A program made the translations under genes and the position numbers. Shown here in pieces: positions 1-64,000 of a DNA stretch of 64,000 nt. The first letter of the stretch is position 1. Each line of letters begins with the position of its first letter. Below the pieces are notes generated by a model that had not been told where the DNA came from, did not search any database, and saw only the letters and a list, made by a program, of their open reading frames with translations. Origin of the DNA: Bacteroidota bacterium (GTDB lineage: Bacteria > Bacteroidota > Ignavibacteria > UBA10030 > UBA8401); assembly GCA_021796215.1 (NCBI GenBank), contig JAJYOK010000003.1, positions 62,001 through 126,000 of the forward strand, written 5' to 3'.

Positions 1-2
1 CG

Positions 3-1256
3 CTTGCCATTACCAATTACGCCCGCTTTTCAAATTGGTTCCGTTACTCAGCGAACGATTCAATGGAGATTCAGAATTTCGTTCTGCCGGAACATGAAGT
101 GAATGCAAGAGCAGAACTTCCTTCAATGGTTGACATGCTTTCTATCTATTCTGAATTGTACGGGCTGTATCCGTTCATCAAAGAAAAATACGGCGTGGCG
201 GAATTCGGAAGCGGCGGAATGGAACACCAAACGCTGACATCTATCGGAACAACGACCGACGGCACGTTCGATGAAGAAACGCTTGCTCACGAGATGGCGC
301 ATCAGTGGTTCGGTGATATGATCACCTGCCGCACGTGGTCAGACCTGTGGTTGAACGAAGGATTCGCTGTGTACTCGGTGGCACTATTTCGTGAAAAAAA
401 ATACGGAATGGACGCATACTGGAATTTCATCCGCGCACAACTGACGGCGGCGCTCACCGCGTCGGGGCGCATCGGAGTTCCGGATACATCGAGCGCACGG
501 ACTCTTTTTAACAATCCGCTGATCTATGAAAAGGGGGCGCTGGTGCTTCACATGCTTCGTCATGTTTTGGGAGACAGTGTTTTCTTCCGCGCAATATATG
601 AATACGCGCAGAATTCTTCGCTGAGGTACGCAACGGCATCAACACACGATTTTGAATCAGCGTGCGAAAAGGTTTCCGGGAAAAACCTCAGTTATTTTTT
701 TGATGAATGGATTTACGGAGAGAATTATCCGCGCTACTTATATTCCTGGTCGCAGCACAACGGCATTGTGGAAATAACACTGAAGCAATTTGGAGGAACA
801 AATCCCGTTTTCTTCACCATGCCCGTTGATATTCGTTTTAGCGGAGAAAACTGGGATACAACAGTAACCGTGTTCAATGATTCGTTACAACAAACATTTA
901 CTGTGGGCGTGCCGCGAACAATAACATCGGCGGCAATTGATCCGGACGGATGGATGATGAAGGGAGTTCTTGCGAGCAGCGATATTCCTCCAGCAGTTTT
1001 TTCGTTGAGCCAGAATTTCCCGAACCCGTTCAACCCAAAAACAACTATCAATTATCAATTACCAATGGCTGCATTTGTAACGTTGAAAGTGTTTGATGCG
1101 CTTGGAAGAGAGATTGCAACACTCGTGAATGAAAAGCAGCGTGCCGGAACGTACAGCGCAGAATGGGATGCATCCCGCGCGGCTTCCGGCATTTATTTTT
1201 ACCGGCTTCAGGCGGGAACGTTCAGTGCAACAAAGAAAATGGCGCTGATACGATAA
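3..1256 (+). CDS. M1 family aminopeptidase with type IX sorting domain (5' end outside window)
   Basis: The frame is open from the first bases of the window, so the N-terminus lies outside and 417 residues are visible. The zinc site reads HEMAHQWFGD, starting at base 288, followed 18 residues later by the third zinc ligand in WLNEGF. A GGMEHQ motif upstream corresponds to the substrate-binding GxMEN of M1 (gluzincin) peptidases. The last ~80 residues begin with a QNFPNPFNP motif and end in a GIYFYRL...KKMALIR stretch. This is the C-terminal sorting domain that type IX secretion systems use to export and anchor proteins. The enzyme therefore probably acts outside the outer membrane, trimming peptides. 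It stands alone and converges on kdpE with only 25 bp between stops; no terminator is evident there. Confidence 0.93.
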   Translation, partial: LAITNYARFSNWFRYSANDSMEIQNFVLPEHEVNARAELPSMVDMLSIYSELYGLYPFIKEKYGVAEFGSGGMEHQTLTSIGTTTDGTFDEETLAHEMAHQWFGDMITCRTWSDLWLNEGFAVYSVALFREKKYGMDAYWNFIRAQLTAALTASGRIGVPDTSSARTLFNNPLIYEKGALVLHMLRHVLGDSVFFRAIYEYAQNSSLRYATASTHDFESACEKVSGKNLSYFFDEWIYGENYPRYLYSWSQHNGIVEITLKQFGGTNPVFFTMPVDIRFSGENWDTTVTVFNDSLQQTFTVGVPRTITSAAIDPDGWMMKGVLASSDIPPAVFSLSQNFPNPFNPKTTINYQLPMAAFVTLKVFDALGREIATLVNEKQRAGTYSAEWDASRAASGIYFYRLQAGTFSATKKMALIR

Positions 1257-1281
1257 ACTCGGTTTGACGGAACTTATACTA

Positions 1282-1983
1282 TCACACGCTTGGTGAAGGA
1301 TTGGTTACTAATCGGTAGCCGACGCGCGATTCGGTAAGGATGTGTTTCGGCTGGGCGGGATTCTCTTCAAGCTTTTTCCGCAACTGACCAATGTAGATGC
1401 GAAGATACTGGGTTTCTTCAGAATAATTTTTACCCCACACCTGCTCAAGAATATAGTGATGAGTCAGCACTTTATCAGCGTTGCGGACAAGAAGAGCAAG
1501 GAGCGAATATTCCAGCGAGGTCAGCTTGACATCGTCGCCGGATTTCGTCACGGTTCGCGCGGCAAGATTCACCACAACATCGCCGAATGTAACAACGGAA
1601 TCTTTTGGCGCCGTTTCGTGATGGCGGAGCGCTGAGCGGATCCGCGCCAGCAGTTCGAACGGGCGGAACGGTTTGATGCAGTAATCGTCTGCGCCTGCAT
1701 CGAGCAGCGAGGCGATTTCCTGCTCGGTATCGCGGACAGAAAGCACAATGATCGGTCCGTCGTACCATTCACGAAGCCGCCGCACGACTTCGCTTCCGTC
1801 AACATCGGGAAGCCCGAGATCGGTAATGATCAAATTCGGCCTGCGCATTGCTGCTTCCCGCATTCCTTCTTCTCCCGTCGCCGCCGAAATCACCCCGTAT
1901 TCATTCGACGAAAGTGTCACGTCAAGCAAACGCCTGATCTGCTGTTCGTCATCAATGACAAGGATAGTCGGCTGAAAGCTCAT
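1282..1983 (-). CDS. kdpE: KdpE response regulator
   Basis: This 233-residue OmpR-family regulator has a receiver domain (acidic pair D11-D12, phospho-acceptor D55 in the ITDLGLPD motif, and the conserved lysine in CIKPF) and a C-terminal winged-helix DNA-binding domain ending ...SRVGYRLV. The start overlaps the kdpD stop by four bases (ATGA), so the two are translationally coupled. It is the last gene of the kdp operon. By analogy with the Escherichia coli system, KdpD phosphorylates KdpE at low potassium or high osmolarity and KdpE activates kdp transcription. The pairing with kdpD and the pump genes makes the assignment firm. Confidence 0.96.
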   Translation of the reverse strand: MSFQPTILVIDDEQQIRRLLDVTLSSNEYGVISAATGEEGMREAAMRRPNLIITDLGLPDVDGSEVVRRLREWYDGPIIVLSVRDTEQEIASLLDAGADDYCIKPFRPFELLARIRSALRHHETAPKDSVVTFGDVVVNLAARTVTKSGDDVKLTSLEYSLLALLVRNADKVLTHHYILEQVWGKNYSEETQYLRIYIGQLRKKLEENPAQPKHILTESRVGYRLVTNPSPSV

Positions 1984-4664
1984 GCTTCGGATTCGAAAAG
2001 TTTCATCTGTTTAATTTCCGACGGAATACGAATTGTAAATTGCGCACCGCCGCTCAAACGGTTTGATGCAGTGATCGTTCCTTTGTGTGCTTCAACATAA
2101 CTCTTCGCAATGGAAAGTCCAAGCCCTGTCCCGCCGCTCGGCGTTCCGGGCACGCGGTAAAATTTTTCGAACACGCGCTCCAGCGCCTCGGAGGGAAACC
2201 CCGGCCCGTTATCCGAAACGGTAATAATGCACACGCCGTTCTGCTCTTCCGCTTCGAGCGAAATGGTTGAACCTTTCGGTGTATATGCGGCGGCATTGTA
2301 CAGCAAATTCACCAGCACTTGTTCCATCAATCCGAAATCAAGACGGACGAGCGGCATAGTATCCATCACATTGATATGAACATGATGTTCTTTGGTTTCG
2401 CGCGCAACATTACGAAGAACGGAAGCGAAGAGATCATGAATATCCGTCCAATCAAGCTTCACCTTAAACATGCCCGATTCGACACGCGTCATATCGAGAA
2501 GATTTTCCACAAGGCGGTTGAGGCGCTCTGCTGCTGTTTTGATTTCAGCAAGGAGTGAATCAACGATCGAAACGTTCACGCGCACCTTTTCGCTTTGAAG
2601 GTTTTCGGCATTCCCCATGATGGTAGCGATCGGCGTGCGAAGCTCGTGCGAAATTGAACTGAGCAGTGTTTGGTACAGGCGCTCCGATTCTTCCACCACG
2701 GAAGTCCGGCGCGTCAGCTCGTTCAGAAATTCACGGTCCATCGCCGTCGAGATCAGTGCAATGCAATTGTCAAGTAAATTTTCCTGCTCGAAGCCGAGCG
2801 GCGCCGTATCGCTTCTTCTAATACCGAACACGGCAAGCGTATAGCGCGAGCCTTTGATCGGATAATACGTCGCCTGCGCATTCGGCAGTGTATCGGTGTG
2901 CCTGCCGGCTTTCTTTTCGTTCCAATATGACCAGACCGCCACGCCTAACTCTTTCTCATCAACAATGAACGTGCTGCTTGGATGCGGCGTCGGGGAAATG
3001 TCGCCGTCGGGTTCGCCGAGAAGGACAACGATCTCTGCACGGAAAATCGAGCGCAGACTTGCAACGGCAACACGAAGCACATCATCCTGCCCGCGTGCAG
3101 ACGAAAGTTCTTTTGTCAGTTTATAAAGCGCGGTCGTTCGTTCTTCGCGCTGGCGCACTGCCCGTTCCTGAGAACGAATGCGCGAAGTGAGAATACTCGT
3201 GACGGAGGCGAAGACGAAGTATGCAACAAACATCAGAACATCGGCAGCTTTCCCGATGGCAAATGTAAATTGCGGCGGGATAAAAAGAAAATCCCACGCC
3301 AGCGCACTCACAGTTGCCGCCAGCAGAACGGGCCCGATTCCCATGAACAGCGGCAGAATGGAAATCAGCATCAACAGAAGAAGTGCCACTGTTTGATAGC
3401 CGAGAAATTCTACAAACGGGTAGCAAATTCCCAGCACAAGAACAATGGCTCCGAATGCTGCAATGTATTGCCGCGGCTCTGAAGTAAAATGCGGCAGCGA
3501 GATGTGCCGGCGCCGGCGCGGCGTCTCGTGATGCGAGCTTGACACATAGACATCAATATCGGTGCTGCGCTCAAGCAAACGATCAATGATGTTGTGCGAA
3601 GGGAAAATATTCGAGCGAAAACTTCTGCCAACAATAATTTGCCGCGCGTTCTGTTCGTGCGCGACACGCACCAATGCCGCCGCCACATCTCTATCAGCAG
3701 TTGTGATCACTTCGGCGCCAAGCTCTTTTGCAAGATTGATGTGCTTCATCAATACGTCTTGAATACCGGCGTTTGAAGCGCCCGGAGTTTCGACATGCAC
3801 GGCGACCCACGATGATTTGGATGCGTACGCAAGCTGGCGTGTCAGGCGAATAAGGCGCTCGCAGTCGGGATCGGCGGTGATGCCGACGAGAAGACGCTGG
3901 CGTGTTTTTGAAATTCCGGGAATCGCTTTAAGTGTACTGTACGCCTGAAGCTGCTGATCAACACGTTCCGCCGTCAGTCGCAGCGCCATTTCGCGCAGCG
4001 CTGAAATATTTCCTTTCCGGAAAAAATTCTTCACCGCCGATTGTGCACGGTCCGGCGCATAAACTTTTCCTTCCGCAAAACGCTGAAGCAGCACTTCTTC
4101 GGAAATATCAATCAGCTCGACTTCATCAGCCATTTCAAAAATGGAATCGGGCACAGTTTCGTGAACAGGAATTCCCGTAATTTGCGCTACCGTATCGGCG
4201 CGACTTTCCAAATGCTGAACGTTGAGCGTCGTGTACACATCAATTCCGTTATCCAACAATTCGATGACGTCCTGATACCGTTTCGGATGGCGGCTTCCCG
4301 GCGCATTGGTGTGCGCAAGTTCATCAACAAGCGCGATGCGCGGCTTTCGTGCAAGCACCGCATCAAGGTCCATTTCTTCCAGCGTTGTCGAGCGGTACGT
4401 CATTGTTTTTCGGGGAAGGATCTCCAGTCCTTCAACGAGCGCCATTGTTTCTTTGCGCCGATGCGTCTCGACGTACGCGACAACAATATCAACACGCTGC
4501 TCCAGCACTTGCCGCGCCGCTTTAAGCATCTCATACGTTTTGCCGACGCCCGCGCACATGCCGAAGAAAATTTTCAGCTTGCCGCGCTTTGACTGCTCTT
4601 CTTCTTTTTTCAACGCGTCGAGCAGTACATCAGGGTCGGGGCGATGTTCTTCTACCGGTTCCAT
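1980..4664 (-). CDS. kdpD: KdpD potassium sensor histidine kinase
   Basis: At 894 residues this is the usual length of the family. The order is: N-terminal KdpD domain with a Walker A loop GMCAGVGKT (residues 35-43) and the family signature DELAHTNAPGS (114-124); a universal-stress-protein-like domain; four closely spaced membrane segments (around residues 400-500); a GAF-like region; a HisKA helix with the phospho-acceptor in SSISHELRTP; and a HATPase domain with DNGPGF and GGTGLGL. It senses potassium status at the inner membrane and controls KdpE. The gene lies 78 bp downstream of kdpB, and that gap holds a composite hairpin. Coupling to kdpE is by an ATGA overlap. Confidence 0.97.
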   Translation of the reverse strand: MEPVEEHRPDPDVLLDALKKEEEQSKRGKLKIFFGMCAGVGKTYEMLKAARQVLEQRVDIVVAYVETHRRKETMALVEGLEILPRKTMTYRSTTLEEMDLDAVLARKPRIALVDELAHTNAPGSRHPKRYQDVIELLDNGIDVYTTLNVQHLESRADTVAQITGIPVHETVPDSIFEMADEVELIDISEEVLLQRFAEGKVYAPDRAQSAVKNFFRKGNISALREMALRLTAERVDQQLQAYSTLKAIPGISKTRQRLLVGITADPDCERLIRLTRQLAYASKSSWVAVHVETPGASNAGIQDVLMKHINLAKELGAEVITTADRDVAAALVRVAHEQNARQIIVGRSFRSNIFPSHNIIDRLLERSTDIDVYVSSSHHETPRRRRHISLPHFTSEPRQYIAAFGAIVLVLGICYPFVEFLGYQTVALLLLMLISILPLFMGIGPVLLAATVSALAWDFLFIPPQFTFAIGKAADVLMFVAYFVFASVTSILTSRIRSQERAVRQREERTTALYKLTKELSSARGQDDVLRVAVASLRSIFRAEIVVLLGEPDGDISPTPHPSSTFIVDEKELGVAVWSYWNEKKAGRHTDTLPNAQATYYPIKGSRYTLAVFGIRRSDTAPLGFEQENLLDNCIALISTAMDREFLNELTRRTSVVEESERLYQTLLSSISHELRTPIATIMGNAENLQSEKVRVNVSIVDSLLAEIKTAAERLNRLVENLLDMTRVESGMFKVKLDWTDIHDLFASVLRNVARETKEHHVHINVMDTMPLVRLDFGLMEQVLVNLLYNAAAYTPKGSTISLEAEEQNGVCIITVSDNGPGFPSEALERVFEKFYRVPGTPSGGTGLGLSIAKSYVEAHKGTITASNRLSGGAQFTIRIPSEIKQMKLFESEA

Positions 4665-4679
4665 AATGGCAATATACTA

Positions 4680-4742
4680 TTTCGGCAAGATGGACTCCAC
4701 CTCAGAGTTCCGAAGGAATCCCTTCGGGAGTGGAGTCTATCT
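4680..4742. repeat. composite palindrome between kdpB and kdpD
   Basis: The outer arms are GATGGACTCCAC and GTGGAGTCTATC (one G:T pair). Inside them lies a second hairpin with arms CCGAAGG and CCTTCGG around a four-base loop. The structure fills most of the 78-bp gap in the operon. There is no U-tract on the minus strand, so it does not look like a classical terminator. It may stabilise the kdpCFAB part of the message or be a dispersed repeat. A shorter hairpin with nearly the same outer arms occurs at 13599-13627. Confidence 0.6.
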
Positions 4743-6845
4743 TCATATTAATCTAAGCGCAACAAGAATCATATCAATAATTTTAATGCCGATGAACGGA
4801 GCAATGACGCCGCCAACGCCGTAAATCAACAAATGCCTTCGGAGCAATTCTACCGCACTGACGGCACGATACTTCACGCCTTTCAGTGCAAGCGGAATCA
4901 ATGCAACAATAATGAGCGCATTGAAGATGACGGCAGAAAGAATTGCACTCTCCGGCGTAGCGAGCTTCATAATATTCAGCGCGTTCAAAACGGGATATGT
5001 TGTTGCGAACGCCGCGGGAATGATGGCAAAATATTTTGCCACATCATTCGCGATGCTGAATGTGGTAAGCGTACCGCGTGTCATGAGAAGCTGCTTGCCA
5101 ATCTCCACAATCTCCATCAGCTTTGTCGGATTGCTGTCGAGGTCAATCATGTTCGCCGCTTCACGCGCGGATTGCGTTCCGGTATTCATCGCAACGGCAA
5201 CATCTGCCTGAGCAAGCGCTGGCGCGTCGTTCGTTCCGTCGCCGGTCATCGCAACGAGGCGTCCGCCTTTCTGGTATTCACGAATCAATTTCAATTTGTC
5301 TTCCGGCTTCGCCTCGGCAAGAAAATCGTCAACGCCCGCTTCCGCGGCGATTGCCGTTGCGGTCAGCGGATTATCGCCGGTGATCATCACGGTTTTGATC
5401 CCCATCTTTCGCAGATGAACGAACCGTTCCTTAATTCCTCCTTTGACAATATCTTTCAAATGAATAACGCCGAGCACTTCCTTATTTTCCACAACAACAA
5501 GCGGCGTCGCTCCGACGCGGCTGATGTCCTGCACCGTCTGTTGCATCGCCGATGGAAATTTTCCTCCCTGTTGTTCGATGTATGTTTTCATTGCATCGGC
5601 GGCGCCTTTACGGATAATTCTTTTGTCGTTGCTGCTATCGGGTTGAATGTCAACTCCGCTCATGCGTGTTTGTGCGCTGAACGGAATAAAATGCGCTGCG
5701 ATCTCATGAACTTCTCTGCCGCGCAGACCATATTTTTCTTTTGCAAGAACCACGATTGATCTGCCTTCCGGTGTTTCATCGGCAAGGGAAGCAAGCTGCG
5801 CCGCATCGGCAAGCCTTTCTTTTGCAATACCCGGAGCCGGTGTGAATTCAGTCGCCATTCGATTTCCGAGCGTAATCGTTCCGGTTTTGTCGAGCAAAAG
5901 GACATCCACATCTCCTGCGGCTTCGATTGCGCGCCCGGAAGTTGCAATCACGTTGTGGCGAATCATCCTGTCCATTCCGGCTATGCCGATAGCAGAAAGA
6001 AGTCCGCCGATTGTCGTTGGAATCAAGCAAACAAGGAGTGCGACAAGAACAGTCACCGTTACCGGCGTTCCGTGTCCGGCTGTTGAGACACTATATAATG
6101 AAAAAGGAAGCAGAGTCACGCAGACAACAAGAAAAATTATTGTGAATGCTGCAAGAAGAATATTCAACGCAATTTCGTTTGGAGTCTTTTGGCGTTTCGC
6201 TCCTTCAATTAAATGAATCATCCGATCGAGGAAACCACCGCCGGGCTCCGCCGATGCCCGCACGACAAGCCAATCGGAGAGAACGCGCGTGCCGCCGGTG
6301 ACAGCGCTTCGGTCTCCGCCTGATTCGCGGATGACTGGCGCACTTTCTCCTGTGATCGCGCTTTCATCTACCGAAGCGACGCCTTCAACAACTTCTCCGT
6401 CAATAGCAATGACGTCCCCTGCTTCAACGAGAAACACGTCTCCTTTTCGCAGCATCGCCGACGCGACGACTTCGTACGAAGAACCGAAAGATGGTTCGTG
6501 TAATCGTTTTGCCTTGATCTCCTGACGCGCTTTCTTCAGCGCATCTGCCTGTGCTTTCCCGCGCCCTTCCGCCCACGCTTCGGAAAAATTTGCAAAGAGA
6601 ACTGTGAACCAGAGCCAGAGGGAAACAGTACCGATAAACCAGGCAGGCGCTTCGCCTGTTCCGCTTAGCGCTTGAATCCATAATGCTGTTGTAAGAATGC
6701 TACCCGCTTCGACTACAAACATAACAGGATTACGAACCATCGAGCGCGGGCTCAGTTTAGTAAGGGAATCAATCAAGGCACGGCTGAACATTTTGCCGTT
6801 GAAGCCCAAAGCTTTTTTATTCTGGTGTGAAATTTGTGCTTTCAT
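4743..6845 (-). CDS. kdpB: KdpB, ATP-hydrolysing subunit of the Kdp pump
   Basis: This is a P-type ATPase of 700 residues from the ATG at 6845; a TTG at 6857 overlapping the kdpA stop would add four residues. The sequence shows the actuator motif TGES, the phosphorylation site DKTGTITLG (Asp near residue 319), MITGDNP, and the hinge motif [12 protein letters not shown]. Hydrophobic blocks near the N-terminus, at ~230-290 and at the C-terminus fit the seven-helix KdpB membrane domain. The Kdp complex takes up potassium at very low external concentration. KdpB couples ATP hydrolysis to transport through KdpA. It follows kdpA almost without a gap. Confidence 0.97.
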
Positions 6846-6853
6846 TTTTTCTT

Positions 6854-8604
<1,751 letters not shown>

Positions 8605-8608
<4 letters not shown>

Positions 8609-8700
8609 TCGAACATCTCCGGTTTTAATAAAGCAACAAACAAGTAAACCAAAAGAGCCAGCGAGATTATTCCTGAAATAACATAGAGCCAGTTCATCAT
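8605..8700 (-). CDS. kdpF: KdpF small membrane subunit (31 aa)
   Basis: A short gene encodes MMNWLYVISG followed by a single hydrophobic helix and the ending LLKPEMFE. This matches the one-helix KdpF subunit that stabilises the KdpABC complex. A GGAGG ribosome-binding site sits just before the double ATG. Its stop overlaps the kdpA start (ATGA), and its start overlaps the stop of the upstream 35-aa ORF (ATGA). Size, position next to kdpA and the C-terminal KPEMF segment make the call fairly secure. Confidence 0.88.
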
Positions 8701-8804
8701 TTTCCTCCAGACTTAAATTGTCCAAGAACTTCGCAGAGTTTCATCAAACCGACGGTGAGAAGAAAAAGGACTGCAACGATTCCGAGATAAATAAGATCGG
8801 TCAT
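8697..8804 (-). CDS. 35-aa single-helix membrane protein in kdp operon
   Basis: The ORF reads MTDLIYLGIV, continues as one hydrophobic helix, and has a conserved-looking LMKLCEVL segment before a short polar tail. It starts two bases after the kdpC stop, has a GGAG motif upstream, and ends in an ATGA overlap with kdpF. That spacing argues strongly for translation. I know of similar one-helix ORFs with a 'L..LCE.L' ending beside kdp genes in other bacteria, but I cannot name the family. A second small subunit or regulator of the pump is an inference. Confidence 0.72.
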   Translation of the reverse strand: MTDLIYLGIVAVLFLLTVGLMKLCEVLGQFKSGGK

Positions 8805-8806
8805 AA

Positions 8807-9424
8807 TTATTTCTCCGGGGATGTTGGAAACGGCGATGAAAGCGCCAAAGGTTTTAGTTCATCAAGAGCGAGATTTAATTTCAACACATTCACACCCGGT
8901 TCTCCGAGAAAACTCAATTGCCTTCCGTCGGTGCATTGATCTATCAGCGTCCGCACCTGTTCTTCCTTCAAACCTCGAAGACGAGCAACACGCGGAAGCT
9001 GGTATAACGCCGCCGCAATGCTGATGTGCGGATCAAGCCCGCTTGCCGATGCTGTTACAAGATCAACGGGAATTGATTTGGCATTTTGCGGGTCAGCCTT
9101 TTTTAATGCCTGAATCCGTTGCTTCACAGCATCAAATAGTGCAGGATTAAGAGGACCATAATTCGATCCGGATGACGCAGCGGCATTATATGCGTACGGA
9201 GCAGTTGCTGAAAGCCTCCCCCAAAAATATTCCGGATTGCTGAACGACTGGCCAATCAACGATGATCCGACAACCTTGCCGTTTTGTTTGATGAGACTTC
9301 CGTTCGCCTTGCCGGGAAAAATGAGTTGCGCAATTCCCGTTACCGCAAGCGGGTATATCATTCCGGTAATGACCGTGAACAATATGAGACTCACGATTGC
9401 AATGCGAAGATGTTTAAGAACCAT
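8807..9424 (-). CDS. kdpC: KdpC subunit of the Kdp pump
   Basis: The 205-residue protein has one N-terminal membrane helix ([20 protein letters not shown]) and a periplasmic domain with the family motifs [13 protein letters not shown] and [11 protein letters not shown]. KdpC joins KdpA and KdpB and raises ATP affinity in the pump. It normally closes the kdpFABC operon; here it is the first gene and precedes the small ORF and kdpF. The start is supported by an AAGGAAGAG ribosome-binding site. Confidence 0.96.
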
Positions 9425-9607
9425 AGCTCTTCCTTTTCAGACTTTTTCCGTTTAAAGAAATCAACGATAAAAGTTGCTTCAACTTTCAGGAAATGGCAAT
9501 TAAGAAAAGGATAATAATGAGGCAGGAAGTATAAAAAGAAAATAAAAATACGGGAAATTCAAAAAGAAAATTATGAAGCTATCGGGTTTTTACACAAACG
9601 CCGGGAA
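9425..9607. other. intergenic region ahead of kdpC
   Basis: An AT-rich stretch of 183 bp lies between the cytochrome b gene and kdpC, both on the minus strand. It should hold the kdp promoter and KdpE site, but I could not place a convincing -35/-10 pair. A perfect 7-bp stem with a three-base loop, AAAGTTG-CTT-CAACTTT, lies at 9470-9486 and could be an operator or an mRNA hairpin. No terminator is visible for the upstream genes, so read-through is possible. Confidence 0.4.
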
Positions 9608-10249
9608 TTACTCAGACGCTGCCGGAGAGTGCGTTTCTTTCTTTTTCCATCCGGTGATCATCGAAACAAAATTATCCCACCCGGCGATGACGACCATAAG
9701 AATATGTCCGCCGAAAAAAAGAACGAGCGCCGACATAAAAAGGAAATGAAAAATCCGTGCCGCATCATATCCGCCGAAGATCGCCGCTATCCAATGAAAC
9801 TGCACGGGCAAATACAACGCGATTCCGCTCAGAATTCCTCCAACGGCAAGCAGCGGAACGCTGGTGTATGCTAATTTTTGAAGAGGGTTATATTTTTCCT
9901 GAGGCGGGTGTTTTTTTCGTATGCGAAGATAAAACAATATCATCGGGAGAACGCCGGGAAGGTCGGAGCGGCGAAACAACGTTGTCAATCTTCCGTGACG
10001 GCTCACAATGTTATATGCACCATAGAATATACCATTGAGAACGAAAAGCCACATTCCGAAAAAATGCCATTGCCGCGCTCCCGCAAGCCAGCCGCCAAGC
10101 GTAAGTTCTGCCGGAAATTCAAACCCGAAAAGCGGCGAGGCATTGTAAATCCGCAAACCGCTGGTTATCATAATTGTGAGCGCAATGAAATTGATCCAAT
10201 GCGTTGTTCGAATGATGAGCGGATGCTGATATTCTTTGGCGGGCTTCAT
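9608..10249 (-). CDS. cytochrome b-type membrane subunit
   Basis: This 213-residue integral membrane protein has about four to five helices. Histidines in LIIRTTHWINF, QWHFFGMWLF and FHFLFMSALVLFFGGH are placed as in the cytochrome b561 / thiosulfate reductase-formate dehydrogenase gamma superfamily. It is probably a dihaem quinone-side subunit that exchanges electrons with the periplasmic molybdopterin protein encoded two genes upstream. Spacing to the lipoprotein gene is one base, so the three genes form one unit. The specific substrate system cannot be told from the sequence. Confidence 0.82.
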   Translation of the reverse strand: MKPAKEYQHPLIIRTTHWINFIALTIMITSGLRIYNASPLFGFEFPAELTLGGWLAGARQWHFFGMWLFVLNGIFYGAYNIVSRHGRLTTLFRRSDLPGVLPMILFYLRIRKKHPPQEKYNPLQKLAYTSVPLLAVGGILSGIALYLPVQFHWIAAIFGGYDAARIFHFLFMSALVLFFGGHILMVVIAGWDNFVSMITGWKKKETHSPAASE

Positions 10250-10250
10250 G

Positions 10251-10484
10251 TCATTGAATATTTTTATCCGGCTGACACAACGGACACGGATGATCGTGGT
10301 CCAGCTTCGCTTCTTCTTTTGTCATCTCAACAACCTTTGCCATTTTTATTTTGCGGCATTCTGCTGTGTGATACGTTTTCGTTTTTTCGATCACCACCAC
10401 TTTCCCATTCGCCGTTTGAGAGCAGCCTGCCGCCAACAAAAAGCTCGCCGCTATTAATCCTATTACAACGTTTCGTGCTTTCAT
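10251..10484 (-). CDS. small cysteine-rich lipoprotein
   Basis: The start was placed at MKARNVVIGL (10484), one base after the stop of the molybdopterin gene, because this gives a clean lipoprotein signal ending LLAAGC. The mature part is only ~58 residues. It contains YHTAECRKIK and HDHPCPLCQP, that is one Cys plus a CxxC near histidines. This arrangement resembles the small zinc-binding fold found in Ada-like and similar short domains. It lies between an oxidoreductase and a cytochrome b gene, so a structural or metal-binding partner of that complex is possible. No function is assigned. Confidence 0.75.
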   Translation of the reverse strand: MKARNVVIGLIAASFLLAAGCSQTANGKVVVIEKTKTYHTAECRKIKMAKVVEMTKEEAKLDHDHPCPLCQPDKNIQ

Positions 10485-10485
10485 C

Positions 10486-11229
10486 TCATAAACCTGCAAA
10501 CCAATCGTAGCCCTGGTCTTCCCAGTAACCGCCGGGCTTTTCATTTGTTACAATAATTGTGTTCACCCACTTTGCACTTTTGTAGCCTAACTTTACCGGC
10601 ATAGTGATACGCAAAGGTGCGCCGTGTTCAAGTGTCAGCGGTTTGCCGTACGCTTCATAACATAACAGCGTTTGGGGGTGCAATGCGCTCGGCATATCGT
10701 AGCCGGTGTAATATCCATCGCCGCATTGAACAGCAATATACTTTGCAGACAAGTCTGCGCCGACAGATTCAAGAAACGCGCGCAGGGGTGTACCGCCCCA
10801 TTTCACATTCATACTCCAGCCTTCTACGCAGCAGTGTTTCGTGTTCATCATTTTTTTCGGAAGAGCGGCGATATGTTTTATGGAATAGCTGCCCTGCCTT
10901 TTCACCAAGCCCTTCACTTCGAGATGCCACTTTCTGATGTCAATATCTGGATCATCATCGCCATAGCTATTCACGCGAAATTGATCTTCGGGCGTTAACT
11001 GCGAATCTGCCACTTCCGGAGAAAGCCGCGCGGAACTAAAGATTTGCGTCTGAACCCAATCGTTAAAACGCTGCACGGTATGAAGAAAACTTTCGGTTTT
11101 GCCTCCCGCTTCAATGTCACATCCTGCCAGGAAAATAAGCGGCGAGAGCCGCAGAAGCCTGCGTCTTGATGAAGAAAAATTATGATCGCTGAGAGTTGAG
11201 TTTGGCTTTTTCGTCATGCTCATCATCAT
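10486..11229 (-). CDS. molybdopterin-dependent oxidoreductase, sulfite-oxidase fold (MsrP-like), Tat lipoprotein
   Basis: This 247-residue protein has a twin-arginine-type leader (SSSRRRLLRLSP) that ends in a lipobox (FLAGC, Cys37). It may therefore be both Tat-exported and lipid-anchored. The core carries HCCVEGWS, where the Cys before VEGW (C134) would bind molybdenum. The later segments YYTGYDMP, HGAPLRITMP and KLGYKSAKWV are typical of the sulfite oxidase/YedY (MsrP) family. A periplasmic reductase or oxidase is expected. The cytochrome b two genes downstream would be its redox partner, as MsrQ is for MsrP, though the b subunit here looks like the formate dehydrogenase gamma type. The start is uncertain by a few residues. 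Confidence 0.88.
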   Translation of the reverse strand: MMMSMTKKPNSTLSDHNFSSSRRRLLRLSPLIFLAGCDIEAGGKTESFLHTVQRFNDWVQTQIFSSARLSPEVADSQLTPEDQFRVNSYGDDDPDIDIRKWHLEVKGLVKRQGSYSIKHIAALPKKMMNTKHCCVEGWSMNVKWGGTPLRAFLESVGADLSAKYIAVQCGDGYYTGYDMPSALHPQTLLCYEAYGKPLTLEHGAPLRITMPVKLGYKSAKWVNTIIVTNEKPGGYWEDQGYDWFAGL

Positions 11230-11527
11230 TTCTGGAATTCAGCCAAAGGCTGATGAGGCTCTCGCTCAGATGATGGATTTCGACCACATTATTGTGCAAA
11301 GTATAGTCATTCACTATGGAAATGTCAACAACATATTCTGCTTCCACTGAAAAATTTAGCAAGAATCTGATTACTTCCACTTGCTTTTCTTCCAATCTTT
11401 CCCTAAACTCATTAACAGCAAATGCGGCACTTCTGAGATTTTCTTCTAAGTAGTTTTCCCTGCAATTGTGTTGTTTCCCCAGGCATTTGCACACGTGTGA
11501 TTCTTTAGTAACTAATTTCGCACCCAT
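11180..11527 (-). pseudogene. possible degenerate four-helix-bundle (23S rRNA intervening-sequence type) protein
   Basis: An open frame of 115 residues lies in an AT-rich patch. Its middle, ENLRSAAFAVNEF, then EVIRFLLNFSVEAEYVVDIS and SESLISLWLN, reads like a drifted version of the S23/IVS four-helix bundle family (compare LRRAA.S.P.N and FIRFL..A.GS..ELE). No ribosome-binding site is visible. The frame overlaps the 5' ends of both neighbouring genes, and a 30-bp palindromic repeat (11239-11268) lies in it. It may be a decayed gene or a chance frame. Confidence 0.3.
11239..11268. repeat. 30-bp twin-palindrome repeat, copy 1
   Basis: On the minus strand the second 15-bp unit reads TCAGCC-TTT-GGCTGA (perfect arms, three-base loop). 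It is directly preceded by a 15-bp unit TGAGCGAGAGCCTCA, of which only the outer four bases pair. Copies at 11663 and 35389 share the same two-unit layout and an almost identical second unit. Confidence 0.7.
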
Positions 11528-11543
11528 TAACAGAAATATCTTT

Positions 11544-13592
11544 ATGCCCTTATCATCATCTCCTTCGGCGCCTGCGGCGCCATGTTCCGCTTCTCAAATT
11601 CAGCAATTGATTTCACAAGGATGTACCTCCGTTGATTGGAAAAACGTTTTCGTCCATCCTTCTCCGCCGGAGGCGGGTCAGCCTATGGCTGATTCTGATC
11701 TTTCCCGCTTCCGCAATGTCAATTTCGCCGGCACTGTATCTGTCGGCGCCAACAGTGGAACAATTACCGTTGACGGAGTTGAGCTTCCATGCGGAATTTA
11801 TAATGCAACGATCGCGAACTGCGTTATTGGCGACAACGTGCGGATTGCAAATATCGGTTCGACAATTTCAAATTATCATATCGGCAGCGATGTGCTTATC
11901 GAAGATACTGCATCGCTCGCGGCAGATACAGATTCGTCCTACGGAAATGGCGTCGAGCTCGACGTTGTCAATGAGGCAGGCGGACGCGGAACAATTTTGT
12001 TCAATGACCTTTCTTCGCAGACGGCATATCTTCAGGCGCTTCTGCGGCACGATGAACAGCTCACTAAAAATCTTTCTTCGCTCATAAAAGCGAAAATTGC
12101 AAAAACAAAGACGGCACACGGAATCATTGAAAGCCATGTCCGCATTACGCATTCCGGTTCGATTCACAATGTGAATGTCATGCAGTTCGCTTCAATTCAC
12201 GGCGCGCTTTTTCTTGAAAATGGTACCGTATTAAGCTGTAAAGAACATCCAACGGAAATCGGCGAAGGTGTTCATGCAAAATCATTCGTGCTTGCCGAAG
12301 GAGCGCGTGTGGACGGCGGTGCAATGCTCGACAAAGTATACGTCGGGCAAGGGACGAAAATCGGCAAACAATATTCAGCCGAAAATTCCCTCTTCTTTGC
12401 AAACTGCGAAGGCTTCCACGGCGAAGCGGTGTCATTGTTCGCCGGACCGTACACCGTTACGCACCACAAATCAACGCTGCTCATCGCCGGACTTTTCTCT
12501 TTTTATAATGCGGGAAGCGGATCGAACCAAAGCAACCACATGTACAAACTCGGTCCCGTGCATCAAGGGATTTTTGAGCGCGGCTGCAAAACCGGTTCGT
12601 TCTCGTACGTGCTGCTCGAAAGCCGCATCGGTGCGTTCAGCGTGGTCATCGGAAAACATTTCACCAATATGAATACACCGAATCTTCCTTTTTCGTATAT
12701 TCATGAAGAAGGCGGCGAATCGAAGATCATTCCGGGTATGAATCTTTTTTCCGTCGGCACTGTGCGCGACGGAGAAAAATGGCCCAAACGCGATAATCGC
12801 AAAGCTGCCAACAAACGCGACCTGATCATCTTCGATGTTTTTTCTCCCTACACCGTTGAAAAAATGCGCCGCGGCAGAAACGAGCTTTTGGCGCTGAGCG
12901 AAAGCGTTCCCAAAGAAAAATCTTTTGTGAACTACGGCGGACTTCAACTGAACCGGCTGCTGCTTCGCAAAGGCGCAAAGTATTACACGATGGCAATCCA
13001 CCGGTATTTGAATGACAAAGTGTGTTCACGTTTAAGCGATGCATTGGGACATTCAAAAAGCTGGAAAGATGCAGCGGCACAACTTCGTTCAAAAAAAATT
13101 CTGAGGCAACCGAAAAACTGGACCGATCTCTCCGGATTATTGTCGGCAAACGAACGCGTTGCTTCGCTGCTGGACTGCATCCGCAAAGGCGACATTGTTT
13201 CATACGATCAGATTACGCAAGAACTCGAACGCATCCATTCTTCGTACCGCGATGACGAATGGGAATACGTGTGCGAAGCGTTCGCTGAAGAATACAAAGC
13301 CGAGCCTTCGGCAATGACAAAAACACAGGCGCTGAGTGCAATTGAAGAATGGAAAAACGCAGCAGTGTCGCTTCACTCGATGATTCTTGAAGATTCGAAG
13401 CGCGAGTTTGGTGATTTTGCGAAGATCGGTTTCGGTTTAGATCAATTACAAGAAGATGCTCAGCGTGATTTCGATGCGGTGCGAGGCACGATTGAGACGA
13501 ACAGCGTCGTTCAAAAACTGACAAGCGAAGGAAAAGCAATCGAGCAGCGTTTTTCTGAGTTCAAAAAACTTGTCGAGGGAAGCGTTGAATAA
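11544..13592 (+). CDS. DUF4954 family protein (left-handed beta-helix, acyl/sugar-nucleotide transferase-like)
   Basis: This is a 682-residue protein from the ATG at 11544. Repeated hexapeptide-like turns (CVIGDNVRIANIG, VYVGQGTKIGKQY) and the long conserved block AGPYTVTHHKSTLLIAGLFS with GSGSNQSNHMYKLGP are typical of DUF4954, a family common in Bacteroidetes. Its role is unknown, though the fold suggests an acyl- or nucleotidyl-transferase-like domain. An acyl carrier protein gene follows 113 bp downstream. The N-terminus (QGCTSVDWKNVFV) matches the family, but it carries short palindromic inserts: SAPAAP (11567-11581) and SPPEAGQPMA (11663-11692). The start lacks a clear ribosome-binding site. 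Confidence 0.85.
   Translation: MPLSSSPSAPAAPCSASQIQQLISQGCTSVDWKNVFVHPSPPEAGQPMADSDLSRFRNVNFAGTVSVGANSGTITVDGVELPCGIYNATIANCVIGDNVRIANIGSTISNYHIGSDVLIEDTASLAADTDSSYGNGVELDVVNEAGGRGTILFNDLSSQTAYLQALLRHDEQLTKNLSSLIKAKIAKTKTAHGIIESHVRITHSGSIHNVNVMQFASIHGALFLENGTVLSCKEHPTEIGEGVHAKSFVLAEGARVDGGAMLDKVYVGQGTKIGKQYSAENSLFFANCEGFHGEAVSLFAGPYTVTHHKSTLLIAGLFSFYNAGSGSNQSNHMYKLGPVHQGIFERGCKTGSFSYVLLESRIGAFSVVIGKHFTNMNTPNLPFSYIHEEGGESKIIPGMNLFSVGTVRDGEKWPKRDNRKAANKRDLIIFDVFSPYTVEKMRRGRNELLALSESVPKEKSFVNYGGLQLNRLLLRKGAKYYTMAIHRYLNDKVCSRLSDALGHSKSWKDAAAQLRSKKILRQPKNWTDLSGLLSANERVASLLDCIRKGDIVSYDQITQELERIHSSYRDDEWEYVCEAFAEEYKAEPSAMTKTQALSAIEEWKNAAVSLHSMILEDSKREFGDFAKIGFGLDQLQEDAQRDFDAVRGTIETNSVVQKLTSEGKAIEQRFSEFKKLVEGSVE
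11567..11581. repeat. 15-bp palindrome GGCGCC-TGC-GGCGCC in coding sequence
   Basis: Perfect 6-bp arms surround a three-base loop within the first codons of the DUF4954 gene, in frame (five codons, APAAP). The same arms, with the loop ATC, occur inside the tRNA-Pro relic at 39732-39746, although there they can be explained as an anticodon stem. Confidence 0.5.
11663..11692. repeat. 30-bp twin-palindrome repeat, copy 2 (inside a gene)
   Basis: Unit one is TCCGCC-GGA-GGCGGG and unit two is TCAGCC-TAT-GGCTGA, directly abutting. The element lies in frame in the DUF4954 gene and encodes about ten residues (SPPEAGQPMA) between the conserved WKNVFV and RFRNVNFAG blocks. Thirty bases preserve the reading frame. 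Confidence 0.75.
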
Positions 13593-13598
13593 CAGAAA

Positions 13599-13627
13599 AT
13601 GGACTTCACCCCAACGGTGGAGTCCAT
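13599..13627. repeat. hairpin after DUF4954 gene, related to the kdp gap repeat
   Basis: The arms ATGGACTTCACC and GGTGGAGTCCAT (one G:T pair) enclose CCAAC, seven bases after the stop codon. The arms resemble those of the composite palindrome at 4680-4742. A T-rich run follows ~15 bases later, so weak terminator activity is possible. Confidence 0.55.
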
Positions 13628-13705
13628 CTCAGAACGACAAATTAAATTTTTCTTCACACACAATTAGTCTGATACAACAACAAACACACAACACAAGGAG
13701 AAGTT

Positions 13706-13951
13706 ATGACGCGGGATGAAGTTTCACAACGAGTAAAAAAGGTAACGGCGCGAGAACTGAATCTCAATGCAGCAAACATAAAAGACAGCGACCAGTTTTC
13801 TGTTGAATTGGGCGCTGACTCCCTGAAGTCCATCGAATTGGTTGCAGCATTTGAAGAAGAGTTCAACGTGTCTGTCAATGAAGAAGAGGCGCTGCAGGTG
13901 CAATCCATCGGTGCCGCCATTGATTTTTTTGCTAAACTTCTTAACAAGTAA
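13706..13951 (+). CDS. acyl carrier protein
   Basis: This small acidic protein of 81 residues has the phosphopantetheine attachment motif ELGADSLKSIEL (Ser39). The helices around it match acyl carrier proteins of fatty acid or polyketide synthesis. An AAGGAGAAG ribosome-binding site precedes the ATG. It is not next to fab genes; it sits between the DUF4954 gene and a Re-citrate-synthase-like gene 11 bp downstream. A dedicated ACP for an acyl-transfer step of its neighbours is possible but unproven. It could also be a secondary general ACP. Confidence 0.9.
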   Translation: MTRDEVSQRVKKVTARELNLNAANIKDSDQFSVELGADSLKSIELVAAFEEEFNVSVNEEEALQVQSIGAAIDFFAKLLNK

Positions 13952-13962
13952 AGGTACCCACT

Positions 13963-15345
13963 ATGAAAACATACGAATTACAAGACATTCCCCAGCCCAA
14001 TTTGCTGGAAGAGATGTTTCCCTATTCACTTCCGCCGCTCATTCAATTTGAAGGAAAAATCAAAGAAGAAATTGACGGCAAAATAGTCGAGTTCGATCCG
14101 AACGAAGTAAAGACGCGCGACATTCACATTACCGACACAACATTCCGCGACGGCCAGCAGGCGCGGCCGCCGTACACAAAAGAACAAATGGTAAAATTGT
14201 TCGAAATGCTGTCGCGTCTCGGCGGACCGAACGGAGTGATCCGCCAATCAGAATTCTTTTTGTACACAAAGAACGACCGTGAAACAATTGATGCCTGCCG
14301 CGCATTGAATGTAAAATTCCCGGAAATCACCGGATGGATCCGCGCGAACAAAGGCGATTTTCGTCTCGTAAAAGAAATGGGATTGAAAGAAACCGGAATG
14401 CTCACGTCGTCATCCGATTATCACATTTTCCACAAGCAGAATCAGACGCGCAAGCAAGCGATGGACCAATATGTCGAAGTCGTTGAAGCGGCATTCGAAG
14501 CCGGCGTCCGTCCGCGATGCCATTTAGAGGATGTCACCCGCGCCGATCTGCCCGGATTTGTTTTTCCATTCGTGCAGAAGCTTGAACGCCTGAGCGAACA
14601 GGTTCCCGAGCACATGAAAGTGAAAATCCGTTTGTGCGATACGATGGGCTTCGGTTTGTCGTATCCGAATGCAAAAGAACCGCGCTCAATTCCCAAAATG
14701 ATCTGGCGCCTGCGGAACGAATGCGGAATTCCGTCGGAGCGGTTGGAATGGCACGGTCACAATGATTTTCACAAAGTGCATATTAATGGTGCAAGCGCAT
14801 GGATTTATGGTTTGAACGCGTTGAATGGAACGCTGTTCGGTTTTGGTGAGCGCTGCGGAAATCCGCCGCTCGAAGGCGCGATCATTGAATACGTTGCACT
14901 GAAAGGCTCGCTGAATGGTGTCAGTTTGCCAGTTATTACAGAATTGGCGGAGTACTATCAAAAAGTTATCGGCACACAGCTTGCACCAAATTATCCGTTC
15001 GTCGGCAAAGATTTCAACACGACACGTGCAGGAATTCATGCAGGCGGATTACGGCGCTTTGAACAAATTTATAACATCTTCGACACAACGGCACTGTTAA
15101 ATCGCCCGCCGCACGTAGCGATCACCGACAAATCCGGCACCGACGGCATTGCGCTGTGGGTGAACGATTTTCTCGGATTGAAAGGCGACGATCGCCTGAC
15201 CGTGATGAAAGTGGCAAAGATTCAACGATGGGTAATGGATCAGTACGAAAAAGGAGGACGCATGTCTTCTATCACTGATCAGGAACTCGAAGAGCAGGTA
15301 AAAATCAATCTGCCCGAGTATTATTCAAAATACCGCAAGAACTAA
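13963..15345 (+). CDS. DRE-TIM metallolyase: Re-citrate synthase / homocitrate synthase-like
   Basis: The 460-residue protein contains ITDTTFRDGQQARPPYT, the metal-binding 'TxRDGxQ' motif of the HMG-CoA lyase/isopropylmalate synthase superfamily. It also has WHGHNDFHK (metal-binding HxH) and FGERCGNPPLEG. The extended N-terminus and motifs such as GWIRANKGDF and SSSDYHIFHK resemble the Re-citrate synthases described in Clostridium kluyveri and relatives more than LeuA or NifV, and there is no C-terminal leucine-binding domain. The reaction would be acetyl-CoA plus an oxo acid. Which oxo acid cannot be told from sequence. It is probably co-transcribed with the ACP gene and ends at a strong terminator. 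Confidence 0.75.
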   Translation: MKTYELQDIPQPNLLEEMFPYSLPPLIQFEGKIKEEIDGKIVEFDPNEVKTRDIHITDTTFRDGQQARPPYTKEQMVKLFEMLSRLGGPNGVIRQSEFFLYTKNDRETIDACRALNVKFPEITGWIRANKGDFRLVKEMGLKETGMLTSSSDYHIFHKQNQTRKQAMDQYVEVVEAAFEAGVRPRCHLEDVTRADLPGFVFPFVQKLERLSEQVPEHMKVKIRLCDTMGFGLSYPNAKEPRSIPKMIWRLRNECGIPSERLEWHGHNDFHKVHINGASAWIYGLNALNGTLFGFGERCGNPPLEGAIIEYVALKGSLNGVSLPVITELAEYYQKVIGTQLAPNYPFVGKDFNTTRAGIHAGGLRRFEQIYNIFDTTALLNRPPHVAITDKSGTDGIALWVNDFLGLKGDDRLTVMKVAKIQRWVMDQYEKGGRMSSITDQELEEQVKINLPEYYSKYRKN

Positions 15346-15352
15346 TCACCAA

Positions 15353-15379
15353 GGGGCGCTTCGGTGCCCCATTTTTTTT
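15353..15379 (+). terminator. rho-independent terminator
   Basis: The stem GGGGCGC / GTGCCCC with a TTCG loop is followed by eight T residues. It closes the ACP / Re-citrate-synthase-like unit, just before the nagB ribosome-binding site. Confidence 0.9.
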
Positions 15380-15396
15380 CTCAAAGGAGAATTTTT

Positions 15397-16209
15397 ATGC
15401 GCGTCATCATTCAACAAAATTACGACCTTGTCAGCAAATGGGTGGCGTCGTACGTTGCGCGCCACATCCGCGATTTCAATCCGACACCGCAAAAGCCATA
15501 TGTGCTCGGACTCCCTACCGGTTCCTCGCCGATCGGAACATACAAAGAACTTGCGGCATTGCACAAGGCAGGAAAAGTTTCATTCAAAAATGTCGTGACA
15601 TTCAACATGGACGAATATGTCGGACTGCCGGAAGAACATCCGGAGAGTTATCATTCATTCATGCGGAATAATTTCTTCAAGCATGTAGACATTAAAAAAG
15701 AAAATGTCAACATCTTGAACGGCAATGCCAAGGATTTAGAAAAAGAATGCGCCGATTACGAAAAAAGAATTACGAAGATCGGAGGGATTCATTTGTTCCT
15801 CGGCGGCATTGGGCCGGACGGGCACATCGCATTTAATGAACCGGGCTCATCGTTAGCATCGCGCACACGCATCAAGACGCTGACGTACGACACGATCATT
15901 GCCAATTCACGTTTCTTCGACAACGACATCAACAAAGTGCCGAAAACGGCTCTCACAGTCGGCGTTGCCACAGTACTTGATGCAAAAGAAGTGCTGATCA
16001 TTATCACCGGCCACAACAAGGCGCGTGCGCTCGCGAACGTTGTGGAAAGCGGCGTCAATCACATGTGGACAGTGAGCGCGTTACAGCTTCATCCGAAAGG
16101 TATCATCGTGTGTGATGAACAGGCGACTGATGAATTGCGTGTCGGCACTGTGCGCTACTTCAAGGATATTGAATCGCACAATCTCGATCCAAAATCGCTG
16201 TTGAAGTAA
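15397..16209 (+). CDS. nagB: glucosamine-6-phosphate deaminase
   Basis: This 270-residue protein (E. coli NagB has 266) carries [14 protein letters not shown], the catalytic-region motif [20 protein letters not shown], and [17 protein letters not shown], all diagnostic of NagB. It converts glucosamine-6-phosphate to fructose-6-phosphate and ammonia in the cytoplasm, feeding amino sugars into glycolysis. The start at 15397 follows AAAGGAGAA. It lies between two terminators, so it is monocistronic. It fits with the secreted GH20 hexosaminidase at 29.7-32.3 kb as part of amino-sugar use. Confidence 0.96.
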
Positions 16210-16231
16210 TAGTCGTTCGTACTTTGGATAC

Positions 16232-16269
16232 AGAGCCGGTGGAATTATTCCGCCGGCTCTTCCTTTTTT
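16232..16269 (+). terminator. rho-independent terminator after nagB
   Basis: A 13-bp stem (AGAGCCGGTGGAA with TTCCGCCGGCTCT, one G:T pair) with a TTA loop is followed by TCCTTTTTT. Confidence 0.92.
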
Positions 16270-16294
16270 AGTTTCAATTTTCAATCTTAGCGGC

Positions 16295-17212
16295 ATGACA
16301 CATTTCGATCTCGGCATTGCATGGAATTGGGAATACGACCGTGATTTTGTTTTCGCCGTTGAACACGAGTGTGCGGCATTGGGCATTTCTGCCTACCGCG
16401 TCGAGCCGCACAATATTGATGAAACGCTGAAGCAGCTTCGAAGCGGAACACTTGCCTTTCGATGTTTCCTTGACCGCGCATCTGATGCTGATGAATCGTT
16501 CGAACCGCTTGCACGCTTTGTTGTAGAATCCGAGATTCCTGTTATCAATGATTTTGATAATATTGAACGAGCGAAAGACAAAGCAACGATGCATCTCGAA
16601 TTCATTGCGAACGGACTCAACGCACCATATACACTCATCATTTCTCCTTTCAATAAGAAAAAAGAAGTCGAGCTGAGTCTTTCCCAGCTTGCACGGCTAG
16701 GCAGACCGTTCATCATTAAGCCTGCCAACACAACCGGCGGAGGCATCGGCGTTGTGCTTGGCGCAGAAACATTAAAACAAGTCATTGCAGAACGCCAGCA
16801 CCACAAAAACGACAAATATCTTTTACAGGAAACAGTCAAGCCGGTAAACTTAAATGGACGCGATGCGTGGTTTCGTGTGTTGTTCGCGTTCGGTGAAGTG
16901 TTCCCCTGCTGGTGGAGTGTCGCTACACACGAATACACTTCTGTGTCACCGGAAGAAGAGACAAATTTTCACCTTCGCGAACTTCACTCAGTCATGCAAA
17001 AAATCCATTCCATTTGCCGCCTCGATTTTTTTTCTTCAGAAATTGCGCTGAATGCCGAAAGGAAATTCATCGTTGTGGATTATGTCAATGAAATCTGCGA
17101 TATGCGCTTAAAATCGAAACACCCCGATGGTGTTCCTGACAGTATCGTCCATGCAATTGCGCATTTGATTGCCCGTGATGCAGCTCAAAGGATTTCGCGC
17201 TCCCATGCTTGA
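16295..17212 (+). CDS. ATP-grasp family protein
   Basis: This 305-residue protein has an ATP-grasp fold. An N-terminal pre-ATP-grasp region is followed by FIIKPANTTGGGIGV (nucleotide-binding lysine K142 and glycine-rich loop), YLLQETV, and a C-terminal VDYVNEICDMR that supplies magnesium ligands, as in the RimK/glutathione synthetase group. Such enzymes join a carboxylate to an amine or thiol via an acyl phosphate. No neighbouring peptide precursor or partner gene suggests the substrate. No ribosome-binding site is obvious at the chosen ATG, but the terminator just upstream leaves little room for an earlier start. Confidence 0.8.
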   Translation: MTHFDLGIAWNWEYDRDFVFAVEHECAALGISAYRVEPHNIDETLKQLRSGTLAFRCFLDRASDADESFEPLARFVVESEIPVINDFDNIERAKDKATMHLEFIANGLNAPYTLIISPFNKKKEVELSLSQLARLGRPFIIKPANTTGGGIGVVLGAETLKQVIAERQHHKNDKYLLQETVKPVNLNGRDAWFRVLFAFGEVFPCWWSVATHEYTSVSPEEETNFHLRELHSVMQKIHSICRLDFFSSEIALNAERKFIVVDYVNEICDMRLKSKHPDGVPDSIVHAIAHLIARDAAQRISRSHA

Positions 17213-17237
17213 CTTTCAGAAAGTGCTTTAATACATT
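17209..17237 (+). promoter_or_regulatory. sigma70-type promoter for the YbgF-like gene
   Basis: TTGACT and TACATT are separated by 17 bp, overlapping the end of the ATP-grasp gene and ~65 bp ahead of the next start codon. Confidence 0.55.
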
Positions 17238-17302
17238 AGACGACAATGAGTTGTCTCTCAACGCTTTGCCAGTATACCTTCTTATAAACATCGGAGGATT
17301 CT

Positions 17303-18103
17303 ATGCTTCCCTCATCAAGAAGTAAGGCGCTTGGTTTTATGCGCATGTTAGCAGTTGTTGCTTTGGTTCCGTTTGCTCTGTATCTCTCCGGATGCGGCGG
17401 GTCCGAAGAAGCAACAACAGAAACCGCAGCTGTTGATACCACAAGTACTATCGGAATGGCCGATACAAATGCAATGGTAGCAAACGATACGACGGCCGTT
17501 GCCCCAGCGCCAACACCCGAAGAAATACTGCAACAGGAAAACGATTCACTCAAAACCGGCAACACCCAGTTGCAACAGCAGCTCGACTCTTCGGAACAAA
17601 CGAATAAAGATCTCATGGCAAAGATCTCCGATCTTGAAGCGGCTCAGATTGCTGCACAGGAACAAGCTGCAAAAGCTGCGGAACAGCAAGCTCCGCCAAA
17701 AATGACGACAGCAAACGCGGCACCTGCGGGGAAATCCTCGCCGGAAGAAATTGAAGCGTACCGCGCCGCACTGCAAATGGCGAAAGAAAGAAATTTCAAA
17801 GATGCCATCAATCAGTTCCAAAATCTTCTCGACGGCGGAGTAAAATCGGATTATGCAGACAATTGCCATTACTGGATCGGCTTGTGCTATTACAGCATGA
17901 AGGATTTCAAAACAGCGATTGAGCATTTCAAAGAAGTGCTGAAATTTAGATTTTCAGAAAAGAAAGATGACGCCCAATTTATGCTCGCACAGAGCTACGA
18001 GCGGATGGGAAACAAAATGCAGGCGCAGGCAGAATATCAGAAGCTTGTTCAACTCTATCCGACAAGTGAATATGTAAAAGTTGCGCAAGCTAAAACGCGG
18101 TAA
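17303..18103 (+). CDS. YbgF/CpoB-like lipoprotein with coiled coil and TPR
   Basis: The 266-residue protein has a lipoprotein leader ending YLSGC (Cys31), a low-complexity Thr/Ala linker, a Gln/Ser-rich coiled coil (about residues 75-130), and C-terminal tetratricopeptide repeats (YRAALQMAKERNFKDAINQF, then a HYWIGLCYYSMKDFKTAIEHF unit). This matches the YbgF (CpoB) family of the Tol-Pal envelope system, although no tol or pal genes are nearby. The leader begins after a long polar stretch, and a GGAGG ribosome-binding site supports the start. A strong terminator follows. Confidence 0.82.
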   Translation: MLPSSRSKALGFMRMLAVVALVPFALYLSGCGGSEEATTETAAVDTTSTIGMADTNAMVANDTTAVAPAPTPEEILQQENDSLKTGNTQLQQQLDSSEQTNKDLMAKISDLEAAQIAAQEQAAKAAEQQAPPKMTTANAAPAGKSSPEEIEAYRAALQMAKERNFKDAINQFQNLLDGGVKSDYADNCHYWIGLCYYSMKDFKTAIEHFKEVLKFRFSEKKDDAQFMLAQSYERMGNKMQAQAEYQKLVQLYPTSEYVKVAQAKTR

Positions 18104-18125
18104 GTTTTTTTAGAATGAAAAACCG

Positions 18126-18164
18126 GACCCCGTCTCGCTCAAAACGAAACGGGGTCTTTTTTTT
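18126..18164 (+). terminator. terminator between convergent genes
   Basis: The arms GACCCCGT and ACGGGGTC are followed by T8 on the plus strand. It separates the YbgF-like gene from the convergent exonuclease gene. Confidence 0.9.
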
Positions 18165-18165
18165 A

Positions 18166-18753
18166 TTATTGGAACTTCAGCAATCCCGCTACATCATGCA
18201 CATCGTAATGTTCCTCAATCCGTCGTAAGAATTGAATAAGTACTTCTGCGGTTGCAAACGCATCTCCCGCTGCCCGATGACGATGAGAATTTTTGATGCC
18301 AAGCCGGCGAGCAACGGGACCGAGCGATTTGCTCGACAATTCCGGCAGCATCCGGCGCGCTAATTTGCAAGTGCAGAGGATAAGATTCTCAACCGGTGCG
18401 ATATTCCCCTGCAACAACGTATGGTTCACAAATCCCAGATCGAACTGTGCATTGTGCGCAGTGAATATGCCGCAGCCCAAAAATTCTGCAACCCTCGGTG
18501 CAACCATTTTCGCCGTAGGCGCATCTGCTACCATTGCATCGTCAATGCCGGTGAGCAGCGTGATAGAATCAGAAATCGGCTGAAGCGGATTGACAAGTGT
18601 CGTGAATTCATCATGAATCAATCCGTTGCGAACTTTCAACATTGCAATTTCCGTGATCCCGCCTTCACGCGGCGACAGTCCTGTCGTTTCAACATCCACA
18701 ACAACGAAAGTGGTTTCGGCAATTAATTGCGAAGACGGCGGGGCAGAATTCAT
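18166..18753 (-). CDS. DnaQ-like 3'-5' exonuclease
   Basis: From the ATG at 18753 (ATGA overlap with the fructose bisphosphatase stop) the protein has 195 residues. The DEDDh exonuclease motifs are clear: [10 protein letters not shown] (D20, E22), [10 protein letters not shown], and HRHRAAGDA with the catalytic His and Asp. This is the DNA polymerase III epsilon-like fold. It could be a proofreading or repair exonuclease, or the exonuclease of a DinG/Cho-type system, since no extra domain is present. A longer reading to 18798 lacks support. Confidence 0.87.
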
Positions 18754-19772
18754 ACCGCAGCTAATACTTCCTTTTCTTGATGCAAAAACTGTTCGCACAT
18801 AAGCACATCTTCTTCACTGCCGATGAACAACGGTACTTTCTGATGCAGCTTGACCGGCGCAACGTCAAGAATGCGGCGCGTGCCGTTGGTTGCTCTGCCG
18901 CCAGCCTGCTCAACAATGAACGCCAGCGGATTTGCTTCGTACATCAAGCGAAGCTTTCCATCCGGATGTTTCGAGTCGTCCGGATATAAAAAGATTCCGC
19001 CGTACAATAATGTGCGGTGAAAATCCGCAACAAGCGAGCCGATGTACCGCCCGGAGTACGGACGATCCGTAGCTTTGTCTTCTTCCTGCAGATGCTTGAT
19101 ATATTTTTTCACGCCGGTTCCCCAGTACGCATAGTTGCCTTCGTTCACGCTGTAAATTTTTCCGCGCTTGGGAATTCGGATGTTTTCATGCGACAGCAAA
19201 AATTCACCGATGCTTGGGTCAAGCGTGAAACCGTGGACGCCATCTCCCGTTGTGTAGACCAGCATGGTACTTGGACCGTACACAACATAACCGGCGGCAA
19301 TCTGTTTGTAGCCGGGCTGAGTGCAATCCGCAACTGTACCTTTGCCGGAAGACGAGACACGCCGATATATTGAAAAAATGGTGCCGATTGTGACATTCGC
19401 ATCAATGTTCGAAGAGCCGTCAAGCGGGTCGTAGAGCAAAACGTATTTTCCCTTCGGATAATTATCCGGAATGTGAAGCACGTCTTCGTTTTCTTCGGAC
19501 GCCATAACGCACAAGTGCCCGCCGTGGTCCATGGCTCTATAAATTGTTTCGTCGGAGAAAACATCGAGTTTTTTCACTGCGTCGCCGTGAATATTTTCTT
19601 TCCCCGCCGAGCCGAGAATATTCACCAAACCCGCTTTGCTCACTTCGCGCCAGATTACTTTGATTGCAAGCGTGAGATCGCGCAGCACCGCCGAGAAATT
19701 CCCCGTTGCCCCCGGATGGCGCCGCTCCCCTTCTATAATATGGCGCTCAATGGTTATTACTTTGTTGGACAT
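18750..19772 (-). CDS. fbp: class I fructose-1,6-bisphosphatase
   Basis: The 340-residue protein has the metal-binding motifs ASEENED and [20 protein letters not shown], the sugar-phosphate motif [14 protein letters not shown], and [17 protein letters not shown]. These define class I fructose-1,6-bisphosphatases, the gluconeogenic step from fructose-1,6-bisphosphate to fructose-6-phosphate. The start at [10 protein letters not shown] (19772) is fixed by a GGAGGAGG ribosome-binding site; an upstream ATG five codons earlier overlaps that site. The exonuclease gene is coupled downstream. Confidence 0.97.
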
Positions 19773-19866
19773 AGCCTCCTCCTTCATTTTGGATGATAAA
19801 TAATTCTCTTACTGAAAAAGTAGGAAAAAGAGAAGGAAGTTACAAGCACGGACATTTGAAGTTCGC

Positions 19867-20922
19867 TCATTGACGCATCAGTTGTTCAGCGGCTAACTGC
19901 ACATCTTCTACCTGAATCTCTCCCATGCACTTGAAATGCCCCTTCGGACACGATGCCCTGCCGATGTGAGAGCACGGGCGGCAATCTAAAGCATTATTTT
20001 CTACCACTACAGATTTTGTACCGTACGGAAAGAATCCGAACTCTTTGACGGTCGAACCAAAAATTGCAGCCACCGGACGCTGCTTCGCAGCGGCAAGATG
20101 CATCAAGCCTGTATCGTTTGTGACCACAACATCGCAAAACTCCAATGCGGCGGTAGTTTCAAGAAGTGAAAATTCTCCGGAAAAATCTGCGGCAGCATTT
20201 TCTCCTGCCACATTATTGATTGAAGAGGCAACAAACGCGCAATCTTGTTTGTCATCCTTCCCGCCAAAGATAAGAATCTTCGCGCTAAACTTCTGCGCCA
20301 ATTGAATTCCGAGCTCCGCGAATTTTTCCTTCTGCCATCTTTTTGTAAAATGTTTCGCGCCCGGGCAAAGACCGATAACCTTGTTGAACTTGCTCAACCT
20401 CATTGCCGCAAGTTTACCTGAAATGCCGAACTGAATTTCATCGGGAATAAAAATCTCCAGTCCATTTTCATCGCCGCTGATTTTAAACGGTTTCAATGTT
20501 TCAAGATAGCGGTCGGCAACCTGCACAACATTGTTATAAACATTTCGCTTGAGATACACCAACTGCCATCGCGCACAAATTCGTTTATTGATAACAACGG
20601 TTTCCCTCGGAACACTAACAAGGCGAAGAAATTTCGTTCTGAGATTGTTATGAAGATCAACAGCAAGATCATATCGCTCTGCACGAAGCGCCGCTGCCAG
20701 TTCGCGCAATCCGGCAAACCCTTTCGACGCATCGAACTCGTGCACAACGGAGAGATGATGATTGGAGCGGACAAGCTCGGCAAATTCTTTTTTTACAACA
20801 AAATCAATGCGTGCTTTCGGCCCGACTGCAGAGCGCAGTGCACGCAGCATCGGCGATGCAAGAACGATGTCGCCGATGGAACTTAATCGGAAGACGACTG
20901 TTTTATTAGGTAGTACTTTCAT
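19867..20922 (-). CDS. glycosyltransferase family 9 (heptosyltransferase-like)
   Basis: This 351-residue protein opens with VVFRLSSIGDIVLASPMLRAL, the GT9 N-terminal donor-side motif. Later it has GLCPGAKHFTKRWQKEKFAELG and VVTNDTGLMHLAAA, the ADP-heptose-binding signature of the WaaC/WaaF type. A cysteine-rich patch (DCRPCSHIGRASCPKGHFKC) near the C-terminus is also found in many GT9 proteins. It would add a heptose to lipopolysaccharide core or another surface glycan at the inner membrane. It stands alone, with fbp 95 bp downstream. Confidence 0.88.
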   Translation of the reverse strand: MKVLPNKTVVFRLSSIGDIVLASPMLRALRSAVGPKARIDFVVKKEFAELVRSNHHLSVVHEFDASKGFAGLRELAAALRAERYDLAVDLHNNLRTKFLRLVSVPRETVVINKRICARWQLVYLKRNVYNNVVQVADRYLETLKPFKISGDENGLEIFIPDEIQFGISGKLAAMRLSKFNKVIGLCPGAKHFTKRWQKEKFAELGIQLAQKFSAKILIFGGKDDKQDCAFVASSINNVAGENAAADFSGEFSLLETTAALEFCDVVVTNDTGLMHLAAAKQRPVAAIFGSTVKEFGFFPYGTKSVVVENNALDCRPCSHIGRASCPKGHFKCMGEIQVEDVQLAAEQLMRQ

Positions 20923-20957
20923 TGGACTTCAATGAAAATACATTTTTCATTTTGTAC

Positions 20958-20986
20958 TTGCAACGAAACTGCAAGATGATTATTCT
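20958..20986 (+). promoter_or_regulatory. possible promoter for the MoxR-VWA pair
   Basis: TTGCAA and TATTCT lie 17 bp apart, ~90 bp upstream of the AAA+ gene start. Each box differs from consensus at two bases. Confidence 0.4.
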
Positions 20987-21075
20987 AAAAAAGATTGTGC
21001 ATGCTCCAGAATCACGCACACATGCACTCCAATCTTTTCAACCCTGATTGTCATTATGAAGGAGCAGGCATATTT

Positions 21076-22608
21076 ATGAATCGCCCGTTAACACTTGGCG
21101 AACTCAAAAAAAGCGGCTACAAAGTTCTTGCGGTAAAAGAAGAACTGCGCAACAACCTTATCTGCAAAATTCAGAAAAACGAGGCGCTGTTTCCCGGCAT
21201 TATCGGTTACGAAAAAACGGTGATCCCGTCACTAATCAACGCGATTCTTGCGAAACACGACATTATCCTTCTCGGATTGCGCGGGCAAGCAAAGTCGCGG
21301 CTCGTGCGGCAGCTTCCTTCGCTGCTGGACGAATATGTTCCTATTATCAAAGGAAGCGAGATCAACGACAATCCGTTTGCACCGGTGAGCAAATTCGGCG
21401 TGGACACGGTGAAAGAGCACGGCGATGCAACAGAGATCGAATGGATTCACCGCGACCGCCGCTTCAGCGAGAAGCTTGCAACACCGGATGTAACAATTGC
21501 AGACCTCATCGGCGACATTGACCCGATCAAAGCGGCAACACAGCGGCTGCATTTTTCCCACGAAGGCGCAATTCATTTCGGATTGATTCCGCGAAGCAAC
21601 CGCGGTATTTTTGCCATCAATGAACTGCCCGATCTTCAGCCGAGAATTCAAGTCGGCTTGTTCAATATTCTTGAAGAGAAAGATATTCAGATTCGCGGAT
21701 TCAACATCCGCATTCCTCTCGATGTTATGATCATTTTCACCGCGAACCCGGAGGACTACACCAACCGCGGCAATATCATCACACCGCTGAAAGACCGCAT
21801 TGACTCACAAATTCTCACACATTATCCGCGCACGCTCGAAGATGCAATTGCAATTACGGAACAGGAAGCGTGGATCCGCCGCAACAGATTCGATGTGCGC
21901 GTGCCGCAGTACTTCAAGGAAATTATTGAGCTAATTGCTTTCGAAGCGCGCAAGAGTGAATTTGTTGACCAGAAATCGGGCGTGAGCGCTCGTCTCACTA
22001 TTGCCGCGATGGAAAATCTCGTCAGCAATGCTGAGCGGCGCGCGATTACTCTGAAAGAAAATTATGTTGTGCCCCGTATATGCGATCTGCCGCATGTTCT
22101 TCCCGGTATGACCGGAAAAGTCGAACTTGTGTTTGAAGGCGAACAAGAAGGCGCGGCGAAAGTCAGCAAGGCGCTTATTGGAAAAGCGGTGCGCAGCGTT
22201 TTCAAAGAATATTTTCCCGACCCGCTGCAACGACGCGCGCGTCAGCAGCAACAACAGCAACAAGCAGATCCCGAGTACGGGAAAATCGTCGGATGGTTTG
22301 AGGCGGGCAACTCGCTGGAAGTTGCCGATGAAATGCCGATCGCCGCATACTTCGGTGAATTAGACCGCGTGAAAGGATTGCGCGAGCTTACGAAACGCCA
22401 TTTGAAGATTGAGGAAAACAATAAATATGAGCTTGCCTCCGCAATGGAGTTTGTGCTCGATGGCTTGCATCAGAATTCTAAAATTGCAAAAGATGAAGTT
22501 GATCACATCACGACATACAAAGACATGGTTGGAAGCATTTTCACCGGCCGCGGCTCCGATCCGGGTGAAGATTTGGATGATGATTTCACTTCTGCCGCGC
22601 GGCAATAA
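21076..22608 (+). CDS. MoxR/magnesium-chelatase-type AAA+ ATPase
   Basis: The 510-residue protein (start at 21076, AAGGAG upstream) has the Walker A-like GLRGQAKSRL, a sensor/Walker B region IFAINELPDLQPRIQVGLFN, and VMIIFTANPEDYTNRG. This corresponds to the magnesium chelatase subunit I/MoxR clade. A Gln-rich stretch (about residues 385-395) separates the AAA+ part from a helical C-terminal tail. It is followed 31 bp later by a VWA-domain gene, the usual partner. Such pairs act as ATP-driven remodelling or metal-insertion chaperones. The client is not identified; there are no bacteriochlorophyll genes nearby. Confidence 0.87.
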   Translation: MNRPLTLGELKKSGYKVLAVKEELRNNLICKIQKNEALFPGIIGYEKTVIPSLINAILAKHDIILLGLRGQAKSRLVRQLPSLLDEYVPIIKGSEINDNPFAPVSKFGVDTVKEHGDATEIEWIHRDRRFSEKLATPDVTIADLIGDIDPIKAATQRLHFSHEGAIHFGLIPRSNRGIFAINELPDLQPRIQVGLFNILEEKDIQIRGFNIRIPLDVMIIFTANPEDYTNRGNIITPLKDRIDSQILTHYPRTLEDAIAITEQEAWIRRNRFDVRVPQYFKEIIELIAFEARKSEFVDQKSGVSARLTIAAMENLVSNAERRAITLKENYVVPRICDLPHVLPGMTGKVELVFEGEQEGAAKVSKALIGKAVRSVFKEYFPDPLQRRARQQQQQQQADPEYGKIVGWFEAGNSLEVADEMPIAAYFGELDRVKGLRELTKRHLKIEENNKYELASAMEFVLDGLHQNSKIAKDEVDHITTYKDMVGSIFTGRGSDPGEDLDDDFTSAARQ

Positions 22609-22639
22609 TTTCTAGCAAATACCTTTTACAGGGACAGCA

Positions 22640-23740
22640 ATGAGATTTCAGTATTCAAAATGGACACCTGAATCGCAGACCGACGAACAGCGGCTCCAAA
22701 ACCTGATGCAGCTGTTCAGCCATCTTCTTGTGAAAACAAGCGGTGATGTGCAGGAAGCGATGGAATGGCTGCGCGAACTTGCGCAGCAGTACGGCATTTT
22801 CGATGAGTCGCTTTCAATGGATAATCTCATTGATAAACTGCGGGAAATGGGCGTGCTTGAAGAAGTGAATGGCACGCTGAACTTAACGACACGCGGAGTT
22901 CAAAAAATCCGCAAAGATGCCTTGAAAGAAATTTTCTCTTCGCTTAAAAAAGGAACACTCGGCTCGCATGAAACGCCGGCAACGGGAAGCGGCGTTGAGC
23001 GCTTGAGCGAAACAAAAAAATGGACGTTCGGCGATATGCCAACGAACATTGACCTGACTTCGACAATGACCAATGCGTTCAAGCGGGACGGCATAGAAAA
23101 TTTCCAGCTCAGTGAAGACGACCTTGAAGTATATGAAACGGAAAACCTCTCTTCCTGCGCTACGGTGCTGATGGTAGATATCAGCCACAGCATGATTTTG
23201 TACGGCGAAGACCGCATTACGCCCGCAAAAGAAGTCGGGCTTGCGCTGAGTGAGCTGATCATGACAAAGTATCCGAAAGATTATCTCGCGCTGGTTGTTT
23301 TCGGCGACGATGCCAAGCTTGTGAGCATCAATGAGCTGCCGTTCCTCGAAGTTGGTCCGTTTCACACCAACACACGCGCCGGCTTGCAGCTTGCCCGCAA
23401 TTTGCTCCGGCGCTGCGGCAACGTCAACAAGCAGATTTTTATGATCACGGACGGCAAGCCGTCGGCTATTTTCGAGGATAACGGGCGGCTCTATAAAAAT
23501 TCGTTCGGACTTGATCCGCGCATTGTCAACAAGACACTTGATGAAGCTGTCGCGTGCCGGCGCGAAAAAATCACCATCAGCACATTTATGGTAGCGCGCG
23601 ATCCGTACCTCATTAACTTTATCGAAGAGCTGACAAAATCAAACCACGGACGTGCTTATTATTCCTCCCTGAACGATCTCGGACAATTCATTTTTGTTGA
23701 TTACATCCGGAATCGCCGCAAACGCTTTTCTGCAGGATGA
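22640..23740 (+). CDS. VWA-domain protein, partner of the MoxR ATPase
   Basis: This 366-residue protein has a helical N-terminal half and a von Willebrand factor A domain from about residue 170. The MIDAS metal site is VDISHSM (DxSxS), with the later threonine in HTNTRAGL and the aspartate in ITDGKPS. The protein has no signal peptide, so it is cytoplasmic. Its position 31 bp after the AAA+ gene matches the ChlI/ChlD-like and MoxR-VWA pairs, in which the VWA protein recruits the substrate. Confidence 0.88.
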   Translation: MRFQYSKWTPESQTDEQRLQNLMQLFSHLLVKTSGDVQEAMEWLRELAQQYGIFDESLSMDNLIDKLREMGVLEEVNGTLNLTTRGVQKIRKDALKEIFSSLKKGTLGSHETPATGSGVERLSETKKWTFGDMPTNIDLTSTMTNAFKRDGIENFQLSEDDLEVYETENLSSCATVLMVDISHSMILYGEDRITPAKEVGLALSELIMTKYPKDYLALVVFGDDAKLVSINELPFLEVGPFHTNTRAGLQLARNLLRRCGNVNKQIFMITDGKPSAIFEDNGRLYKNSFGLDPRIVNKTLDEAVACRREKITISTFMVARDPYLINFIEELTKSNHGRAYYSSLNDLGQFIFVDYIRNRRKRFSAG

Positions 23741-23827
23741 AAAAAAGTTTCCCTTGTCATTATTCAGACTTACTCATGAACCCACGCGCTGTTCACCTTT
23801 CGTACTATCTTTACGTTCGGAGGCTGT

Positions 23828-24976
23828 ATGAAAAATATTCGAGAAGCATTGTTCCTGCTTGTCGCCGGAACATTCCTTGTGCAGACCGCACACGCTCTTC
23901 CGCGGTTCGCCATACGAACCGGGGCAAAATGCCAGTCGTGCCATGTCAATCCGACGGGCAAAGGAATGCGCAATGCTTTCGGCTTCAACTACGGAAATGA
24001 AGAATTGCCGATTCCGACATTTAAAGAAGCGACCGGACTTGATGATTTTTCTCCGAGTTTAACTCAGTATTTCAGCATCGGTGCAGATTACCGCACGTTG
24101 TTCTTCTATAACCAAGCCGATAAAACCAGCAGCTTTTTCCAGATGCAGGGCAATTTGTATTTCAATCTCCGGCTGAATAAAAAAGTTTCCGTGTATGTGG
24201 ACAAAGAACTGTACGGAAGTTTTGAGGCGTTCGGACTGGCAAAAATTTTGCCGCTCGATGGTTATGTGAAGCTCGGACAATTTATGCCGGCGTACGGCAC
24301 AAAAGTAGACGACCACAATCTTTTCATTCGGGGCGGACCGTACGATCCAAGGGTTTTCGGCGGAGAGTTTCCTCCCGGCTATCCGCTCGGATTGAATTTT
24401 GGAGCGGGCATGGAAGATGACGGCATTGAACTCGGTTTTGCGCCGAGCATTTTCACTTTTCAATTCGGATTGTTCAACGGCTTTCCGGGCGGCGGACTTA
24501 CTGCAACGAATGCGACAAAATATAAAACAATCTCAATCCGCGGTGATGCAACGATCACGAGCGATCTCATTAACATTAACGTGGGAGGATCGTACTACAA
24601 CAATCCAAATCCACCTATAGGAAGAGCCCATACGAGTTACGGAGCATTTGGCGCAGTGTCGCTCTTCAAAAATCTGACGCTGAATAGTGAAGTTGATTTC
24701 GTAAAAACGCCGTTCGGCGCAAGTGATTCGATCGGCATTATGTATTACAACGAAGTGAATTATCTTCTTGTAACGGGCATTGATCTTAAAGTAGGCTACG
24801 AGTTTTACGACCCCAACAAAGATATCCAGAATGGAAGTTTCTCCGTCATCACGCTCGGCGCAGAACTATTTCCGTTGAGCGGTGTTGAAGTGCTGCCGCT
24901 GTACCAAATCAACACAGAGACGCCGAAAGATTTCAACAATAATAATTTTCTGCTTTTATTCCACTTTTACTTATGA
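23828..24976 (+). CDS. outer-membrane beta-barrel with N-terminal c-type haem site
   Basis: A signal peptide (cleavage likely after AHA, residue 23) is followed by RTGAKCQSCHVNPTGKGMRN, a single CXXCH haem site (C35, C38, H39). The remaining ~330 residues alternate aromatic and polar beta-strands and end in FLLLFHFYL, as in outer-membrane barrels. One chain thus joins a haem domain and a barrel. The 'CQSCHVNPTG' type is known to me from porin-like proteins in bacteria with extracellular electron transfer, but I cannot cite a characterised one. It heads a run of three cytochrome-type genes. Ribosome-binding site GGAGG. Confidence 0.82.
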   Translation: MKNIREALFLLVAGTFLVQTAHALPRFAIRTGAKCQSCHVNPTGKGMRNAFGFNYGNEELPIPTFKEATGLDDFSPSLTQYFSIGADYRTLFFYNQADKTSSFFQMQGNLYFNLRLNKKVSVYVDKELYGSFEAFGLAKILPLDGYVKLGQFMPAYGTKVDDHNLFIRGGPYDPRVFGGEFPPGYPLGLNFGAGMEDDGIELGFAPSIFTFQFGLFNGFPGGGLTATNATKYKTISIRGDATITSDLININVGGSYYNNPNPPIGRAHTSYGAFGAVSLFKNLTLNSEVDFVKTPFGASDSIGIMYYNEVNYLLVTGIDLKVGYEFYDPNKDIQNGSFSVITLGAELFPLSGVEVLPLYQINTETPKDFNNNNFLLLFHFYL

Positions 24977-24986
24977 GTGAAATCCG

Positions 24987-25655
24987 ATGACAAAAACATT
25001 TTTACGAAGCGTTCTCACACTTCTGCTTGTTGCCGGATTAAACTCTTGCAGCGATATGGGCACCGACCCGAAGCCGCCAGTTCAAACGCCAAACGCTCCG
25101 GCGGTGACGCAGGTATTTCCCGATTCCGGGTTTGTCGGGGATACGGTATTCATTCACGGAACGAATTTCGGAACGGCGCAAGGAAGCAGCACGGTACAAT
25201 TCGGTTCCGTTGCCGCCGCAGAAATTCTTGCGTGGCAAGACACGGCGATCACGGTAAAAATTCCTGACGGAGCAGCCAGCGGAGCGATCTCTATAACGGT
25301 CACTGTTGGCGGCAGCGAAAGCAATTCTGCGGCATTCACAGTTCGTTCAGTTGTGCCTGTTGCAACAATTTCATTTGCTGCCGATGTTGAGCCGCTTTTT
25401 GTTTCCTACGGATGTACAAGCTGTCATGGCGGAACAAATAATCTATTTGTGGATTCGTACGCGCATCTCATGGCGGGAACGAGCCTTCACGGACCGGTCG
25501 TTACTCCGGGCAATGGTGAAGGAAGTGTTATCATTCAAAAATTAAGAGGAACTGCATCGTTCGGTGTACGAATGCCGCAAGGCGGGCCGTATCTCCCCGA
25601 TTCATTAATCAGCAAAATCTCAACGTGGATTACTCAAGGTGCGCACAACAACTAA
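24987..25655 (+). CDS. lipoprotein with IPT/TIG domain and monohaem cytochrome domain
   Basis: The 222-residue protein has a lipobox GLNSC (Cys21), an IPT/TIG immunoglobulin-like domain (VTQVFPDSGFVGDTVFIHG to residue ~120), and a C-terminal cytochrome-like domain with GCTSCHGG (C143, C146, H147) and a distal Met in VRMPQGGPYL. It would sit as a surface or periplasmic lipoprotein carrying one haem c. It follows the barrel gene by 10 bp and shares the SYAHLMAG...G.GSVIIQKL layout with the next protein, so the two cytochrome domains are homologous. Confidence 0.85.
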   Translation: MTKTFLRSVLTLLLVAGLNSCSDMGTDPKPPVQTPNAPAVTQVFPDSGFVGDTVFIHGTNFGTAQGSSTVQFGSVAAAEILAWQDTAITVKIPDGAASGAISITVTVGGSESNSAAFTVRSVVPVATISFAADVEPLFVSYGCTSCHGGTNNLFVDSYAHLMAGTSLHGPVVTPGNGEGSVIIQKLRGTASFGVRMPQGGPYLPDSLISKISTWITQGAHNN

Positions 25656-25685
25656 TTCACTTCACACTTAGAAAGGAACAATGCG

Positions 25686-26153
25686 ATGAAGTTTGCTGTC
25701 TCAATAATGTTTGTTCTTGCCGTTGCTTTCGCAGGCTTTACTCTGCAGCAAAGTGGAACGAAATTGAAAATGCCAAAGATGGCGCTAACAGCGACAGCGC
25801 CACAGTCGGCAGAGAAAACAAAAAGCAGCGATAAGAATGATTCAGGCGAGGCAACTATTTCGTTTTCAAAAGACGTCTTCCCAATCATTAAGAAACATTG
25901 TCTTCCCTGTCATGCATCCGACAGCGACAATAAAAGCGAACTTGTTCTTGAATCATACAACGACATCATGACAGGCGGAAAACACGGAACGCCGGTTATT
26001 CCGGGAAAAGGAAGCGAGAGTTTGATCGTTCAAAAGGTTGGACCTAATCCTCCGTTCGGCAGGCAAATGCCGGTGATGTCACGGATAAAATTGACCGACG
26101 GGCAAATTGATACACTCAGTATGTGGATTGATCAGGGCGCAAAGAAAAATTGA
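25686..26153 (+). CDS. exported monohaem c-type cytochrome
   Basis: The 155-residue protein has a signal peptide, a Lys/Ser-rich linker and a cytochrome domain. The haem site is HCLPCHAS (C72, C75, H76), with a methionine in GRQMPVM as likely distal ligand and a LTDGQIDTLSMWIDQGA ending. This resembles the Planctomycete-type cytochrome C domain often found next to substrate-binding modules. It probably passes electrons in the periplasm or at the surface with the two preceding proteins. A clear AAGGA ribosome-binding site and a terminator frame the gene. Confidence 0.87.
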   Translation: MKFAVSIMFVLAVAFAGFTLQQSGTKLKMPKMALTATAPQSAEKTKSSDKNDSGEATISFSKDVFPIIKKHCLPCHASDSDNKSELVLESYNDIMTGGKHGTPVIPGKGSESLIVQKVGPNPPFGRQMPVMSRIKLTDGQIDTLSMWIDQGAKKN

Positions 26154-26176
26154 AGAGAGTGAGATTCTGCAAATTT

Positions 26177-26209
26177 AAAAAGGCTCTGAAATTTTCCAGA
26201 GCCTTTTTT
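26177..26209 (+). terminator. terminator between convergent genes
   Basis: The arms AAAAGGCTCTG and CAGAGCCTTTT are followed by T residues. It ends the cytochrome operon and may also serve the convergent CHRD gene. Confidence 0.88.
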
Positions 26210-26236
26210 GTTGCAACAGTCTCTGATTCAGGTTTT

Positions 26237-27982
26237 TTATTTCAACATGAGCATCTTCTTTACCGCTGTAAATCCATCGCTGCTGTTGAGGCGGTAGAAA
26301 TACATTCCCGATGCAAGATGCGATGCATTAAATTTTACAGCATAAGAGCCGGCAGATTTTATTCCATCAACCAAAGATGCAACTTCCTGTCCAACTAAGT
26401 TGTACACTTTCAGCGTTATGCGTGCAGATTTCGGAAGTTGAAAATTTATCGTTGTGCTGGGATTGAACGGATTCGGATAATTCTGATCAAGCGAATACAA
26501 AGCCGGCACACCTGCGGAAATATTCTTCTTCACGCTCGTAATAACCTGCTCATAGCCCAAATGCATTGTCCCGCTGATTTCTCCTGCGGGCGCAAAGTTC
26601 GAATGAACATTCAGGTAGATCCGGTTTTCAATGAACAACGTGGTAATGCTGTCGGGATTATTCCAATAACCGGATGCAGTGCTGTCGGTAAACGACGCCG
26701 GCATCAGAACACTGCCTTCCGGTGACAGATGAAAATGAGCAGCCGTGTACGTACCATTCAATCCTGCAATCGTCGCGCGGTAACGAAGTGAATCGCCAAA
26801 AGTCGCCCACGCCGTGCCGGTTGCTGTGGAGCTTGTCCCTGCCTGCGAACCGTCCATTGTTGTTGTCAAAACTCCATCGTGTGAAATTAATGTCCCGCTA
26901 ATTTCTCCGACAGGATATGTGTTAGAATGAATGTTGACGTACAATCTGCCGAGCACCAAATCTACCAAATCCTGATCGGCAAGACCGGTCCAATCTTCAT
27001 CGGCGGTGTTTCCGATAAAAGTAATTGGGTGAACAATGCCGCTTGCTCTGTGAATATGCGCGGCAGTGAATGCACTCGAAAGCCCGGCATACGTGACGCT
27101 GTAATGAACATCAAGCGTGCCCAAATTCAAAGCAGCCCATGCCGTGCCGGTCGCAGTTGATGCCGTTCCGGCTTGCGAGTTATCAAGAGCGGCACGAAAA
27201 CCCAATTGGCCGACCGGGATAAGCGTTCCGCTAATTTCACCCTCCGGATAAACATTCGTGTGAATGTTGGCGTAAATGTTTCCACGAATAAACATTGCCC
27301 AAATACTATCCGGCATACCTGTAATACTTCCGCTTGCCGAACTGTCGGTAAACGCTATACCTTCAACAACATTTGTGGTCAACGACGAATGAAAATGTGC
27401 GCCTGTGAACGAGCCTTGTAAGCCGGCATAGGTAAAGTCGTACGTAATCTTGTTGAACGAGCTGTCCTGAGAATCGGAATCAAAAACAACCCATCCTGTT
27501 CCGAGACCTGTGGAATTTGTTCCTGCGCTGCCGCCGTTCATCGCAATAACAAATCCGCCTTGATGTGGACTACAGCGCCCTTGAATTTCGCCTGCCGGAA
27601 ACGCAGACGTATGAATATTCACATAAATACCATGACCACTGAAGAATTGTCCTAGAAGGCTGTCGGGAATATTCGACCACACACCCGAAGCCGTGTTGCT
27701 GGTGCCGAATGAAATCGACTCAACGACTGCTCCACTTTCCGAGTGGAAGTGAGCGGCTGTAAAATTCCCTTGCAAGTTTTGATAGGTGATGAGATATGTT
27801 AGAGTTTTCAAATCCGGCGAGAGAACTCCCCACATTGTTCCTCTTCCGCTCGAAGCCGTTCCTGCCGTTGCTCCATCAAGTGAAGCTGTTATTAGTATTT
27901 GCGCTTCACTAGACCGCGGCAGTCCTGCGAGAAAAAGGAAACAAATAAATAGAATATGGCGGCAATGCAGAAACCTTTTCAT
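26237..27982 (-). CDS. CHRD-repeat secreted protein with type IX sorting domain
   Basis: This 581-residue protein starts at 27982, where an AAGGAGGAG ribosome-binding site precedes MKRFLHCRHI; the longer frame uses an upstream TTG and is rejected. After the signal peptide come four CHRD (chordin) units of ~115 residues. Each has a FTAAHFH- or FTAAHIH-like motif and a YVNIH(T/S)...GEI.G motif. The C-terminal ~80 residues are a type IX sorting domain (QNYPNPFNPSTTINFQLPKS ... GMYFYRLN). It should be exported and attached to the surface. The role of bacterial CHRD proteins is unknown. Confidence 0.9.
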   Translation of the reverse strand: MKRFLHCRHILFICFLFLAGLPRSSEAQILITASLDGATAGTASSGRGTMWGVLSPDLKTLTYLITYQNLQGNFTAAHFHSESGAVVESISFGTSNTASGVWSNIPDSLLGQFFSGHGIYVNIHTSAFPAGEIQGRCSPHQGGFVIAMNGGSAGTNSTGLGTGWVVFDSDSQDSSFNKITYDFTYAGLQGSFTGAHFHSSLTTNVVEGIAFTDSSASGSITGMPDSIWAMFIRGNIYANIHTNVYPEGEISGTLIPVGQLGFRAALDNSQAGTASTATGTAWAALNLGTLDVHYSVTYAGLSSAFTAAHIHRASGIVHPITFIGNTADEDWTGLADQDLVDLVLGRLYVNIHSNTYPVGEISGTLISHDGVLTTTMDGSQAGTSSTATGTAWATFGDSLRYRATIAGLNGTYTAAHFHLSPEGSVLMPASFTDSTASGYWNNPDSITTLFIENRIYLNVHSNFAPAGEISGTMHLGYEQVITSVKKNISAGVPALYSLDQNYPNPFNPSTTINFQLPKSARITLKVYNLVGQEVASLVDGIKSAGSYAVKFNASHLASGMYFYRLNSSDGFTAVKKMLMLK

Positions 27983-28075
27983 AAACTCCTCCTTGTGTTT
28001 AACGGCTAATTGAAAAATGTTCAATTAAAGGTTAAAACAAAAAGAAGTGAACGAAAGATTCCGCAATTTCATTTT

Positions 28076-28110
28076 TAGCCATCCGATTGCTTTAGGCAAT
28101 CGGATGGCTA
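28076..28110. repeat. 35-bp palindrome, copy A (downstream of orphan barrel gene)
   Basis: The arms TAGCCATCCGATTGC and GCAATCGGATGGCTA surround TTTAG. It lies just after the stop of the 28121-29482 gene. Neither side has a clear U-tract. Copy B at 29649-29681 is nearly identical and in the same orientation. Confidence 0.8.
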
Positions 28111-28120
28111 AAAGTTATTT

Positions 28121-29482
28121 CTAAAAGAGCCGATAAGTCAAACCAAATGTAACTCTTATTCCTCCATTTGTTAGTCGGTTTGAAGACGATTGATATTCCA
28201 CCACAGTAAGCTGATCATAGTACGAAATGTTTAATGAAGCTGTGATGTGATTTTCTATGAAATAACTCAAATTGTTCGCCAACCTAAAATAATGATTGAA
28301 CTGGAAATCCGGAGAAACGCTTTGTCCTTCGAAGTATTGATTCTGTCGTTGATAAAGCACACCAAAATCATTCCTGATCTTTTCACCAATTTGATAATAC
28401 AAATGACTCTCAAGATATTGATCAACCCTGTTTTGTTTACCGTAAACGGGGAAGTGAAGACTCGCCGTACTGTACCAATGCAGTGACAACGAAAATGGAT
28501 GGCCATACTGTGCGCTCACAACAATATTGTTTTCCTGTGACTTTGAAAAATATAGCGGCGAAACACCGTAAGAATCGCCCGATGATGTCTCCTGTTGATT
28601 CGTGCCGAATTCAATTCCGCCTTGAACTGTCCAGCCTACATAGCGGGGATAAATTGTTTCATAGAAGAAAACCTCTTCAACGCGTGATACTTCATAAGCA
28701 GACGCTCTTGCTTCTTTAAGCACGCCCATGGCTTCGAGTTTCTTGAATAAATCATCTAAAAAATACTTGTTCGGTCTGTCATAATTCACCACATATTCAT
28801 ACCTTCTTGCATAGGTGTTCACGATCTCGAGTATTTCCTCCTTGCTAAGTTCTCTCGTCAGATATCCGTCTTCCTGCAATCTTTCTAAAATGCGGACAAC
28901 AGCAAACACCGAGCTTGCTTCACGTGTTTTACCGTAACCGGCACCGATTCCAACAATGCCGTTGGCTACTCTGTTCTTGTAGAATTGGGATTCTTGGAGT
29001 ACACCGCTCGTATCTGCCTCTCTTTTGGAAAGTTCATAAACTCCGTGGAGCGCTCCAGAAACATATAAATAAGTTCTATCAGGAACTACGTACGAAGCAT
29101 ATTGTCCTGAAAAGTTAAGACTGCTTTGTTCATAGCCGTTTTTGGATTTCTGTGATGCCTGTGAAGTATAGTATGGATAATTATAGTTTGAGGCAGACTG
29201 ACTAAGCGACCCGCTAATGCTTGTATTTATGTTATAACTTTCATTTTCACTTGAATAACCGAGAAGATGATTAAATCCAAGTGCGAGGCTTCCGTTGTTC
29301 GAAGAATTCTGATTACCGTAAGACTCGCCGGATCGTAAGCTGTTTAAATCTCCTTGTATGTTGCCGAGAAGTCGCCTGTACCGTGATTCAGGAATCCGAA
29401 AATCTTCCATAGAAATGTTTTGCGCCGCAAGCGGGAATGAAGAAGACAGCACAAGAATTAACAACGAACGTAAGCGTGCCAT
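28121..29482 (-). CDS. unknown exported protein, probable outer-membrane beta-barrel
   Basis: I do not recognise this 453-residue protein. It has a signal peptide (LLILVLSSSFPLAAQ) and an Asn/Ser/Tyr-rich region. A helical, charged middle (about residues 205-265, LERLQEDGYLTRELSKEEIL) is followed by alternating beta-strands ending in VTFGLTYRLF, typical of outer-membrane barrels with a terminal Phe. Codon use is more AT-rich than that of its neighbours. The gene is bracketed by two copies of a 33-35-bp palindrome. AAAGGAGAA supports the start. It may have been acquired laterally. Confidence 0.75.
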   Translation of the reverse strand: MARLRSLLILVLSSSFPLAAQNISMEDFRIPESRYRRLLGNIQGDLNSLRSGESYGNQNSSNNGSLALGFNHLLGYSSENESYNINTSISGSLSQSASNYNYPYYTSQASQKSKNGYEQSSLNFSGQYASYVVPDRTYLYVSGALHGVYELSKREADTSGVLQESQFYKNRVANGIVGIGAGYGKTREASSVFAVVRILERLQEDGYLTRELSKEEILEIVNTYARRYEYVVNYDRPNKYFLDDLFKKLEAMGVLKEARASAYEVSRVEEVFFYETIYPRYVGWTVQGGIEFGTNQQETSSGDSYGVSPLYFSKSQENNIVVSAQYGHPFSLSLHWYSTASLHFPVYGKQNRVDQYLESHLYYQIGEKIRNDFGVLYQRQNQYFEGQSVSPDFQFNHYFRLANNLSYFIENHITASLNISYYDQLTVVEYQSSSNRLTNGGIRVTFGLTYRLF

Positions 29483-29648
29483 AATGTTCTCCTTTCAAAA
29501 AAAATAATAGCCAAGGAAATTCCTTGGAGAAGTTAAGAGATGAGAAAAAAAAGAAAAAATTTGAAGTGTAGAAATTTTTCCATTCCGTGAGGTCTTTTCC
29601 CGCAAGAATAGAAAACAGAATATATCGCTTTGCGAGAGATCTTTTACA

Positions 29649-29681
29649 AGCCATCCGATTGCTTTGGGCAATCGGATGGCT
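29649..29681. repeat. 33-bp palindrome, copy B (upstream of orphan barrel gene)
   Basis: The arms AGCCATCCGATTGC and GCAATCGGATGGCT surround TTTGG. It is also 13 bases downstream of the GH20 stop codon on the minus strand, where it could act as a transcript-end hairpin. Confidence 0.8.
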
Positions 29682-29693
29682 GTAAAGATATCG

Positions 29694-32324
29694 CTACTGT
29701 TCAATCCACGAAGTACGCCCTTCGGAAAAATTCGGGCGCACAATTACCGAGGGATACTGAATCACAGACGCATTCACCCACGTTGAATCGTTGAAGCCGG
29801 GCATCATCCATCCGTCCGGCGCAAATTCAGAGACTTTCCACGATGAAAACCCCGTTGGGGTCGAATCACTCATTATCTTTTTGATAGAACTATCAGGAAG
29901 TGTCAGCTCACAATAAACATTCACTCCGGCTGAACCAGTCGGCGAATAATTGTGCGCTTCAACGGCGAACACATTTGTCGAATCGTTCAAAAATTTAGTG
30001 ACATCAAATATCTTCACGCGCTGCGATTCAACGCCGAGTGATAACGACCGCCGTGCCGAAACTTCTCCGACAAAATTCCCATTCAAATACAATTTGTCGT
30101 ACGTGTCGCCGATAAGCTGCACCTTTGCATTTTTCACTCCGTTCGGAACCGTAAATGTCTTTCGGAAAAACGCCATCGGCACTTGCGTGGTGTCTTCTCC
30201 GGTCAATCCGCCAAAGCGGGCATGTCTTTGATACATCGGGTGCGCATTGGGATGATAAATCCATTGGCTTTCAATTACCGGGTCAACCCAAAATTCGCCG
30301 CGCTTCACTTCTGCAATTTTATCGCGCCAGTACGACGCCTGCCGCTCGTACCGCGCCATCAGCAACTCGAGATTCGGCTCTTTGTTCGTCTTCAGCCATA
30401 ATTGGCGATAGTCGCTCTTCAACGACTCCAATTCTTTCACAACCCCATCGCACAACGAGATGATCGCCGCCGCAACAGAATCTTTCCGCCAAGAAGAAGG
30501 TGGATTTCCAATATTCGCGCTGCTGTCCACAGACTTACTTAATTGTTGAACTTCTTCCTCTGTAGAAATTTTCTTGGCAAACCAAAGATTAATGCGTGCA
30601 ACAAAATCGAGCAGTGGAAGCTGGTCTGCGTTGCGCGTAACAACTTTCTTCGAACTCTCAATCAGCGAACGGACAAACGGCATTGACGATTGAATGCTTT
30701 GGATGCGAAGCACGAACGGCAGATAGCCGTCCCTCATAGATTGTTGGCGCAGAGGCAGCATCGGGTGGCGCCAAAGCTCGTTCCACGAATATTGATTTGC
30801 CGGATCAGAAAGAATAGAATAAATTGTTTGTAGTTTTTCATAATCGCTTGTACCAAAAAAATCTCTGAAGAACGCCGCATTGAACTCCGCTGCATTTGCA
30901 CGAAGCGGCTGCCACGCACATTCCGCCGTCCACGCGTAGCCGTAATAGTTCAGCTCGCGCAATTCTTCGCCGCCGTTGTCATTCCACGTTGATGTCAGCA
31001 AGCCAAGGGATCCGTTTTCATATCCATCGCGGTTGAAATTCTGAATGTTGACAAACGAATTGATAAAATTCGGAAACGGTCCGGTGAAATTCCAGACTGC
31101 CGGCGACGCGATGAATGGAAATCCTGCAGCGTGGAAAACTGCCGGACTCGGATAATTGAACGACGCGCCGTAATGCCAGTCTACGATAATCACGTCCTTC
31201 GGAATTTTATCGAGGATACCCGGATTATTGAGTATGACATCGCCGTACATCATCGGCTTCTTGCCGAAGCTCCGGATAATTTCAAACAGCTTTTTGTAAT
31301 GCTCGGCATGAACAGTTGCAAGATCAGATTTTGCAACCCGCTCTTTGTTCGCGCCCAAACCAACATCCCACGATTCGTCTGCCGCCATGTTGAAATACGG
31401 CGAGCTGAACGCGTCCGCAAGTTCTCCGATCATTGTTTTCAACATTGTGTACACGCGCGGGTCGGAGACGTTCAGCGTGTGCGCGCCGGGAAATTCAGCG
31501 AGGTCGGCATATTCCGGCATGGACAGAATGTTTTCCCAGTGGCCGAGCGTTTCAAAAATCGGAATGAGATCAACGTAGTATTTCTTCGCGTAGACGTCTA
31601 GCTCCTTAACTTCCTGCGGCGTCAACGCGCCGCGTGTTCTGCCAATGGAAGGATAATGTTGAAACGCGAACATGTCTTCGATGTACGGCGAGTACGTGTT
31701 CAATTTGTAGCGCGCAATACAGCGGATAATTTTTTTGAAATTCTCCAGCGTTGAGACCTGCCCGCGGCTGATGTCATCCGAAATTCCGCGCACCGTTTCG
31801 AGCGGATAGTCTTCTATCTGAATTCCCGGCACAATCGTGCTTCGTTTCTCTTTTCGAAGAAGCTGCACCAGCGTCATCACACCGTAGAATTTCCCTTTGT
31901 TCGATTCCGCAATAATCACAACGCCATCCTGATCCGCATCGAGAAAATACCCTTCATCTTTCATCTTCGGAGTCAGTGTGCCTTTTCTTTCCTTCAAAAA
32001 TTTCTTCCCGAATTCGGACGACGGTGAGCCGATGAAAATATAATTCGATGTCAGCTTCCGCACCGAACTTTCGCCGACGACTTTCAGCGTACGCTCGCTC
32101 ATTGTTGCAAGCTCGTCATTGATCTGCTGTGCAGTAAAACGCTCTTCTTTCGAATCGCTGCCGAGAACAATTTTTGTTGTCGAAGTGGTTTTGAAATAAC
32201 TTTTCTTCGCCGTCATCTGCTGCGGCGTCGGAATAATATTCGGCATAACTTGTTCGGACTCCTGAGCAAAAAGAAAACTAAAACTGCTTGTAATGAAAAG
32301 AAAGAGAAGGACGGATGATTTCAT
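29694..32324 (-). CDS. beta-N-acetylhexosaminidase, GH20
   Basis: The 876-residue exported enzyme has a signal peptide ending FLFAQ. Next come a GH20 N-terminal domain (about residues 28-165), the catalytic barrel (RGISDDISRGQ onward) with the Asp-Glu pair in NMAADESWDVGLG (D316-E317), and a long C-terminal region containing a beta-sandwich-like part. It would release N-acetylhexosamine from chitin, peptidoglycan or glycans outside the cytoplasm. NagB at 15.4 kb could handle the resulting glucosamine-6-phosphate. There is no type IX sorting domain. AAGGAG precedes the start. Confidence 0.9.
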   Translation of the reverse strand: MKSSVLLFLFITSSFSFLFAQESEQVMPNIIPTPQQMTAKKSYFKTTSTTKIVLGSDSKEERFTAQQINDELATMSERTLKVVGESSVRKLTSNYIFIGSPSSEFGKKFLKERKGTLTPKMKDEGYFLDADQDGVVIIAESNKGKFYGVMTLVQLLRKEKRSTIVPGIQIEDYPLETVRGISDDISRGQVSTLENFKKIIRCIARYKLNTYSPYIEDMFAFQHYPSIGRTRGALTPQEVKELDVYAKKYYVDLIPIFETLGHWENILSMPEYADLAEFPGAHTLNVSDPRVYTMLKTMIGELADAFSSPYFNMAADESWDVGLGANKERVAKSDLATVHAEHYKKLFEIIRSFGKKPMMYGDVILNNPGILDKIPKDVIIVDWHYGASFNYPSPAVFHAAGFPFIASPAVWNFTGPFPNFINSFVNIQNFNRDGYENGSLGLLTSTWNDNGGEELRELNYYGYAWTAECAWQPLRANAAEFNAAFFRDFFGTSDYEKLQTIYSILSDPANQYSWNELWRHPMLPLRQQSMRDGYLPFVLRIQSIQSSMPFVRSLIESSKKVVTRNADQLPLLDFVARINLWFAKKISTEEEVQQLSKSVDSSANIGNPPSSWRKDSVAAAIISLCDGVVKELESLKSDYRQLWLKTNKEPNLELLMARYERQASYWRDKIAEVKRGEFWVDPVIESQWIYHPNAHPMYQRHARFGGLTGEDTTQVPMAFFRKTFTVPNGVKNAKVQLIGDTYDKLYLNGNFVGEVSARRSLSLGVESQRVKIFDVTKFLNDSTNVFAVEAHNYSPTGSAGVNVYCELTLPDSSIKKIMSDSTPTGFSSWKVSEFAPDGWMMPGFNDSTWVNASVIQYPSVIVRPNFSEGRTSWIEQ

Positions 32325-32455
32325 ATTCTAAGAACTCCTTCGGAGATGGTTTCACATTTTATGAGAGAATACGATTTGATGATACAGAAGGAAACAGGGT
32401 TCACTTTTCGTATCCCTTCGTGTGCTTTGTGGAAAGCTTTTCTACAGCTTCTTGT

Positions 32456-32528
32456 GCGCCCAGAGGGAGTCGAACCCCCAACCCTCAGATTCGAAGTCTG
32501 ATGCTCTATCCAGTTGAGCTATGGGCGC
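32456..32528 (-). tRNA. tRNA-Arg(TCG)
   Basis: The 73-nt gene folds fully. The acceptor is GCGCCCA with TGGGCGC. The anticodon stem TCAGA/TCTGA encloses the loop CTTCGAA (anticodon TCG). The T arm is GGGGG-TTCGACT-CCCTC. CCA is not encoded. A shortened, degenerate tRNA-like copy lies immediately upstream (32534-32578). Confidence 0.95.
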
Positions 32529-32533
32529 GCGTA

Positions 32534-32578
32534 GCGCACAGAGCGAAATCCCGTTTTACGGAATTGAGCTGTGGGCGC
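32534..32578 (-). pseudogene. internally deleted tRNA-Arg relic (45 nt)
   Basis: On the minus strand it begins GCGCCCACAGCTCAA, matching 14 of the first 15 bases of tRNA-Arg. It ends CTCTGTGCGC, matching the 3' acceptor strand with one change. The centre is replaced by a 7-bp hairpin with an AAA loop (ATTCCGT / ACGGGAT). It looks like a tRNA that lost its anticodon and T arms while keeping both acceptor halves. Confidence 0.5.
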
Positions 32579-32654
32579 GGGGAAATTTTCTTGCAAAATA
32601 TACAAAACATTGTTTGGCGTCGCAAGTGTTGCCCCTGTTCTAACTTATCTTTAC

Positions 32655-32690
32655 TAAAAAAGGACGGAGCGGTAACTCCGTCCTTCAAAA
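32655..32690 (-). terminator. terminator of the M61 peptidase gene
   Basis: A 10-bp stem (AAGGACGGAG / CTCCGTCCTT) is followed by TTTTTTA on the minus strand, ten bases after the peptidase stop codon. Confidence 0.88.
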
Positions 32691-32700
32691 AATAAATTTT

Positions 32701-34590
32701 TCACTTCCCCTTCGCGCTGATAATCTCACTCAGCACATCCGGTTTCGATGAATCTCTTTCCAAATACGGGTACCGCTCACCGCCGTGATAATCCACCGCA
32801 TAGGTTTTGTAGAACTCTCCGTTTGCCGCAAGCACTTCAATCGGCGCTGTCGTAGTGGTACTTTTCTTCAGCGCTTCACGGAAATGGCCTTTGGAATATT
32901 GCCGCCCGTTCACAGCAACAATTCTCATAGTAGGACTGAGCCCGGCTTTTGCCGCCGCTGTTCCGGGAATCACATCCTGAATCGTTCCGTCATTCTTCAT
33001 CATCACTCCGATTGAAAAACGAAAGTCGCTTGTGCCATGAACTTCTTCGATCGCTTTCTGAATATCGCTCGGAGTCTCTTTGTACACTAACTTCCATCCG
33101 CCTTTTTCTATGCCGCCCATCGGCGCATGCGGGCTGAGCGATTCCAGCCGCGATGTGAAAAATGCTTTCCAATCATACGGCGCAATACTGTTGAGCGCCG
33201 CAACAACATCATCAAATGTGTACGGCTTCAGTTCCGGACTGGTGCTTTCGCCGCCATGAAATTTTTTACAGAAATCGTCGAGCGATTTTTTTCCTTTTGT
33301 CAGCGAGCGGATTGTCACGTCGGCTTCCAGCCAGATCAGATCGCCTTCATTGTAAAAATCTGTGTTGCGCCTCCACGAATCCCAATCGCTGCGCGCGTTA
33401 TAGAGAAGTGACGCTTCGTCGGCGGCATCCTGCAGCGGACGCCATGTTCGCCCGGGACGGTTATCGAGCCACGCCGCATAATACGCAAGGTCTTCGCGGT
33501 ATTCTTCCGGAGTCCACAAACCGGAACGCGCCGTAAGAACTTTCCCGAGGTATTGCGTCAGCCCTTCATAGACCCAGAGGAGATCATCTGTCATCGGCTT
33601 CGAAAAATCGCCGGTGGCAAGTCCGGCAGGACGCCGGTATTTCCCGTTCCACGAATGAACAAACTCGTGCGGCAGCAGCGCCGCTTCCGCCATTTGAAAA
33701 TCGCTGTTGAGAAGCGTTTGCTCTCCCAAACGGTCATCGCTCGATTGATGATGCTCCAATCCAAAATGTGCAACGTTGTCGCTCAGTGTGTACAGGAAAT
33801 CGTAATGATTGTAATGATGCGCACCGAAAAGCGCATTCGCTTCCACAACAAGATTTTTGTAATTCTTGATCAGCTCGGGACTCATATCAATCGCAGCATC
33901 GTCGTCGCCTGCGATATTAAGAAAATGAGGAACACCGGACGCAGGAGTTAAATCAATGCGGCGGAGGTGAACGCCGGAAAGTACCGGAGAATCAACGAGC
34001 ATGTTCAGCGGCACCGGCGCAAAATGAATAACGTCTCCGGATCGTTCTTTTGTTGTGAGCGCCGTGGCAAATTTCCATTCTTCCGGCAAGGTAAGACTTG
34101 GCGTTACCATAATCTTGTGGGGATTTGGATTGCTGGGATACAAGATTACCTGATTCCAGCTCAGCACAAGAATGTCCGCGGTTGAAGAAGCACCTGAAGA
34201 ATATTGGCCATTCGGGCCAAGAATAAAATCGAATGCAACATCAAGTGTGCTGACACCGGAAGGAACGGTACAATGAATTGCATACATGTCCACAAGATCG
34301 CGCCGCCACGGAATGGTTTTACCGCTTGCGGAAATTTTCAATCCCGCTACATCAATCACCGGCCCGGTTGGACCGTGCTCGCCGGGAATCCATTCCGCAT
34401 ACACTAACGTCAGCGCGCCGGGATGAACTGCGATTGTTTCCTGCGCATGCAGAATATTCCGCGGCGCTTCCCGTGCATCAACGGAAAGTGCAATTGCTCC
34501 TTCCTCAGCAGAAAGAAATTGTGGAGCGAGAAAAAAAAGCGTAAGAAAAATTACCGCAGCGCGGGCGAAAAAAGTATTCACAGATTTCAT
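32701..34590 (-). CDS. M61 family metallopeptidase with PDZ domain
   Basis: This 629-residue exported protein has a signal peptide (VIFLTLFFLAPQFLSA). The zinc-binding motif LLPHEFVHSWNGKYRRP (H308, E309, H312) is followed by the glutamate in WVYEGLTQYLG, and a C-terminal PDZ domain contains VIPGTAAAKAGLSPTMRIVAV. This is the organisation of M61 glycyl aminopeptidases. It probably trims peptides in the periplasm or outside. GGAGGAAG precedes the start. The metallophosphoesterase gene upstream is separated by 66 bp and may be co-transcribed. Confidence 0.92.
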   Translation of the reverse strand: MKSVNTFFARAAVIFLTLFFLAPQFLSAEEGAIALSVDAREAPRNILHAQETIAVHPGALTLVYAEWIPGEHGPTGPVIDVAGLKISASGKTIPWRRDLVDMYAIHCTVPSGVSTLDVAFDFILGPNGQYSSGASSTADILVLSWNQVILYPSNPNPHKIMVTPSLTLPEEWKFATALTTKERSGDVIHFAPVPLNMLVDSPVLSGVHLRRIDLTPASGVPHFLNIAGDDDAAIDMSPELIKNYKNLVVEANALFGAHHYNHYDFLYTLSDNVAHFGLEHHQSSDDRLGEQTLLNSDFQMAEAALLPHEFVHSWNGKYRRPAGLATGDFSKPMTDDLLWVYEGLTQYLGKVLTARSGLWTPEEYREDLAYYAAWLDNRPGRTWRPLQDAADEASLLYNARSDWDSWRRNTDFYNEGDLIWLEADVTIRSLTKGKKSLDDFCKKFHGGESTSPELKPYTFDDVVAALNSIAPYDWKAFFTSRLESLSPHAPMGGIEKGGWKLVYKETPSDIQKAIEEVHGTSDFRFSIGVMMKNDGTIQDVIPGTAAAKAGLSPTMRIVAVNGRQYSKGHFREALKKSTTTTAPIEVLAANGEFYKTYAVDYHGGERYPYLERDSSKPDVLSEIISAKGK

Positions 34591-34656
34591 TCTTCCTCCT
34601 TCAGTTTATAGGAATTGTTTGTTGACGAGAGATTCTATCAATGAAGAAACCAAATT

Positions 34657-35316
34657 TTAGCCGGCAAGTTCCGCATGGAGAGTGTTTTCGATAGTAATAA
34701 CACCGTACAATCCTTTTCCCGCCTGGCCGCAATTGATGATAAGCGACTTTCCAATTGTGTCCGTTCCGCGCGCTTCGTGGATATGTCCGCACACAACCAC
34801 CTCCGGTTGTTTTTCTTCGATGAATTTTCTCACGGACACGCTTCCGACATGTTTTCCTGCAAACACTTTATCAACTTTTGTATTGAACGGAGGAGCGTGC
34901 GGAACAAAAATTTTCCATCGCGCGGATTTTGCCTCGTTCCATCCCGCTTCCGCCCTTCGGAAAATTTCTTCCTCCGAAATTTCGTACGGCGTATGCAAAA
35001 ACGAATGCGGCGCGCCGGAGACTCCGAAGAAACCAGCATCGCCGATATTTTTCCCGCACGCATTGATCGAACCGCCGAGCATTGAGAAGGTTTGTTCAAG
35101 AGCAATCGGATCCATATTGCCGGCTACTGTCAAAACCGGTTTACCGGATTTTTGAAATCGTGCCACGGCATCATGCGCTTCCGCCGGCGTTCCATGTGTT
35201 GTGATATCGCCGCCGAGGAGAATCACATCGAATCCGTTTCCGGTAAACTCACGGGAAAGAATTTCTTCGACAGTTGAATACGAACCGTGAATATCGGTGA
35301 AGGCAAGTATTCTCAT
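34657..35316 (-). CDS. calcineurin-like metallophosphoesterase
   Basis: From MRILAFTDIHG at 35316 the protein has 219 residues. It shows all blocks of the family: DIHG, LLGGDIT, GNMD, PHAPP and GHIHEARG. Cytoplasmic phosphodiesterases of this YfcE-like type act on nucleotides or phosphodiesters. The physiological substrate is not evident. The longer in-frame start at 35349 adds eleven residues with no homology-like character. Confidence 0.88.
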   Translation of the reverse strand: MRILAFTDIHGSYSTVEEILSREFTGNGFDVILLGGDITTHGTPAEAHDAVARFQKSGKPVLTVAGNMDPIALEQTFSMLGGSINACGKNIGDAGFFGVSGAPHSFLHTPYEISEEEIFRRAEAGWNEAKSARWKIFVPHAPPFNTKVDKVFAGKHVGSVSVRKFIEEKQPEVVVCGHIHEARGTDTIGKSLIINCGQAGKGLYGVITIENTLHAELAG

Positions 35317-35388
35317 AAAATCTTTTGCGCCTTGGCGTCCTAGTGGCAAACCAATTACAAAATATTACATTTGAAATGAACTCGCAAT

Positions 35389-35418
35389 TGAGCCTTAGGC
35401 TTATCAGCCTCTGGCTGA
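35389..35418. repeat. 30-bp twin-palindrome repeat, copy 3 (intergenic)
   Basis: Unit one is TGAGCC-TTA-GGCTTA (one G:T pair). Unit two is TCAGCC-TCT-GGCTGA (perfect arms). They abut directly. The element lies in the divergent region between the phosphoesterase and methyltransferase genes, 38 bp before the latter's start. Confidence 0.75.
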
Positions 35419-35455
35419 GTTGCATCATGCCGAATCTTCTCGTATCATAACAGCC

Positions 35456-36298
35456 GTGAACCTGCACATTATCCATATAGATTCGCTCGATATTCCGGAA
35501 CTGGTTCCGTACTGCACACTCAAGCGGCCGCTGGAACATCAGCAGCAAGGGATCTTTATTGCTGAAGGAGAAAAAGTTGTGCGGCGATTTCTCGAAAGTC
35601 CGCTCACAGCGATCTCCATTCTGCTCACAGAAGAATGGCTCACTGAATACCGTCCACTGCTGGAATCGCGAAAAGCTGGAAATGGCGCCGAAGGCGGCGA
35701 GATGATAAAAGTTTTCGTTGCGGAAAAGAAAATTCTCGAATCCATTGTTGGAATAAATTTGCACCAAGGAATTATGGCACTCGGTAAAATTCCGGTTGGA
35801 GCAATTCTTGAAGAAGTTCTGACACACTCACCGAAGCCGTACTGTTTCGTGGCGCTCGATGGAATTACGAACTCTGAAAACATGGGAGTAATTGTCCGCA
35901 ATTGCGCAGCGTTCGGCGTGAACGCAATTATTGCCGGCGAAACTTCGTGCGACCCGTATCTTCGCCGCGCCGTCCGCAATTCTATGGGAAATGTTTTTTC
36001 GATCCCGATTATCTATGCCAATAATCTTGCCGAATCGCTGAACAAGCTTCATCGGGAATTAGCGATGCGCACAATTGCTGCTGATCCGCAGCGCGCCGAT
36101 ACACCGATTGTGAGATTTGATTTCTCCATAGATTGCTGCCTTGTTTTCGGCAGTGAGGGGAGCGGTATTTCCGGGCAGGTGCGCAAGGCATGCACCGACG
36201 CAGTGATGATTCCAATGGCAAACAGCGTTGATTCACTCAACGTGGCAAGCGCAACGGCAGTAGTGTTGTACGAAGTGATGAACCAAAGAAAAAAATAA
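35456..36298 (+). CDS. TrmH/SpoU family RNA 2'-O-methyltransferase
   Basis: The protein has 280 residues from a GTG at 35456; no ATG lies upstream in frame and a TTG at 35420 is the alternative. A substrate-binding N-terminal domain (GIFIAEGEKVVRRFL) precedes the SpoU knot domain with DGITNSENMGVIVRNCAAFG, VFGSEGSGIS and IPMANSVDSLNVASATAV. These are the three SpoU motifs that bind S-adenosylmethionine and RNA. It would methylate ribose in rRNA or tRNA. A short glycine-rich insert (GNGAEGG, near 35684) coincides with an imperfect GGCGCC...GGCGGC palindrome. Confidence 0.9.
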   Translation: MNLHIIHIDSLDIPELVPYCTLKRPLEHQQQGIFIAEGEKVVRRFLESPLTAISILLTEEWLTEYRPLLESRKAGNGAEGGEMIKVFVAEKKILESIVGINLHQGIMALGKIPVGAILEEVLTHSPKPYCFVALDGITNSENMGVIVRNCAAFGVNAIIAGETSCDPYLRRAVRNSMGNVFSIPIIYANNLAESLNKLHRELAMRTIAADPQRADTPIVRFDFSIDCCLVFGSEGSGISGQVRKACTDAVMIPMANSVDSLNVASATAVVLYEVMNQRKK

Positions 36299-36375
36299 TC
36301 GGTTTTTACAACATCATGAAGATGCATAATTTTGAAAATCTTCTTATATTAATTCGGTCACTTTAGATTATCCCC

Positions 36376-36765
36376 ATGATGGACATTTCAGTAAAAAATA
36401 AAATTGTTCTCGTCGGCGACCGCGTGTTGATCGCTCCCGATAAAGGACAGGAAAAAACACAGCACGGTTTGTATCTTCCGCCCGGTGTAAAGGAAAAAGA
36501 AAAAGTCCAGAGCGGCTACATTGTGAAAGCCGGACCCGGCTATCCGGTGGTAAATCCGAATTTTGTAGATCAGGAACCATGGTCCACAACGCCGAAAGAA
36601 CCGGTGAAGTACATTCCTCTGCAGGCGGAAGAAGGCGACTATGCAATTTTTCTCCGCGACGCCGCCATCGAAATAGAATTCGAAGGACAACAATACCTCA
36701 TCATTCAGCAATCGTCGCTTTTAATGCTCATCCGGAAAAATATGTTCACGGAATTCGGATTGTGA
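36376..36765 (+). CDS. GroES-like (Cpn10 family) protein with insert
   Basis: This 129-residue protein has a Cpn10 start (VLVGDRVLIAPDKG), a mobile-loop-like QHGLYLPPGVKEKEKVQSG and an ending YLIIQQSSLLMLI. About 35 extra residues, including NPNFVDQEPWSTTPKEPVKY, sit in the middle compared with the ~95-residue GroES. No groEL follows. Such divergent GroES-family proteins are known in Bacteroidetes/Chlorobi without an assigned role. A TATATT -10-like element lies upstream. The next ORF begins two bases after its stop, so the pair is probably coupled. Confidence 0.8.
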   Translation: MMDISVKNKIVLVGDRVLIAPDKGQEKTQHGLYLPPGVKEKEKVQSGYIVKAGPGYPVVNPNFVDQEPWSTTPKEPVKYIPLQAEEGDYAIFLRDAAIEIEFEGQQYLIIQQSSLLMLIRKNMFTEFGL

Positions 36766-36767
36766 GC

Positions 36768-37043
36768 ATGGCGGACGACCTTTTCCTGTTCAGCGAAGAG
36801 CATCTCCATCAGCAATTGAATACGGCGCCGTTCACACAAGGATTTTACACCGTGCGGTTTTATACCGAAGACGGTAAACTTGCGCGCCGCAAAACCGATA
36901 CCATATCCGACTTTTATCTGTACCCTTCCGGTGGAACACTACGCGACAGTACGTTCAATATCGTTTTTTACGATTCGCAGTTTGATACGTACCGCGGATT
37001 CAAACCGCCTCACCTGGAACGAAATAAAAAAAACAAAACATAA
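36768..37043 (+). CDS. unknown 91-aa protein coupled to the GroES-like gene
   Basis: I do not recognise this protein. It starts MADDLFLFSE two bases after the stop of the GroES-like gene (a GTG at 36762 is possible) and ends with a Lys/Asn-rich tail (LERNKKNKT). It is polar, with no membrane segment or signal. Aromatic and charged residues alternate (QGFYTVRFYTEDGKLARRK) in the pattern of a small beta-barrel. Placement suggests it works with, or is a client of, the GroES-like protein. It is unlikely to be a chance frame because of the tight coupling. Confidence 0.6.
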   Translation: MADDLFLFSEEHLHQQLNTAPFTQGFYTVRFYTEDGKLARRKTDTISDFYLYPSGGTLRDSTFNIVFYDSQFDTYRGFKPPHLERNKKNKT

Positions 37044-37097
37044 CGCTCACGCAGTACCGAGCAGAAGTACAGTCGATCACTCATAGAGGAAAGTACC

Positions 37098-39503
37098 GTG
37101 CAGCCAGAAGAGATTCTTGAAAGTATCAGCGGCGGATTTTTCGCACTCGATGCCGATTACCGTTTCACATACTGGAACCGCGCCGCAGAAGAAGGAACCG
37201 GCTACAAACGCGATGAGGTTATCGGTAAACACGTCTTTGAAATTTTTCCCAACGCCAAGGATGCCGAATTAGGCAGGCGTTATCTCGAAGCGATGGAGAC
37301 AAAAGCGTTTCAATCGTTCGAAACATCATACAACGATAAAAAATTTGAAGCATGGTACAACATCCGCATTTATCCGAATGAGAACGGGCTGTCGGTTTTC
37401 TTTCAGGATATTACCGAACAAAAGCAGCAGGAACAGCAGCGCGAAACGCTTCTCGAAATTTCACACATCATTAATACCAGCAATCAAGTAGACGAGCTGT
37501 GCGCGCAGGTTGTCCACACCATCGCCGCACGGTACGACCTTCCCTTCCATCAGGTGTTAATGTATTCATACCGCCCGCAGGATGAAAAGCTCATCCTCAT
37601 TGCGCCGGAGCTTCCGTCGCTTGAATTGGAAAGGGCGCTTGTCTCCATTCCGGTCAACGAACTTCAAACGTCGGCGCTTGTTGATGCCGCCATCACCGGC
37701 AGTGTAGTTGCCACAACAGATATTTCACGAAGCGTGTATTACCACACCGCGCCGCACATGCTTATTACTGCGGAGTCGAAAATCGTCGGCGCATTTCCTT
37801 TGAAAGTGGAAAGCGAGCTCGTCGGCGTCATAGAAATTCTCTTCGAAAAAGATAAGCCGTTTGTTGACCGGCAAATTCCATTCATGTCACTTCTTGCCAA
37901 TGAGATTGCCGTCGGCCTTAGCCGCCGCGGACTGATTGACGAGCTTCGCGTGAAGAATGTTGACCTGGAAATTCAGCGCTCGCAGACAATGGAAGCGCAC
38001 GAAACGCTGAAACGATTTTTAGCATTCTTCAGCCACGAGCTACGTTCTCCGCTCAGTTCCATTATAGGATTTACGGAATTGATTCTCGGTGAATTCGGCA
38101 AGCCCCAAGGGAGTGAATTGGATGAAGCAACGCTCCGCAACTATGTCGAGAACATTAATACAAGCGGAACGCATTTGCTTCAGCTTATTAACGACATTCT
38201 CGATCTTTCAAAGATGGAAGCCGGAAAACTGGAATTGTTTTACCGGAACATCCCGCTCCGAAACTTTCTCGATGCACTGCGCAGTTCGCTTCAGCCGCAG
38301 CTCGAAGCAAAACATCTCACGCTCGAACTCAATCTTGCTGACGATCTCGACGACATTGTCGCCGACGATGTCCGCTTGAAACAGATTCTCCTTAATCTTA
38401 TTACCAATGCCACTAAATTCAGCTACGCCGAAGGGAAAATCATTCTCGCCGTACGCCGCGTGGAAAATAATATTGAATTCTCCGTTCAGGATTTCGGCAC
38501 CGGAATTCGTCCGGAGGAACAAGAAAAACTTTTTCAGCCGTTCCACCAAGCCACCGGCATCACAAAAAGAGAAGGAACCGGACTTGGACTTTCTGTCACC
38601 AAAAAACTTGTCGAACTTCACGGCGGAACAATCTTTACCGTCAGTGAATGGCAAAAAGGAAGTACGTTCTTCATTCGTCTGCCGATGATGGTGCATTCCG
38701 GTGAAGGTACGGCGGACATCATGCAATCGGTTGCTTCTATTATTCCTTTATCAACGCAAGGACAAAAAGTACTCATCGTTGAAGACAAACCGCACGCGCG
38801 GACGATTCTTCAGAGTTATTTATCAGAAGCCGGTTACATCATCGAAACTGCGGCGAACGGCGTTGAAGCGTTGGAGAAAGCGAAAACGTGGAAGCCGGAT
38901 ATTATTACGCTCGATATTCTTCTGCCGGTAAAAGACGGCTGGCAGGTTCTGCGGGAATTAAAACAGCATCCGCTCTGCAAAGATATTCCGGTTATTATCG
39001 TTTCCATGGTAGATGAGCGCAACGTCGGTTTCGGCCTCGGCGCAGTTGATTATTTTGTGAAGCCGGTGCAAAAAGAAGAATTGCTTGCGTCGCTGAAAAA
39101 GTTTTCTTTCTCGCCGGCAAGAAAAAATTCGTCCCCGCGTATTCTGGTGATTGACGATGATCGTTCTGTTACCGATTTGATGCAGGTCATTCTTGAGGCG
39201 GAAGGCTGCACGGTGCTGAAAGCATTCAACGGGCGCGAAGGATTGGAAATCGCGCAAGCAAAGCATCCCGACCTCATTATTCTCGATCTTGTAATGCCGG
39301 AAATTTCGGGATTCAGCGTCGCGTATCAGTTAAAACACAATCCCGCGACAAATGATATTCCCATTATGATTATGACCTCAATGGAAATTGACGAGCAAAC
39401 ACGCGAGCAATTGGAGGGATTTGTTGTCAGCTTAATGAAGAAATCCGGATTTACGAAGAAAGATTTATTGCACGAAATTGCCGCGATTGAAGGGAAACAC
39501 TGA
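37098..39503 (+). CDS. hybrid sensor histidine kinase: PAS-GAF-HisKA-HATPase-REC-REC
   Basis: The protein has 801 residues from a GTG start preceded by AGAGGAAAG. Domains in order are PAS (about 5-108, FALDADYRFTYWNRAAEEGT), GAF (120-275), HisKA with FFSHELRSPLSSIIGF (H313), HATPase (DFGTGIRPEEQ, GTGLGLSVTKKL), REC1 (VLIVEDKPHA, ITLDILLPVKDGW) and REC2 (ILVIDDDRSVT, LIILDLVMPEISGF). There are no membrane segments, so it is a cytoplasmic sensor. No separate response regulator or output gene is adjacent, so its target is unknown. Two receivers imply a phosphorelay. Confidence 0.93.
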   Translation: MQPEEILESISGGFFALDADYRFTYWNRAAEEGTGYKRDEVIGKHVFEIFPNAKDAELGRRYLEAMETKAFQSFETSYNDKKFEAWYNIRIYPNENGLSVFFQDITEQKQQEQQRETLLEISHIINTSNQVDELCAQVVHTIAARYDLPFHQVLMYSYRPQDEKLILIAPELPSLELERALVSIPVNELQTSALVDAAITGSVVATTDISRSVYYHTAPHMLITAESKIVGAFPLKVESELVGVIEILFEKDKPFVDRQIPFMSLLANEIAVGLSRRGLIDELRVKNVDLEIQRSQTMEAHETLKRFLAFFSHELRSPLSSIIGFTELILGEFGKPQGSELDEATLRNYVENINTSGTHLLQLINDILDLSKMEAGKLELFYRNIPLRNFLDALRSSLQPQLEAKHLTLELNLADDLDDIVADDVRLKQILLNLITNATKFSYAEGKIILAVRRVENNIEFSVQDFGTGIRPEEQEKLFQPFHQATGITKREGTGLGLSVTKKLVELHGGTIFTVSEWQKGSTFFIRLPMMVHSGEGTADIMQSVASIIPLSTQGQKVLIVEDKPHARTILQSYLSEAGYIIETAANGVEALEKAKTWKPDIITLDILLPVKDGWQVLRELKQHPLCKDIPVIIVSMVDERNVGFGLGAVDYFVKPVQKEELLASLKKFSFSPARKNSSPRILVIDDDRSVTDLMQVILEAEGCTVLKAFNGREGLEIAQAKHPDLIILDLVMPEISGFSVAYQLKHNPATNDIPIMIMTSMEIDEQTREQLEGFVVSLMKKSGFTKKDLLHEIAAIEGKH

Positions 39504-39552
39504 GCTTCAGCTAAGTATGATGCGCTACGCTCAAAAGTTTCTAGACAAAACA

Positions 39553-39587
39553 AAAAAGCCTTTGAAAAATATTTCAAAAGCTTTTCT
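39553..39587 (+). terminator. terminator after hybrid kinase
   Basis: The arms AAAAAGCCTTTGAAA and TTTCAAAAGCTTTT (one mismatch) form a near-symmetrical AT-rich hairpin. It may also act on the minus strand for tRNA-Pro. Confidence 0.65.
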
Positions 39588-39594
39588 GTTTTGT

Positions 39595-39668
39595 CGGGGT
39601 GATAGGATTCGAACCTACGACATCTTGCTCCCAAAGCAAGCGCTCTAGCCGGGCTGAGCTACACCCCG
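39595..39668 (-). tRNA. tRNA-Pro(TGG)
   Basis: The 74-nt gene has a perfect acceptor stem (CGGGGTG/CACCCCG). The anticodon stem CTTGC/GCAAG encloses TTTGGGA (anticodon TGG). The T arm is GTAGG-TTCGAAT-CCTAT. CCA is not encoded. A degenerate copy lies upstream at 39709-39776. Confidence 0.95.
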
Positions 39669-39708
39669 AAAATGATTTTCAATAGCCACTATCTCAAAAG
39701 CTTTTCTC

Positions 39709-39776
39709 GAATCCTCCTGAACCTATGACATTGGCGCCATCGGCGCCACACTCTAGCCGGGCTGAGCTACACCCCG
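39709..39776 (-). pseudogene. truncated tRNA-Pro copy (tRNA relic)
   Basis: On the minus strand the first 26 bases, up to CGGCTAGAG, are identical to tRNA-Pro. The following 19-base anticodon arm has the same length but a new sequence, with stem TGGCG/CGCCA and loop CCGATGG. TGTCATAGGTTC then matches the T-arm start. The 3' part and the acceptor strand are missing. Flanking AGAAAAGCTTTTGA-like sequence is shared with the intact gene, which points to tandem duplication. Confidence 0.7.
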
Positions 39777-39953
39777 ATGCGGATTCTGACTTAATATACT
39801 CAAGAATCTCATTCTTCGCAATACGATTTCCGCAACATTGCATCTCTACTCAAAACAAATATATTTAAGAGATACAGTTTCTCGTACGGCGGATGAAAAT
39901 TGTTTCATTCATCGCGCCGTATGAAATATCACACTTATACTGCACAAATACAC
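39777..39953. other. intergenic region upstream of valS
   Basis: This is AT-rich sequence between the tRNA region and valS. It should hold the divergent promoters of tRNA-Pro (-) and valS (+). I see no convincing -35/-10 pair and no T-box-like leader. Confidence 0.3.
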
Positions 39954-42674
39954 ATGCACGAACTTCCAAAAACATACGCACCTCAAGAGGTTGAAGATAA
40001 GTGGTACCAATATTGGGAATCCAACGGACTTTTCCATGCTACAGCAAACAGGAAAAAGAAACCGTACACCATTGTCATTCCCCCGCCAAACATTACCGGC
40101 ATTTTAACAATGGGACACGTCCTCAACAATTCTCTGCAGGATGCATTCATTCGTTGGCGGCGTATGCAGGGTTATGAAGCGTGCTGGATTCCCGGCACCG
40201 ATCACGCAGGCATTGCAACACAACACGTCGTAGAAAAATCTCTTCTTAAAGAAGGAATTAAACGACGCGAATTGGGACGCGAGGAATTTGTCAAGCGTGT
40301 GTGGCAATGGAAAGAAATTTACGGCGGCACGATCATTAAGCAGCTGCGAAAGCTCGGCACGTCGTGCGACTGGCAGCGCGAGCGCTTCACAATGGATGAA
40401 GGATTATCGAATGCGGTGAATGAAGTCTTTGTTCGGCTCTACGAAAAGGGACTTATCTACAAAGGCAAATACATCGTCAATTGGTGTCCGAGAGATCACA
40501 CGGCACTGAGCGACGACGAAGTCAATTACACGGAAAGTAAGGGGCATCTCTGGTATATCAAATATCCGCTGGAAGACGGAAGTGGCTTTGTCACTGTTGC
40601 AACGACGCGCCCGGAAACCATGTTAGGCGATACTGCTGTAGCAGTAAATCCGAAAGACCAACGGTACAAACATCTTGTCGGAAAAAAAATTACGCTGCCG
40701 CTGACCAACCGCGTCATTCCCATTATTGACGATGAGTTTGTGGATGCAAGTTTCGGCACCGGCGCAGTGAAAGTAACTCCGGCGCACGACCCGAATGATT
40801 TCCAAATTGGCAATCGCCACAACATAGAAAAGCTCATCGTGATGGATACGTCAGGGATGATGAACGACAACGTCCCGCACAAATACAAGGCGCTGGATAG
40901 GTACGAATGCCGCCGCGAAGTGCTTCGTGATCTCGAAAAATTAGCATTGCTCGAAAAAACTGAGGACCATGTTCATTCTGTCGGACATTGTTACCGATGC
41001 GATACGGTGATTGAACCGTATCTTTCCGATCAATGGTTCGTGAAAATGAAACCGCTCGCCGAACCGGCACTCCGTGTTGTGGAAGAAGGAAAAATAAAAT
41101 TCTATCCCGACCGCTGGGTGAAGGTGTATGAACACTGGATGACGAACATCCGGGACTGGTGTATCTCGCGGCAGCTGTGGTGGGGACACAGAATTCCTGC
41201 ATGGTACTGTATCGGCGACGACCATTGCAATATTGAATGCAAACAGCCAATCGTCTCGCGCACAAAACCGGAAGCATGCCCGTATTGCCGCAGCAAAAAT
41301 CTTCGTCAGGATGACGATGTGCTCGACACGTGGTTTTCATCGTGGCTGTGGCCTCTTTCTGTTCTGAACTGGCCCGAAGAAAATGAAGAACTCAAATTTT
41401 TCTACCCGACCGAAACGCTTGTTACTGCACCCGACATTATTTTCTTCTGGGTCGCGCGCATGGTAATGGCAGGATTGGAATTCCGAAATGAAATTCCGTT
41501 CCGGCACGTCTATTTCACCAGCATCATCCGCGATGTGGAGGGACGCAAGATGAGCAAGTCACTCGGCAATTCTCCCGATCCGCTCGATGTCATCAACACA
41601 TACGGCGCTGATGCATTGCGCTTCACTGTCCTTTATCTCGCACCTATCGGGCAGGACGTCATGTATTCGAATGAAAAGTGCGAGATGGGAAGAAACTTCG
41701 CCAACAAAATTTGGAATGCCGGCAGATTTCTGTTGATGAATTACGATTCCATTGTCGCCGCATCTGAGCCAAGTGAAACGCAAAACCATGCCGCCTCTTC
41801 CAGCTTTGAAATCGTTTCGCTTCTTTCTTCCAGCGATCTTTCCGACCGATGGATAATTTCGCGGTTCAACGAGACGGTGAAAGAAGCAACAAGCATGATG
41901 GAAAGCTTCCGCATTAACGACGCTGTGAAGCTGCTGTACGATTTCATGTGGCACGACTTCTGCGATTGGTATGTCGAGTTCGCAAAGAATCGGATCAACG
42001 AAACGAGCGACGCACATTTAAAGAAAGCAATTATCAATCGCGCAATCCGTATTTATGAAGAGACGCTGAAATTGCTTCATCCGTTCATGCCGTTCGTGAC
42101 GGAAGAAATCTGGCAGCACCTTGGCGAGCGCAAGGCCGGAGAAAGCATCATGACCGCGCCATGGCCTACCCACGATGAATCGCTGATTGATTCCATTGCC
42201 GACAAAGAAATGGAATTCCTGCAGAACGTTATCAGCAGCGTGCGGACAATACGCAACGAGATGAACGTCCCGACGGCAAAAGAAGTTGATGTCGTTATCA
42301 ATTGCAACGACGGAGGAAAAATTACCGTGCTCGAAACAAATCTGCCAATCTTCAAACGACTGGCAAAGCTCGGGTCGGTGCAGATCGGCACGAATTTTAA
42401 GAAGCCTGAATTTTCAGCGAGTGCTGTGGTTCAAGGACAGGAAGTATTTGTTCCGCTGAAGGGATTAATTGACATCGAAGTAGAACGCGGACGGCTGGAA
42501 AAAGAAATTGCGCGCCTTGAAGGGCAATTAAAAAGCGTCGCCGCAAAACTGAACAATACGAACTTTTCCGATAAAGCCCCTGCAGAAATTATCCAAAAAG
42601 AAAAAGACAAGCGCACAAATTTCCAGGAAACACTGCAAAAACTCCGCGCAAATTTAGAACAGCTCAGAGTGTGA
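39954..42674 (+). CDS. valS: valyl-tRNA synthetase
   Basis: The protein has 906 residues from MHELPKTYAP at 39954; an earlier ATG at 39921 would add eleven atypical residues. The class I signatures are PPPNITGILTMGHVLNN (HIGH-type) and GRKMSKSLGNSPDPLDV (KMSKS). Valyl-specific features include WCPRDHTALSDDEV and TRPETMLGDTAVAV of the editing domain. The C-terminal coiled coil begins near LIDIEVERGRLEKEIARLEG. It charges tRNA-Val in the cytoplasm. It stands alone between tRNA-Pro and deoC. Confidence 0.97.
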   Translation: MHELPKTYAPQEVEDKWYQYWESNGLFHATANRKKKPYTIVIPPPNITGILTMGHVLNNSLQDAFIRWRRMQGYEACWIPGTDHAGIATQHVVEKSLLKEGIKRRELGREEFVKRVWQWKEIYGGTIIKQLRKLGTSCDWQRERFTMDEGLSNAVNEVFVRLYEKGLIYKGKYIVNWCPRDHTALSDDEVNYTESKGHLWYIKYPLEDGSGFVTVATTRPETMLGDTAVAVNPKDQRYKHLVGKKITLPLTNRVIPIIDDEFVDASFGTGAVKVTPAHDPNDFQIGNRHNIEKLIVMDTSGMMNDNVPHKYKALDRYECRREVLRDLEKLALLEKTEDHVHSVGHCYRCDTVIEPYLSDQWFVKMKPLAEPALRVVEEGKIKFYPDRWVKVYEHWMTNIRDWCISRQLWWGHRIPAWYCIGDDHCNIECKQPIVSRTKPEACPYCRSKNLRQDDDVLDTWFSSWLWPLSVLNWPEENEELKFFYPTETLVTAPDIIFFWVARMVMAGLEFRNEIPFRHVYFTSIIRDVEGRKMSKSLGNSPDPLDVINTYGADALRFTVLYLAPIGQDVMYSNEKCEMGRNFANKIWNAGRFLLMNYDSIVAASEPSETQNHAASSSFEIVSLLSSSDLSDRWIISRFNETVKEATSMMESFRINDAVKLLYDFMWHDFCDWYVEFAKNRINETSDAHLKKAIINRAIRIYEETLKLLHPFMPFVTEEIWQHLGERKAGESIMTAPWPTHDESLIDSIADKEMEFLQNVISSVRTIRNEMNVPTAKEVDVVINCNDGGKITVLETNLPIFKRLAKLGSVQIGTNFKKPEFSASAVVQGQEVFVPLKGLIDIEVERGRLEKEIARLEGQLKSVAAKLNNTNFSDKAPAEIIQKEKDKRTNFQETLQKLRANLEQLRV

Positions 42675-42685
42675 TGTCCTTCGTT

Positions 42686-42713
42686 TGTAACTTTGAAGAT
42701 TTGTGGTATATTA
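42686..42713 (+). promoter_or_regulatory. putative promoter for deoC
   Basis: TTGTAA and TATATT are separated by 16 bp, ~70 bp upstream of the deoC start codon. Confidence 0.5.
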
Positions 42714-42785
42714 AGGCATTAAAAAATGGATAAGTGAATTGGCAGTGAATGAATTGATGTTTCTAAATTCCAACAATCCAATAGT

Positions 42786-43658
42786 ATGAACCGTCAGGAA
42801 CTAATTTCAAAAATAATTGACGATGTATTAAAAGAGACGCAAACGACGCACACATGCTGCAAAAACGGCGTGTGCACTGACGGATTGTGCGTGGTACACA
42901 ATAAAGAAGGCGTCAAGAACATCGTTCAACAAGGTGCGGCGCGCATTACCGCAAGCGTCGGCGTTGACGATGCGGGCGGCGTTGAAGCGGATCTCGCGCG
43001 CATGATTGATCACACATTGCTCAAACCGGAAGCGACAACAGCGCAAATTGAAAAACTGTGCGAGGAAGCGAAAAAATTTCATTTCGCAAGCGTGTGCATT
43101 AATCCGTCGAATGTCTCGCTCTGCGCACGGCTGCTTGCCGGTACCGATGTAAAGGTCTGCACCGTTATCGGCTTTCCGCTCGGTTCGACATCAACCGAAG
43201 CAAAAGTTTTTGAAGCAGTGCAGGCGATCCGCGACGGCGCAAGAGAAGTTGATATGGTAATCAATGTCGGCAGGTTAAAATCCGGCGATTATGATTTTGT
43301 TGAGAAAGATATTTTCTCTGTCGCAACCGCTGCGAAACGCCATCACGTCCTCTGCAAAGTAATTATTGAAACAGGTTTGCTCACCGACGATGAAAAAATT
43401 AAAGCGTGCATTCTCGCGCAGCGCGCCGGTGCAGATTTTGTGAAAACTTCAACAGGGTTTTCAAAAGGCGGTGCCACCGTCGGCGATATTGCGTTGATGC
43501 GGTTCGTTGTCGGCAATGCCATGGGCGTGAAAGCGTCGGGCGGCGTGCGAACCCGTGAAGATGCATTGAAACTTGTCGCAAGCGGTGCAGACCGAATCGG
43601 AGCAAGCGCAAGCGTTGCTATTGCAAGCGGAGCGACTTCTTCCGGCGGAGGATACTGA
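42786..43658 (+). CDS. deoC: deoxyribose-phosphate aldolase with Cys-rich N-terminal extension
   Basis: The aldolase domain starts near residue 70 ([16 protein letters not shown]). It carries the catalytic residues D156 (REVDMVIN), Schiff-base K220 (DFVKTSTGF) and K249 (GVKASGGVR), so it should cleave 2-deoxyribose-5-phosphate to glyceraldehyde-3-phosphate and acetaldehyde. Usual DeoC has ~220-260 residues; this has 290. The extra ~65 residues begin with an amphipathic helix, [17 protein letters not shown], then a [12 protein letters not shown] cluster (C24, C25, C30, C35). A short amphipathic helix plus linker resembles encapsulation peptides of bacterial microcompartment enzymes. No shell genes are in this window. 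Confidence 0.93.
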
Positions 43659-43704
43659 CCTGCCAACCAGCGGCCGGTAAAACCTAAAAAACGAAAAATC
43701 AGAA

Positions 43705-44265
43705 ATGATAAACGAGAAGAATTTTCGATTCTTATTTTTCAATTATGCGGGCTTAATCTTTTGCTTTGTATTCGGAATATTTCTGGCTGGCTGTTCATCG
43801 TCCGAGCCGCCCCAGAAATCTGCGCCTGAGCAGCAACCTGCAGCCGATGCGCCGCCGGCACCCAAACCGCTTCCACGCGAACAAACAGCCGCCGCAAAAC
43901 CGAAATCTTCAAAAAGCCCTCAGGGTTTTATTGCACGGGAAGATACAATCGAAGCACAGCTTGTTAAGAAAAGCAAGCAGCAGGGACAATTGCACAATCA
44001 ATTCAAACTTATAGAGAAGAAAAAATATTACAGCGTTCAGGTGGGCGCCTTTCGCATTATGACGAACGCAGAACGCTGCCAGCGGCTCGTGAAAAAACGC
44101 TTTCATAAGCCGGTGTATCAGTTTTACGATCGGCCAATCAAAATGTATCGCGTCGCCGTCGGGAATTTTTCAACGAAGAGAACCGCTTTTACTTTTCTTC
44201 ATCAAGTGAAAAAAGATTTTCCCCGCGATTACAGCGATGCGTGGGTCGCGGAGCTGAGACGATGA
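43705..44265 (+). CDS. SPOR-domain lipoprotein 1
   Basis: This 186-residue protein has a lipobox (GIFLAGC), a Pro/Ala-rich linker and a C-terminal SPOR domain (YYSVQVGAFRIMTNAERCQR ... YRVAVGNFSTKRTAF). SPOR domains bind denuded peptidoglycan glycans at division sites, so it is probably an envelope or division protein facing the periplasm. Its stop overlaps the start of a second SPOR gene by four bases (ATGA). The two domains are only distantly similar. Confidence 0.87.
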   Translation: MINEKNFRFLFFNYAGLIFCFVFGIFLAGCSSSEPPQKSAPEQQPAADAPPAPKPLPREQTAAAKPKSSKSPQGFIAREDTIEAQLVKKSKQQGQLHNQFKLIEKKKYYSVQVGAFRIMTNAERCQRLVKKRFHKPVYQFYDRPIKMYRVAVGNFSTKRTAFTFLHQVKKDFPRDYSDAWVAELRR

Positions 44266-44828
44266 CGTTGCGCAGGATTGTGTTGATTCTTCTTCTTTCT
44301 GCCCTTCCTACATTCATTCTATGTCAAACAAGCAAAGGAGCGGCCGATTCGCTTCAGTATCCGAAAACAGAAAAACTGAATATCTTCGAAAAATCTTTTC
44401 GTCCATCAGAATATGATACTGATCTCCATCTGAAAACAAAAAACAGCAGCGACACAACCCGGCTTAGTACTGTCCCGCCCGACACATTTGCAGTTGCACC
44501 GCCGGACACGGTTCAGGGGTACCGCATTCAAGTGCTGGCAACGAACGATTTTGATGAAGCAGCATCGGTGCGAAATTCGCTCAACAGCGAACTGCCCAAT
44601 CTTTGGGTGTACATGGTGTACGACGCACCAACATATAAAATCCGCGTAGGAGATTATGTGAATCGCTCAGATGCATATTTTCCGCTCGATTCGCTTGTTG
44701 CAATGGGATACAAAGAAGCATGGATTGTTCCTGACCGCGTTATTAAAAATCCACCGCCAAAGCCAATTACCCCAGCATCCCCTGATAGCACCAGCGAAGC
44801 TATACAAGATTCGCTAATCAAGAAATAG
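44262..44828 (+). CDS. SPOR-domain exported protein 2
   Basis: The 188-residue protein has a signal peptide (IVLILLLSALPTFILC, possibly a lipobox variant). A linker is followed by a SPOR-like domain (GYRIQVLATNDFDEAASVRN ... YKIRVGDYVNRSDAYF) and a Pro/Ser-rich tail. Coupled by ATGA overlap to the first SPOR gene, it probably acts with it on peptidoglycan. The longer frame from 44241 has no signal-like start and is rejected. Confidence 0.84.
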   Translation: MTLRRIVLILLLSALPTFILCQTSKGAADSLQYPKTEKLNIFEKSFRPSEYDTDLHLKTKNSSDTTRLSTVPPDTFAVAPPDTVQGYRIQVLATNDFDEAASVRNSLNSELPNLWVYMVYDAPTYKIRVGDYVNRSDAYFPLDSLVAMGYKEAWIVPDRVIKNPPPKPITPASPDSTSEAIQDSLIKK

Positions 44829-44831
44829 CTT

Positions 44832-46580
44832 TTACTTCAACCGAATCACCACACCGTCCACAGGCCAGCGCGCACGCACTTTAATTGTGTCGGGATAAAC
44901 AGCGAAACGTTCCGCAGAAACAAACGGAAACGGTTTACCCGCATCGTACTTTCCGTTATCGTTCACATCCTGAAATGCCATCAGAGAATATTTACCTTCC
45001 AATAATTGCGGAAGCATGAACGGCTTGCCCCGTTCAGTGGAAACGTGAATTGGTTTCTGTTTTGCATTCGAGATGTTTTTGGCTTCAATAACGTAGCGGT
45101 TCGGGAGCAGTGTGTCAGCATCAACCACCGTACCTTCAATGCTGCTGAGTTGTTCGGGGTCAATTGTTTTGAATGTGATATGCTGAACGCTGTCTGCTAA
45201 ATGATTTCCGAACCAACTTTGCAGCGAATCGTATCGAATTGCAATTGTATAGCGCTCATTCGGCTGAAGTAACTTCTCCGGAACAAGATTGATGCTCGCC
45301 GGGGTGTTCCATCTAACTGCACACGGAACAGCGGCGCTGTCTTTTCCAAACATTCGAAACGCACCACGCACCAATGAAGGTTGCAGTGCATCGTCAAAAT
45401 CAAAACGAATCTGCTCATCCTGCCGTGCAACGTAACCCGAATCCGTGATAGATGTAAAAACGATGTGCGGAGGAAGTGTATCTGCCGCCGCGGCCCCAAG
45501 AAACACATAGGAATTCGCTTTGTTATTGATTATATGTCCTGCCAAATCTTTCACGGTGTTCACAGAAAGCAAATATGCCGCGGAATCTTTTTGCGTTTCA
45601 GTAAGAAGTGTCACAGAAGAGGGCGATTCAAGATTAACGAAGACAGTGCTGACCTGAAGCGTTTCACCTGAAAGCGTATCGGTAACAGAAAAATCCCGGG
45701 AAAGAATGGACGACGTATCGAGATTTTCGCTGAATTTCAAAACCGCATGATGCACATTCGAAGAGTTGACGGAAAGGAGCCGAGGCGCAGTTGTATCTTC
45801 AAGTTCCAATTGAAAATTCATTCCGATGCGCAATGTATCCTCTGCCGTCAGCGTTATGTCGGCGGGAGGAAGTCCGACAGCGTCGGTCTCCGGATCGTAC
45901 AACAAATTGCGATACTCATCACGCACCGCCAGCAACCTGTATGTTCCCATTGCAAGATGTGAAAGCGAGTACGTTCCTTCTTTTCCGGTTTGTGTAATGT
46001 AATCCGGCTTCAGTGTCATCGGATTCAGTGTGTCGGGATCAATATTGTTCAGACGATAGGCAAAGATCATCAAGCCTTCCGGTTTTTCGTCGAACACTCT
46101 TCCTTCAATTTTTCCGCGATCTATTTCGTCACCGGTTGAAAAGGCAAGCGTGTATGCGGATGCCATGCGATTGCCATTGTTAATATCAACGACGTCGGTT
46201 CCAATTGTAATAACATAGGTTGTGTTCTTCTTCAACGGTGATGGAAATGCTGCCTCTACACTGCGCCCGCTCCAGTCGAACTCCAGATCACCGACGTACG
46301 GAGAAATGAAAATTGATTCTTCTACAGAACGATGATCAACGTATTTGTTGAACTCCAGCGAAAACCGATCGCCCGAAAAACGAACAGTGTTCGGCGCCGG
46401 AGACACAGAAGTAATTTCCGGCGGCGAGAGGTCAACCGGTCCTCCTTCCGGCGGACGCTGACCCGCACACCCGGCAAGAAAAAGAAAAACAAGGAAGATA
46501 AGAGAAGACAGCAACAAAGAATTGTCATGGCCGCCCCTCTGCCAAAGCGTAGCGGCGGGTAGGCGAAAGCGGGAACCCAT
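44832..46580 (-). CDS. Ig-like domain lipoprotein (Big_5-type)
   Basis: The hydrophobic leader LLSSLIFLVFLFLAGC is a lipobox. The mature protein begins with a bacterial Ig-like domain (SPPEITSVSPAPNTVRFSGD ... YVITIGTDVVDINNGNRMA) and continues as repeated beta-sandwich segments, including a carboxypeptidase-regulatory-like unit (GTYRLLAVRDEYRNL). Proteins of this kind are common outer-membrane lipoproteins in Bacteroidetes without a known role. The N-terminus is odd: the only ATG close to the leader (46580) and the basic n-region lie inside a repeat element (46523-46635). TTG codons nearer the leader are alternatives. Confidence 0.75.
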   Translation of the reverse strand: MGSRFRLPAATLWQRGGHDNSLLLSSLIFLVFLFLAGCAGQRPPEGGPVDLSPPEITSVSPAPNTVRFSGDRFSLEFNKYVDHRSVEESIFISPYVGDLEFDWSGRSVEAAFPSPLKKNTTYVITIGTDVVDINNGNRMASAYTLAFSTGDEIDRGKIEGRVFDEKPEGLMIFAYRLNNIDPDTLNPMTLKPDYITQTGKEGTYSLSHLAMGTYRLLAVRDEYRNLLYDPETDAVGLPPADITLTAEDTLRIGMNFQLELEDTTAPRLLSVNSSNVHHAVLKFSENLDTSSILSRDFSVTDTLSGETLQVSTVFVNLESPSSVTLLTETQKDSAAYLLSVNTVKDLAGHIINNKANSYVFLGAAAADTLPPHIVFTSITDSGYVARQDEQIRFDFDDALQPSLVRGAFRMFGKDSAAVPCAVRWNTPASINLVPEKLLQPNERYTIAIRYDSLQSWFGNHLADSVQHITFKTIDPEQLSSIEGTVVDADTLLPNRYVIEAKNISNAKQKPIHVSTERGKPFMLPQLLEGKYSLMAFQDVNDNGKYDAGKPFPFVSAERFAVYPDTIKVRARWPVDGVVIRLK

Positions 46581-46635
46581 CTTTGCTATGCAAATCAGAC
46601 AAATAGATTCCCGGTAAAAATGTTCGGGAATGACA
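46523..46635. repeat. 113-bp repeat element bounded by TGTCAT/ATGACA
   Basis: It begins TGTCAT, ends ATGACA and contains the hairpin ATTCCCG / CGGGAAT plus CCGC-rich inverted segments. A shorter relative (AGATTCCCG ... GGAATGACA) lies at 59524-59554. It overlaps the 5' end of the Ig-like lipoprotein gene. The layout resembles the dispersed TGTCATTCCCG-type repeats of several bacterial groups. Confidence 0.65.
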
Positions 46636-46714
46636 TGCCTTTTATTTTGTGAGACTTCAATCATTTGGTGTGATAAAATAGAAAGATTTCAGAAGAGATG
46701 AAAGGTGAAATAAT

Positions 46715-46752
46715 AAAAACGCCGATGAATGTTCGTCCATCGGCGTTTTTTT
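46715..46752 (-). terminator. terminator of nrdJ
   Basis: The arms ACGCCGATG and CATCGGCGT are followed by TTTTTATT on the minus strand, downstream of the nrdJ stop codon. Confidence 0.9.
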
Positions 46753-46775
46753 TCACAATAAACAATCCGTACCTA

Positions 46776-49505
46776 TCACGAGCAGCCGCTCGTACTGCCG
46801 CACTGCATACATTTATAGCAGCTGCCTGAGCGTATCATAATACTGCCGCATTCATGACACGGCGGCGCATCTGCCTGCGTCTGGAAGATTACTTTTTCAT
46901 TCGACTCAATCGCCGAACGCTTCTGTTCGGATGCCGTCTCGGTTTTTTCAAGCGGCGTGGTTTCAGCCACAAGCGTCGAAACCGGCTGTTCATCTTTCGG
47001 CAGAAATTTCATTCCAAGCCACCGGAAGAGATAATCGCAAATGGATTTTGCAATCGGAATGTTTTCGTTGTTGGTAAAGCCGGACGGCTCGAAGCGCATG
47101 TGGCTGAATTTATCCACCAGCACTTTCAACGGCACACCGTACTGCAATGCCAGCGAAACCGATGTCGCAAACGCGTCCATCATTCCTGAAATTGTTGAAC
47201 CTTCCTTTGACATTGTAATAAAGACTTCGCCCGGCGTTTCATCTTCATACAAACCGACCGTAATGTAGCCTTCGTGCCCGGCAATACTGAATTTATGAGT
47301 CACGGCTTTGCGTTCGTCTGCCAGCCGGCGTCGGGCGGGGCGCGCTTTCGGTTTTTCTGTCGCTTCAAGCGATGTGCTGAGCGGCTGTGTACGTTTGCAT
47401 CCGTCGCGGTACACGGCAATGGCTTTCAAGCCTAACTTCCACGCTTCGATATATGCCTGCATAATTTCATCGGGTGTAACTTCCGTCGGCATATTCACGG
47501 TCTTTGAAATTGCGCCGGAAAGAAACGGCTGGGTGGCGGCCATCATTTTGATGTGTCCCATGTAATGAATCGAGCGTTTTCCTTTCGCCGGCTTGAACGC
47601 ACAATCGAATACCGCAAGATGCTCATCTTTCAAATACGGTGCGCCTTCAATTGTATCGTTTTTCTCAATGTAATTAATAATGTGTTCGATCTGTTCGCTG
47701 TCGTAGCCGAGTTTACGAAGCGCTTCGGGAACGGTATTGTTCACGATCTTCATTAGCCCGCCGCCAACAAGCTTTTTGTATTTCACAAGGGCGATGTCAG
47801 GCTCCACACCTGTTGTGTCACAATCCATCATAAAACCGATTGTTCCTGTCGGCGCAAGAACTGTCGCCTGCCCGTTACGATATCCATACTGCTTGCCTAA
47901 AACATACGCATCTTTCCAAACCTGCTGTGCTTCGGAAAGCAATTCCTGAGGCACATGAGTATCGTCGATTTTTTCCGCATACAATCCGTGTTTTTGCATC
48001 ACATTCAACATCGGCTCGCGATTGACAGGAAAACCTTTGAACGTTCCCATTTCCTTAGCAATCAATGCCGATTGTTTGTAAGCTTGACCGCACATCAGCG
48101 CGGTCACTGCCGCGGAATAATCGCGCCCCGCATCACTGTCATATGCCAGCCCACGCGCCATCAGCAGCGCGCCAAGATTTGCATAGCCAAGTCCGAGCGG
48201 CCGAAATTCGTGGCTGTTTTTTTCAATAGCTTTCGTAGGATAGCTGGCGTTGTCAACAAAAATTTCCTGCGCTGTGATCGTAACTGAAACCGCATATTCG
48301 AACGCTTCGGCATCAAACTCGCCGTTCTTGTTCCGGTACTTCATAAGATTGAGCGACGCAAGATTGCATGCCGAATCGTCAAGATACATATACTCGCTGC
48401 ATGGATTGGACGCATTAATGCGCGAAGTGTTTGAAGAAGTGTGCCATGCGTTCACCGTTGTGTCGAACTGCATTCCGGGGTCGCCGCAAATCCACGCCGC
48501 TTCAGAAATTTGACGCATAAGATCACGGGCACGGAACGTCTCCATGACCTTTCCGTCGCGCACCGCTTTCGTTGACCACTCATTATCTTCGAGCACCGCT
48601 TTCATAAAATCATCTGTGACGCGTACGGAGTGATTAGCATTTTGATATGCAATTGAATCATAAGCGCCGCCCGGAACATTGAAGCCGCCGTTGTAACCGG
48701 CGTCAATAAGCGACCATGCCTTTTTCTCTTCTTCAGCTTTACATTTGATGAAATCAACAATGTCGGGATGATCGGAATTCAGAATTACCATCTTTGCAGC
48801 GCGGCGCGTCTTGCCGCCGGATTTGATAACACCCGCGAATGCATCAAACCCCTTCATGAACGAAACAGGCCCGGATGCTGTCCCGCCGCCCGAAAGTTTT
48901 TCTCTCGACGAACGAAGCGTTGAAAGATTTGAGCCGGTGCCCGATCCGAACTTGAACAAACGTCCTTCCGTACGTGCAAGCTCAAGAATCGAATCCATCG
49001 TGTCATCAACAGAATTGATAAAGCAGGCGGAGCATTGCGGTTTTTCTTCAATGCCGACGTTAAACCAGACAGGACTGTTAAACGCCATGTACTGATTCAC
49101 GAGCAAAAAGCAAAGTTCATTATAGAAGACCTCGGCATCTTCCTCAGTCGCAAAATAATTTTGCTTGCGTCCCCAATTCATTGTTGTCTTTGCAACACGA
49201 TCGACAATCTGACGCACACTTGTTTCCCGGTTCGGCGTCCCCAGCAAGCCATGAAAGTATTTTGACACGACAACATTGGTCGCCGTCATTGACCACGATT
49301 TCGGAATCTCGACGTTCTTCTGCTCGAAAATCTTTTCCCCTTTTTCATTGGTAATTATAGCTGTCCGCAATTCCCATTCGATTTCGTCAAATGGGTGTAC
49401 ACCCGGCTTTGTGAAGAATCGTTTGAAAGTAAGACCCCTGGAGACGGCCTCACTTTTCACACTATTCCCCTTCTTCTCCGCAACCTCTGGATTGCTTTCT
49501 CTCAT
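46776..49505 (-). CDS. nrdJ: class II (B12-dependent) ribonucleotide reductase
   Basis: This 909-residue protein has FNSPVWFNVGIEEKPQCSACF, FKFGSGTGSNLSTLRSS, NPCSEYMYLDD and APTGTIGFMMDCDTTGVEPD, which identify the adenosylcobalamin-dependent reductase. The C-terminus carries a zinc-ribbon-like PCHECGSIMIRSG and CYKCMQCGS. It makes deoxyribonucleotides with or without oxygen and requires cobalamin. No class I or III genes are in the window. A sigma70-like promoter and a ~200-nt leader with a long stem lie upstream. No intein was seen. Confidence 0.96.
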   Translation of the reverse strand: MRESNPEVAEKKGNSVKSEAVSRGLTFKRFFTKPGVHPFDEIEWELRTAIITNEKGEKIFEQKNVEIPKSWSMTATNVVVSKYFHGLLGTPNRETSVRQIVDRVAKTTMNWGRKQNYFATEEDAEVFYNELCFLLVNQYMAFNSPVWFNVGIEEKPQCSACFINSVDDTMDSILELARTEGRLFKFGSGTGSNLSTLRSSREKLSGGGTASGPVSFMKGFDAFAGVIKSGGKTRRAAKMVILNSDHPDIVDFIKCKAEEEKKAWSLIDAGYNGGFNVPGGAYDSIAYQNANHSVRVTDDFMKAVLEDNEWSTKAVRDGKVMETFRARDLMRQISEAAWICGDPGMQFDTTVNAWHTSSNTSRINASNPCSEYMYLDDSACNLASLNLMKYRNKNGEFDAEAFEYAVSVTITAQEIFVDNASYPTKAIEKNSHEFRPLGLGYANLGALLMARGLAYDSDAGRDYSAAVTALMCGQAYKQSALIAKEMGTFKGFPVNREPMLNVMQKHGLYAEKIDDTHVPQELLSEAQQVWKDAYVLGKQYGYRNGQATVLAPTGTIGFMMDCDTTGVEPDIALVKYKKLVGGGLMKIVNNTVPEALRKLGYDSEQIEHIINYIEKNDTIEGAPYLKDEHLAVFDCAFKPAKGKRSIHYMGHIKMMAATQPFLSGAISKTVNMPTEVTPDEIMQAYIEAWKLGLKAIAVYRDGCKRTQPLSTSLEATEKPKARPARRRLADERKAVTHKFSIAGHEGYITVGLYEDETPGEVFITMSKEGSTISGMMDAFATSVSLALQYGVPLKVLVDKFSHMRFEPSGFTNNENIPIAKSICDYLFRWLGMKFLPKDEQPVSTLVAETTPLEKTETASEQKRSAIESNEKVIFQTQADAPPCHECGSIMIRSGSCYKCMQCGSTSGCS

Positions 49506-50018
49506 AACATCTCCCTCGCATATTAAAACGTTGTGCGTTGAAAAAAAATTTCTGCATCCCTTTATCAGAGAACAGAATGTATTAGAATCTCTTGGAAGAA
49601 CAATTTCCAGCCAGTTTGAAGGAATCGCATCTATCGTTTCCAGGCTTCAATACTACCGCAATAAAACTCGATGACAAATGGCTGGTTGGTCGGCTTAGAT
49701 AACTATATGTGAATATAAAGGGTTAGTGCACACAAGTCAAGTAAAATTTTAGGAAGTTTTAAATTGTAAATATTTTTCTCTTGACACGAGAATCACCGTA
49801 TTCAATCTCATTTGATTCATCGCACATAATGCCGTTATCGCTATAATGCCGCTTTTCACCGGATGCTAAACCTTAGTTGCAGGTGTTGTGAGAAGAGAAA
49901 AACCACTTCACAAAAAAAACCCTTGCTTTTTACGTGAGGTTGTTCTACTTTCTCACCAACTCTTAGCATGAGCACTTTCCAACATTTTGTATCTCCGAAC
50001 TTTTAAAGGAGCTGTGAC
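49506..50018. other. 513-bp divergent region between nrdJ and acyl-CoA synthetase
   Basis: It holds the nrdJ promoter (49712-49740, -) and a ~200-nt nrdJ leader. The leader has an 11-bp stem with one bulge (CCAGCCAGTTTG at 49607-49618 with CAAATGGCTGG at 49675-49685). I found no canonical B12-box and no clear NrdR box pair. The right half is AT-rich and should contain the promoter of the acyl-CoA synthetase gene. No convincing ORF is present. Confidence 0.5.
49712..49740 (-). promoter_or_regulatory. promoter of nrdJ
   Basis: TTGACT and TATATT are separated by 17 bp on the minus strand, ~205 bp upstream of the nrdJ start. Confidence 0.65.
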
Positions 50019-51836
50019 ATGGGTGTTACCGTTTCGTTTTCCACCATCACTGAAATGTTTGATAATGTCACAAAAAAATTCCTCGACGAATCCCGTCCGG
50101 CTATTATGCACAAAGTTGATAAAGAATATCGGGGAATTCGATTCAGTGAACTGCGCCGGAATGCCGAGTTGTTTTCTCTCGGGCTCGCTTCGCTCGGATT
50201 GATGAAGAATGATAAAGTAGCGATCATTTCCGAGAATCGCCCGGAGTGGCTGATTTCCGATATGGCGATTATCAGTTTGGGGGCGGTTGACGTTCCCATT
50301 TATCCGACACTGACAGCAAAACAAATAGAGTTCATCTTCAATGATGCAAAAGTGAAAATGGCGGTCGTCTCCAATCAATCTCAACTAAACAAAGTTTTAA
50401 AGATTCGAGACGCTGTTAAATCACTGAAAAAAATTATTGTGATGACTGCGAAAGACGAATTTGAAGACGGAAAAATTATTGGTTTCCCCAAAGTGTACGA
50501 ACTCGGCTCTGAATTTGAAAAAGAAAACCGCGACTTCTTCCGCACCGCACTCCGTAAAATTAAACCTGACGATTTGCTGACGATCATTTACACTTCAGGC
50601 ACAACTGGTAATCCAAAAGGAGTGATGCTGACACACAACAATCTCGTTTCAAACATCCTTTCGTCGGCAACTGTTATTCCTATCGGTCCGGATGATACTC
50701 TGCTTTCGTTTCTTCCGCTCTGCCATTCCTTCGAACGCATGGCAGGTTACTATACCGCGTTTGCGTGCGGAGCAACGGTCGCCTACGCAGAAAGCCCGGA
50801 AACAGTTCGGGACAATCTTCTCGAAATTCACCCCACGATTGTTACAACAGTTCCCCGGCTCTTCGAGCGTATTCAAAGCCGTTTGCAAAAACAAATCGAC
50901 AGCAGTTCACCGGCAAGAAAAAAAATTTTCTACTGGGCAGTCGAAGTCGGACGAAAGCACATTGCCGCGCGAAAAAAAGGCATTATCAGCCCGCTGCTGA
51001 AAACACAGTATGCAATTGCGGATAAGCTCGTCTTCCAAAAGCTTCGCGACCGCACAGGCGGAAGAATGAAATTTTTTGTTTCCGGAGGCGCAGCTCTCCC
51101 CCGTGCACTCGGGGAATTCTTTGAGTCTGTCGGCATTAGTATAATAGAGGGATATGGATTAACTGAGACATCTCCGGTGCTTTGCGCTAATCGTTTGGAC
51201 GATTATGAATTCGGCACGGTCGGGAAACCGATTCCGGGTGTCTCTATTAAAATAGCTGCTGACGGTGAAATTCTTGCAAAGGGTCCTAATATTATGCAGG
51301 GGTATTTCAATAATAAAGAAGCAACCGAAGAAGTGATAGACCGCGACGGCTGGTTTCATACGGGCGATATCGGCGTTTTTAATGCGAAGGGAATGCTGAT
51401 GATTACCGACCGAAAGAAACATCTTTTCGTGAGCTCGGGCGGAAAAAATATCGCTCCGCAGCCGATTGAAAATCTTTTTCTGCAAAGCAAATACATTGAC
51501 CAATTTGTTTTAATCGGCGACCGGCGGATGTTTCTTACGGCGCTCATTGTGCCGGATTTCGACGCGCTGCAGGAATATGCCGATCGGAATAAAATTCCAT
51601 ACAGCAACTCGGCAGAACTTTCGGGCATCCCAGAAATTTATTCCTTAATAGAGAAAGATATTCAGGTGCTTCAGAAAGACCTTGCAAATTTCGAGCGTGT
51701 CCGGAAATTCGCTTTGCTCGATCATCCTTTTTCAATCGAAGATGGTGAAATCACGCCGACGCTGAAAATTAAACGCAAGGTAGTTGAACACCGTTACTCG
51801 CACGTAATTGAAAAAATGTACAAGGATATTGCTTAG
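50019..51836 (+). CDS. fadD: long-chain acyl-CoA synthetase (AMP-forming)
   Basis: This 605-residue protein has the adenylate-forming enzyme motifs IIYTSGTTGNPKGVMLTH (P-loop), EGYGLTETSP, GWFHTGDIG, and a C-terminal TPTLKIKRKVV lysine region. Length and sequence fit long-chain fatty acid CoA ligases of the FadD15/eukaryote-like type. It activates fatty acids for lipid synthesis or oxidation at the cytoplasmic membrane. AAAGGAG supports the start. It is a single gene; nuoA is 171 bp downstream with its own promoter. Confidence 0.93.
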   Translation: MGVTVSFSTITEMFDNVTKKFLDESRPAIMHKVDKEYRGIRFSELRRNAELFSLGLASLGLMKNDKVAIISENRPEWLISDMAIISLGAVDVPIYPTLTAKQIEFIFNDAKVKMAVVSNQSQLNKVLKIRDAVKSLKKIIVMTAKDEFEDGKIIGFPKVYELGSEFEKENRDFFRTALRKIKPDDLLTIIYTSGTTGNPKGVMLTHNNLVSNILSSATVIPIGPDDTLLSFLPLCHSFERMAGYYTAFACGATVAYAESPETVRDNLLEIHPTIVTTVPRLFERIQSRLQKQIDSSSPARKKIFYWAVEVGRKHIAARKKGIISPLLKTQYAIADKLVFQKLRDRTGGRMKFFVSGGAALPRALGEFFESVGISIIEGYGLTETSPVLCANRLDDYEFGTVGKPIPGVSIKIAADGEILAKGPNIMQGYFNNKEATEEVIDRDGWFHTGDIGVFNAKGMLMITDRKKHLFVSSGGKNIAPQPIENLFLQSKYIDQFVLIGDRRMFLTALIVPDFDALQEYADRNKIPYSNSAELSGIPEIYSLIEKDIQVLQKDLANFERVRKFALLDHPFSIEDGEITPTLKIKRKVVEHRYSHVIEKMYKDIA

Positions 51837-51910
51837 CCGATTTTCTGTTCTACAAAAGAACAGCGGAACTACTTCAATATTTTCTGTCTTTCAGAAGCCA
51901 ATTCCCTTCA

Positions 51911-51939
51911 TTGACTTTCAGTCATTTTTTCGATATTTT
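51911..51939 (+). promoter_or_regulatory. promoter of the nuo genes
   Basis: TTGACT and TATTTT are separated by 17 bp, ~70 bp upstream of nuoA. Confidence 0.6.
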
Positions 51940-52007
51940 TTAAGAAGAAATTTGTTCCGCACTGAAACAATAATAAAATTTGTTTCATTTTTTCATTGTG
52001 AATTTTC

Positions 52008-52361
52008 ATGGATGCATACATTCCCATTTTTTTGATGTTAGCAGTTGCGCTTGCAATAGGAGTCGTTTTCTTAAAATTGCAGGAGTGGCTTGGTCCGCGA
52101 AATCCAAACGATGAAAAACTTTCTACGTACGAAAGCGGCATGGAACCGGTGCGTTCGGCGCGCGAGCGGTTTTCAGTAAAATATTACATGGTCGCTGTAT
52201 TGTTCATTCTGTTCGACATTGAAGTTGTTTTTCTTTATCCGTGGGCGGTGAACTTTCGCGCATTAGGCTTGTTTGGATATGTAGAAATGGTTCTCTTCAT
52301 TGCAATTTTGCTGGTTGGATACTTGTATGTTTTGAAAAAAGGAGCGTTACAATGGGATTAG
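52008..52361 (+). CDS. nuoA: NADH-quinone oxidoreductase subunit A
   Basis: The 117-residue membrane protein has three helices and the NuoA motif [20 protein letters not shown] before a second helix with [11 protein letters not shown]. It is part of the membrane arm of complex I near the quinone site. It is the first gene of nuoABCDEF, and its end overlaps nuoB by ten bases. Confidence 0.96.
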
Positions 52362-52900
52362 AGCATGCGTTCGGCGATACGATGATCACCACAAAGCTTG
52401 ACGCAGCGATTAACTGGTGTCGAAAAAATTCAGTATGGCCCATGCCGCTGGGAATTTCCTGCTGCGGCATTGAGATGATGGCGTTCGCCGGACCGCGGTT
52501 CGATGTATCGCGTTTCGGTTCTGAAGTGTTTCGCTTTTCGCCCCGTCAATCGGATTTGCTCATTGTTGCAGGAACAACAACGTTCAAGATGGCGCACGTC
52601 GTTCGGAAAATTTACGATCAAATGCCGGACCCAAAATGGGTCGTGGCAATGGGTGCATGCACATCGTCGGGCGGAATGTACCGCACGTACTCCGTTGTGC
52701 AGGGCATTGATCAGTTCCTTCCGGTAGATATTTACGTAGCCGGCTGTCCGCCCCGCCCCGATAATCTGTTGAATGCACTGATGATTATTCAGTCCAAAAT
52801 TCAGCGCGGAGAAAGCAAAGGCTCACCGATGACTGTTTCCGATGAACGGCATCTGCATCAAATGCAAGCAGCGAAGAGCTTCTCTGAAGTTGAAGCGTAA
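52352..52900 (+). CDS. nuoB: NADH-quinone oxidoreductase subunit B
   Basis: This 182-residue protein contains the ligands of cluster N2: [23 protein letters not shown] and VAGCPPRPD. NuoB passes electrons to quinone at the junction of the two arms of complex I. The start at 52352 gives the usual N-terminus and lies inside the end of nuoA. Confidence 0.97.
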
Positions 52901-52926
52901 TTTCCAATTCTTATTATTTTCCCTTT

Positions 52927-53409
52927 ATGGTAGAAAATGTTGTTGAGCTGGTAAAAAAGAATTTCCCCGATAGTGTTCTCGCTGTCAACGAATTCCGGGA
53001 CCAGACCACACTGCATATAAAAAAAGAAGATATCGTCGCCGTTTGCACGTTCCTTCGCGACGATGAGCAGTGCAAGTTCGATTACATTGTTGACGTGTTG
53101 GGCGCCGATGCGTACACTCCGGAAAACCGCTTTGAAGTCATTTACAATATTTATTCTCTTCCCTACAAACGCCGCCTCTTGTTGAAAGTTTTCACCGACG
53201 AAGCCGACCTTCATGTGCCGAGCGTAACATCCGTGTGGCAGGGCGCCGAATGGCCCGAACGGGAAACGTACGATATGTTCGGGATTATTTTCGACGGAAA
53301 CAAAGACCTGCGGCGGATGTATATGCCGGAAGAATTTGAATATTATCCGCTTCGTAAAGATTATCCGTTGATGGGAGTTCCGGATTCAATTCCGCTGCCG
53401 CGAAAGTAA
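52927..53409 (+). CDS. nuoC: NADH-quinone oxidoreductase subunit C
   Basis: This 160-residue protein has the 30-kDa subunit signature WPERETYDMFGIIFDGNKDL followed by RRMYMPEEFEYYPLRKDYPL. It is a structural subunit of the complex I peripheral arm. It is separate from NuoD, not fused. No strong ribosome-binding site is visible. Confidence 0.95.
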   Translation: MVENVVELVKKNFPDSVLAVNEFRDQTTLHIKKEDIVAVCTFLRDDEQCKFDYIVDVLGADAYTPENRFEVIYNIYSLPYKRRLLLKVFTDEADLHVPSVTSVWQGAEWPERETYDMFGIIFDGNKDLRRMYMPEEFEYYPLRKDYPLMGVPDSIPLPRK

Positions 53410-53424
53410 ACGGCAATTTCCGAT

Positions 53425-53439
53425 TAAAAAATCCCTTTG
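53425..53439. repeat. 15-bp palindrome AATCCC-TTT-GGGATT
   Basis: Perfect 6-bp arms with a TTT loop lie in the 48-bp nuoC-nuoD gap. Size and loop match the 15-bp units of the twin-palindrome repeats, but it occurs singly. Confidence 0.5.
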
Positions 53440-53457
53440 GGATTGTTTTTACCGACT

Positions 53458-54720
53458 ATGAATACTACTCTTCACGAAACCGAAACACAAGAAAAGAATA
53501 AAATTCTTGCAGCGTTAGAAGATAAAGATACCAACGTTCAGTTTGCTGACGCGCTTGAAAATGAAATGGTTCTCAATATGGGACCGCAGCATCCGGCAAC
53601 CCACGGTGTGCTGCGAATTCTCGTCAAATTGGACGGTGAAACAGTTGCCGCCGCAGTACCGGAACTCGGCTACCTGCACCGCGGTTACGAAAAGCTTGCT
53701 GAGAATTGTTCCTATCACGAATTTATTCCACACACCGACCGCCTCGATTATCTTTCTCCGTTGATGAACAACACCGCGTACATTCTTGCCGTGGAAAAAC
53801 TTCTCGGCATCGAAGCGCCGCGGCGGACAAAGTTTATCCGCGTCATCGTCTCCGAGCTTGCACGTATTTCATCTCATTGTTTGTGGCTCGGCGCACTGGC
53901 AATGGATATCGGAGCGCTCACGGTTTTCCTGTGGACGTTCCGTGAGCGGGAAAAGTTGTACGATATTTTTGAAAAGCTTACCGGCGCCAGATTCACAACA
54001 AGTTACACGCGCATCGGCGGACTTGAGCAGGACATGACCGATGACGTTAAGGCAATGATACAGCAATTCATCGATCAATTTCCTGAAAAGCTCGATGAAT
54101 GCGAGCGGCTGCTGAACAGAAACAAAATTTTTATTGACCGTACAGACGGCGTCGGCGTCATCTCGCGTAATAAAGCTGTTGCCATGGGCATGACGGGACC
54201 GAACCTTCGCGCGGTCGGCATCGAGCACGATTTGCGGCGGGCATCTCCGTATCTGGTTTACAATGAATTGGATTTTAACATTCCGACATTTGACGGAGGC
54301 GACAGCCTTGCACGATATTACGTGCGCATCAACGAAATGAAACAATGCGTGCGCATCCTTCAACAAGCGCTTGAAAAAATTCCGGCGGGACCGATCCACG
54401 CTTTCGAAACAAAAAAAGTTTTGCCTCGCAAGCAGCGCATCTACACAAAAATGGAAGAACTGATCCACGATTTCATGATCATTAATTTCGGCGTTGAGCC
54501 GCCGGTCGGAGAAGTCTATCATGCAGTCGAAGCATCGAAAGGCGAATTGGGCTTCTACATCCAAAGCAGAGGCGAAGGACATCCGTGGCGTTTGAAAATT
54601 CATTCCCCATCATTCATGAATTTGCAGTCGCTCGCGCCGCTCATCCAGGGCAGAATGATCTCCGACATTGTCGCCATCATCGGCAGCATTGACCCGGTCA
54701 TGGGCGAAGCGGATAAATAA
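53458..54720 (+). CDS. nuoD: NADH-quinone oxidoreductase subunit D
   Basis: The 420-residue protein has the 49-kDa subunit motifs NMGPQHPATHGVLR, LGYLHRGYEKL, SHCLWLGALAMDIGA and SRGEGHPWRLKIHSPSFMNL. With NuoB it forms the quinone-binding chamber of complex I. The start at MNTTLHETET was preferred; an upstream in-frame TTG at 53437 lies in the palindromic gap and is unlikely. Confidence 0.96.
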   Translation: MNTTLHETETQEKNKILAALEDKDTNVQFADALENEMVLNMGPQHPATHGVLRILVKLDGETVAAAVPELGYLHRGYEKLAENCSYHEFIPHTDRLDYLSPLMNNTAYILAVEKLLGIEAPRRTKFIRVIVSELARISSHCLWLGALAMDIGALTVFLWTFREREKLYDIFEKLTGARFTTSYTRIGGLEQDMTDDVKAMIQQFIDQFPEKLDECERLLNRNKIFIDRTDGVGVISRNKAVAMGMTGPNLRAVGIEHDLRRASPYLVYNELDFNIPTFDGGDSLARYYVRINEMKQCVRILQQALEKIPAGPIHAFETKKVLPRKQRIYTKMEELIHDFMIINFGVEPPVGEVYHAVEASKGELGFYIQSRGEGHPWRLKIHSPSFMNLQSLAPLIQGRMISDIVAIIGSIDPVMGEADK

Positions 54721-54745
54721 ATTTTCGATTTGCAGTCTCTTGGAA

Positions 54746-55225
54746 ATGAAAAACATGCTGACAGAAGAAAATCTTAAAAAGGCTGAAGAATTAAAAAAAC
54801 GTTATCCCGAAACGAAAGCGGCGTTGCTCCCAATTTTGTGGATTGCGCAGGAACAGGAAGGCTATATTTCTGAAGACATGATGAAATATCTCGGCACAAT
54901 GCTGAACCTTCCTTTTGCACACATTCTTGGCGTTGTCTCATTTTACACGATGTATCATGACAAGCCGCTCGGGCGCTATCATCTTGAAGTATGCACCAAT
55001 GTTTCCTGCATGCTGCGCGGCTCCGATAAAATTCTTCAGACCATCGAACATGTGTGCGGCGTGAAACCCGGACAGACTTCCGCCGATGGGAAATGGACAG
55101 TGAATGAAGTTGAATGCATGGGCGCGTGCGGCGGCGCACCGATGATCGCAATCGGCGAAGAGTATTATGAAAACCTCACGCCGGAAAAAACTGAAGAGCT
55201 TCTGAAAAAACTTTCGCAGCGATAA
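54746..55225 (+). CDS. nuoE: NADH-quinone oxidoreductase subunit E
   Basis: This 159-residue protein has a thioredoxin-like fold with the 2Fe-2S ligands in CTNVSCML and CMGACGGAP. It passes electrons within the NADH-input module together with NuoF. The start at 54746 is the ATG that follows the nuoD stop at close distance. Confidence 0.95.
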   Translation: MKNMLTEENLKKAEELKKRYPETKAALLPILWIAQEQEGYISEDMMKYLGTMLNLPFAHILGVVSFYTMYHDKPLGRYHLEVCTNVSCMLRGSDKILQTIEHVCGVKPGQTSADGKWTVNEVECMGACGGAPMIAIGEEYYENLTPEKTEELLKKLSQR

Positions 55226-55245
55226 GACTTTCAAACGAAAAACAC

Positions 55246-56502
55246 ATGGAACGTTACATTCTCCCGGATATTCCGAACTTACACAAGATTGATGCCTATG
55301 AACAGCATGGCGGCTACAGCGCATTGAAAAAAGCGCTCGGCATGAATCCTGCCGAAGTGACCGATGAAGTAAAGAAGTCGAATCTTCGCGGACGCGGCGG
55401 CGCATGTTTCCCCACCGGATTGAAATGGACATTCATGCCGAAAGATAACGCGAAGCCGAAATATCTTTGCGTCAACGGCGATGAATCGGAACCGGGCACG
55501 TTCAAAGACCGCCAGATTTTCGAATTCAATCCTCATCAACTGATCGAAGGAACGCTCATTGGCTGTTATGCGATGGGAATAACCTCGGCATACATCTATA
55601 TCCGCGGCGAATACGGCAAATGGATCAAAATGCTGCAGAAGGCTGTAGACGACGCTTACGCGAAAGGCTACATCGGACAAAATATTCTCGGCTCAAATTT
55701 TTCTACCAATATTTATTTACACAAAGGAGCCGGCGCATATATCTGCGGCGAAGAATCTTCGTTGATGGAATCGCTTGAAGGAAACCGCGGTTACCCGCGC
55801 GTGAAACCTCCGTTCCCGGCACAGCGCGGCGTTTGGAACTGCCCGACAACCATCAACAATGTAGAAACGATGACGAATGTTCCGCTCATCATCAACAATG
55901 GATGGGAATGGTATTCAAAGATCGGCGTTGCAAAACATCCGGGACCAATTTTGGTCGGCATCAGCGGGCACGTGAACAAACCGGGCGTGTACGAAGTTGC
56001 GACCGGAGAACTTCTCACCGATTTGATCTATAATTATGCAGGCGGTGTTCCGGGCAATAAAAAAATTAAGGCGGTGATTCCGGGCGGATCGTCAACGATG
56101 ATTTTGCGCGGCGAGCAAATCGAAGGCGTGCGAATGGATGCCGATTCACTGAAAGCTGCCGGCTCATCCGTCGGCACGGCGGGAATGATCGTGATGGATG
56201 AAGATACCGATCTCATCCGCGTCATCAGCCGCATTTCAAAATTTTATTATCACGAATCGTGCGGGCAGTGCACCCCGTGCCGCGAAGGAACCGGCTGGCT
56301 CTGGAAAATCCTGAAGCGCTTTGAAGCCGGCGAAGGAAGAATACAGGATATAGATCTCCTTGTTGATATCGCTAACAATATTGAAGGCAATACAATTTGT
56401 GCGCTCGGTGATGCTGCCGCGTGGCCCGTGCAAAGCATGGTAAAACGTTTTCGCGATGAGTTTGAAAAGCGTGCAAAGAAGGATGCGGTTGCCGCCGCAT
56501 AA
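55246..56502 (+). CDS. nuoF: NADH-quinone oxidoreductase subunit F
   Basis: This 418-residue protein binds NADH and FMN: LRGRGGACFPTGLKW and CVNGDESEPGTFKDR, then GAGAYICGEESSLMESLEG. It ends with the 4Fe-4S motif SCGQCTPCREGTGW. It is the electron-input subunit of complex I. The cluster stops here; nuoG to nuoN must lie elsewhere. A hairpin follows, but its U-tract is on the other strand. Confidence 0.97.
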   Translation: MERYILPDIPNLHKIDAYEQHGGYSALKKALGMNPAEVTDEVKKSNLRGRGGACFPTGLKWTFMPKDNAKPKYLCVNGDESEPGTFKDRQIFEFNPHQLIEGTLIGCYAMGITSAYIYIRGEYGKWIKMLQKAVDDAYAKGYIGQNILGSNFSTNIYLHKGAGAYICGEESSLMESLEGNRGYPRVKPPFPAQRGVWNCPTTINNVETMTNVPLIINNGWEWYSKIGVAKHPGPILVGISGHVNKPGVYEVATGELLTDLIYNYAGGVPGNKKIKAVIPGGSSTMILRGEQIEGVRMDADSLKAAGSSVGTAGMIVMDEDTDLIRVISRISKFYYHESCGQCTPCREGTGWLWKILKRFEAGEGRIQDIDLLVDIANNIEGNTICALGDAAAWPVQSMVKRFRDEFEKRAKKDAVAAA

Positions 56503-56534
56503 ATCTCTCCTGAAGTTTCTTATCATTTTTTCTC

Positions 56535-56568
56535 AAAAAAAGCAGGGCGAAGCGCCGCTTCGCCCTGC
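56535..56568 (-). terminator. terminator of the small membrane-protein gene
   Basis: A perfect 12-bp stem (GCAGGGCGAAGC / GCTTCGCCCTGC) with a three-base loop is followed by TTTTTTT on the minus strand. Confidence 0.88.
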
Positions 56569-56588
56569 AGAATTTCTTGCTTCACTCC

Positions 56589-57005
56589 TTATGTTTGCGG
56601 TGCTGTTTGCTTCTTTTGTTTGAATGCGTAGGCGAGAACGATTCCTGCAATAATGTATTCCACAAGTGAAAAGAAGAACCACGCTAACGCAAGCTGATAG
56701 CGAATCGGATAGCTGGCGTACGAACCGAAAGCGAATCCTGATGCCACGATCATTCCCACATAAAACCCATATCTGACGCCTTCCATAATTCCTTTATTTT
56801 CATATCCCTTGGAAAAAATGAGCGCAAAGAAAAATGCAGTGACGAGCTTGACGAAATGCAGAATCCACATCTTCTGCATCATATCCGGCCGCCAGACATT
56901 TTGCATTGACTCGTACGTGCTCATCAAAATCCAGCCGTGAATGATGATATCGAGAATTTCCAGCGTGATAAACACCCCGACAAAACCGATCAACACTTTT
57001 TTCAT
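56589..57005 (-). CDS. small four-helix membrane protein, unknown function
   Basis: I do not recognise this 138-residue protein. It has about four hydrophobic helices (VLIGFVGVFITLEILDIIIHG; LHFVKLVTAFFFALIFS; FYVGMIVASGFAFGSYASYP; WFFFSLVEYIIAGIVLAYAF) and a short Lys/Gln tail. It resembles the loosely defined small membrane proteins of the DUF1761 type, without a firm match. AAGGAGG precedes the start. It is transcribed alone, against nuoF, and has its own terminator. Confidence 0.75.
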   Translation of the reverse strand: MKKVLIGFVGVFITLEILDIIIHGWILMSTYESMQNVWRPDMMQKMWILHFVKLVTAFFFALIFSKGYENKGIMEGVRYGFYVGMIVASGFAFGSYASYPIRYQLALAWFFFSLVEYIIAGIVLAYAFKQKKQTAPQT

Positions 57006-57189
57006 GGTACCTCCTTTTAATGTGATTAAAAGACAGTACTGCTTCCGCCTTTAGGAGCGGAACATGGTTTGACCGACACAATGATAGAGATAATGGAAAA
57101 CATTGTCAAGTTGCAACGCGGCTTTTAACTTCGTATTTTCAAAAGGACATTCACAACGAAAAACTTCTCAAAACAACCTACCCAAAAAT

Positions 57190-58131
57190 ATGAATATCAT
57201 CAAGCCGCCCGCGCTAAAAAGCAGCGACATCATTGGCATTGTAGCTCCTGCCAGTGCGCCAACCTCTCAGGAAAAAATAGATAAGGGCGCCGCATATCTC
57301 GAGCGTCTCGGTTATCGCGTGAAGTTCGGAAAAAATGTCCGCGCCGTCCGCGGCTTTCTCGCCGGAACAGACGAACAGCGTGCGTCAGACATTAACGAGA
57401 TGTTTGGCGACAACAACGTGAAAGCAATTATTGCAGTGCGCGGCGGCTACGGTACGCCTCGTGTACTTCCGCTGCTTGATTACGAACTTATCAAGCACAA
57501 TCCGAAAATCCTTGTCGGTTATAGTGATCTTACGGCGTTACAACTGGCAATCTTTCAGAAAACCGGGTTGGTTTCCTTTTCCGGGCCGATGGCGGGCGTA
57601 GAAATGTGGAAAGAAATTGATCCGTTCACGGAAGAACATTTCTGGAGAATGGTTACTTCAACAATGCCGCTCGGTGCAATCACAAATCCTGATGAGAAAC
57701 CGTTCACAACATTTCACGCCGGAACTGCTGAAGGGATTTTACTTGGCGGAAATCTTTCGCTCATCACTTCGATTGCCGGAACGCCGTTCCTGCCGTCGTT
57801 CAAGAACTCGCTTCTCTATCTTGAAGAAGTTGAAGAGGAATGTTACCGCTTCGACCGCATGTTATCGCAATTGAAGCTTGCCGGAATTCTGAATGACGCC
57901 AGCGGAATTATTCTTGGCGAACTGACTGACGTGAAAGCATCTGATACCACAAAACCGTTTCTCACTGCGGACGAAGTTGTTGCGGATTACTTTTCTCCTC
58001 TGAACATTCCGATTCTCACTGGACTTGTCTATGGCCATGTTCCCCGCAAACTGACAATGCCGATTGGTATCCGCGCGAGAATAAACGCTGATGAAGGAAA
58101 AATAGAATTTCTCGAATCGGCGGTTAGGTAA
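57190..58131 (+). CDS. LD-carboxypeptidase (peptidase family S66)
   Basis: This 313-residue protein has the S66 catalytic triad in context: serine in LVGYSDLTALQ, glutamate in YLEEVEEECYR, and histidine in VYGHVPRKLTMPIG. Before these is VRGGYGTPRVLPLLDY. It removes the terminal D-alanine from tetrapeptides during peptidoglycan recycling in the cytoplasm. The start at MNIIKPPAL is the first ATG next to the conserved region; the longer frame from 57103 begins at an ATG in non-conserved sequence. Confidence 0.92.
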   Translation: MNIIKPPALKSSDIIGIVAPASAPTSQEKIDKGAAYLERLGYRVKFGKNVRAVRGFLAGTDEQRASDINEMFGDNNVKAIIAVRGGYGTPRVLPLLDYELIKHNPKILVGYSDLTALQLAIFQKTGLVSFSGPMAGVEMWKEIDPFTEEHFWRMVTSTMPLGAITNPDEKPFTTFHAGTAEGILLGGNLSLITSIAGTPFLPSFKNSLLYLEEVEEECYRFDRMLSQLKLAGILNDASGIILGELTDVKASDTTKPFLTADEVVADYFSPLNIPILTGLVYGHVPRKLTMPIGIRARINADEGKIEFLESAVR

Positions 58132-58144
58132 GTTACCAGACATA

Positions 58145-59500
58145 TCACCGCATCTTTTTTACCGCTTCCGCACACGCAAAACCGCTTTGTACTGCACCTT
58201 CAATTGTTGCCGGCAGCTTTGTATCCGTCCAATCTCCTGCCAAAAAGAAATTTTCCAGCGAGGTTTTGTGGGAAGGACGAAATTGTTCCGTTCCAACGCG
58301 CGGTGAAAATGTGGCACGCTTTTCTTTAGTCACGAGCGAATGAAGCAATGTTGCGGTGCGGCTTTTCAAAAAAAATCTCTTCAATTCCGTCTGCGCCAAT
58401 GCAACCAGTTCTTCTTTCTCCATCGCCATGAATTTTTCCGCTCCGCTGATCACAAGCGAAAGATAGAACATTCCATGCCCCCTGTCCCCAAAAATCTTCG
58501 TTTTATTGAACACCCAATGGACCGGCGAATTAAGCAGCGCAACAAATTCTTCAGAAACAAAATCGTTATCAAACCAGAGGTGGATTGTCACAATCGGCGA
58601 AGAGACAAATTTCCTCTCAACATCGAATTCAGGAAATTGTTGAAGCGTTTGCTCATCAAAAAGTCGCGGCAAATCAAAATACGGAACAGAAGAAATAACT
58701 ATGTCGGGCATAACAACTTCGCCGGAGGAAAGCACGACTTCAGAAACTTTTTTGCCGCGAACCACAACGCGCTCGACAGCGGTATTCATTCGCACTTCTC
58801 CGCCGTGATTTCGTAAAAAATCGGCCGCAGGTTCGCCAAAAATCCGGCTCAATCCTTTTCGCGGAATTGCCATTGCAGAATCGCTCCGCTTTCCGAGAAA
58901 AGCCGCCTGCAAAACTTTTACAAACAAAGATGCGGAAACATGCTCCGGCGCATCGTTCAATGTGCCAATGGCAAGAATGTCCCACAAATATTTTCTGTTT
59001 GCTTCCGATTGATGCAGGGAATGAAGCCATTCACTCACTGTCATGCGCTGCAAGCGTTCGTCGCTATCCGGTTTCGCCCGCATCAACGCAGCACCGACGC
59101 GAAGAAGTGAAAACCTGTCCGGCAGCGAAAGGCTTTTCAATCCCAGCAATCCGGAAAGAAGATGGAAAGGAGCAGGAAGTGATGATGCGCGCAGTTCCGT
59201 TTTTCCTTTCTCGGAATGACGGAATGCAACACGAAGCGCAGGCTGAAGCGATACATCCGGCAATGAACTGATCATATCCAAAAGACGAAGCGCGTTGTGA
59301 TAACAGCCCATCATCAAATGCTGGCCATTGTCCACTTCATCTTCGGTCTCTTTGTGAGCAAAAGAAAATACGCGGCCGCCGAGGTGCTGCTTTTGTTCAA
59401 CGAGAAGAACGGAAAAAAAATTCGAGGAGAGATCAACAGCCGCGGCAAGTCCCGCAACGCCGCCGCCGATGACAAGAACATTCCCGCTGCTTTGAGACAT
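58145..59500 (-). CDS. hpnE: hydroxysqualene dehydroxylase HpnE
   Basis: This 451-residue FAD enzyme has the Rossmann start VLVIGGGVAGLAAAVDL, the HpnE-type DNGQHLMMGCYH, and the C-terminal LAGDWTDTKLPATIEGAVQS. HpnE reduces hydroxysqualene to squalene as the last step of the three-gene HpnCDE route. It is the third gene of the run hpnC-hpnD-hpnE. A relative of the TGTCAT-type repeat lies in the 51-bp gap upstream. Confidence 0.91.
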   Translation of the reverse strand: MSQSSGNVLVIGGGVAGLAAAVDLSSNFFSVLLVEQKQHLGGRVFSFAHKETEDEVDNGQHLMMGCYHNALRLLDMISSLPDVSLQPALRVAFRHSEKGKTELRASSLPAPFHLLSGLLGLKSLSLPDRFSLLRVGAALMRAKPDSDERLQRMTVSEWLHSLHQSEANRKYLWDILAIGTLNDAPEHVSASLFVKVLQAAFLGKRSDSAMAIPRKGLSRIFGEPAADFLRNHGGEVRMNTAVERVVVRGKKVSEVVLSSGEVVMPDIVISSVPYFDLPRLFDEQTLQQFPEFDVERKFVSSPIVTIHLWFDNDFVSEEFVALLNSPVHWVFNKTKIFGDRGHGMFYLSLVISGAEKFMAMEKEELVALAQTELKRFFLKSRTATLLHSLVTKEKRATFSPRVGTEQFRPSHKTSLENFFLAGDWTDTKLPATIEGAVQSGFACAEAVKKMR

Positions 59501-59523
59501 AACACGAATAACTTTGTGCTTGT

Positions 59524-59554
59524 AGATTCCCGCCTGAGCAGGAATGACATGTCA
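59524..59554. repeat. short relative of the TGTCAT/ATGACA repeat
   Basis: It reads AGATTCCCG, a short interval, then GGAATGACA. It is followed by the palindrome TGACATGTCA and lies in the hpnD-hpnE gap. It shares both ends of the hairpin core with the element at 46523-46635. Confidence 0.5.
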
Positions 59555-60430
59555 CTGTGATTTTTTTTGACCCTGCGGCGCTGCTTTTTTTAATGAACGA
59601 TTCTTCCACCACACATCGGTTGTGATGAGAAATTTGCGGAAGGTTGAAACGCGAATGCGATGAGAAAAAATATTGTATTCGGCGCGCTCAATGTCGTTCA
59701 GAATCCGCAGATAGATCGCTTCCATAATTTGCGCCGCAATAAAGAGCGGTTTGTCCTCCTCAGACAAATGTGTGATCGCCTGGCGGAAAAACGAACGGGC
59801 GCGTTCGCATTCGAACTTCATCAAAGCAATAAAGTTTGTGTTATACTTTTCCGAAAAAAGATCTTCTTCACTGTACCCGAACTTCTCCAGATCTTCAAGC
59901 GGGAGATAAACGCGCCCTCTTTTTGCATCGGATTTGATGTCGCGCAGGATGTTGGTCAATTGCAAGGCGATACCTAAATTCACAGCGTAGTTCTTTGCAT
60001 CTTCATTCTTGTAGCCAAAGATTTCCGTGCACATCAATCCGACCGTTGACGCTGCGCGGTAACAATATGTTTGAAGGCCTTCAAAATTTCTGTAGCGTGT
60101 GTTCACCAAATCCATTTCCATTCCCAGCAGCAAATCGTGGAAATGGTTGAGCGGAATATGAAAACGCTGGATCGTTTGGCTCAATTTGTTCAGCAGCGGG
60201 TAGCGCGATGTCCCTTCGATGGCGTGCTCGAATTCCCTTGCCCACAACCGCAGCCGGGCATATTTTCTCCCGACACTTTCTTCGTCATCAACAATGTCGT
60301 CGGTGTACCGGCACCATGCGTACACAACATTGATCGCTTCCCGCTTTGGTTTGGGGAGAAGAAGAAACGAGTAATAAAAATTACTCCGCTTATTCTTTGC
60401 TAACGAATCTATGACGAGGAGATTTTCCAT
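59552..60430 (-). CDS. hpnD: presqualene diphosphate synthase HpnD
   Basis: The 292-residue protein has the two Asp-rich motifs of the squalene/phytoene synthase family: WCRYTDDIVDD and LQLTNILRDIKSDAKRGRVYLP. It also has NFYYSFLLLP near the start. Context between hpnC and hpnE points to HpnD, which joins two farnesyl diphosphates to presqualene diphosphate. The start at 60430 follows the hpnC stop by four bases. Confidence 0.9.
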   Translation of the reverse strand: MENLLVIDSLAKNKRSNFYYSFLLLPKPKREAINVVYAWCRYTDDIVDDEESVGRKYARLRLWAREFEHAIEGTSRYPLLNKLSQTIQRFHIPLNHFHDLLLGMEMDLVNTRYRNFEGLQTYCYRAASTVGLMCTEIFGYKNEDAKNYAVNLGIALQLTNILRDIKSDAKRGRVYLPLEDLEKFGYSEEDLFSEKYNTNFIALMKFECERARSFFRQAITHLSEEDKPLFIAAQIMEAIYLRILNDIERAEYNIFSHRIRVSTFRKFLITTDVWWKNRSLKKAAPQGQKKSQ

Positions 60431-60434
60431 TTCA

Positions 60435-61262
60435 CTATTGTACAAGCGAGCGTAGAAATATGAGTGCGGTATCGAAAAGATTCATCGTTAACCGGCGGTG
60501 AAATGTTTCAAAATTATGCTGCCCGATTTTTTCGAGCACGCGCATTCCGCCATGCCAGGTCAGCTTTAATTGAAAGCGAAGCTTCGTATCAACACTCTGA
60601 AGAAGCGGTAATCCTTTCACAAATAATTGTTTTGTTCGTTCCACTTCAAATTTTACCACCGTACGGAATTGTTCGTCCGTCATGCCGTTGAACATCCGCT
60701 CACGGGAAGAGCCAAATCGCTTAAAATCTTCATCAGGAATATAAACACGTTTTTTTTGTATATCAACTGATATATCCTGCCAAAAATTGGCCAATTGCAA
60801 TGCCGTGCAGATATCGTCCGACCATAAACAATGCTGCTCAGTCGCAGAGCCGAATAAATGGAGGACAATTCTTCCGACCGGATTCGCCGAATGGCGGCAG
60901 TAAAAAATGAGATCGCCAAATGAAGCAAAATGCGGCCCGCGCGCATCCATCCGAAACGCAGTCAGCAAGTCTTCAAAAAGCTTTACTGGAATTTTAACAT
61001 CCTGAATAACACGTGCAAGCGATTGAAAAAAACTACTCGTTTCCTTTCCGGCTAGAGCGTCATGTAAAGCATGTTCCCATCGGTCAATGCGCTCAAGTCG
61101 TTCTTCAGCGGGGGCATCTCCTTCATCAGCAAAATCATCGGCAGCGCGGGCAAAAGCATAAATCAGCCGAAGCGCTTTCCGCTGCCGCTTCGGAACAAAT
61201 ATCGAAGCAACCGGAAAGTTTTCATAATGCTTCGCTGCAAGCAATTCGAGATTGGTTTCCAT
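60435..61262 (-). CDS. hpnC: hydroxysqualene synthase HpnC
   Basis: This 275-residue member of the same family has ARAADDFADEGDAP and LQLANFWQDISVDIQKKRVYIP, with HYENFPVAS near the N-terminus as usual for HpnC. It converts presqualene diphosphate to hydroxysqualene. It is the first gene of the hpnCDE unit. Start choice is between METNLELL at 61262 (preferred) and an ATG at 61286. Confidence 0.9.
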   Translation of the reverse strand: METNLELLAAKHYENFPVASIFVPKRQRKALRLIYAFARAADDFADEGDAPAEERLERIDRWEHALHDALAGKETSSFFQSLARVIQDVKIPVKLFEDLLTAFRMDARGPHFASFGDLIFYCRHSANPVGRIVLHLFGSATEQHCLWSDDICTALQLANFWQDISVDIQKKRVYIPDEDFKRFGSSRERMFNGMTDEQFRTVVKFEVERTKQLFVKGLPLLQSVDTKLRFQLKLTWHGGMRVLEKIGQHNFETFHRRLTMNLFDTALIFLRSLVQ

Positions 61263-61335
61263 CTTCACTGCAATACCGTGCCGCATAATATCTTGAAAGA
61301 ATTCGGAAGAAGCAATTTCGGCACAACCGGTTTTC

Positions 61336-61364
61336 TTGACATGGGTACCGAAAATTTGTATTTT
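61336..61364 (+). promoter_or_regulatory. promoter of the hrcA-grpE-dnaJ genes
   Basis: A perfect TTGACA and TATTTT are separated by 17 bp, ~25 bp before hrcA. I see no CIRCE inverted repeat (TTAGCACTC-N9-GAGTGCTAA) near it. Confidence 0.7.
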
Positions 61365-61389
61365 TATTAAGAATTAGGCGGTTTTCAGT

Positions 61390-62445
61390 ATGTCTGCAAA
61401 AACAATGACAGAAAAATTATCTGAGCGGGAAAAAACAATCCTGCGAAATATTATCTACAGCTTTATCCAAACGGCAACGCCGGTCGGATCGCGGTATATT
61501 TCCAAACGCCACGCCGTCGGCTTAAGCCCGGCTTCGGTACGCAATGTTATGGCAGACCTGGAATATCTCGGCTACATTAACCATCCACATACATCAGCAG
61601 GACGCGTGCCGACCGATAAAGGATACCGCGTGTACGTAGATTCGCTCATCGCTCTCGAACAATTGTCGGAAGCCGAGCAAACGGCAATTCAGATGCATTT
61701 GCAGAATGCATCTCCGGAAATTGACGATCTGTTGAAGGCAACTTCGAAATTGCTGGGAACAATTTCCCACCAACTCGGCGTTGTATCATCACCGCGCATT
61801 TCGTCGGGAGTCTTCGAAAAATTAGAACTGGTGCAAATTTCCAGCACGCGGATTTTGGTGATCATTTCGATCCGCTCAGGATTTGTCAGAACTATTATGA
61901 TGGATGTTCATGCAGAAATTCCACGGGCAAAACTGGAATATCTCGCACAGATTCTCAATGAGCGCTTTTCGGGAATGACGCTGGCACAAATCCGGAAAAC
62001 ATTTTCCAGCCGCGTGCATGATATTGAGAGTGAATCCACCGGACTGATCCGCCTTTTTGTTGATTCGGTGGACAAGCTATTCACGAATTCGGGCTCCGCA
62101 GATAAATTACATATCGGCGGGACACAAAGCTTACTGGCACAACCGGAATTTTTCGATACAGAAAATTTCCGCAGCATCATCGAGATTCTTGAAAACGAAG
62201 ACATCATCGTTCACATTCTGGAAAAGAAAAAGCCGAAAGAGGGCAAAGTTTCGGTTTCCATCGGGCAGGAAAACGAAGACAAGAAATTACGCGATTATAC
62301 TATTGTTTCGTCACAGTACGCGATCGGCGATACTGTCGGAACAATCTCCGTGTTCGGCCCGAAGCGGATGAATTATTCGAAAGTTATTCCGGTGGTTGAT
62401 TATGTGGCGAAGACAATTTCTTCTCTCTTCGCAACGGGGAATTGA
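61390..62445 (+). CDS. hrcA: heat-inducible transcription repressor HrcA
   Basis: This 351-residue protein has the HrcA winged helix (LSEREKTILRNIIYSFI, PVGSRYISK, SPASVRNVMADLEYLGYINH, HTSAGRVPTDKGYRVYVD) and a C-terminal domain ending GPKRMNYSKVIPVVDYVAKTI. HrcA normally represses chaperone operons by binding CIRCE. None is visible in the 127 bp upstream, so its targets may lie elsewhere (groESL). Confidence 0.96.
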   Translation: MSAKTMTEKLSEREKTILRNIIYSFIQTATPVGSRYISKRHAVGLSPASVRNVMADLEYLGYINHPHTSAGRVPTDKGYRVYVDSLIALEQLSEAEQTAIQMHLQNASPEIDDLLKATSKLLGTISHQLGVVSSPRISSGVFEKLELVQISSTRILVIISIRSGFVRTIMMDVHAEIPRAKLEYLAQILNERFSGMTLAQIRKTFSSRVHDIESESTGLIRLFVDSVDKLFTNSGSADKLHIGGTQSLLAQPEFFDTENFRSIIEILENEDIIVHILEKKKPKEGKVSVSIGQENEDKKLRDYTIVSSQYAIGDTVGTISVFGPKRMNYSKVIPVVDYVAKTISSLFATGN

Positions 62446-62531
62446 TCAAGACGAAGAGCACCAGATAGCGCAATGTGTTTTTTGCGGCGAATAAGCGCCG
62501 CAATTTTTTGTACATTTCAACGAAAGAATCA

Positions 62532-63212
62532 ATGTCTGATAAGGAAAATATAAACGGGCAGCCTGCCAACGAAACACCTGCTGACCAAACCCCGCAGGAT
62601 GAGTCGTCTGCAAATTCTGCGCCGGCACCCCGGCAATCACAAGAGGAATTTCAGCCGAAGACTGATCAGTTTATTGCTGAATTGAATCAAAAGATCGTTG
62701 AGTTAGAACAACAGGTTGCTTTACTGAAAGATCAACTTCTCCGCAAAGCGGCAGAATTTGAAAACTACAAGCGGCGCACCGAAAATGATTTTGCCGCGTT
62801 CACCAAATTTGCAAGTGAAAATATCATCAGCCAGCTTCTGCCGGTGCTTGACGATTTCAACCGCTCGCTGAAAAGCGGAAAGTCGAAGATGGCGCCTCAG
62901 GCGGCAGAAAAATCGGAAAACGACCCGCTCTATAAGGGCGTGGAGATGATCTACCAGAAATTTATGAAACTTCTCGAAGCGCAGGGATTAAAAACGATGG
63001 ACGTCGTGGGAAAAGAATTCGATGTGAATTTCCACGATGCTCTATTGCAAGTACCGCGCAGCGATGTTGCGCCGCATACTGTCGTCGAAGAGGTGGCGCC
63101 GGGGTACTTGTTGTTCGATAAAGTGATTCGCCATGCGAAAGTTATCGTCTCCGCCGACGGAGCCGGCACTGCACAGCCTCAACCGAAGGCGACAGAGGAA
63201 GTGAAAAAATAA
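62532..63212 (+). CDS. grpE: GrpE nucleotide exchange factor
   Basis: The 226-residue protein has an acidic, Gln/Pro-rich N-terminus, a long coiled coil ([20 protein letters not shown]), and the GrpE core [43 protein letters not shown] and [14 protein letters not shown]. It releases ADP from DnaK. It is followed two bases later by dnaJ; dnaK is not between them. Confidence 0.95.
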
Positions 63213-63214
63213 TC

Positions 63215-64000
63215 ATGGCGACTAAACGAGATTATTACGAAGTGTTAGGGGTGTCACGCGGTGCAACGCAGGACGAAATAAAAAAAGCGTATCGCAAACT
63301 TGCTCTGCAGTTTCATCCCGACCACAATCCGAACAACAAAGAAGCGGAGGAAAAATTCAAGGAAGCCACTGAAGCGTACGAAGCGCTGGGCGATCCTGAA
63401 AAACGCCGCCGTTTTGACCAGTACGGTCATGAAGGAATGCGCAGTTCCGATTTCCACACATACACCGATATCAATGACATCTTTTCCAATTTCGGCGATA
63501 TCTTTGGCGGCTCTATTTTTGAAGATATGTTCTCCGGCGGTTCGCGGCAGCATCGGCGGCGCGAATCGGGAGAGCAAGGCTCGGATCTCAAAATTACATT
63601 AAAGCTCACACTGGAAGAGATCGCATCGGGCGCAGAGAAAAAAATCAAGATTAAAAAGTGGAAAGCCTGCCACGTGTGCAACGGTAGCGGTGCAAAAGCC
63701 GGTTCATCAAAGACAACATGCCCGCACTGCAACGGCACCGGCGAATTGAGACAGGTATCGCGCTCGGTGTTCGGGCAATTCGTCAACATCACGACGTGCC
63801 TGCATTGCGGCGGCACCGGACACATCATCAAAGAACAATGCCCAAACTGCCGCGGCGAAGGGCGTGAACAAGGCGAAACAACAATAAAAATTAACGTTCC
63901 TGCCGGCGTTTCAGAAGGAAATTATTTGACGCTCCGCGGGCAAGGCAACGCTGGGAGACGCGGCGGACCCGCAGGCGATGTCATTGTTGAATTTGAAGAG
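63215..64000 (+). CDS. dnaJ: DnaJ co-chaperone (3' end outside window)
   Basis: The 262 visible residues cover the J domain ([23 protein letters not shown] motif in FHPDHNP), the Gly/Phe-rich segment ([20 protein letters not shown]), all four CxxCxGxG zinc repeats ([32 protein letters not shown]) and the beginning of the substrate-binding domain. It activates the DnaK ATPase. The frame is open to the last base. Confidence 0.96.

Follow-up and report, generated by a model that had tools for sequence, protein, structure and literature searches.

The window, which is the whole 64,000-nucleotide stretch of DNA analysed here, contains a compact unit of three co-directional genes, A, B and C, each encoding a protein with a single CXXCH haem site. 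The features of the unit are as follows.

23828 to 24976, plus strand: gene A, a fused monohaem cytochrome-porin of 382 aa, with a signal peptide, CXXCH at residues 35-39 and a predicted OprP-type barrel from about residue 80 to residue 382.
23930 to 23944, plus strand: CXXCH codons of A (CQSCH), within the conserved motif ALPRFAIRTGAKCQSCHVNPTGKGMRNAFG.
24143 to 24145, plus strand: codon of Met106 of A, invariant, a candidate haem ligand or pore residue.
24314 to 24316, plus strand: codon of His163 of A, in a DDH motif, a candidate haem or metal ligand.
24962 to 24964, plus strand: codon of His379 of A, in the last strand, predicted to be pore-facing near the periplasmic rim.
24987 to 25655, plus strand: gene B, a lipoprotein with a TIG domain and a C-terminal PSCyt1-like monohaem domain (CTSCH; Met in RMPQGG).
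25686 to 26153, plus strand: gene C, an exported PSCyt1 monohaem cytochrome (CLPCH; Met in QMPVM).
26177 to 26208, plus strand: terminator-like hairpin 3' of C, closing the unit (RNA fold -17.1 kcal/mol, z -5.1).

The ATG start of A is preceded by a GGAGG-like site, its signal peptide was judged from the sequence, and its C-terminal end, FLLLFHFYL, is strand-like. The intergenic gaps measure 10 bp between A and B and 30 bp between B and C, in agreement with the first-pass annotation, which had described a haem-barrel protein, a TIG lipoprotein cytochrome and an exported cytochrome lying no more than 40 bp apart. The hairpin downstream of C also faces a convergent CHRD gene and was not picked up by a simple terminator scan, probably because its U-run forms part of the stem. 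The convergent gene (26237 to 28024, minus strand) encodes a secreted protein with four CHRD domains and a type IX secretion tail. On the other side, an AAA (MoxR-like) and VWA pair occupies positions 20995 to 23740 and immediately precedes A in several same-family genomes; it was rejected as a part of the system, since two genomes of that family (G096 and G162) lack A yet keep the VWA gene.

Homologues of A are present in 141 of the 197 genomes of the class, including 126 of 178 high-quality genomes, and A is single-copy in its own genome. Full-length members are confined to the class in a phylum-wide sample, with weak or partial matches outside it. Searches of Pfam and NCBIfam with A gave no fitting model, and PDB sequences gave no match, the profile of A returning weak, local haem-motif matches with a best E-value of 0.011. 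Nine CXXCH-coding patterns occur in the window against four expected, a count reached in 4 of 100 shuffles and not significant alone. The first-pass annotation had staked its reading on conservation of this motif, which is invariant in all 68 aligned homologues, with identity to A as low as about 20%, and a chance origin of the haem site is rejected on that invariance. Residues invariant across the 68-member alignment include C35, C38, H39, G44, G52, G85, R89, M106, G150, P154, G199, G253 and G344, and the leader of the family follows the consensus [AS]LP[RK]FA..TG..C..CHVNPTGGGMRN..G. A 24,413-residue open frame overlapping one homologue (G033) proved to be an artefact of a masked run of N.

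The barrel of A aligns with haemless Porin_O_P relatives over 280 columns at E 7e-20 in profile-profile comparison, against 0.04 to 0.8 for unrelated barrels used as a control, all of these E-values referring to single comparisons. The profile of A retrieves haemless porins of about 325-450 aa, nearly all of them well over the cut-off of PF07396 (Porin_O_P) and most scoring between 4e-12 and 2e-22. The kinship is profile-to-profile only, as A itself gives no direct match to PF07396 and one of the 68 members reaches E 5e-4. Five members of the family match Porin_4 directly, the best at 1.9e-6. Additionally, A shows some 15-16 amphipathic segments, its hydrophobicity alternating about three times as strongly as in shuffled sequence. 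An AlphaFold model built on a shallow three-sequence alignment was uninformative (pLDDT 26.6). Judged by sequence homology, an OprP-type barrel in A is established, and it would probably comprise 16 strands. The combination of an N-terminal haem site and an outer-membrane barrel in one protein, as initially proposed, is thereby supported by both the Porin_O_P homology and the amphipathic alternation.

Three residues outside the haem site stand out in the family. M106 is conserved in 68 of 68 members, H163 in 67 and H379 in 66. None of the three is conserved in the haemless porins, where position 106 is usually Arg, and a sample of 18 Cyc2 sequences holds no invariant Met or His outside CXXCH except a start Met. 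H379 lies four residues from the C-terminus, and the alternation of the C-terminal strand predicts for it a lumen-facing position close to the periplasmic rim, the site expected for a Cyc2-type haem plug. M106, H163 and H379 may thus be regarded as candidate sixth haem ligands or as a putative metal-binding pore site.

The first-pass annotation had assumed that the porin-cytochrome conduits known so far are built from separate multihaem proteins and had presented a conduit with one haem per chain as a minimal variant. The premise is wrong: in Cyc2, a characterised outer-membrane protein, a monohaem cytochrome and a 16-strand OprP/OprO-like porin are fused in one chain, and three members have been shown to oxidise iron (PMC8406198). 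The layout is likewise not a new architecture, since this fused monohaem porin is known and the haem region of A is homologous to it. The haem-region profile of A matches strict Cyc2 at E about 1e-10, with a PSCyt1 control at 0.014, and the full profile retrieves a Cyc2 of strict layout (L146, family f33) at E 3e-10. The barrels match at about 1e-4, compared with 0.03 between two Cyc2 subgroups; accepted Cyc2 proteins are reportedly homologous mainly at the N-terminus (PMC5566968).

The motifs that define Cyc2 are absent from A. The signature AXPXFAR[Q/K][T/Y] upstream of CXXCH occurs in none of the 68 members, whose consensus is [AS]LPRFA..TG, and the PXL motif four residues past CXXCH is replaced by NPTGGGMR (consensus HVNPTGGGMRN). 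When the Cyc2 motif was searched for at the DNA level, strict Cyc2 genes turned up within the phylum, mostly in family f33 and with a few in the class of A. Two genomes of that class (G093 and G145) carry a strict-motif Cyc2 together with A, so the two are distinct genes. A is Cyc2-like through the descent of its haem region as well as by architecture, yet it is no strict Cyc2. Earlier work describes Cyc2 homologues from MAGs of Ignavibacteriaceae and Bacteroidetes (PMC6344600), and Ignavibacteriales are among the sources of FeGenie iron-oxidation matches, which outside one site belong dominantly to Cyc2 cluster 3 (PMC8478452).

The partner cytochromes of A are small one-haem proteins. B (222 aa) has a lipobox, ..GLNSC, a Pfam TIG domain (E 2e-13) and CXXCH at residue 143, and C (155 aa) matches Pfam PSCyt1 (PF07635) at E 7.9e-8 and 33.2 bits, over the 22-bit cut-off. 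B scores 18 bits against the same model, under that cut-off. A homologous haem domain in the two, claimed from the outset, is borne out by blastp at E 4e-18 and 39% identity. The genome of the window has three PSCyt1 matches in total, two of them within this unit. A Met-Pro or Met-Ala following the haem site, a distal-type Met, is kept in nearly all PSCyt1 partners and agrees with high-potential carriers. Some PSCyt1-like domains of partner cytochromes at other loci (L080, L081, L063 and L067) have CX4CH in place of CXXCH. In lipoprotein partners of A, the lipidated cysteine is followed in the pattern C-x-D-x-G, with Asp at +3 in 9 of 10, compared with 14% of other lipoproteins; in B and its homologues this pattern is possibly a sorting signal.

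Gene context could be read at 19 loci of the order to which the window belongs, and at 17 of them A is immediately followed on the same strand by one to three PSCyt1 cytochromes. The C-type exported cytochrome is the common partner, and lipoprotein B is found at roughly half of these loci, carrying either TIG or a different spacer. Conservation of the three-gene order therefore holds in the order for a downstream monohaem cytochrome, with B and its TIG domain optional. It does not extend to the rest of the class, where A frequently has a Rieske protein beside it (11 of 70 loci), a type IX-secreted cytochrome whose CH.NP.GGG.RN motif resembles the haem region of A (7 of 70) or no redox protein; none is recognised within three genes of A at 35 of the 70 loci examined class-wide. 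In more distant relatives, Rieske [2Fe-2S] proteins replace the PSCyt1 partners (L058, L060-L063, L067-L070 and L072), and these loci sometimes add YceI-like and small membrane proteins. At L036, L043, L044, L097 and relatives, type IX-secreted proteins of 220-340 aa with the motif C..CH.NP.GGG.RN lie just upstream of the A homologue; they may represent a free-standing or surface form of the A haem domain, devoid of a barrel.

A occurs only in genomes with a haem-copper oxidase. COX1 is found in all 141 A-bearing genomes, and A is absent from all seven genomes without COX1 (Fisher p 1.1e-4, a significance inflated by shared descent and resting on only seven oxidase-less genomes). Within-genus contrasts occur in two genera, G033 versus G181 and G192 in one and G166 versus G141 in the other. 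Loss of A through loss of cytochrome c biogenesis was rejected, because the seven genomes lacking both A and COX1 all retain the cytochrome c assembly genes (Cytochrom_C_asm), and the pattern is thus not one of general c-type cytochrome loss. General aerobic life would be an alternative cause. Elsewhere in the genome of the window, CXXCH pairs with a 219-bp period mark a multihaem cytochrome of very large size, built of 73-aa repeats (G000:C34:246161-248404), and further multihaem clusters lie at C20:170-961 and C26:44247-46489. With these multihaem cytochromes present, A need not be the main extracellular route of the organism.

An electron-transfer role of A is likely in view of the haem site and barrel, the invariant CXXCH and the conserved order of monohaem partners, and it may extend to extracellular electron transfer. 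Our preferred reading, with a probability of roughly 0.6, is that A is a Cyc2-like outer-membrane conduit passing electrons inward to the haem-copper oxidase via C and B. The basis of this reading is the haem-plus-barrel layout, its conservation across the class, homology to Cyc2 and Porin_O_P, the PSCyt1 link and the co-occurrence with the oxidase. The N-terminal c-type haem would form a plug, presumably at the periplasmic mouth of an OprP-type barrel of probably 16 strands. A small dissolved donor, perhaps Fe(II) or a similar reduced solute, would enter the pore and give one electron to the plug haem. From there the electron would pass to the one-haem carriers of the same operon, C and, where present, B, and these would hand it on, probably inward, towards the haem-copper oxidase. 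It is also possible, and we advance it tentatively, that A represents a haem-porin family separate from Cyc2, in which M106, H163 and H379, lying around or above the haem, make up a distinct redox site in the pore. Its extracellular donor might be something other than iron, and it would serve as the standard point of electron entry at the outer membrane throughout this class of Bacteroidota.

The same conduit could run outward, with periplasmic C and B passing electrons to A and onward to an extracellular acceptor such as Fe(III) or humics, or to a surface-exposed B. We consider this unlikely. The C-x-D-x-G of lipoprotein B partly resembles the Bacteroidetes lipoprotein surface-export signals SDDDD and SDDFE (PMC5080379), but a single acidic residue does not amount to a complete export signal, and about half of the loci in the order lack B. 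The genome does possess multihaem cytochromes; however, the strict co-occurrence of A with the haem-copper oxidase and the high-potential types of its partners (Rieske and His/Met PSCyt1) fit inward transfer better, and the characterised relative, Cyc2, is an oxidase.

Decidedly unlikely, in our assessment, is a solute porin whose covalent haem serves gating or sensing of redox state, O2, NO or peroxide, with the cytochromes being incidental or involved in maturation or signalling. Such a role would suit a barrel whose kin are everyday Porin_O_P solute porins, as well as the lack of a neighbouring cytochrome in many relatives outside the order, and an O2-related sensor would account for the link to aerobic life equally well. 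Against this, the carriers repeatedly paired with A are of three kinds, namely PSCyt1, Rieske and type IX-secreted cytochromes whose haem motif is related, and homology to Cyc2 favours electron transfer. That A is a plain Cyc2-family iron oxidase, already counted as a Cyc2 homologue in the earlier surveys (PMC6344600, PMC8478452), is very improbable. The two do share their architecture and a homologous haem region, but none of the 68 members has the defining motif, G093 and G145 carry a strict-motif Cyc2 besides A, and M106, H163 and H379 have no invariant Met or His counterparts in the Cyc2 sample.

Single-haem cytochrome-porins and Cyc2 homologues from Ignavibacteriaceae and Bacteroidetes MAGs are already known. 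The apparent novelty lies in a subfamily that spans the class, diverges in its motif, has near-invariant pore residues and a carrier cassette of its own, and is strictly linked to the oxidase; the Cyc2 homologues of earlier surveys may include it. If the inward-conduit reading is true, most members of a largely uncultured class possess an electron conduit in the outer membrane that annotation has missed and that is coupled to the respiration of oxygen, the Cyc2-type architecture extends past its defining motif, and a widespread type of solute-porin barrel can bear a haem plug, with M106, H163 and H379 as named residues to test. Surveys of iron oxidation based on Cyc2 models might then miss the family of A or count it as an iron oxidase without evidence.

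Several known systems resemble the unit in part. The Mtr/Omb-type porin-cytochrome complexes (MtrCAB, OmbB/OmaB/OmcB and PioAB) likewise combine a barrel, cytochromes and a lipoprotein cytochrome in one operon. They use a separate large barrel, 26-stranded in Mtr, together with multihaem cytochromes, whereas in A the haem is fused to the barrel with one haem per chain; the separate barrel and multihaem periplasmic and surface cytochromes that characterise an Mtr/Omb complex are not found in A, B and C. Porin_O_P proteins (PF07396), the OprP/OprO phosphate-selective porins, share with A the aligned barrel and a G-x-F-x-P-[YF]-G turn, but the Porin_O_P relatives have neither CXXCH nor a conserved Met or His at positions 106, 163 and 379. 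The resemblance to PSCyt1 (PF07635) lies in C directly and in B through its homology to C; the two differ in being single-haem operon partners of a haem-porin, with B adding a lipobox and a TIG domain. Cyc2, known from Acidithiobacillus, Mariprofundus and Chlorobium (PMC8406198), has in common with A a signal peptide, a single N-terminal CXXCH, a length of about 380-450 aa and an OprP/OprO-type barrel. The partners of Cyc2 are Cyc1 and rusticyanin, whereas those of A are PSCyt1 or Rieske proteins, and A is further set apart by its near-invariant M106, H163 and H379.
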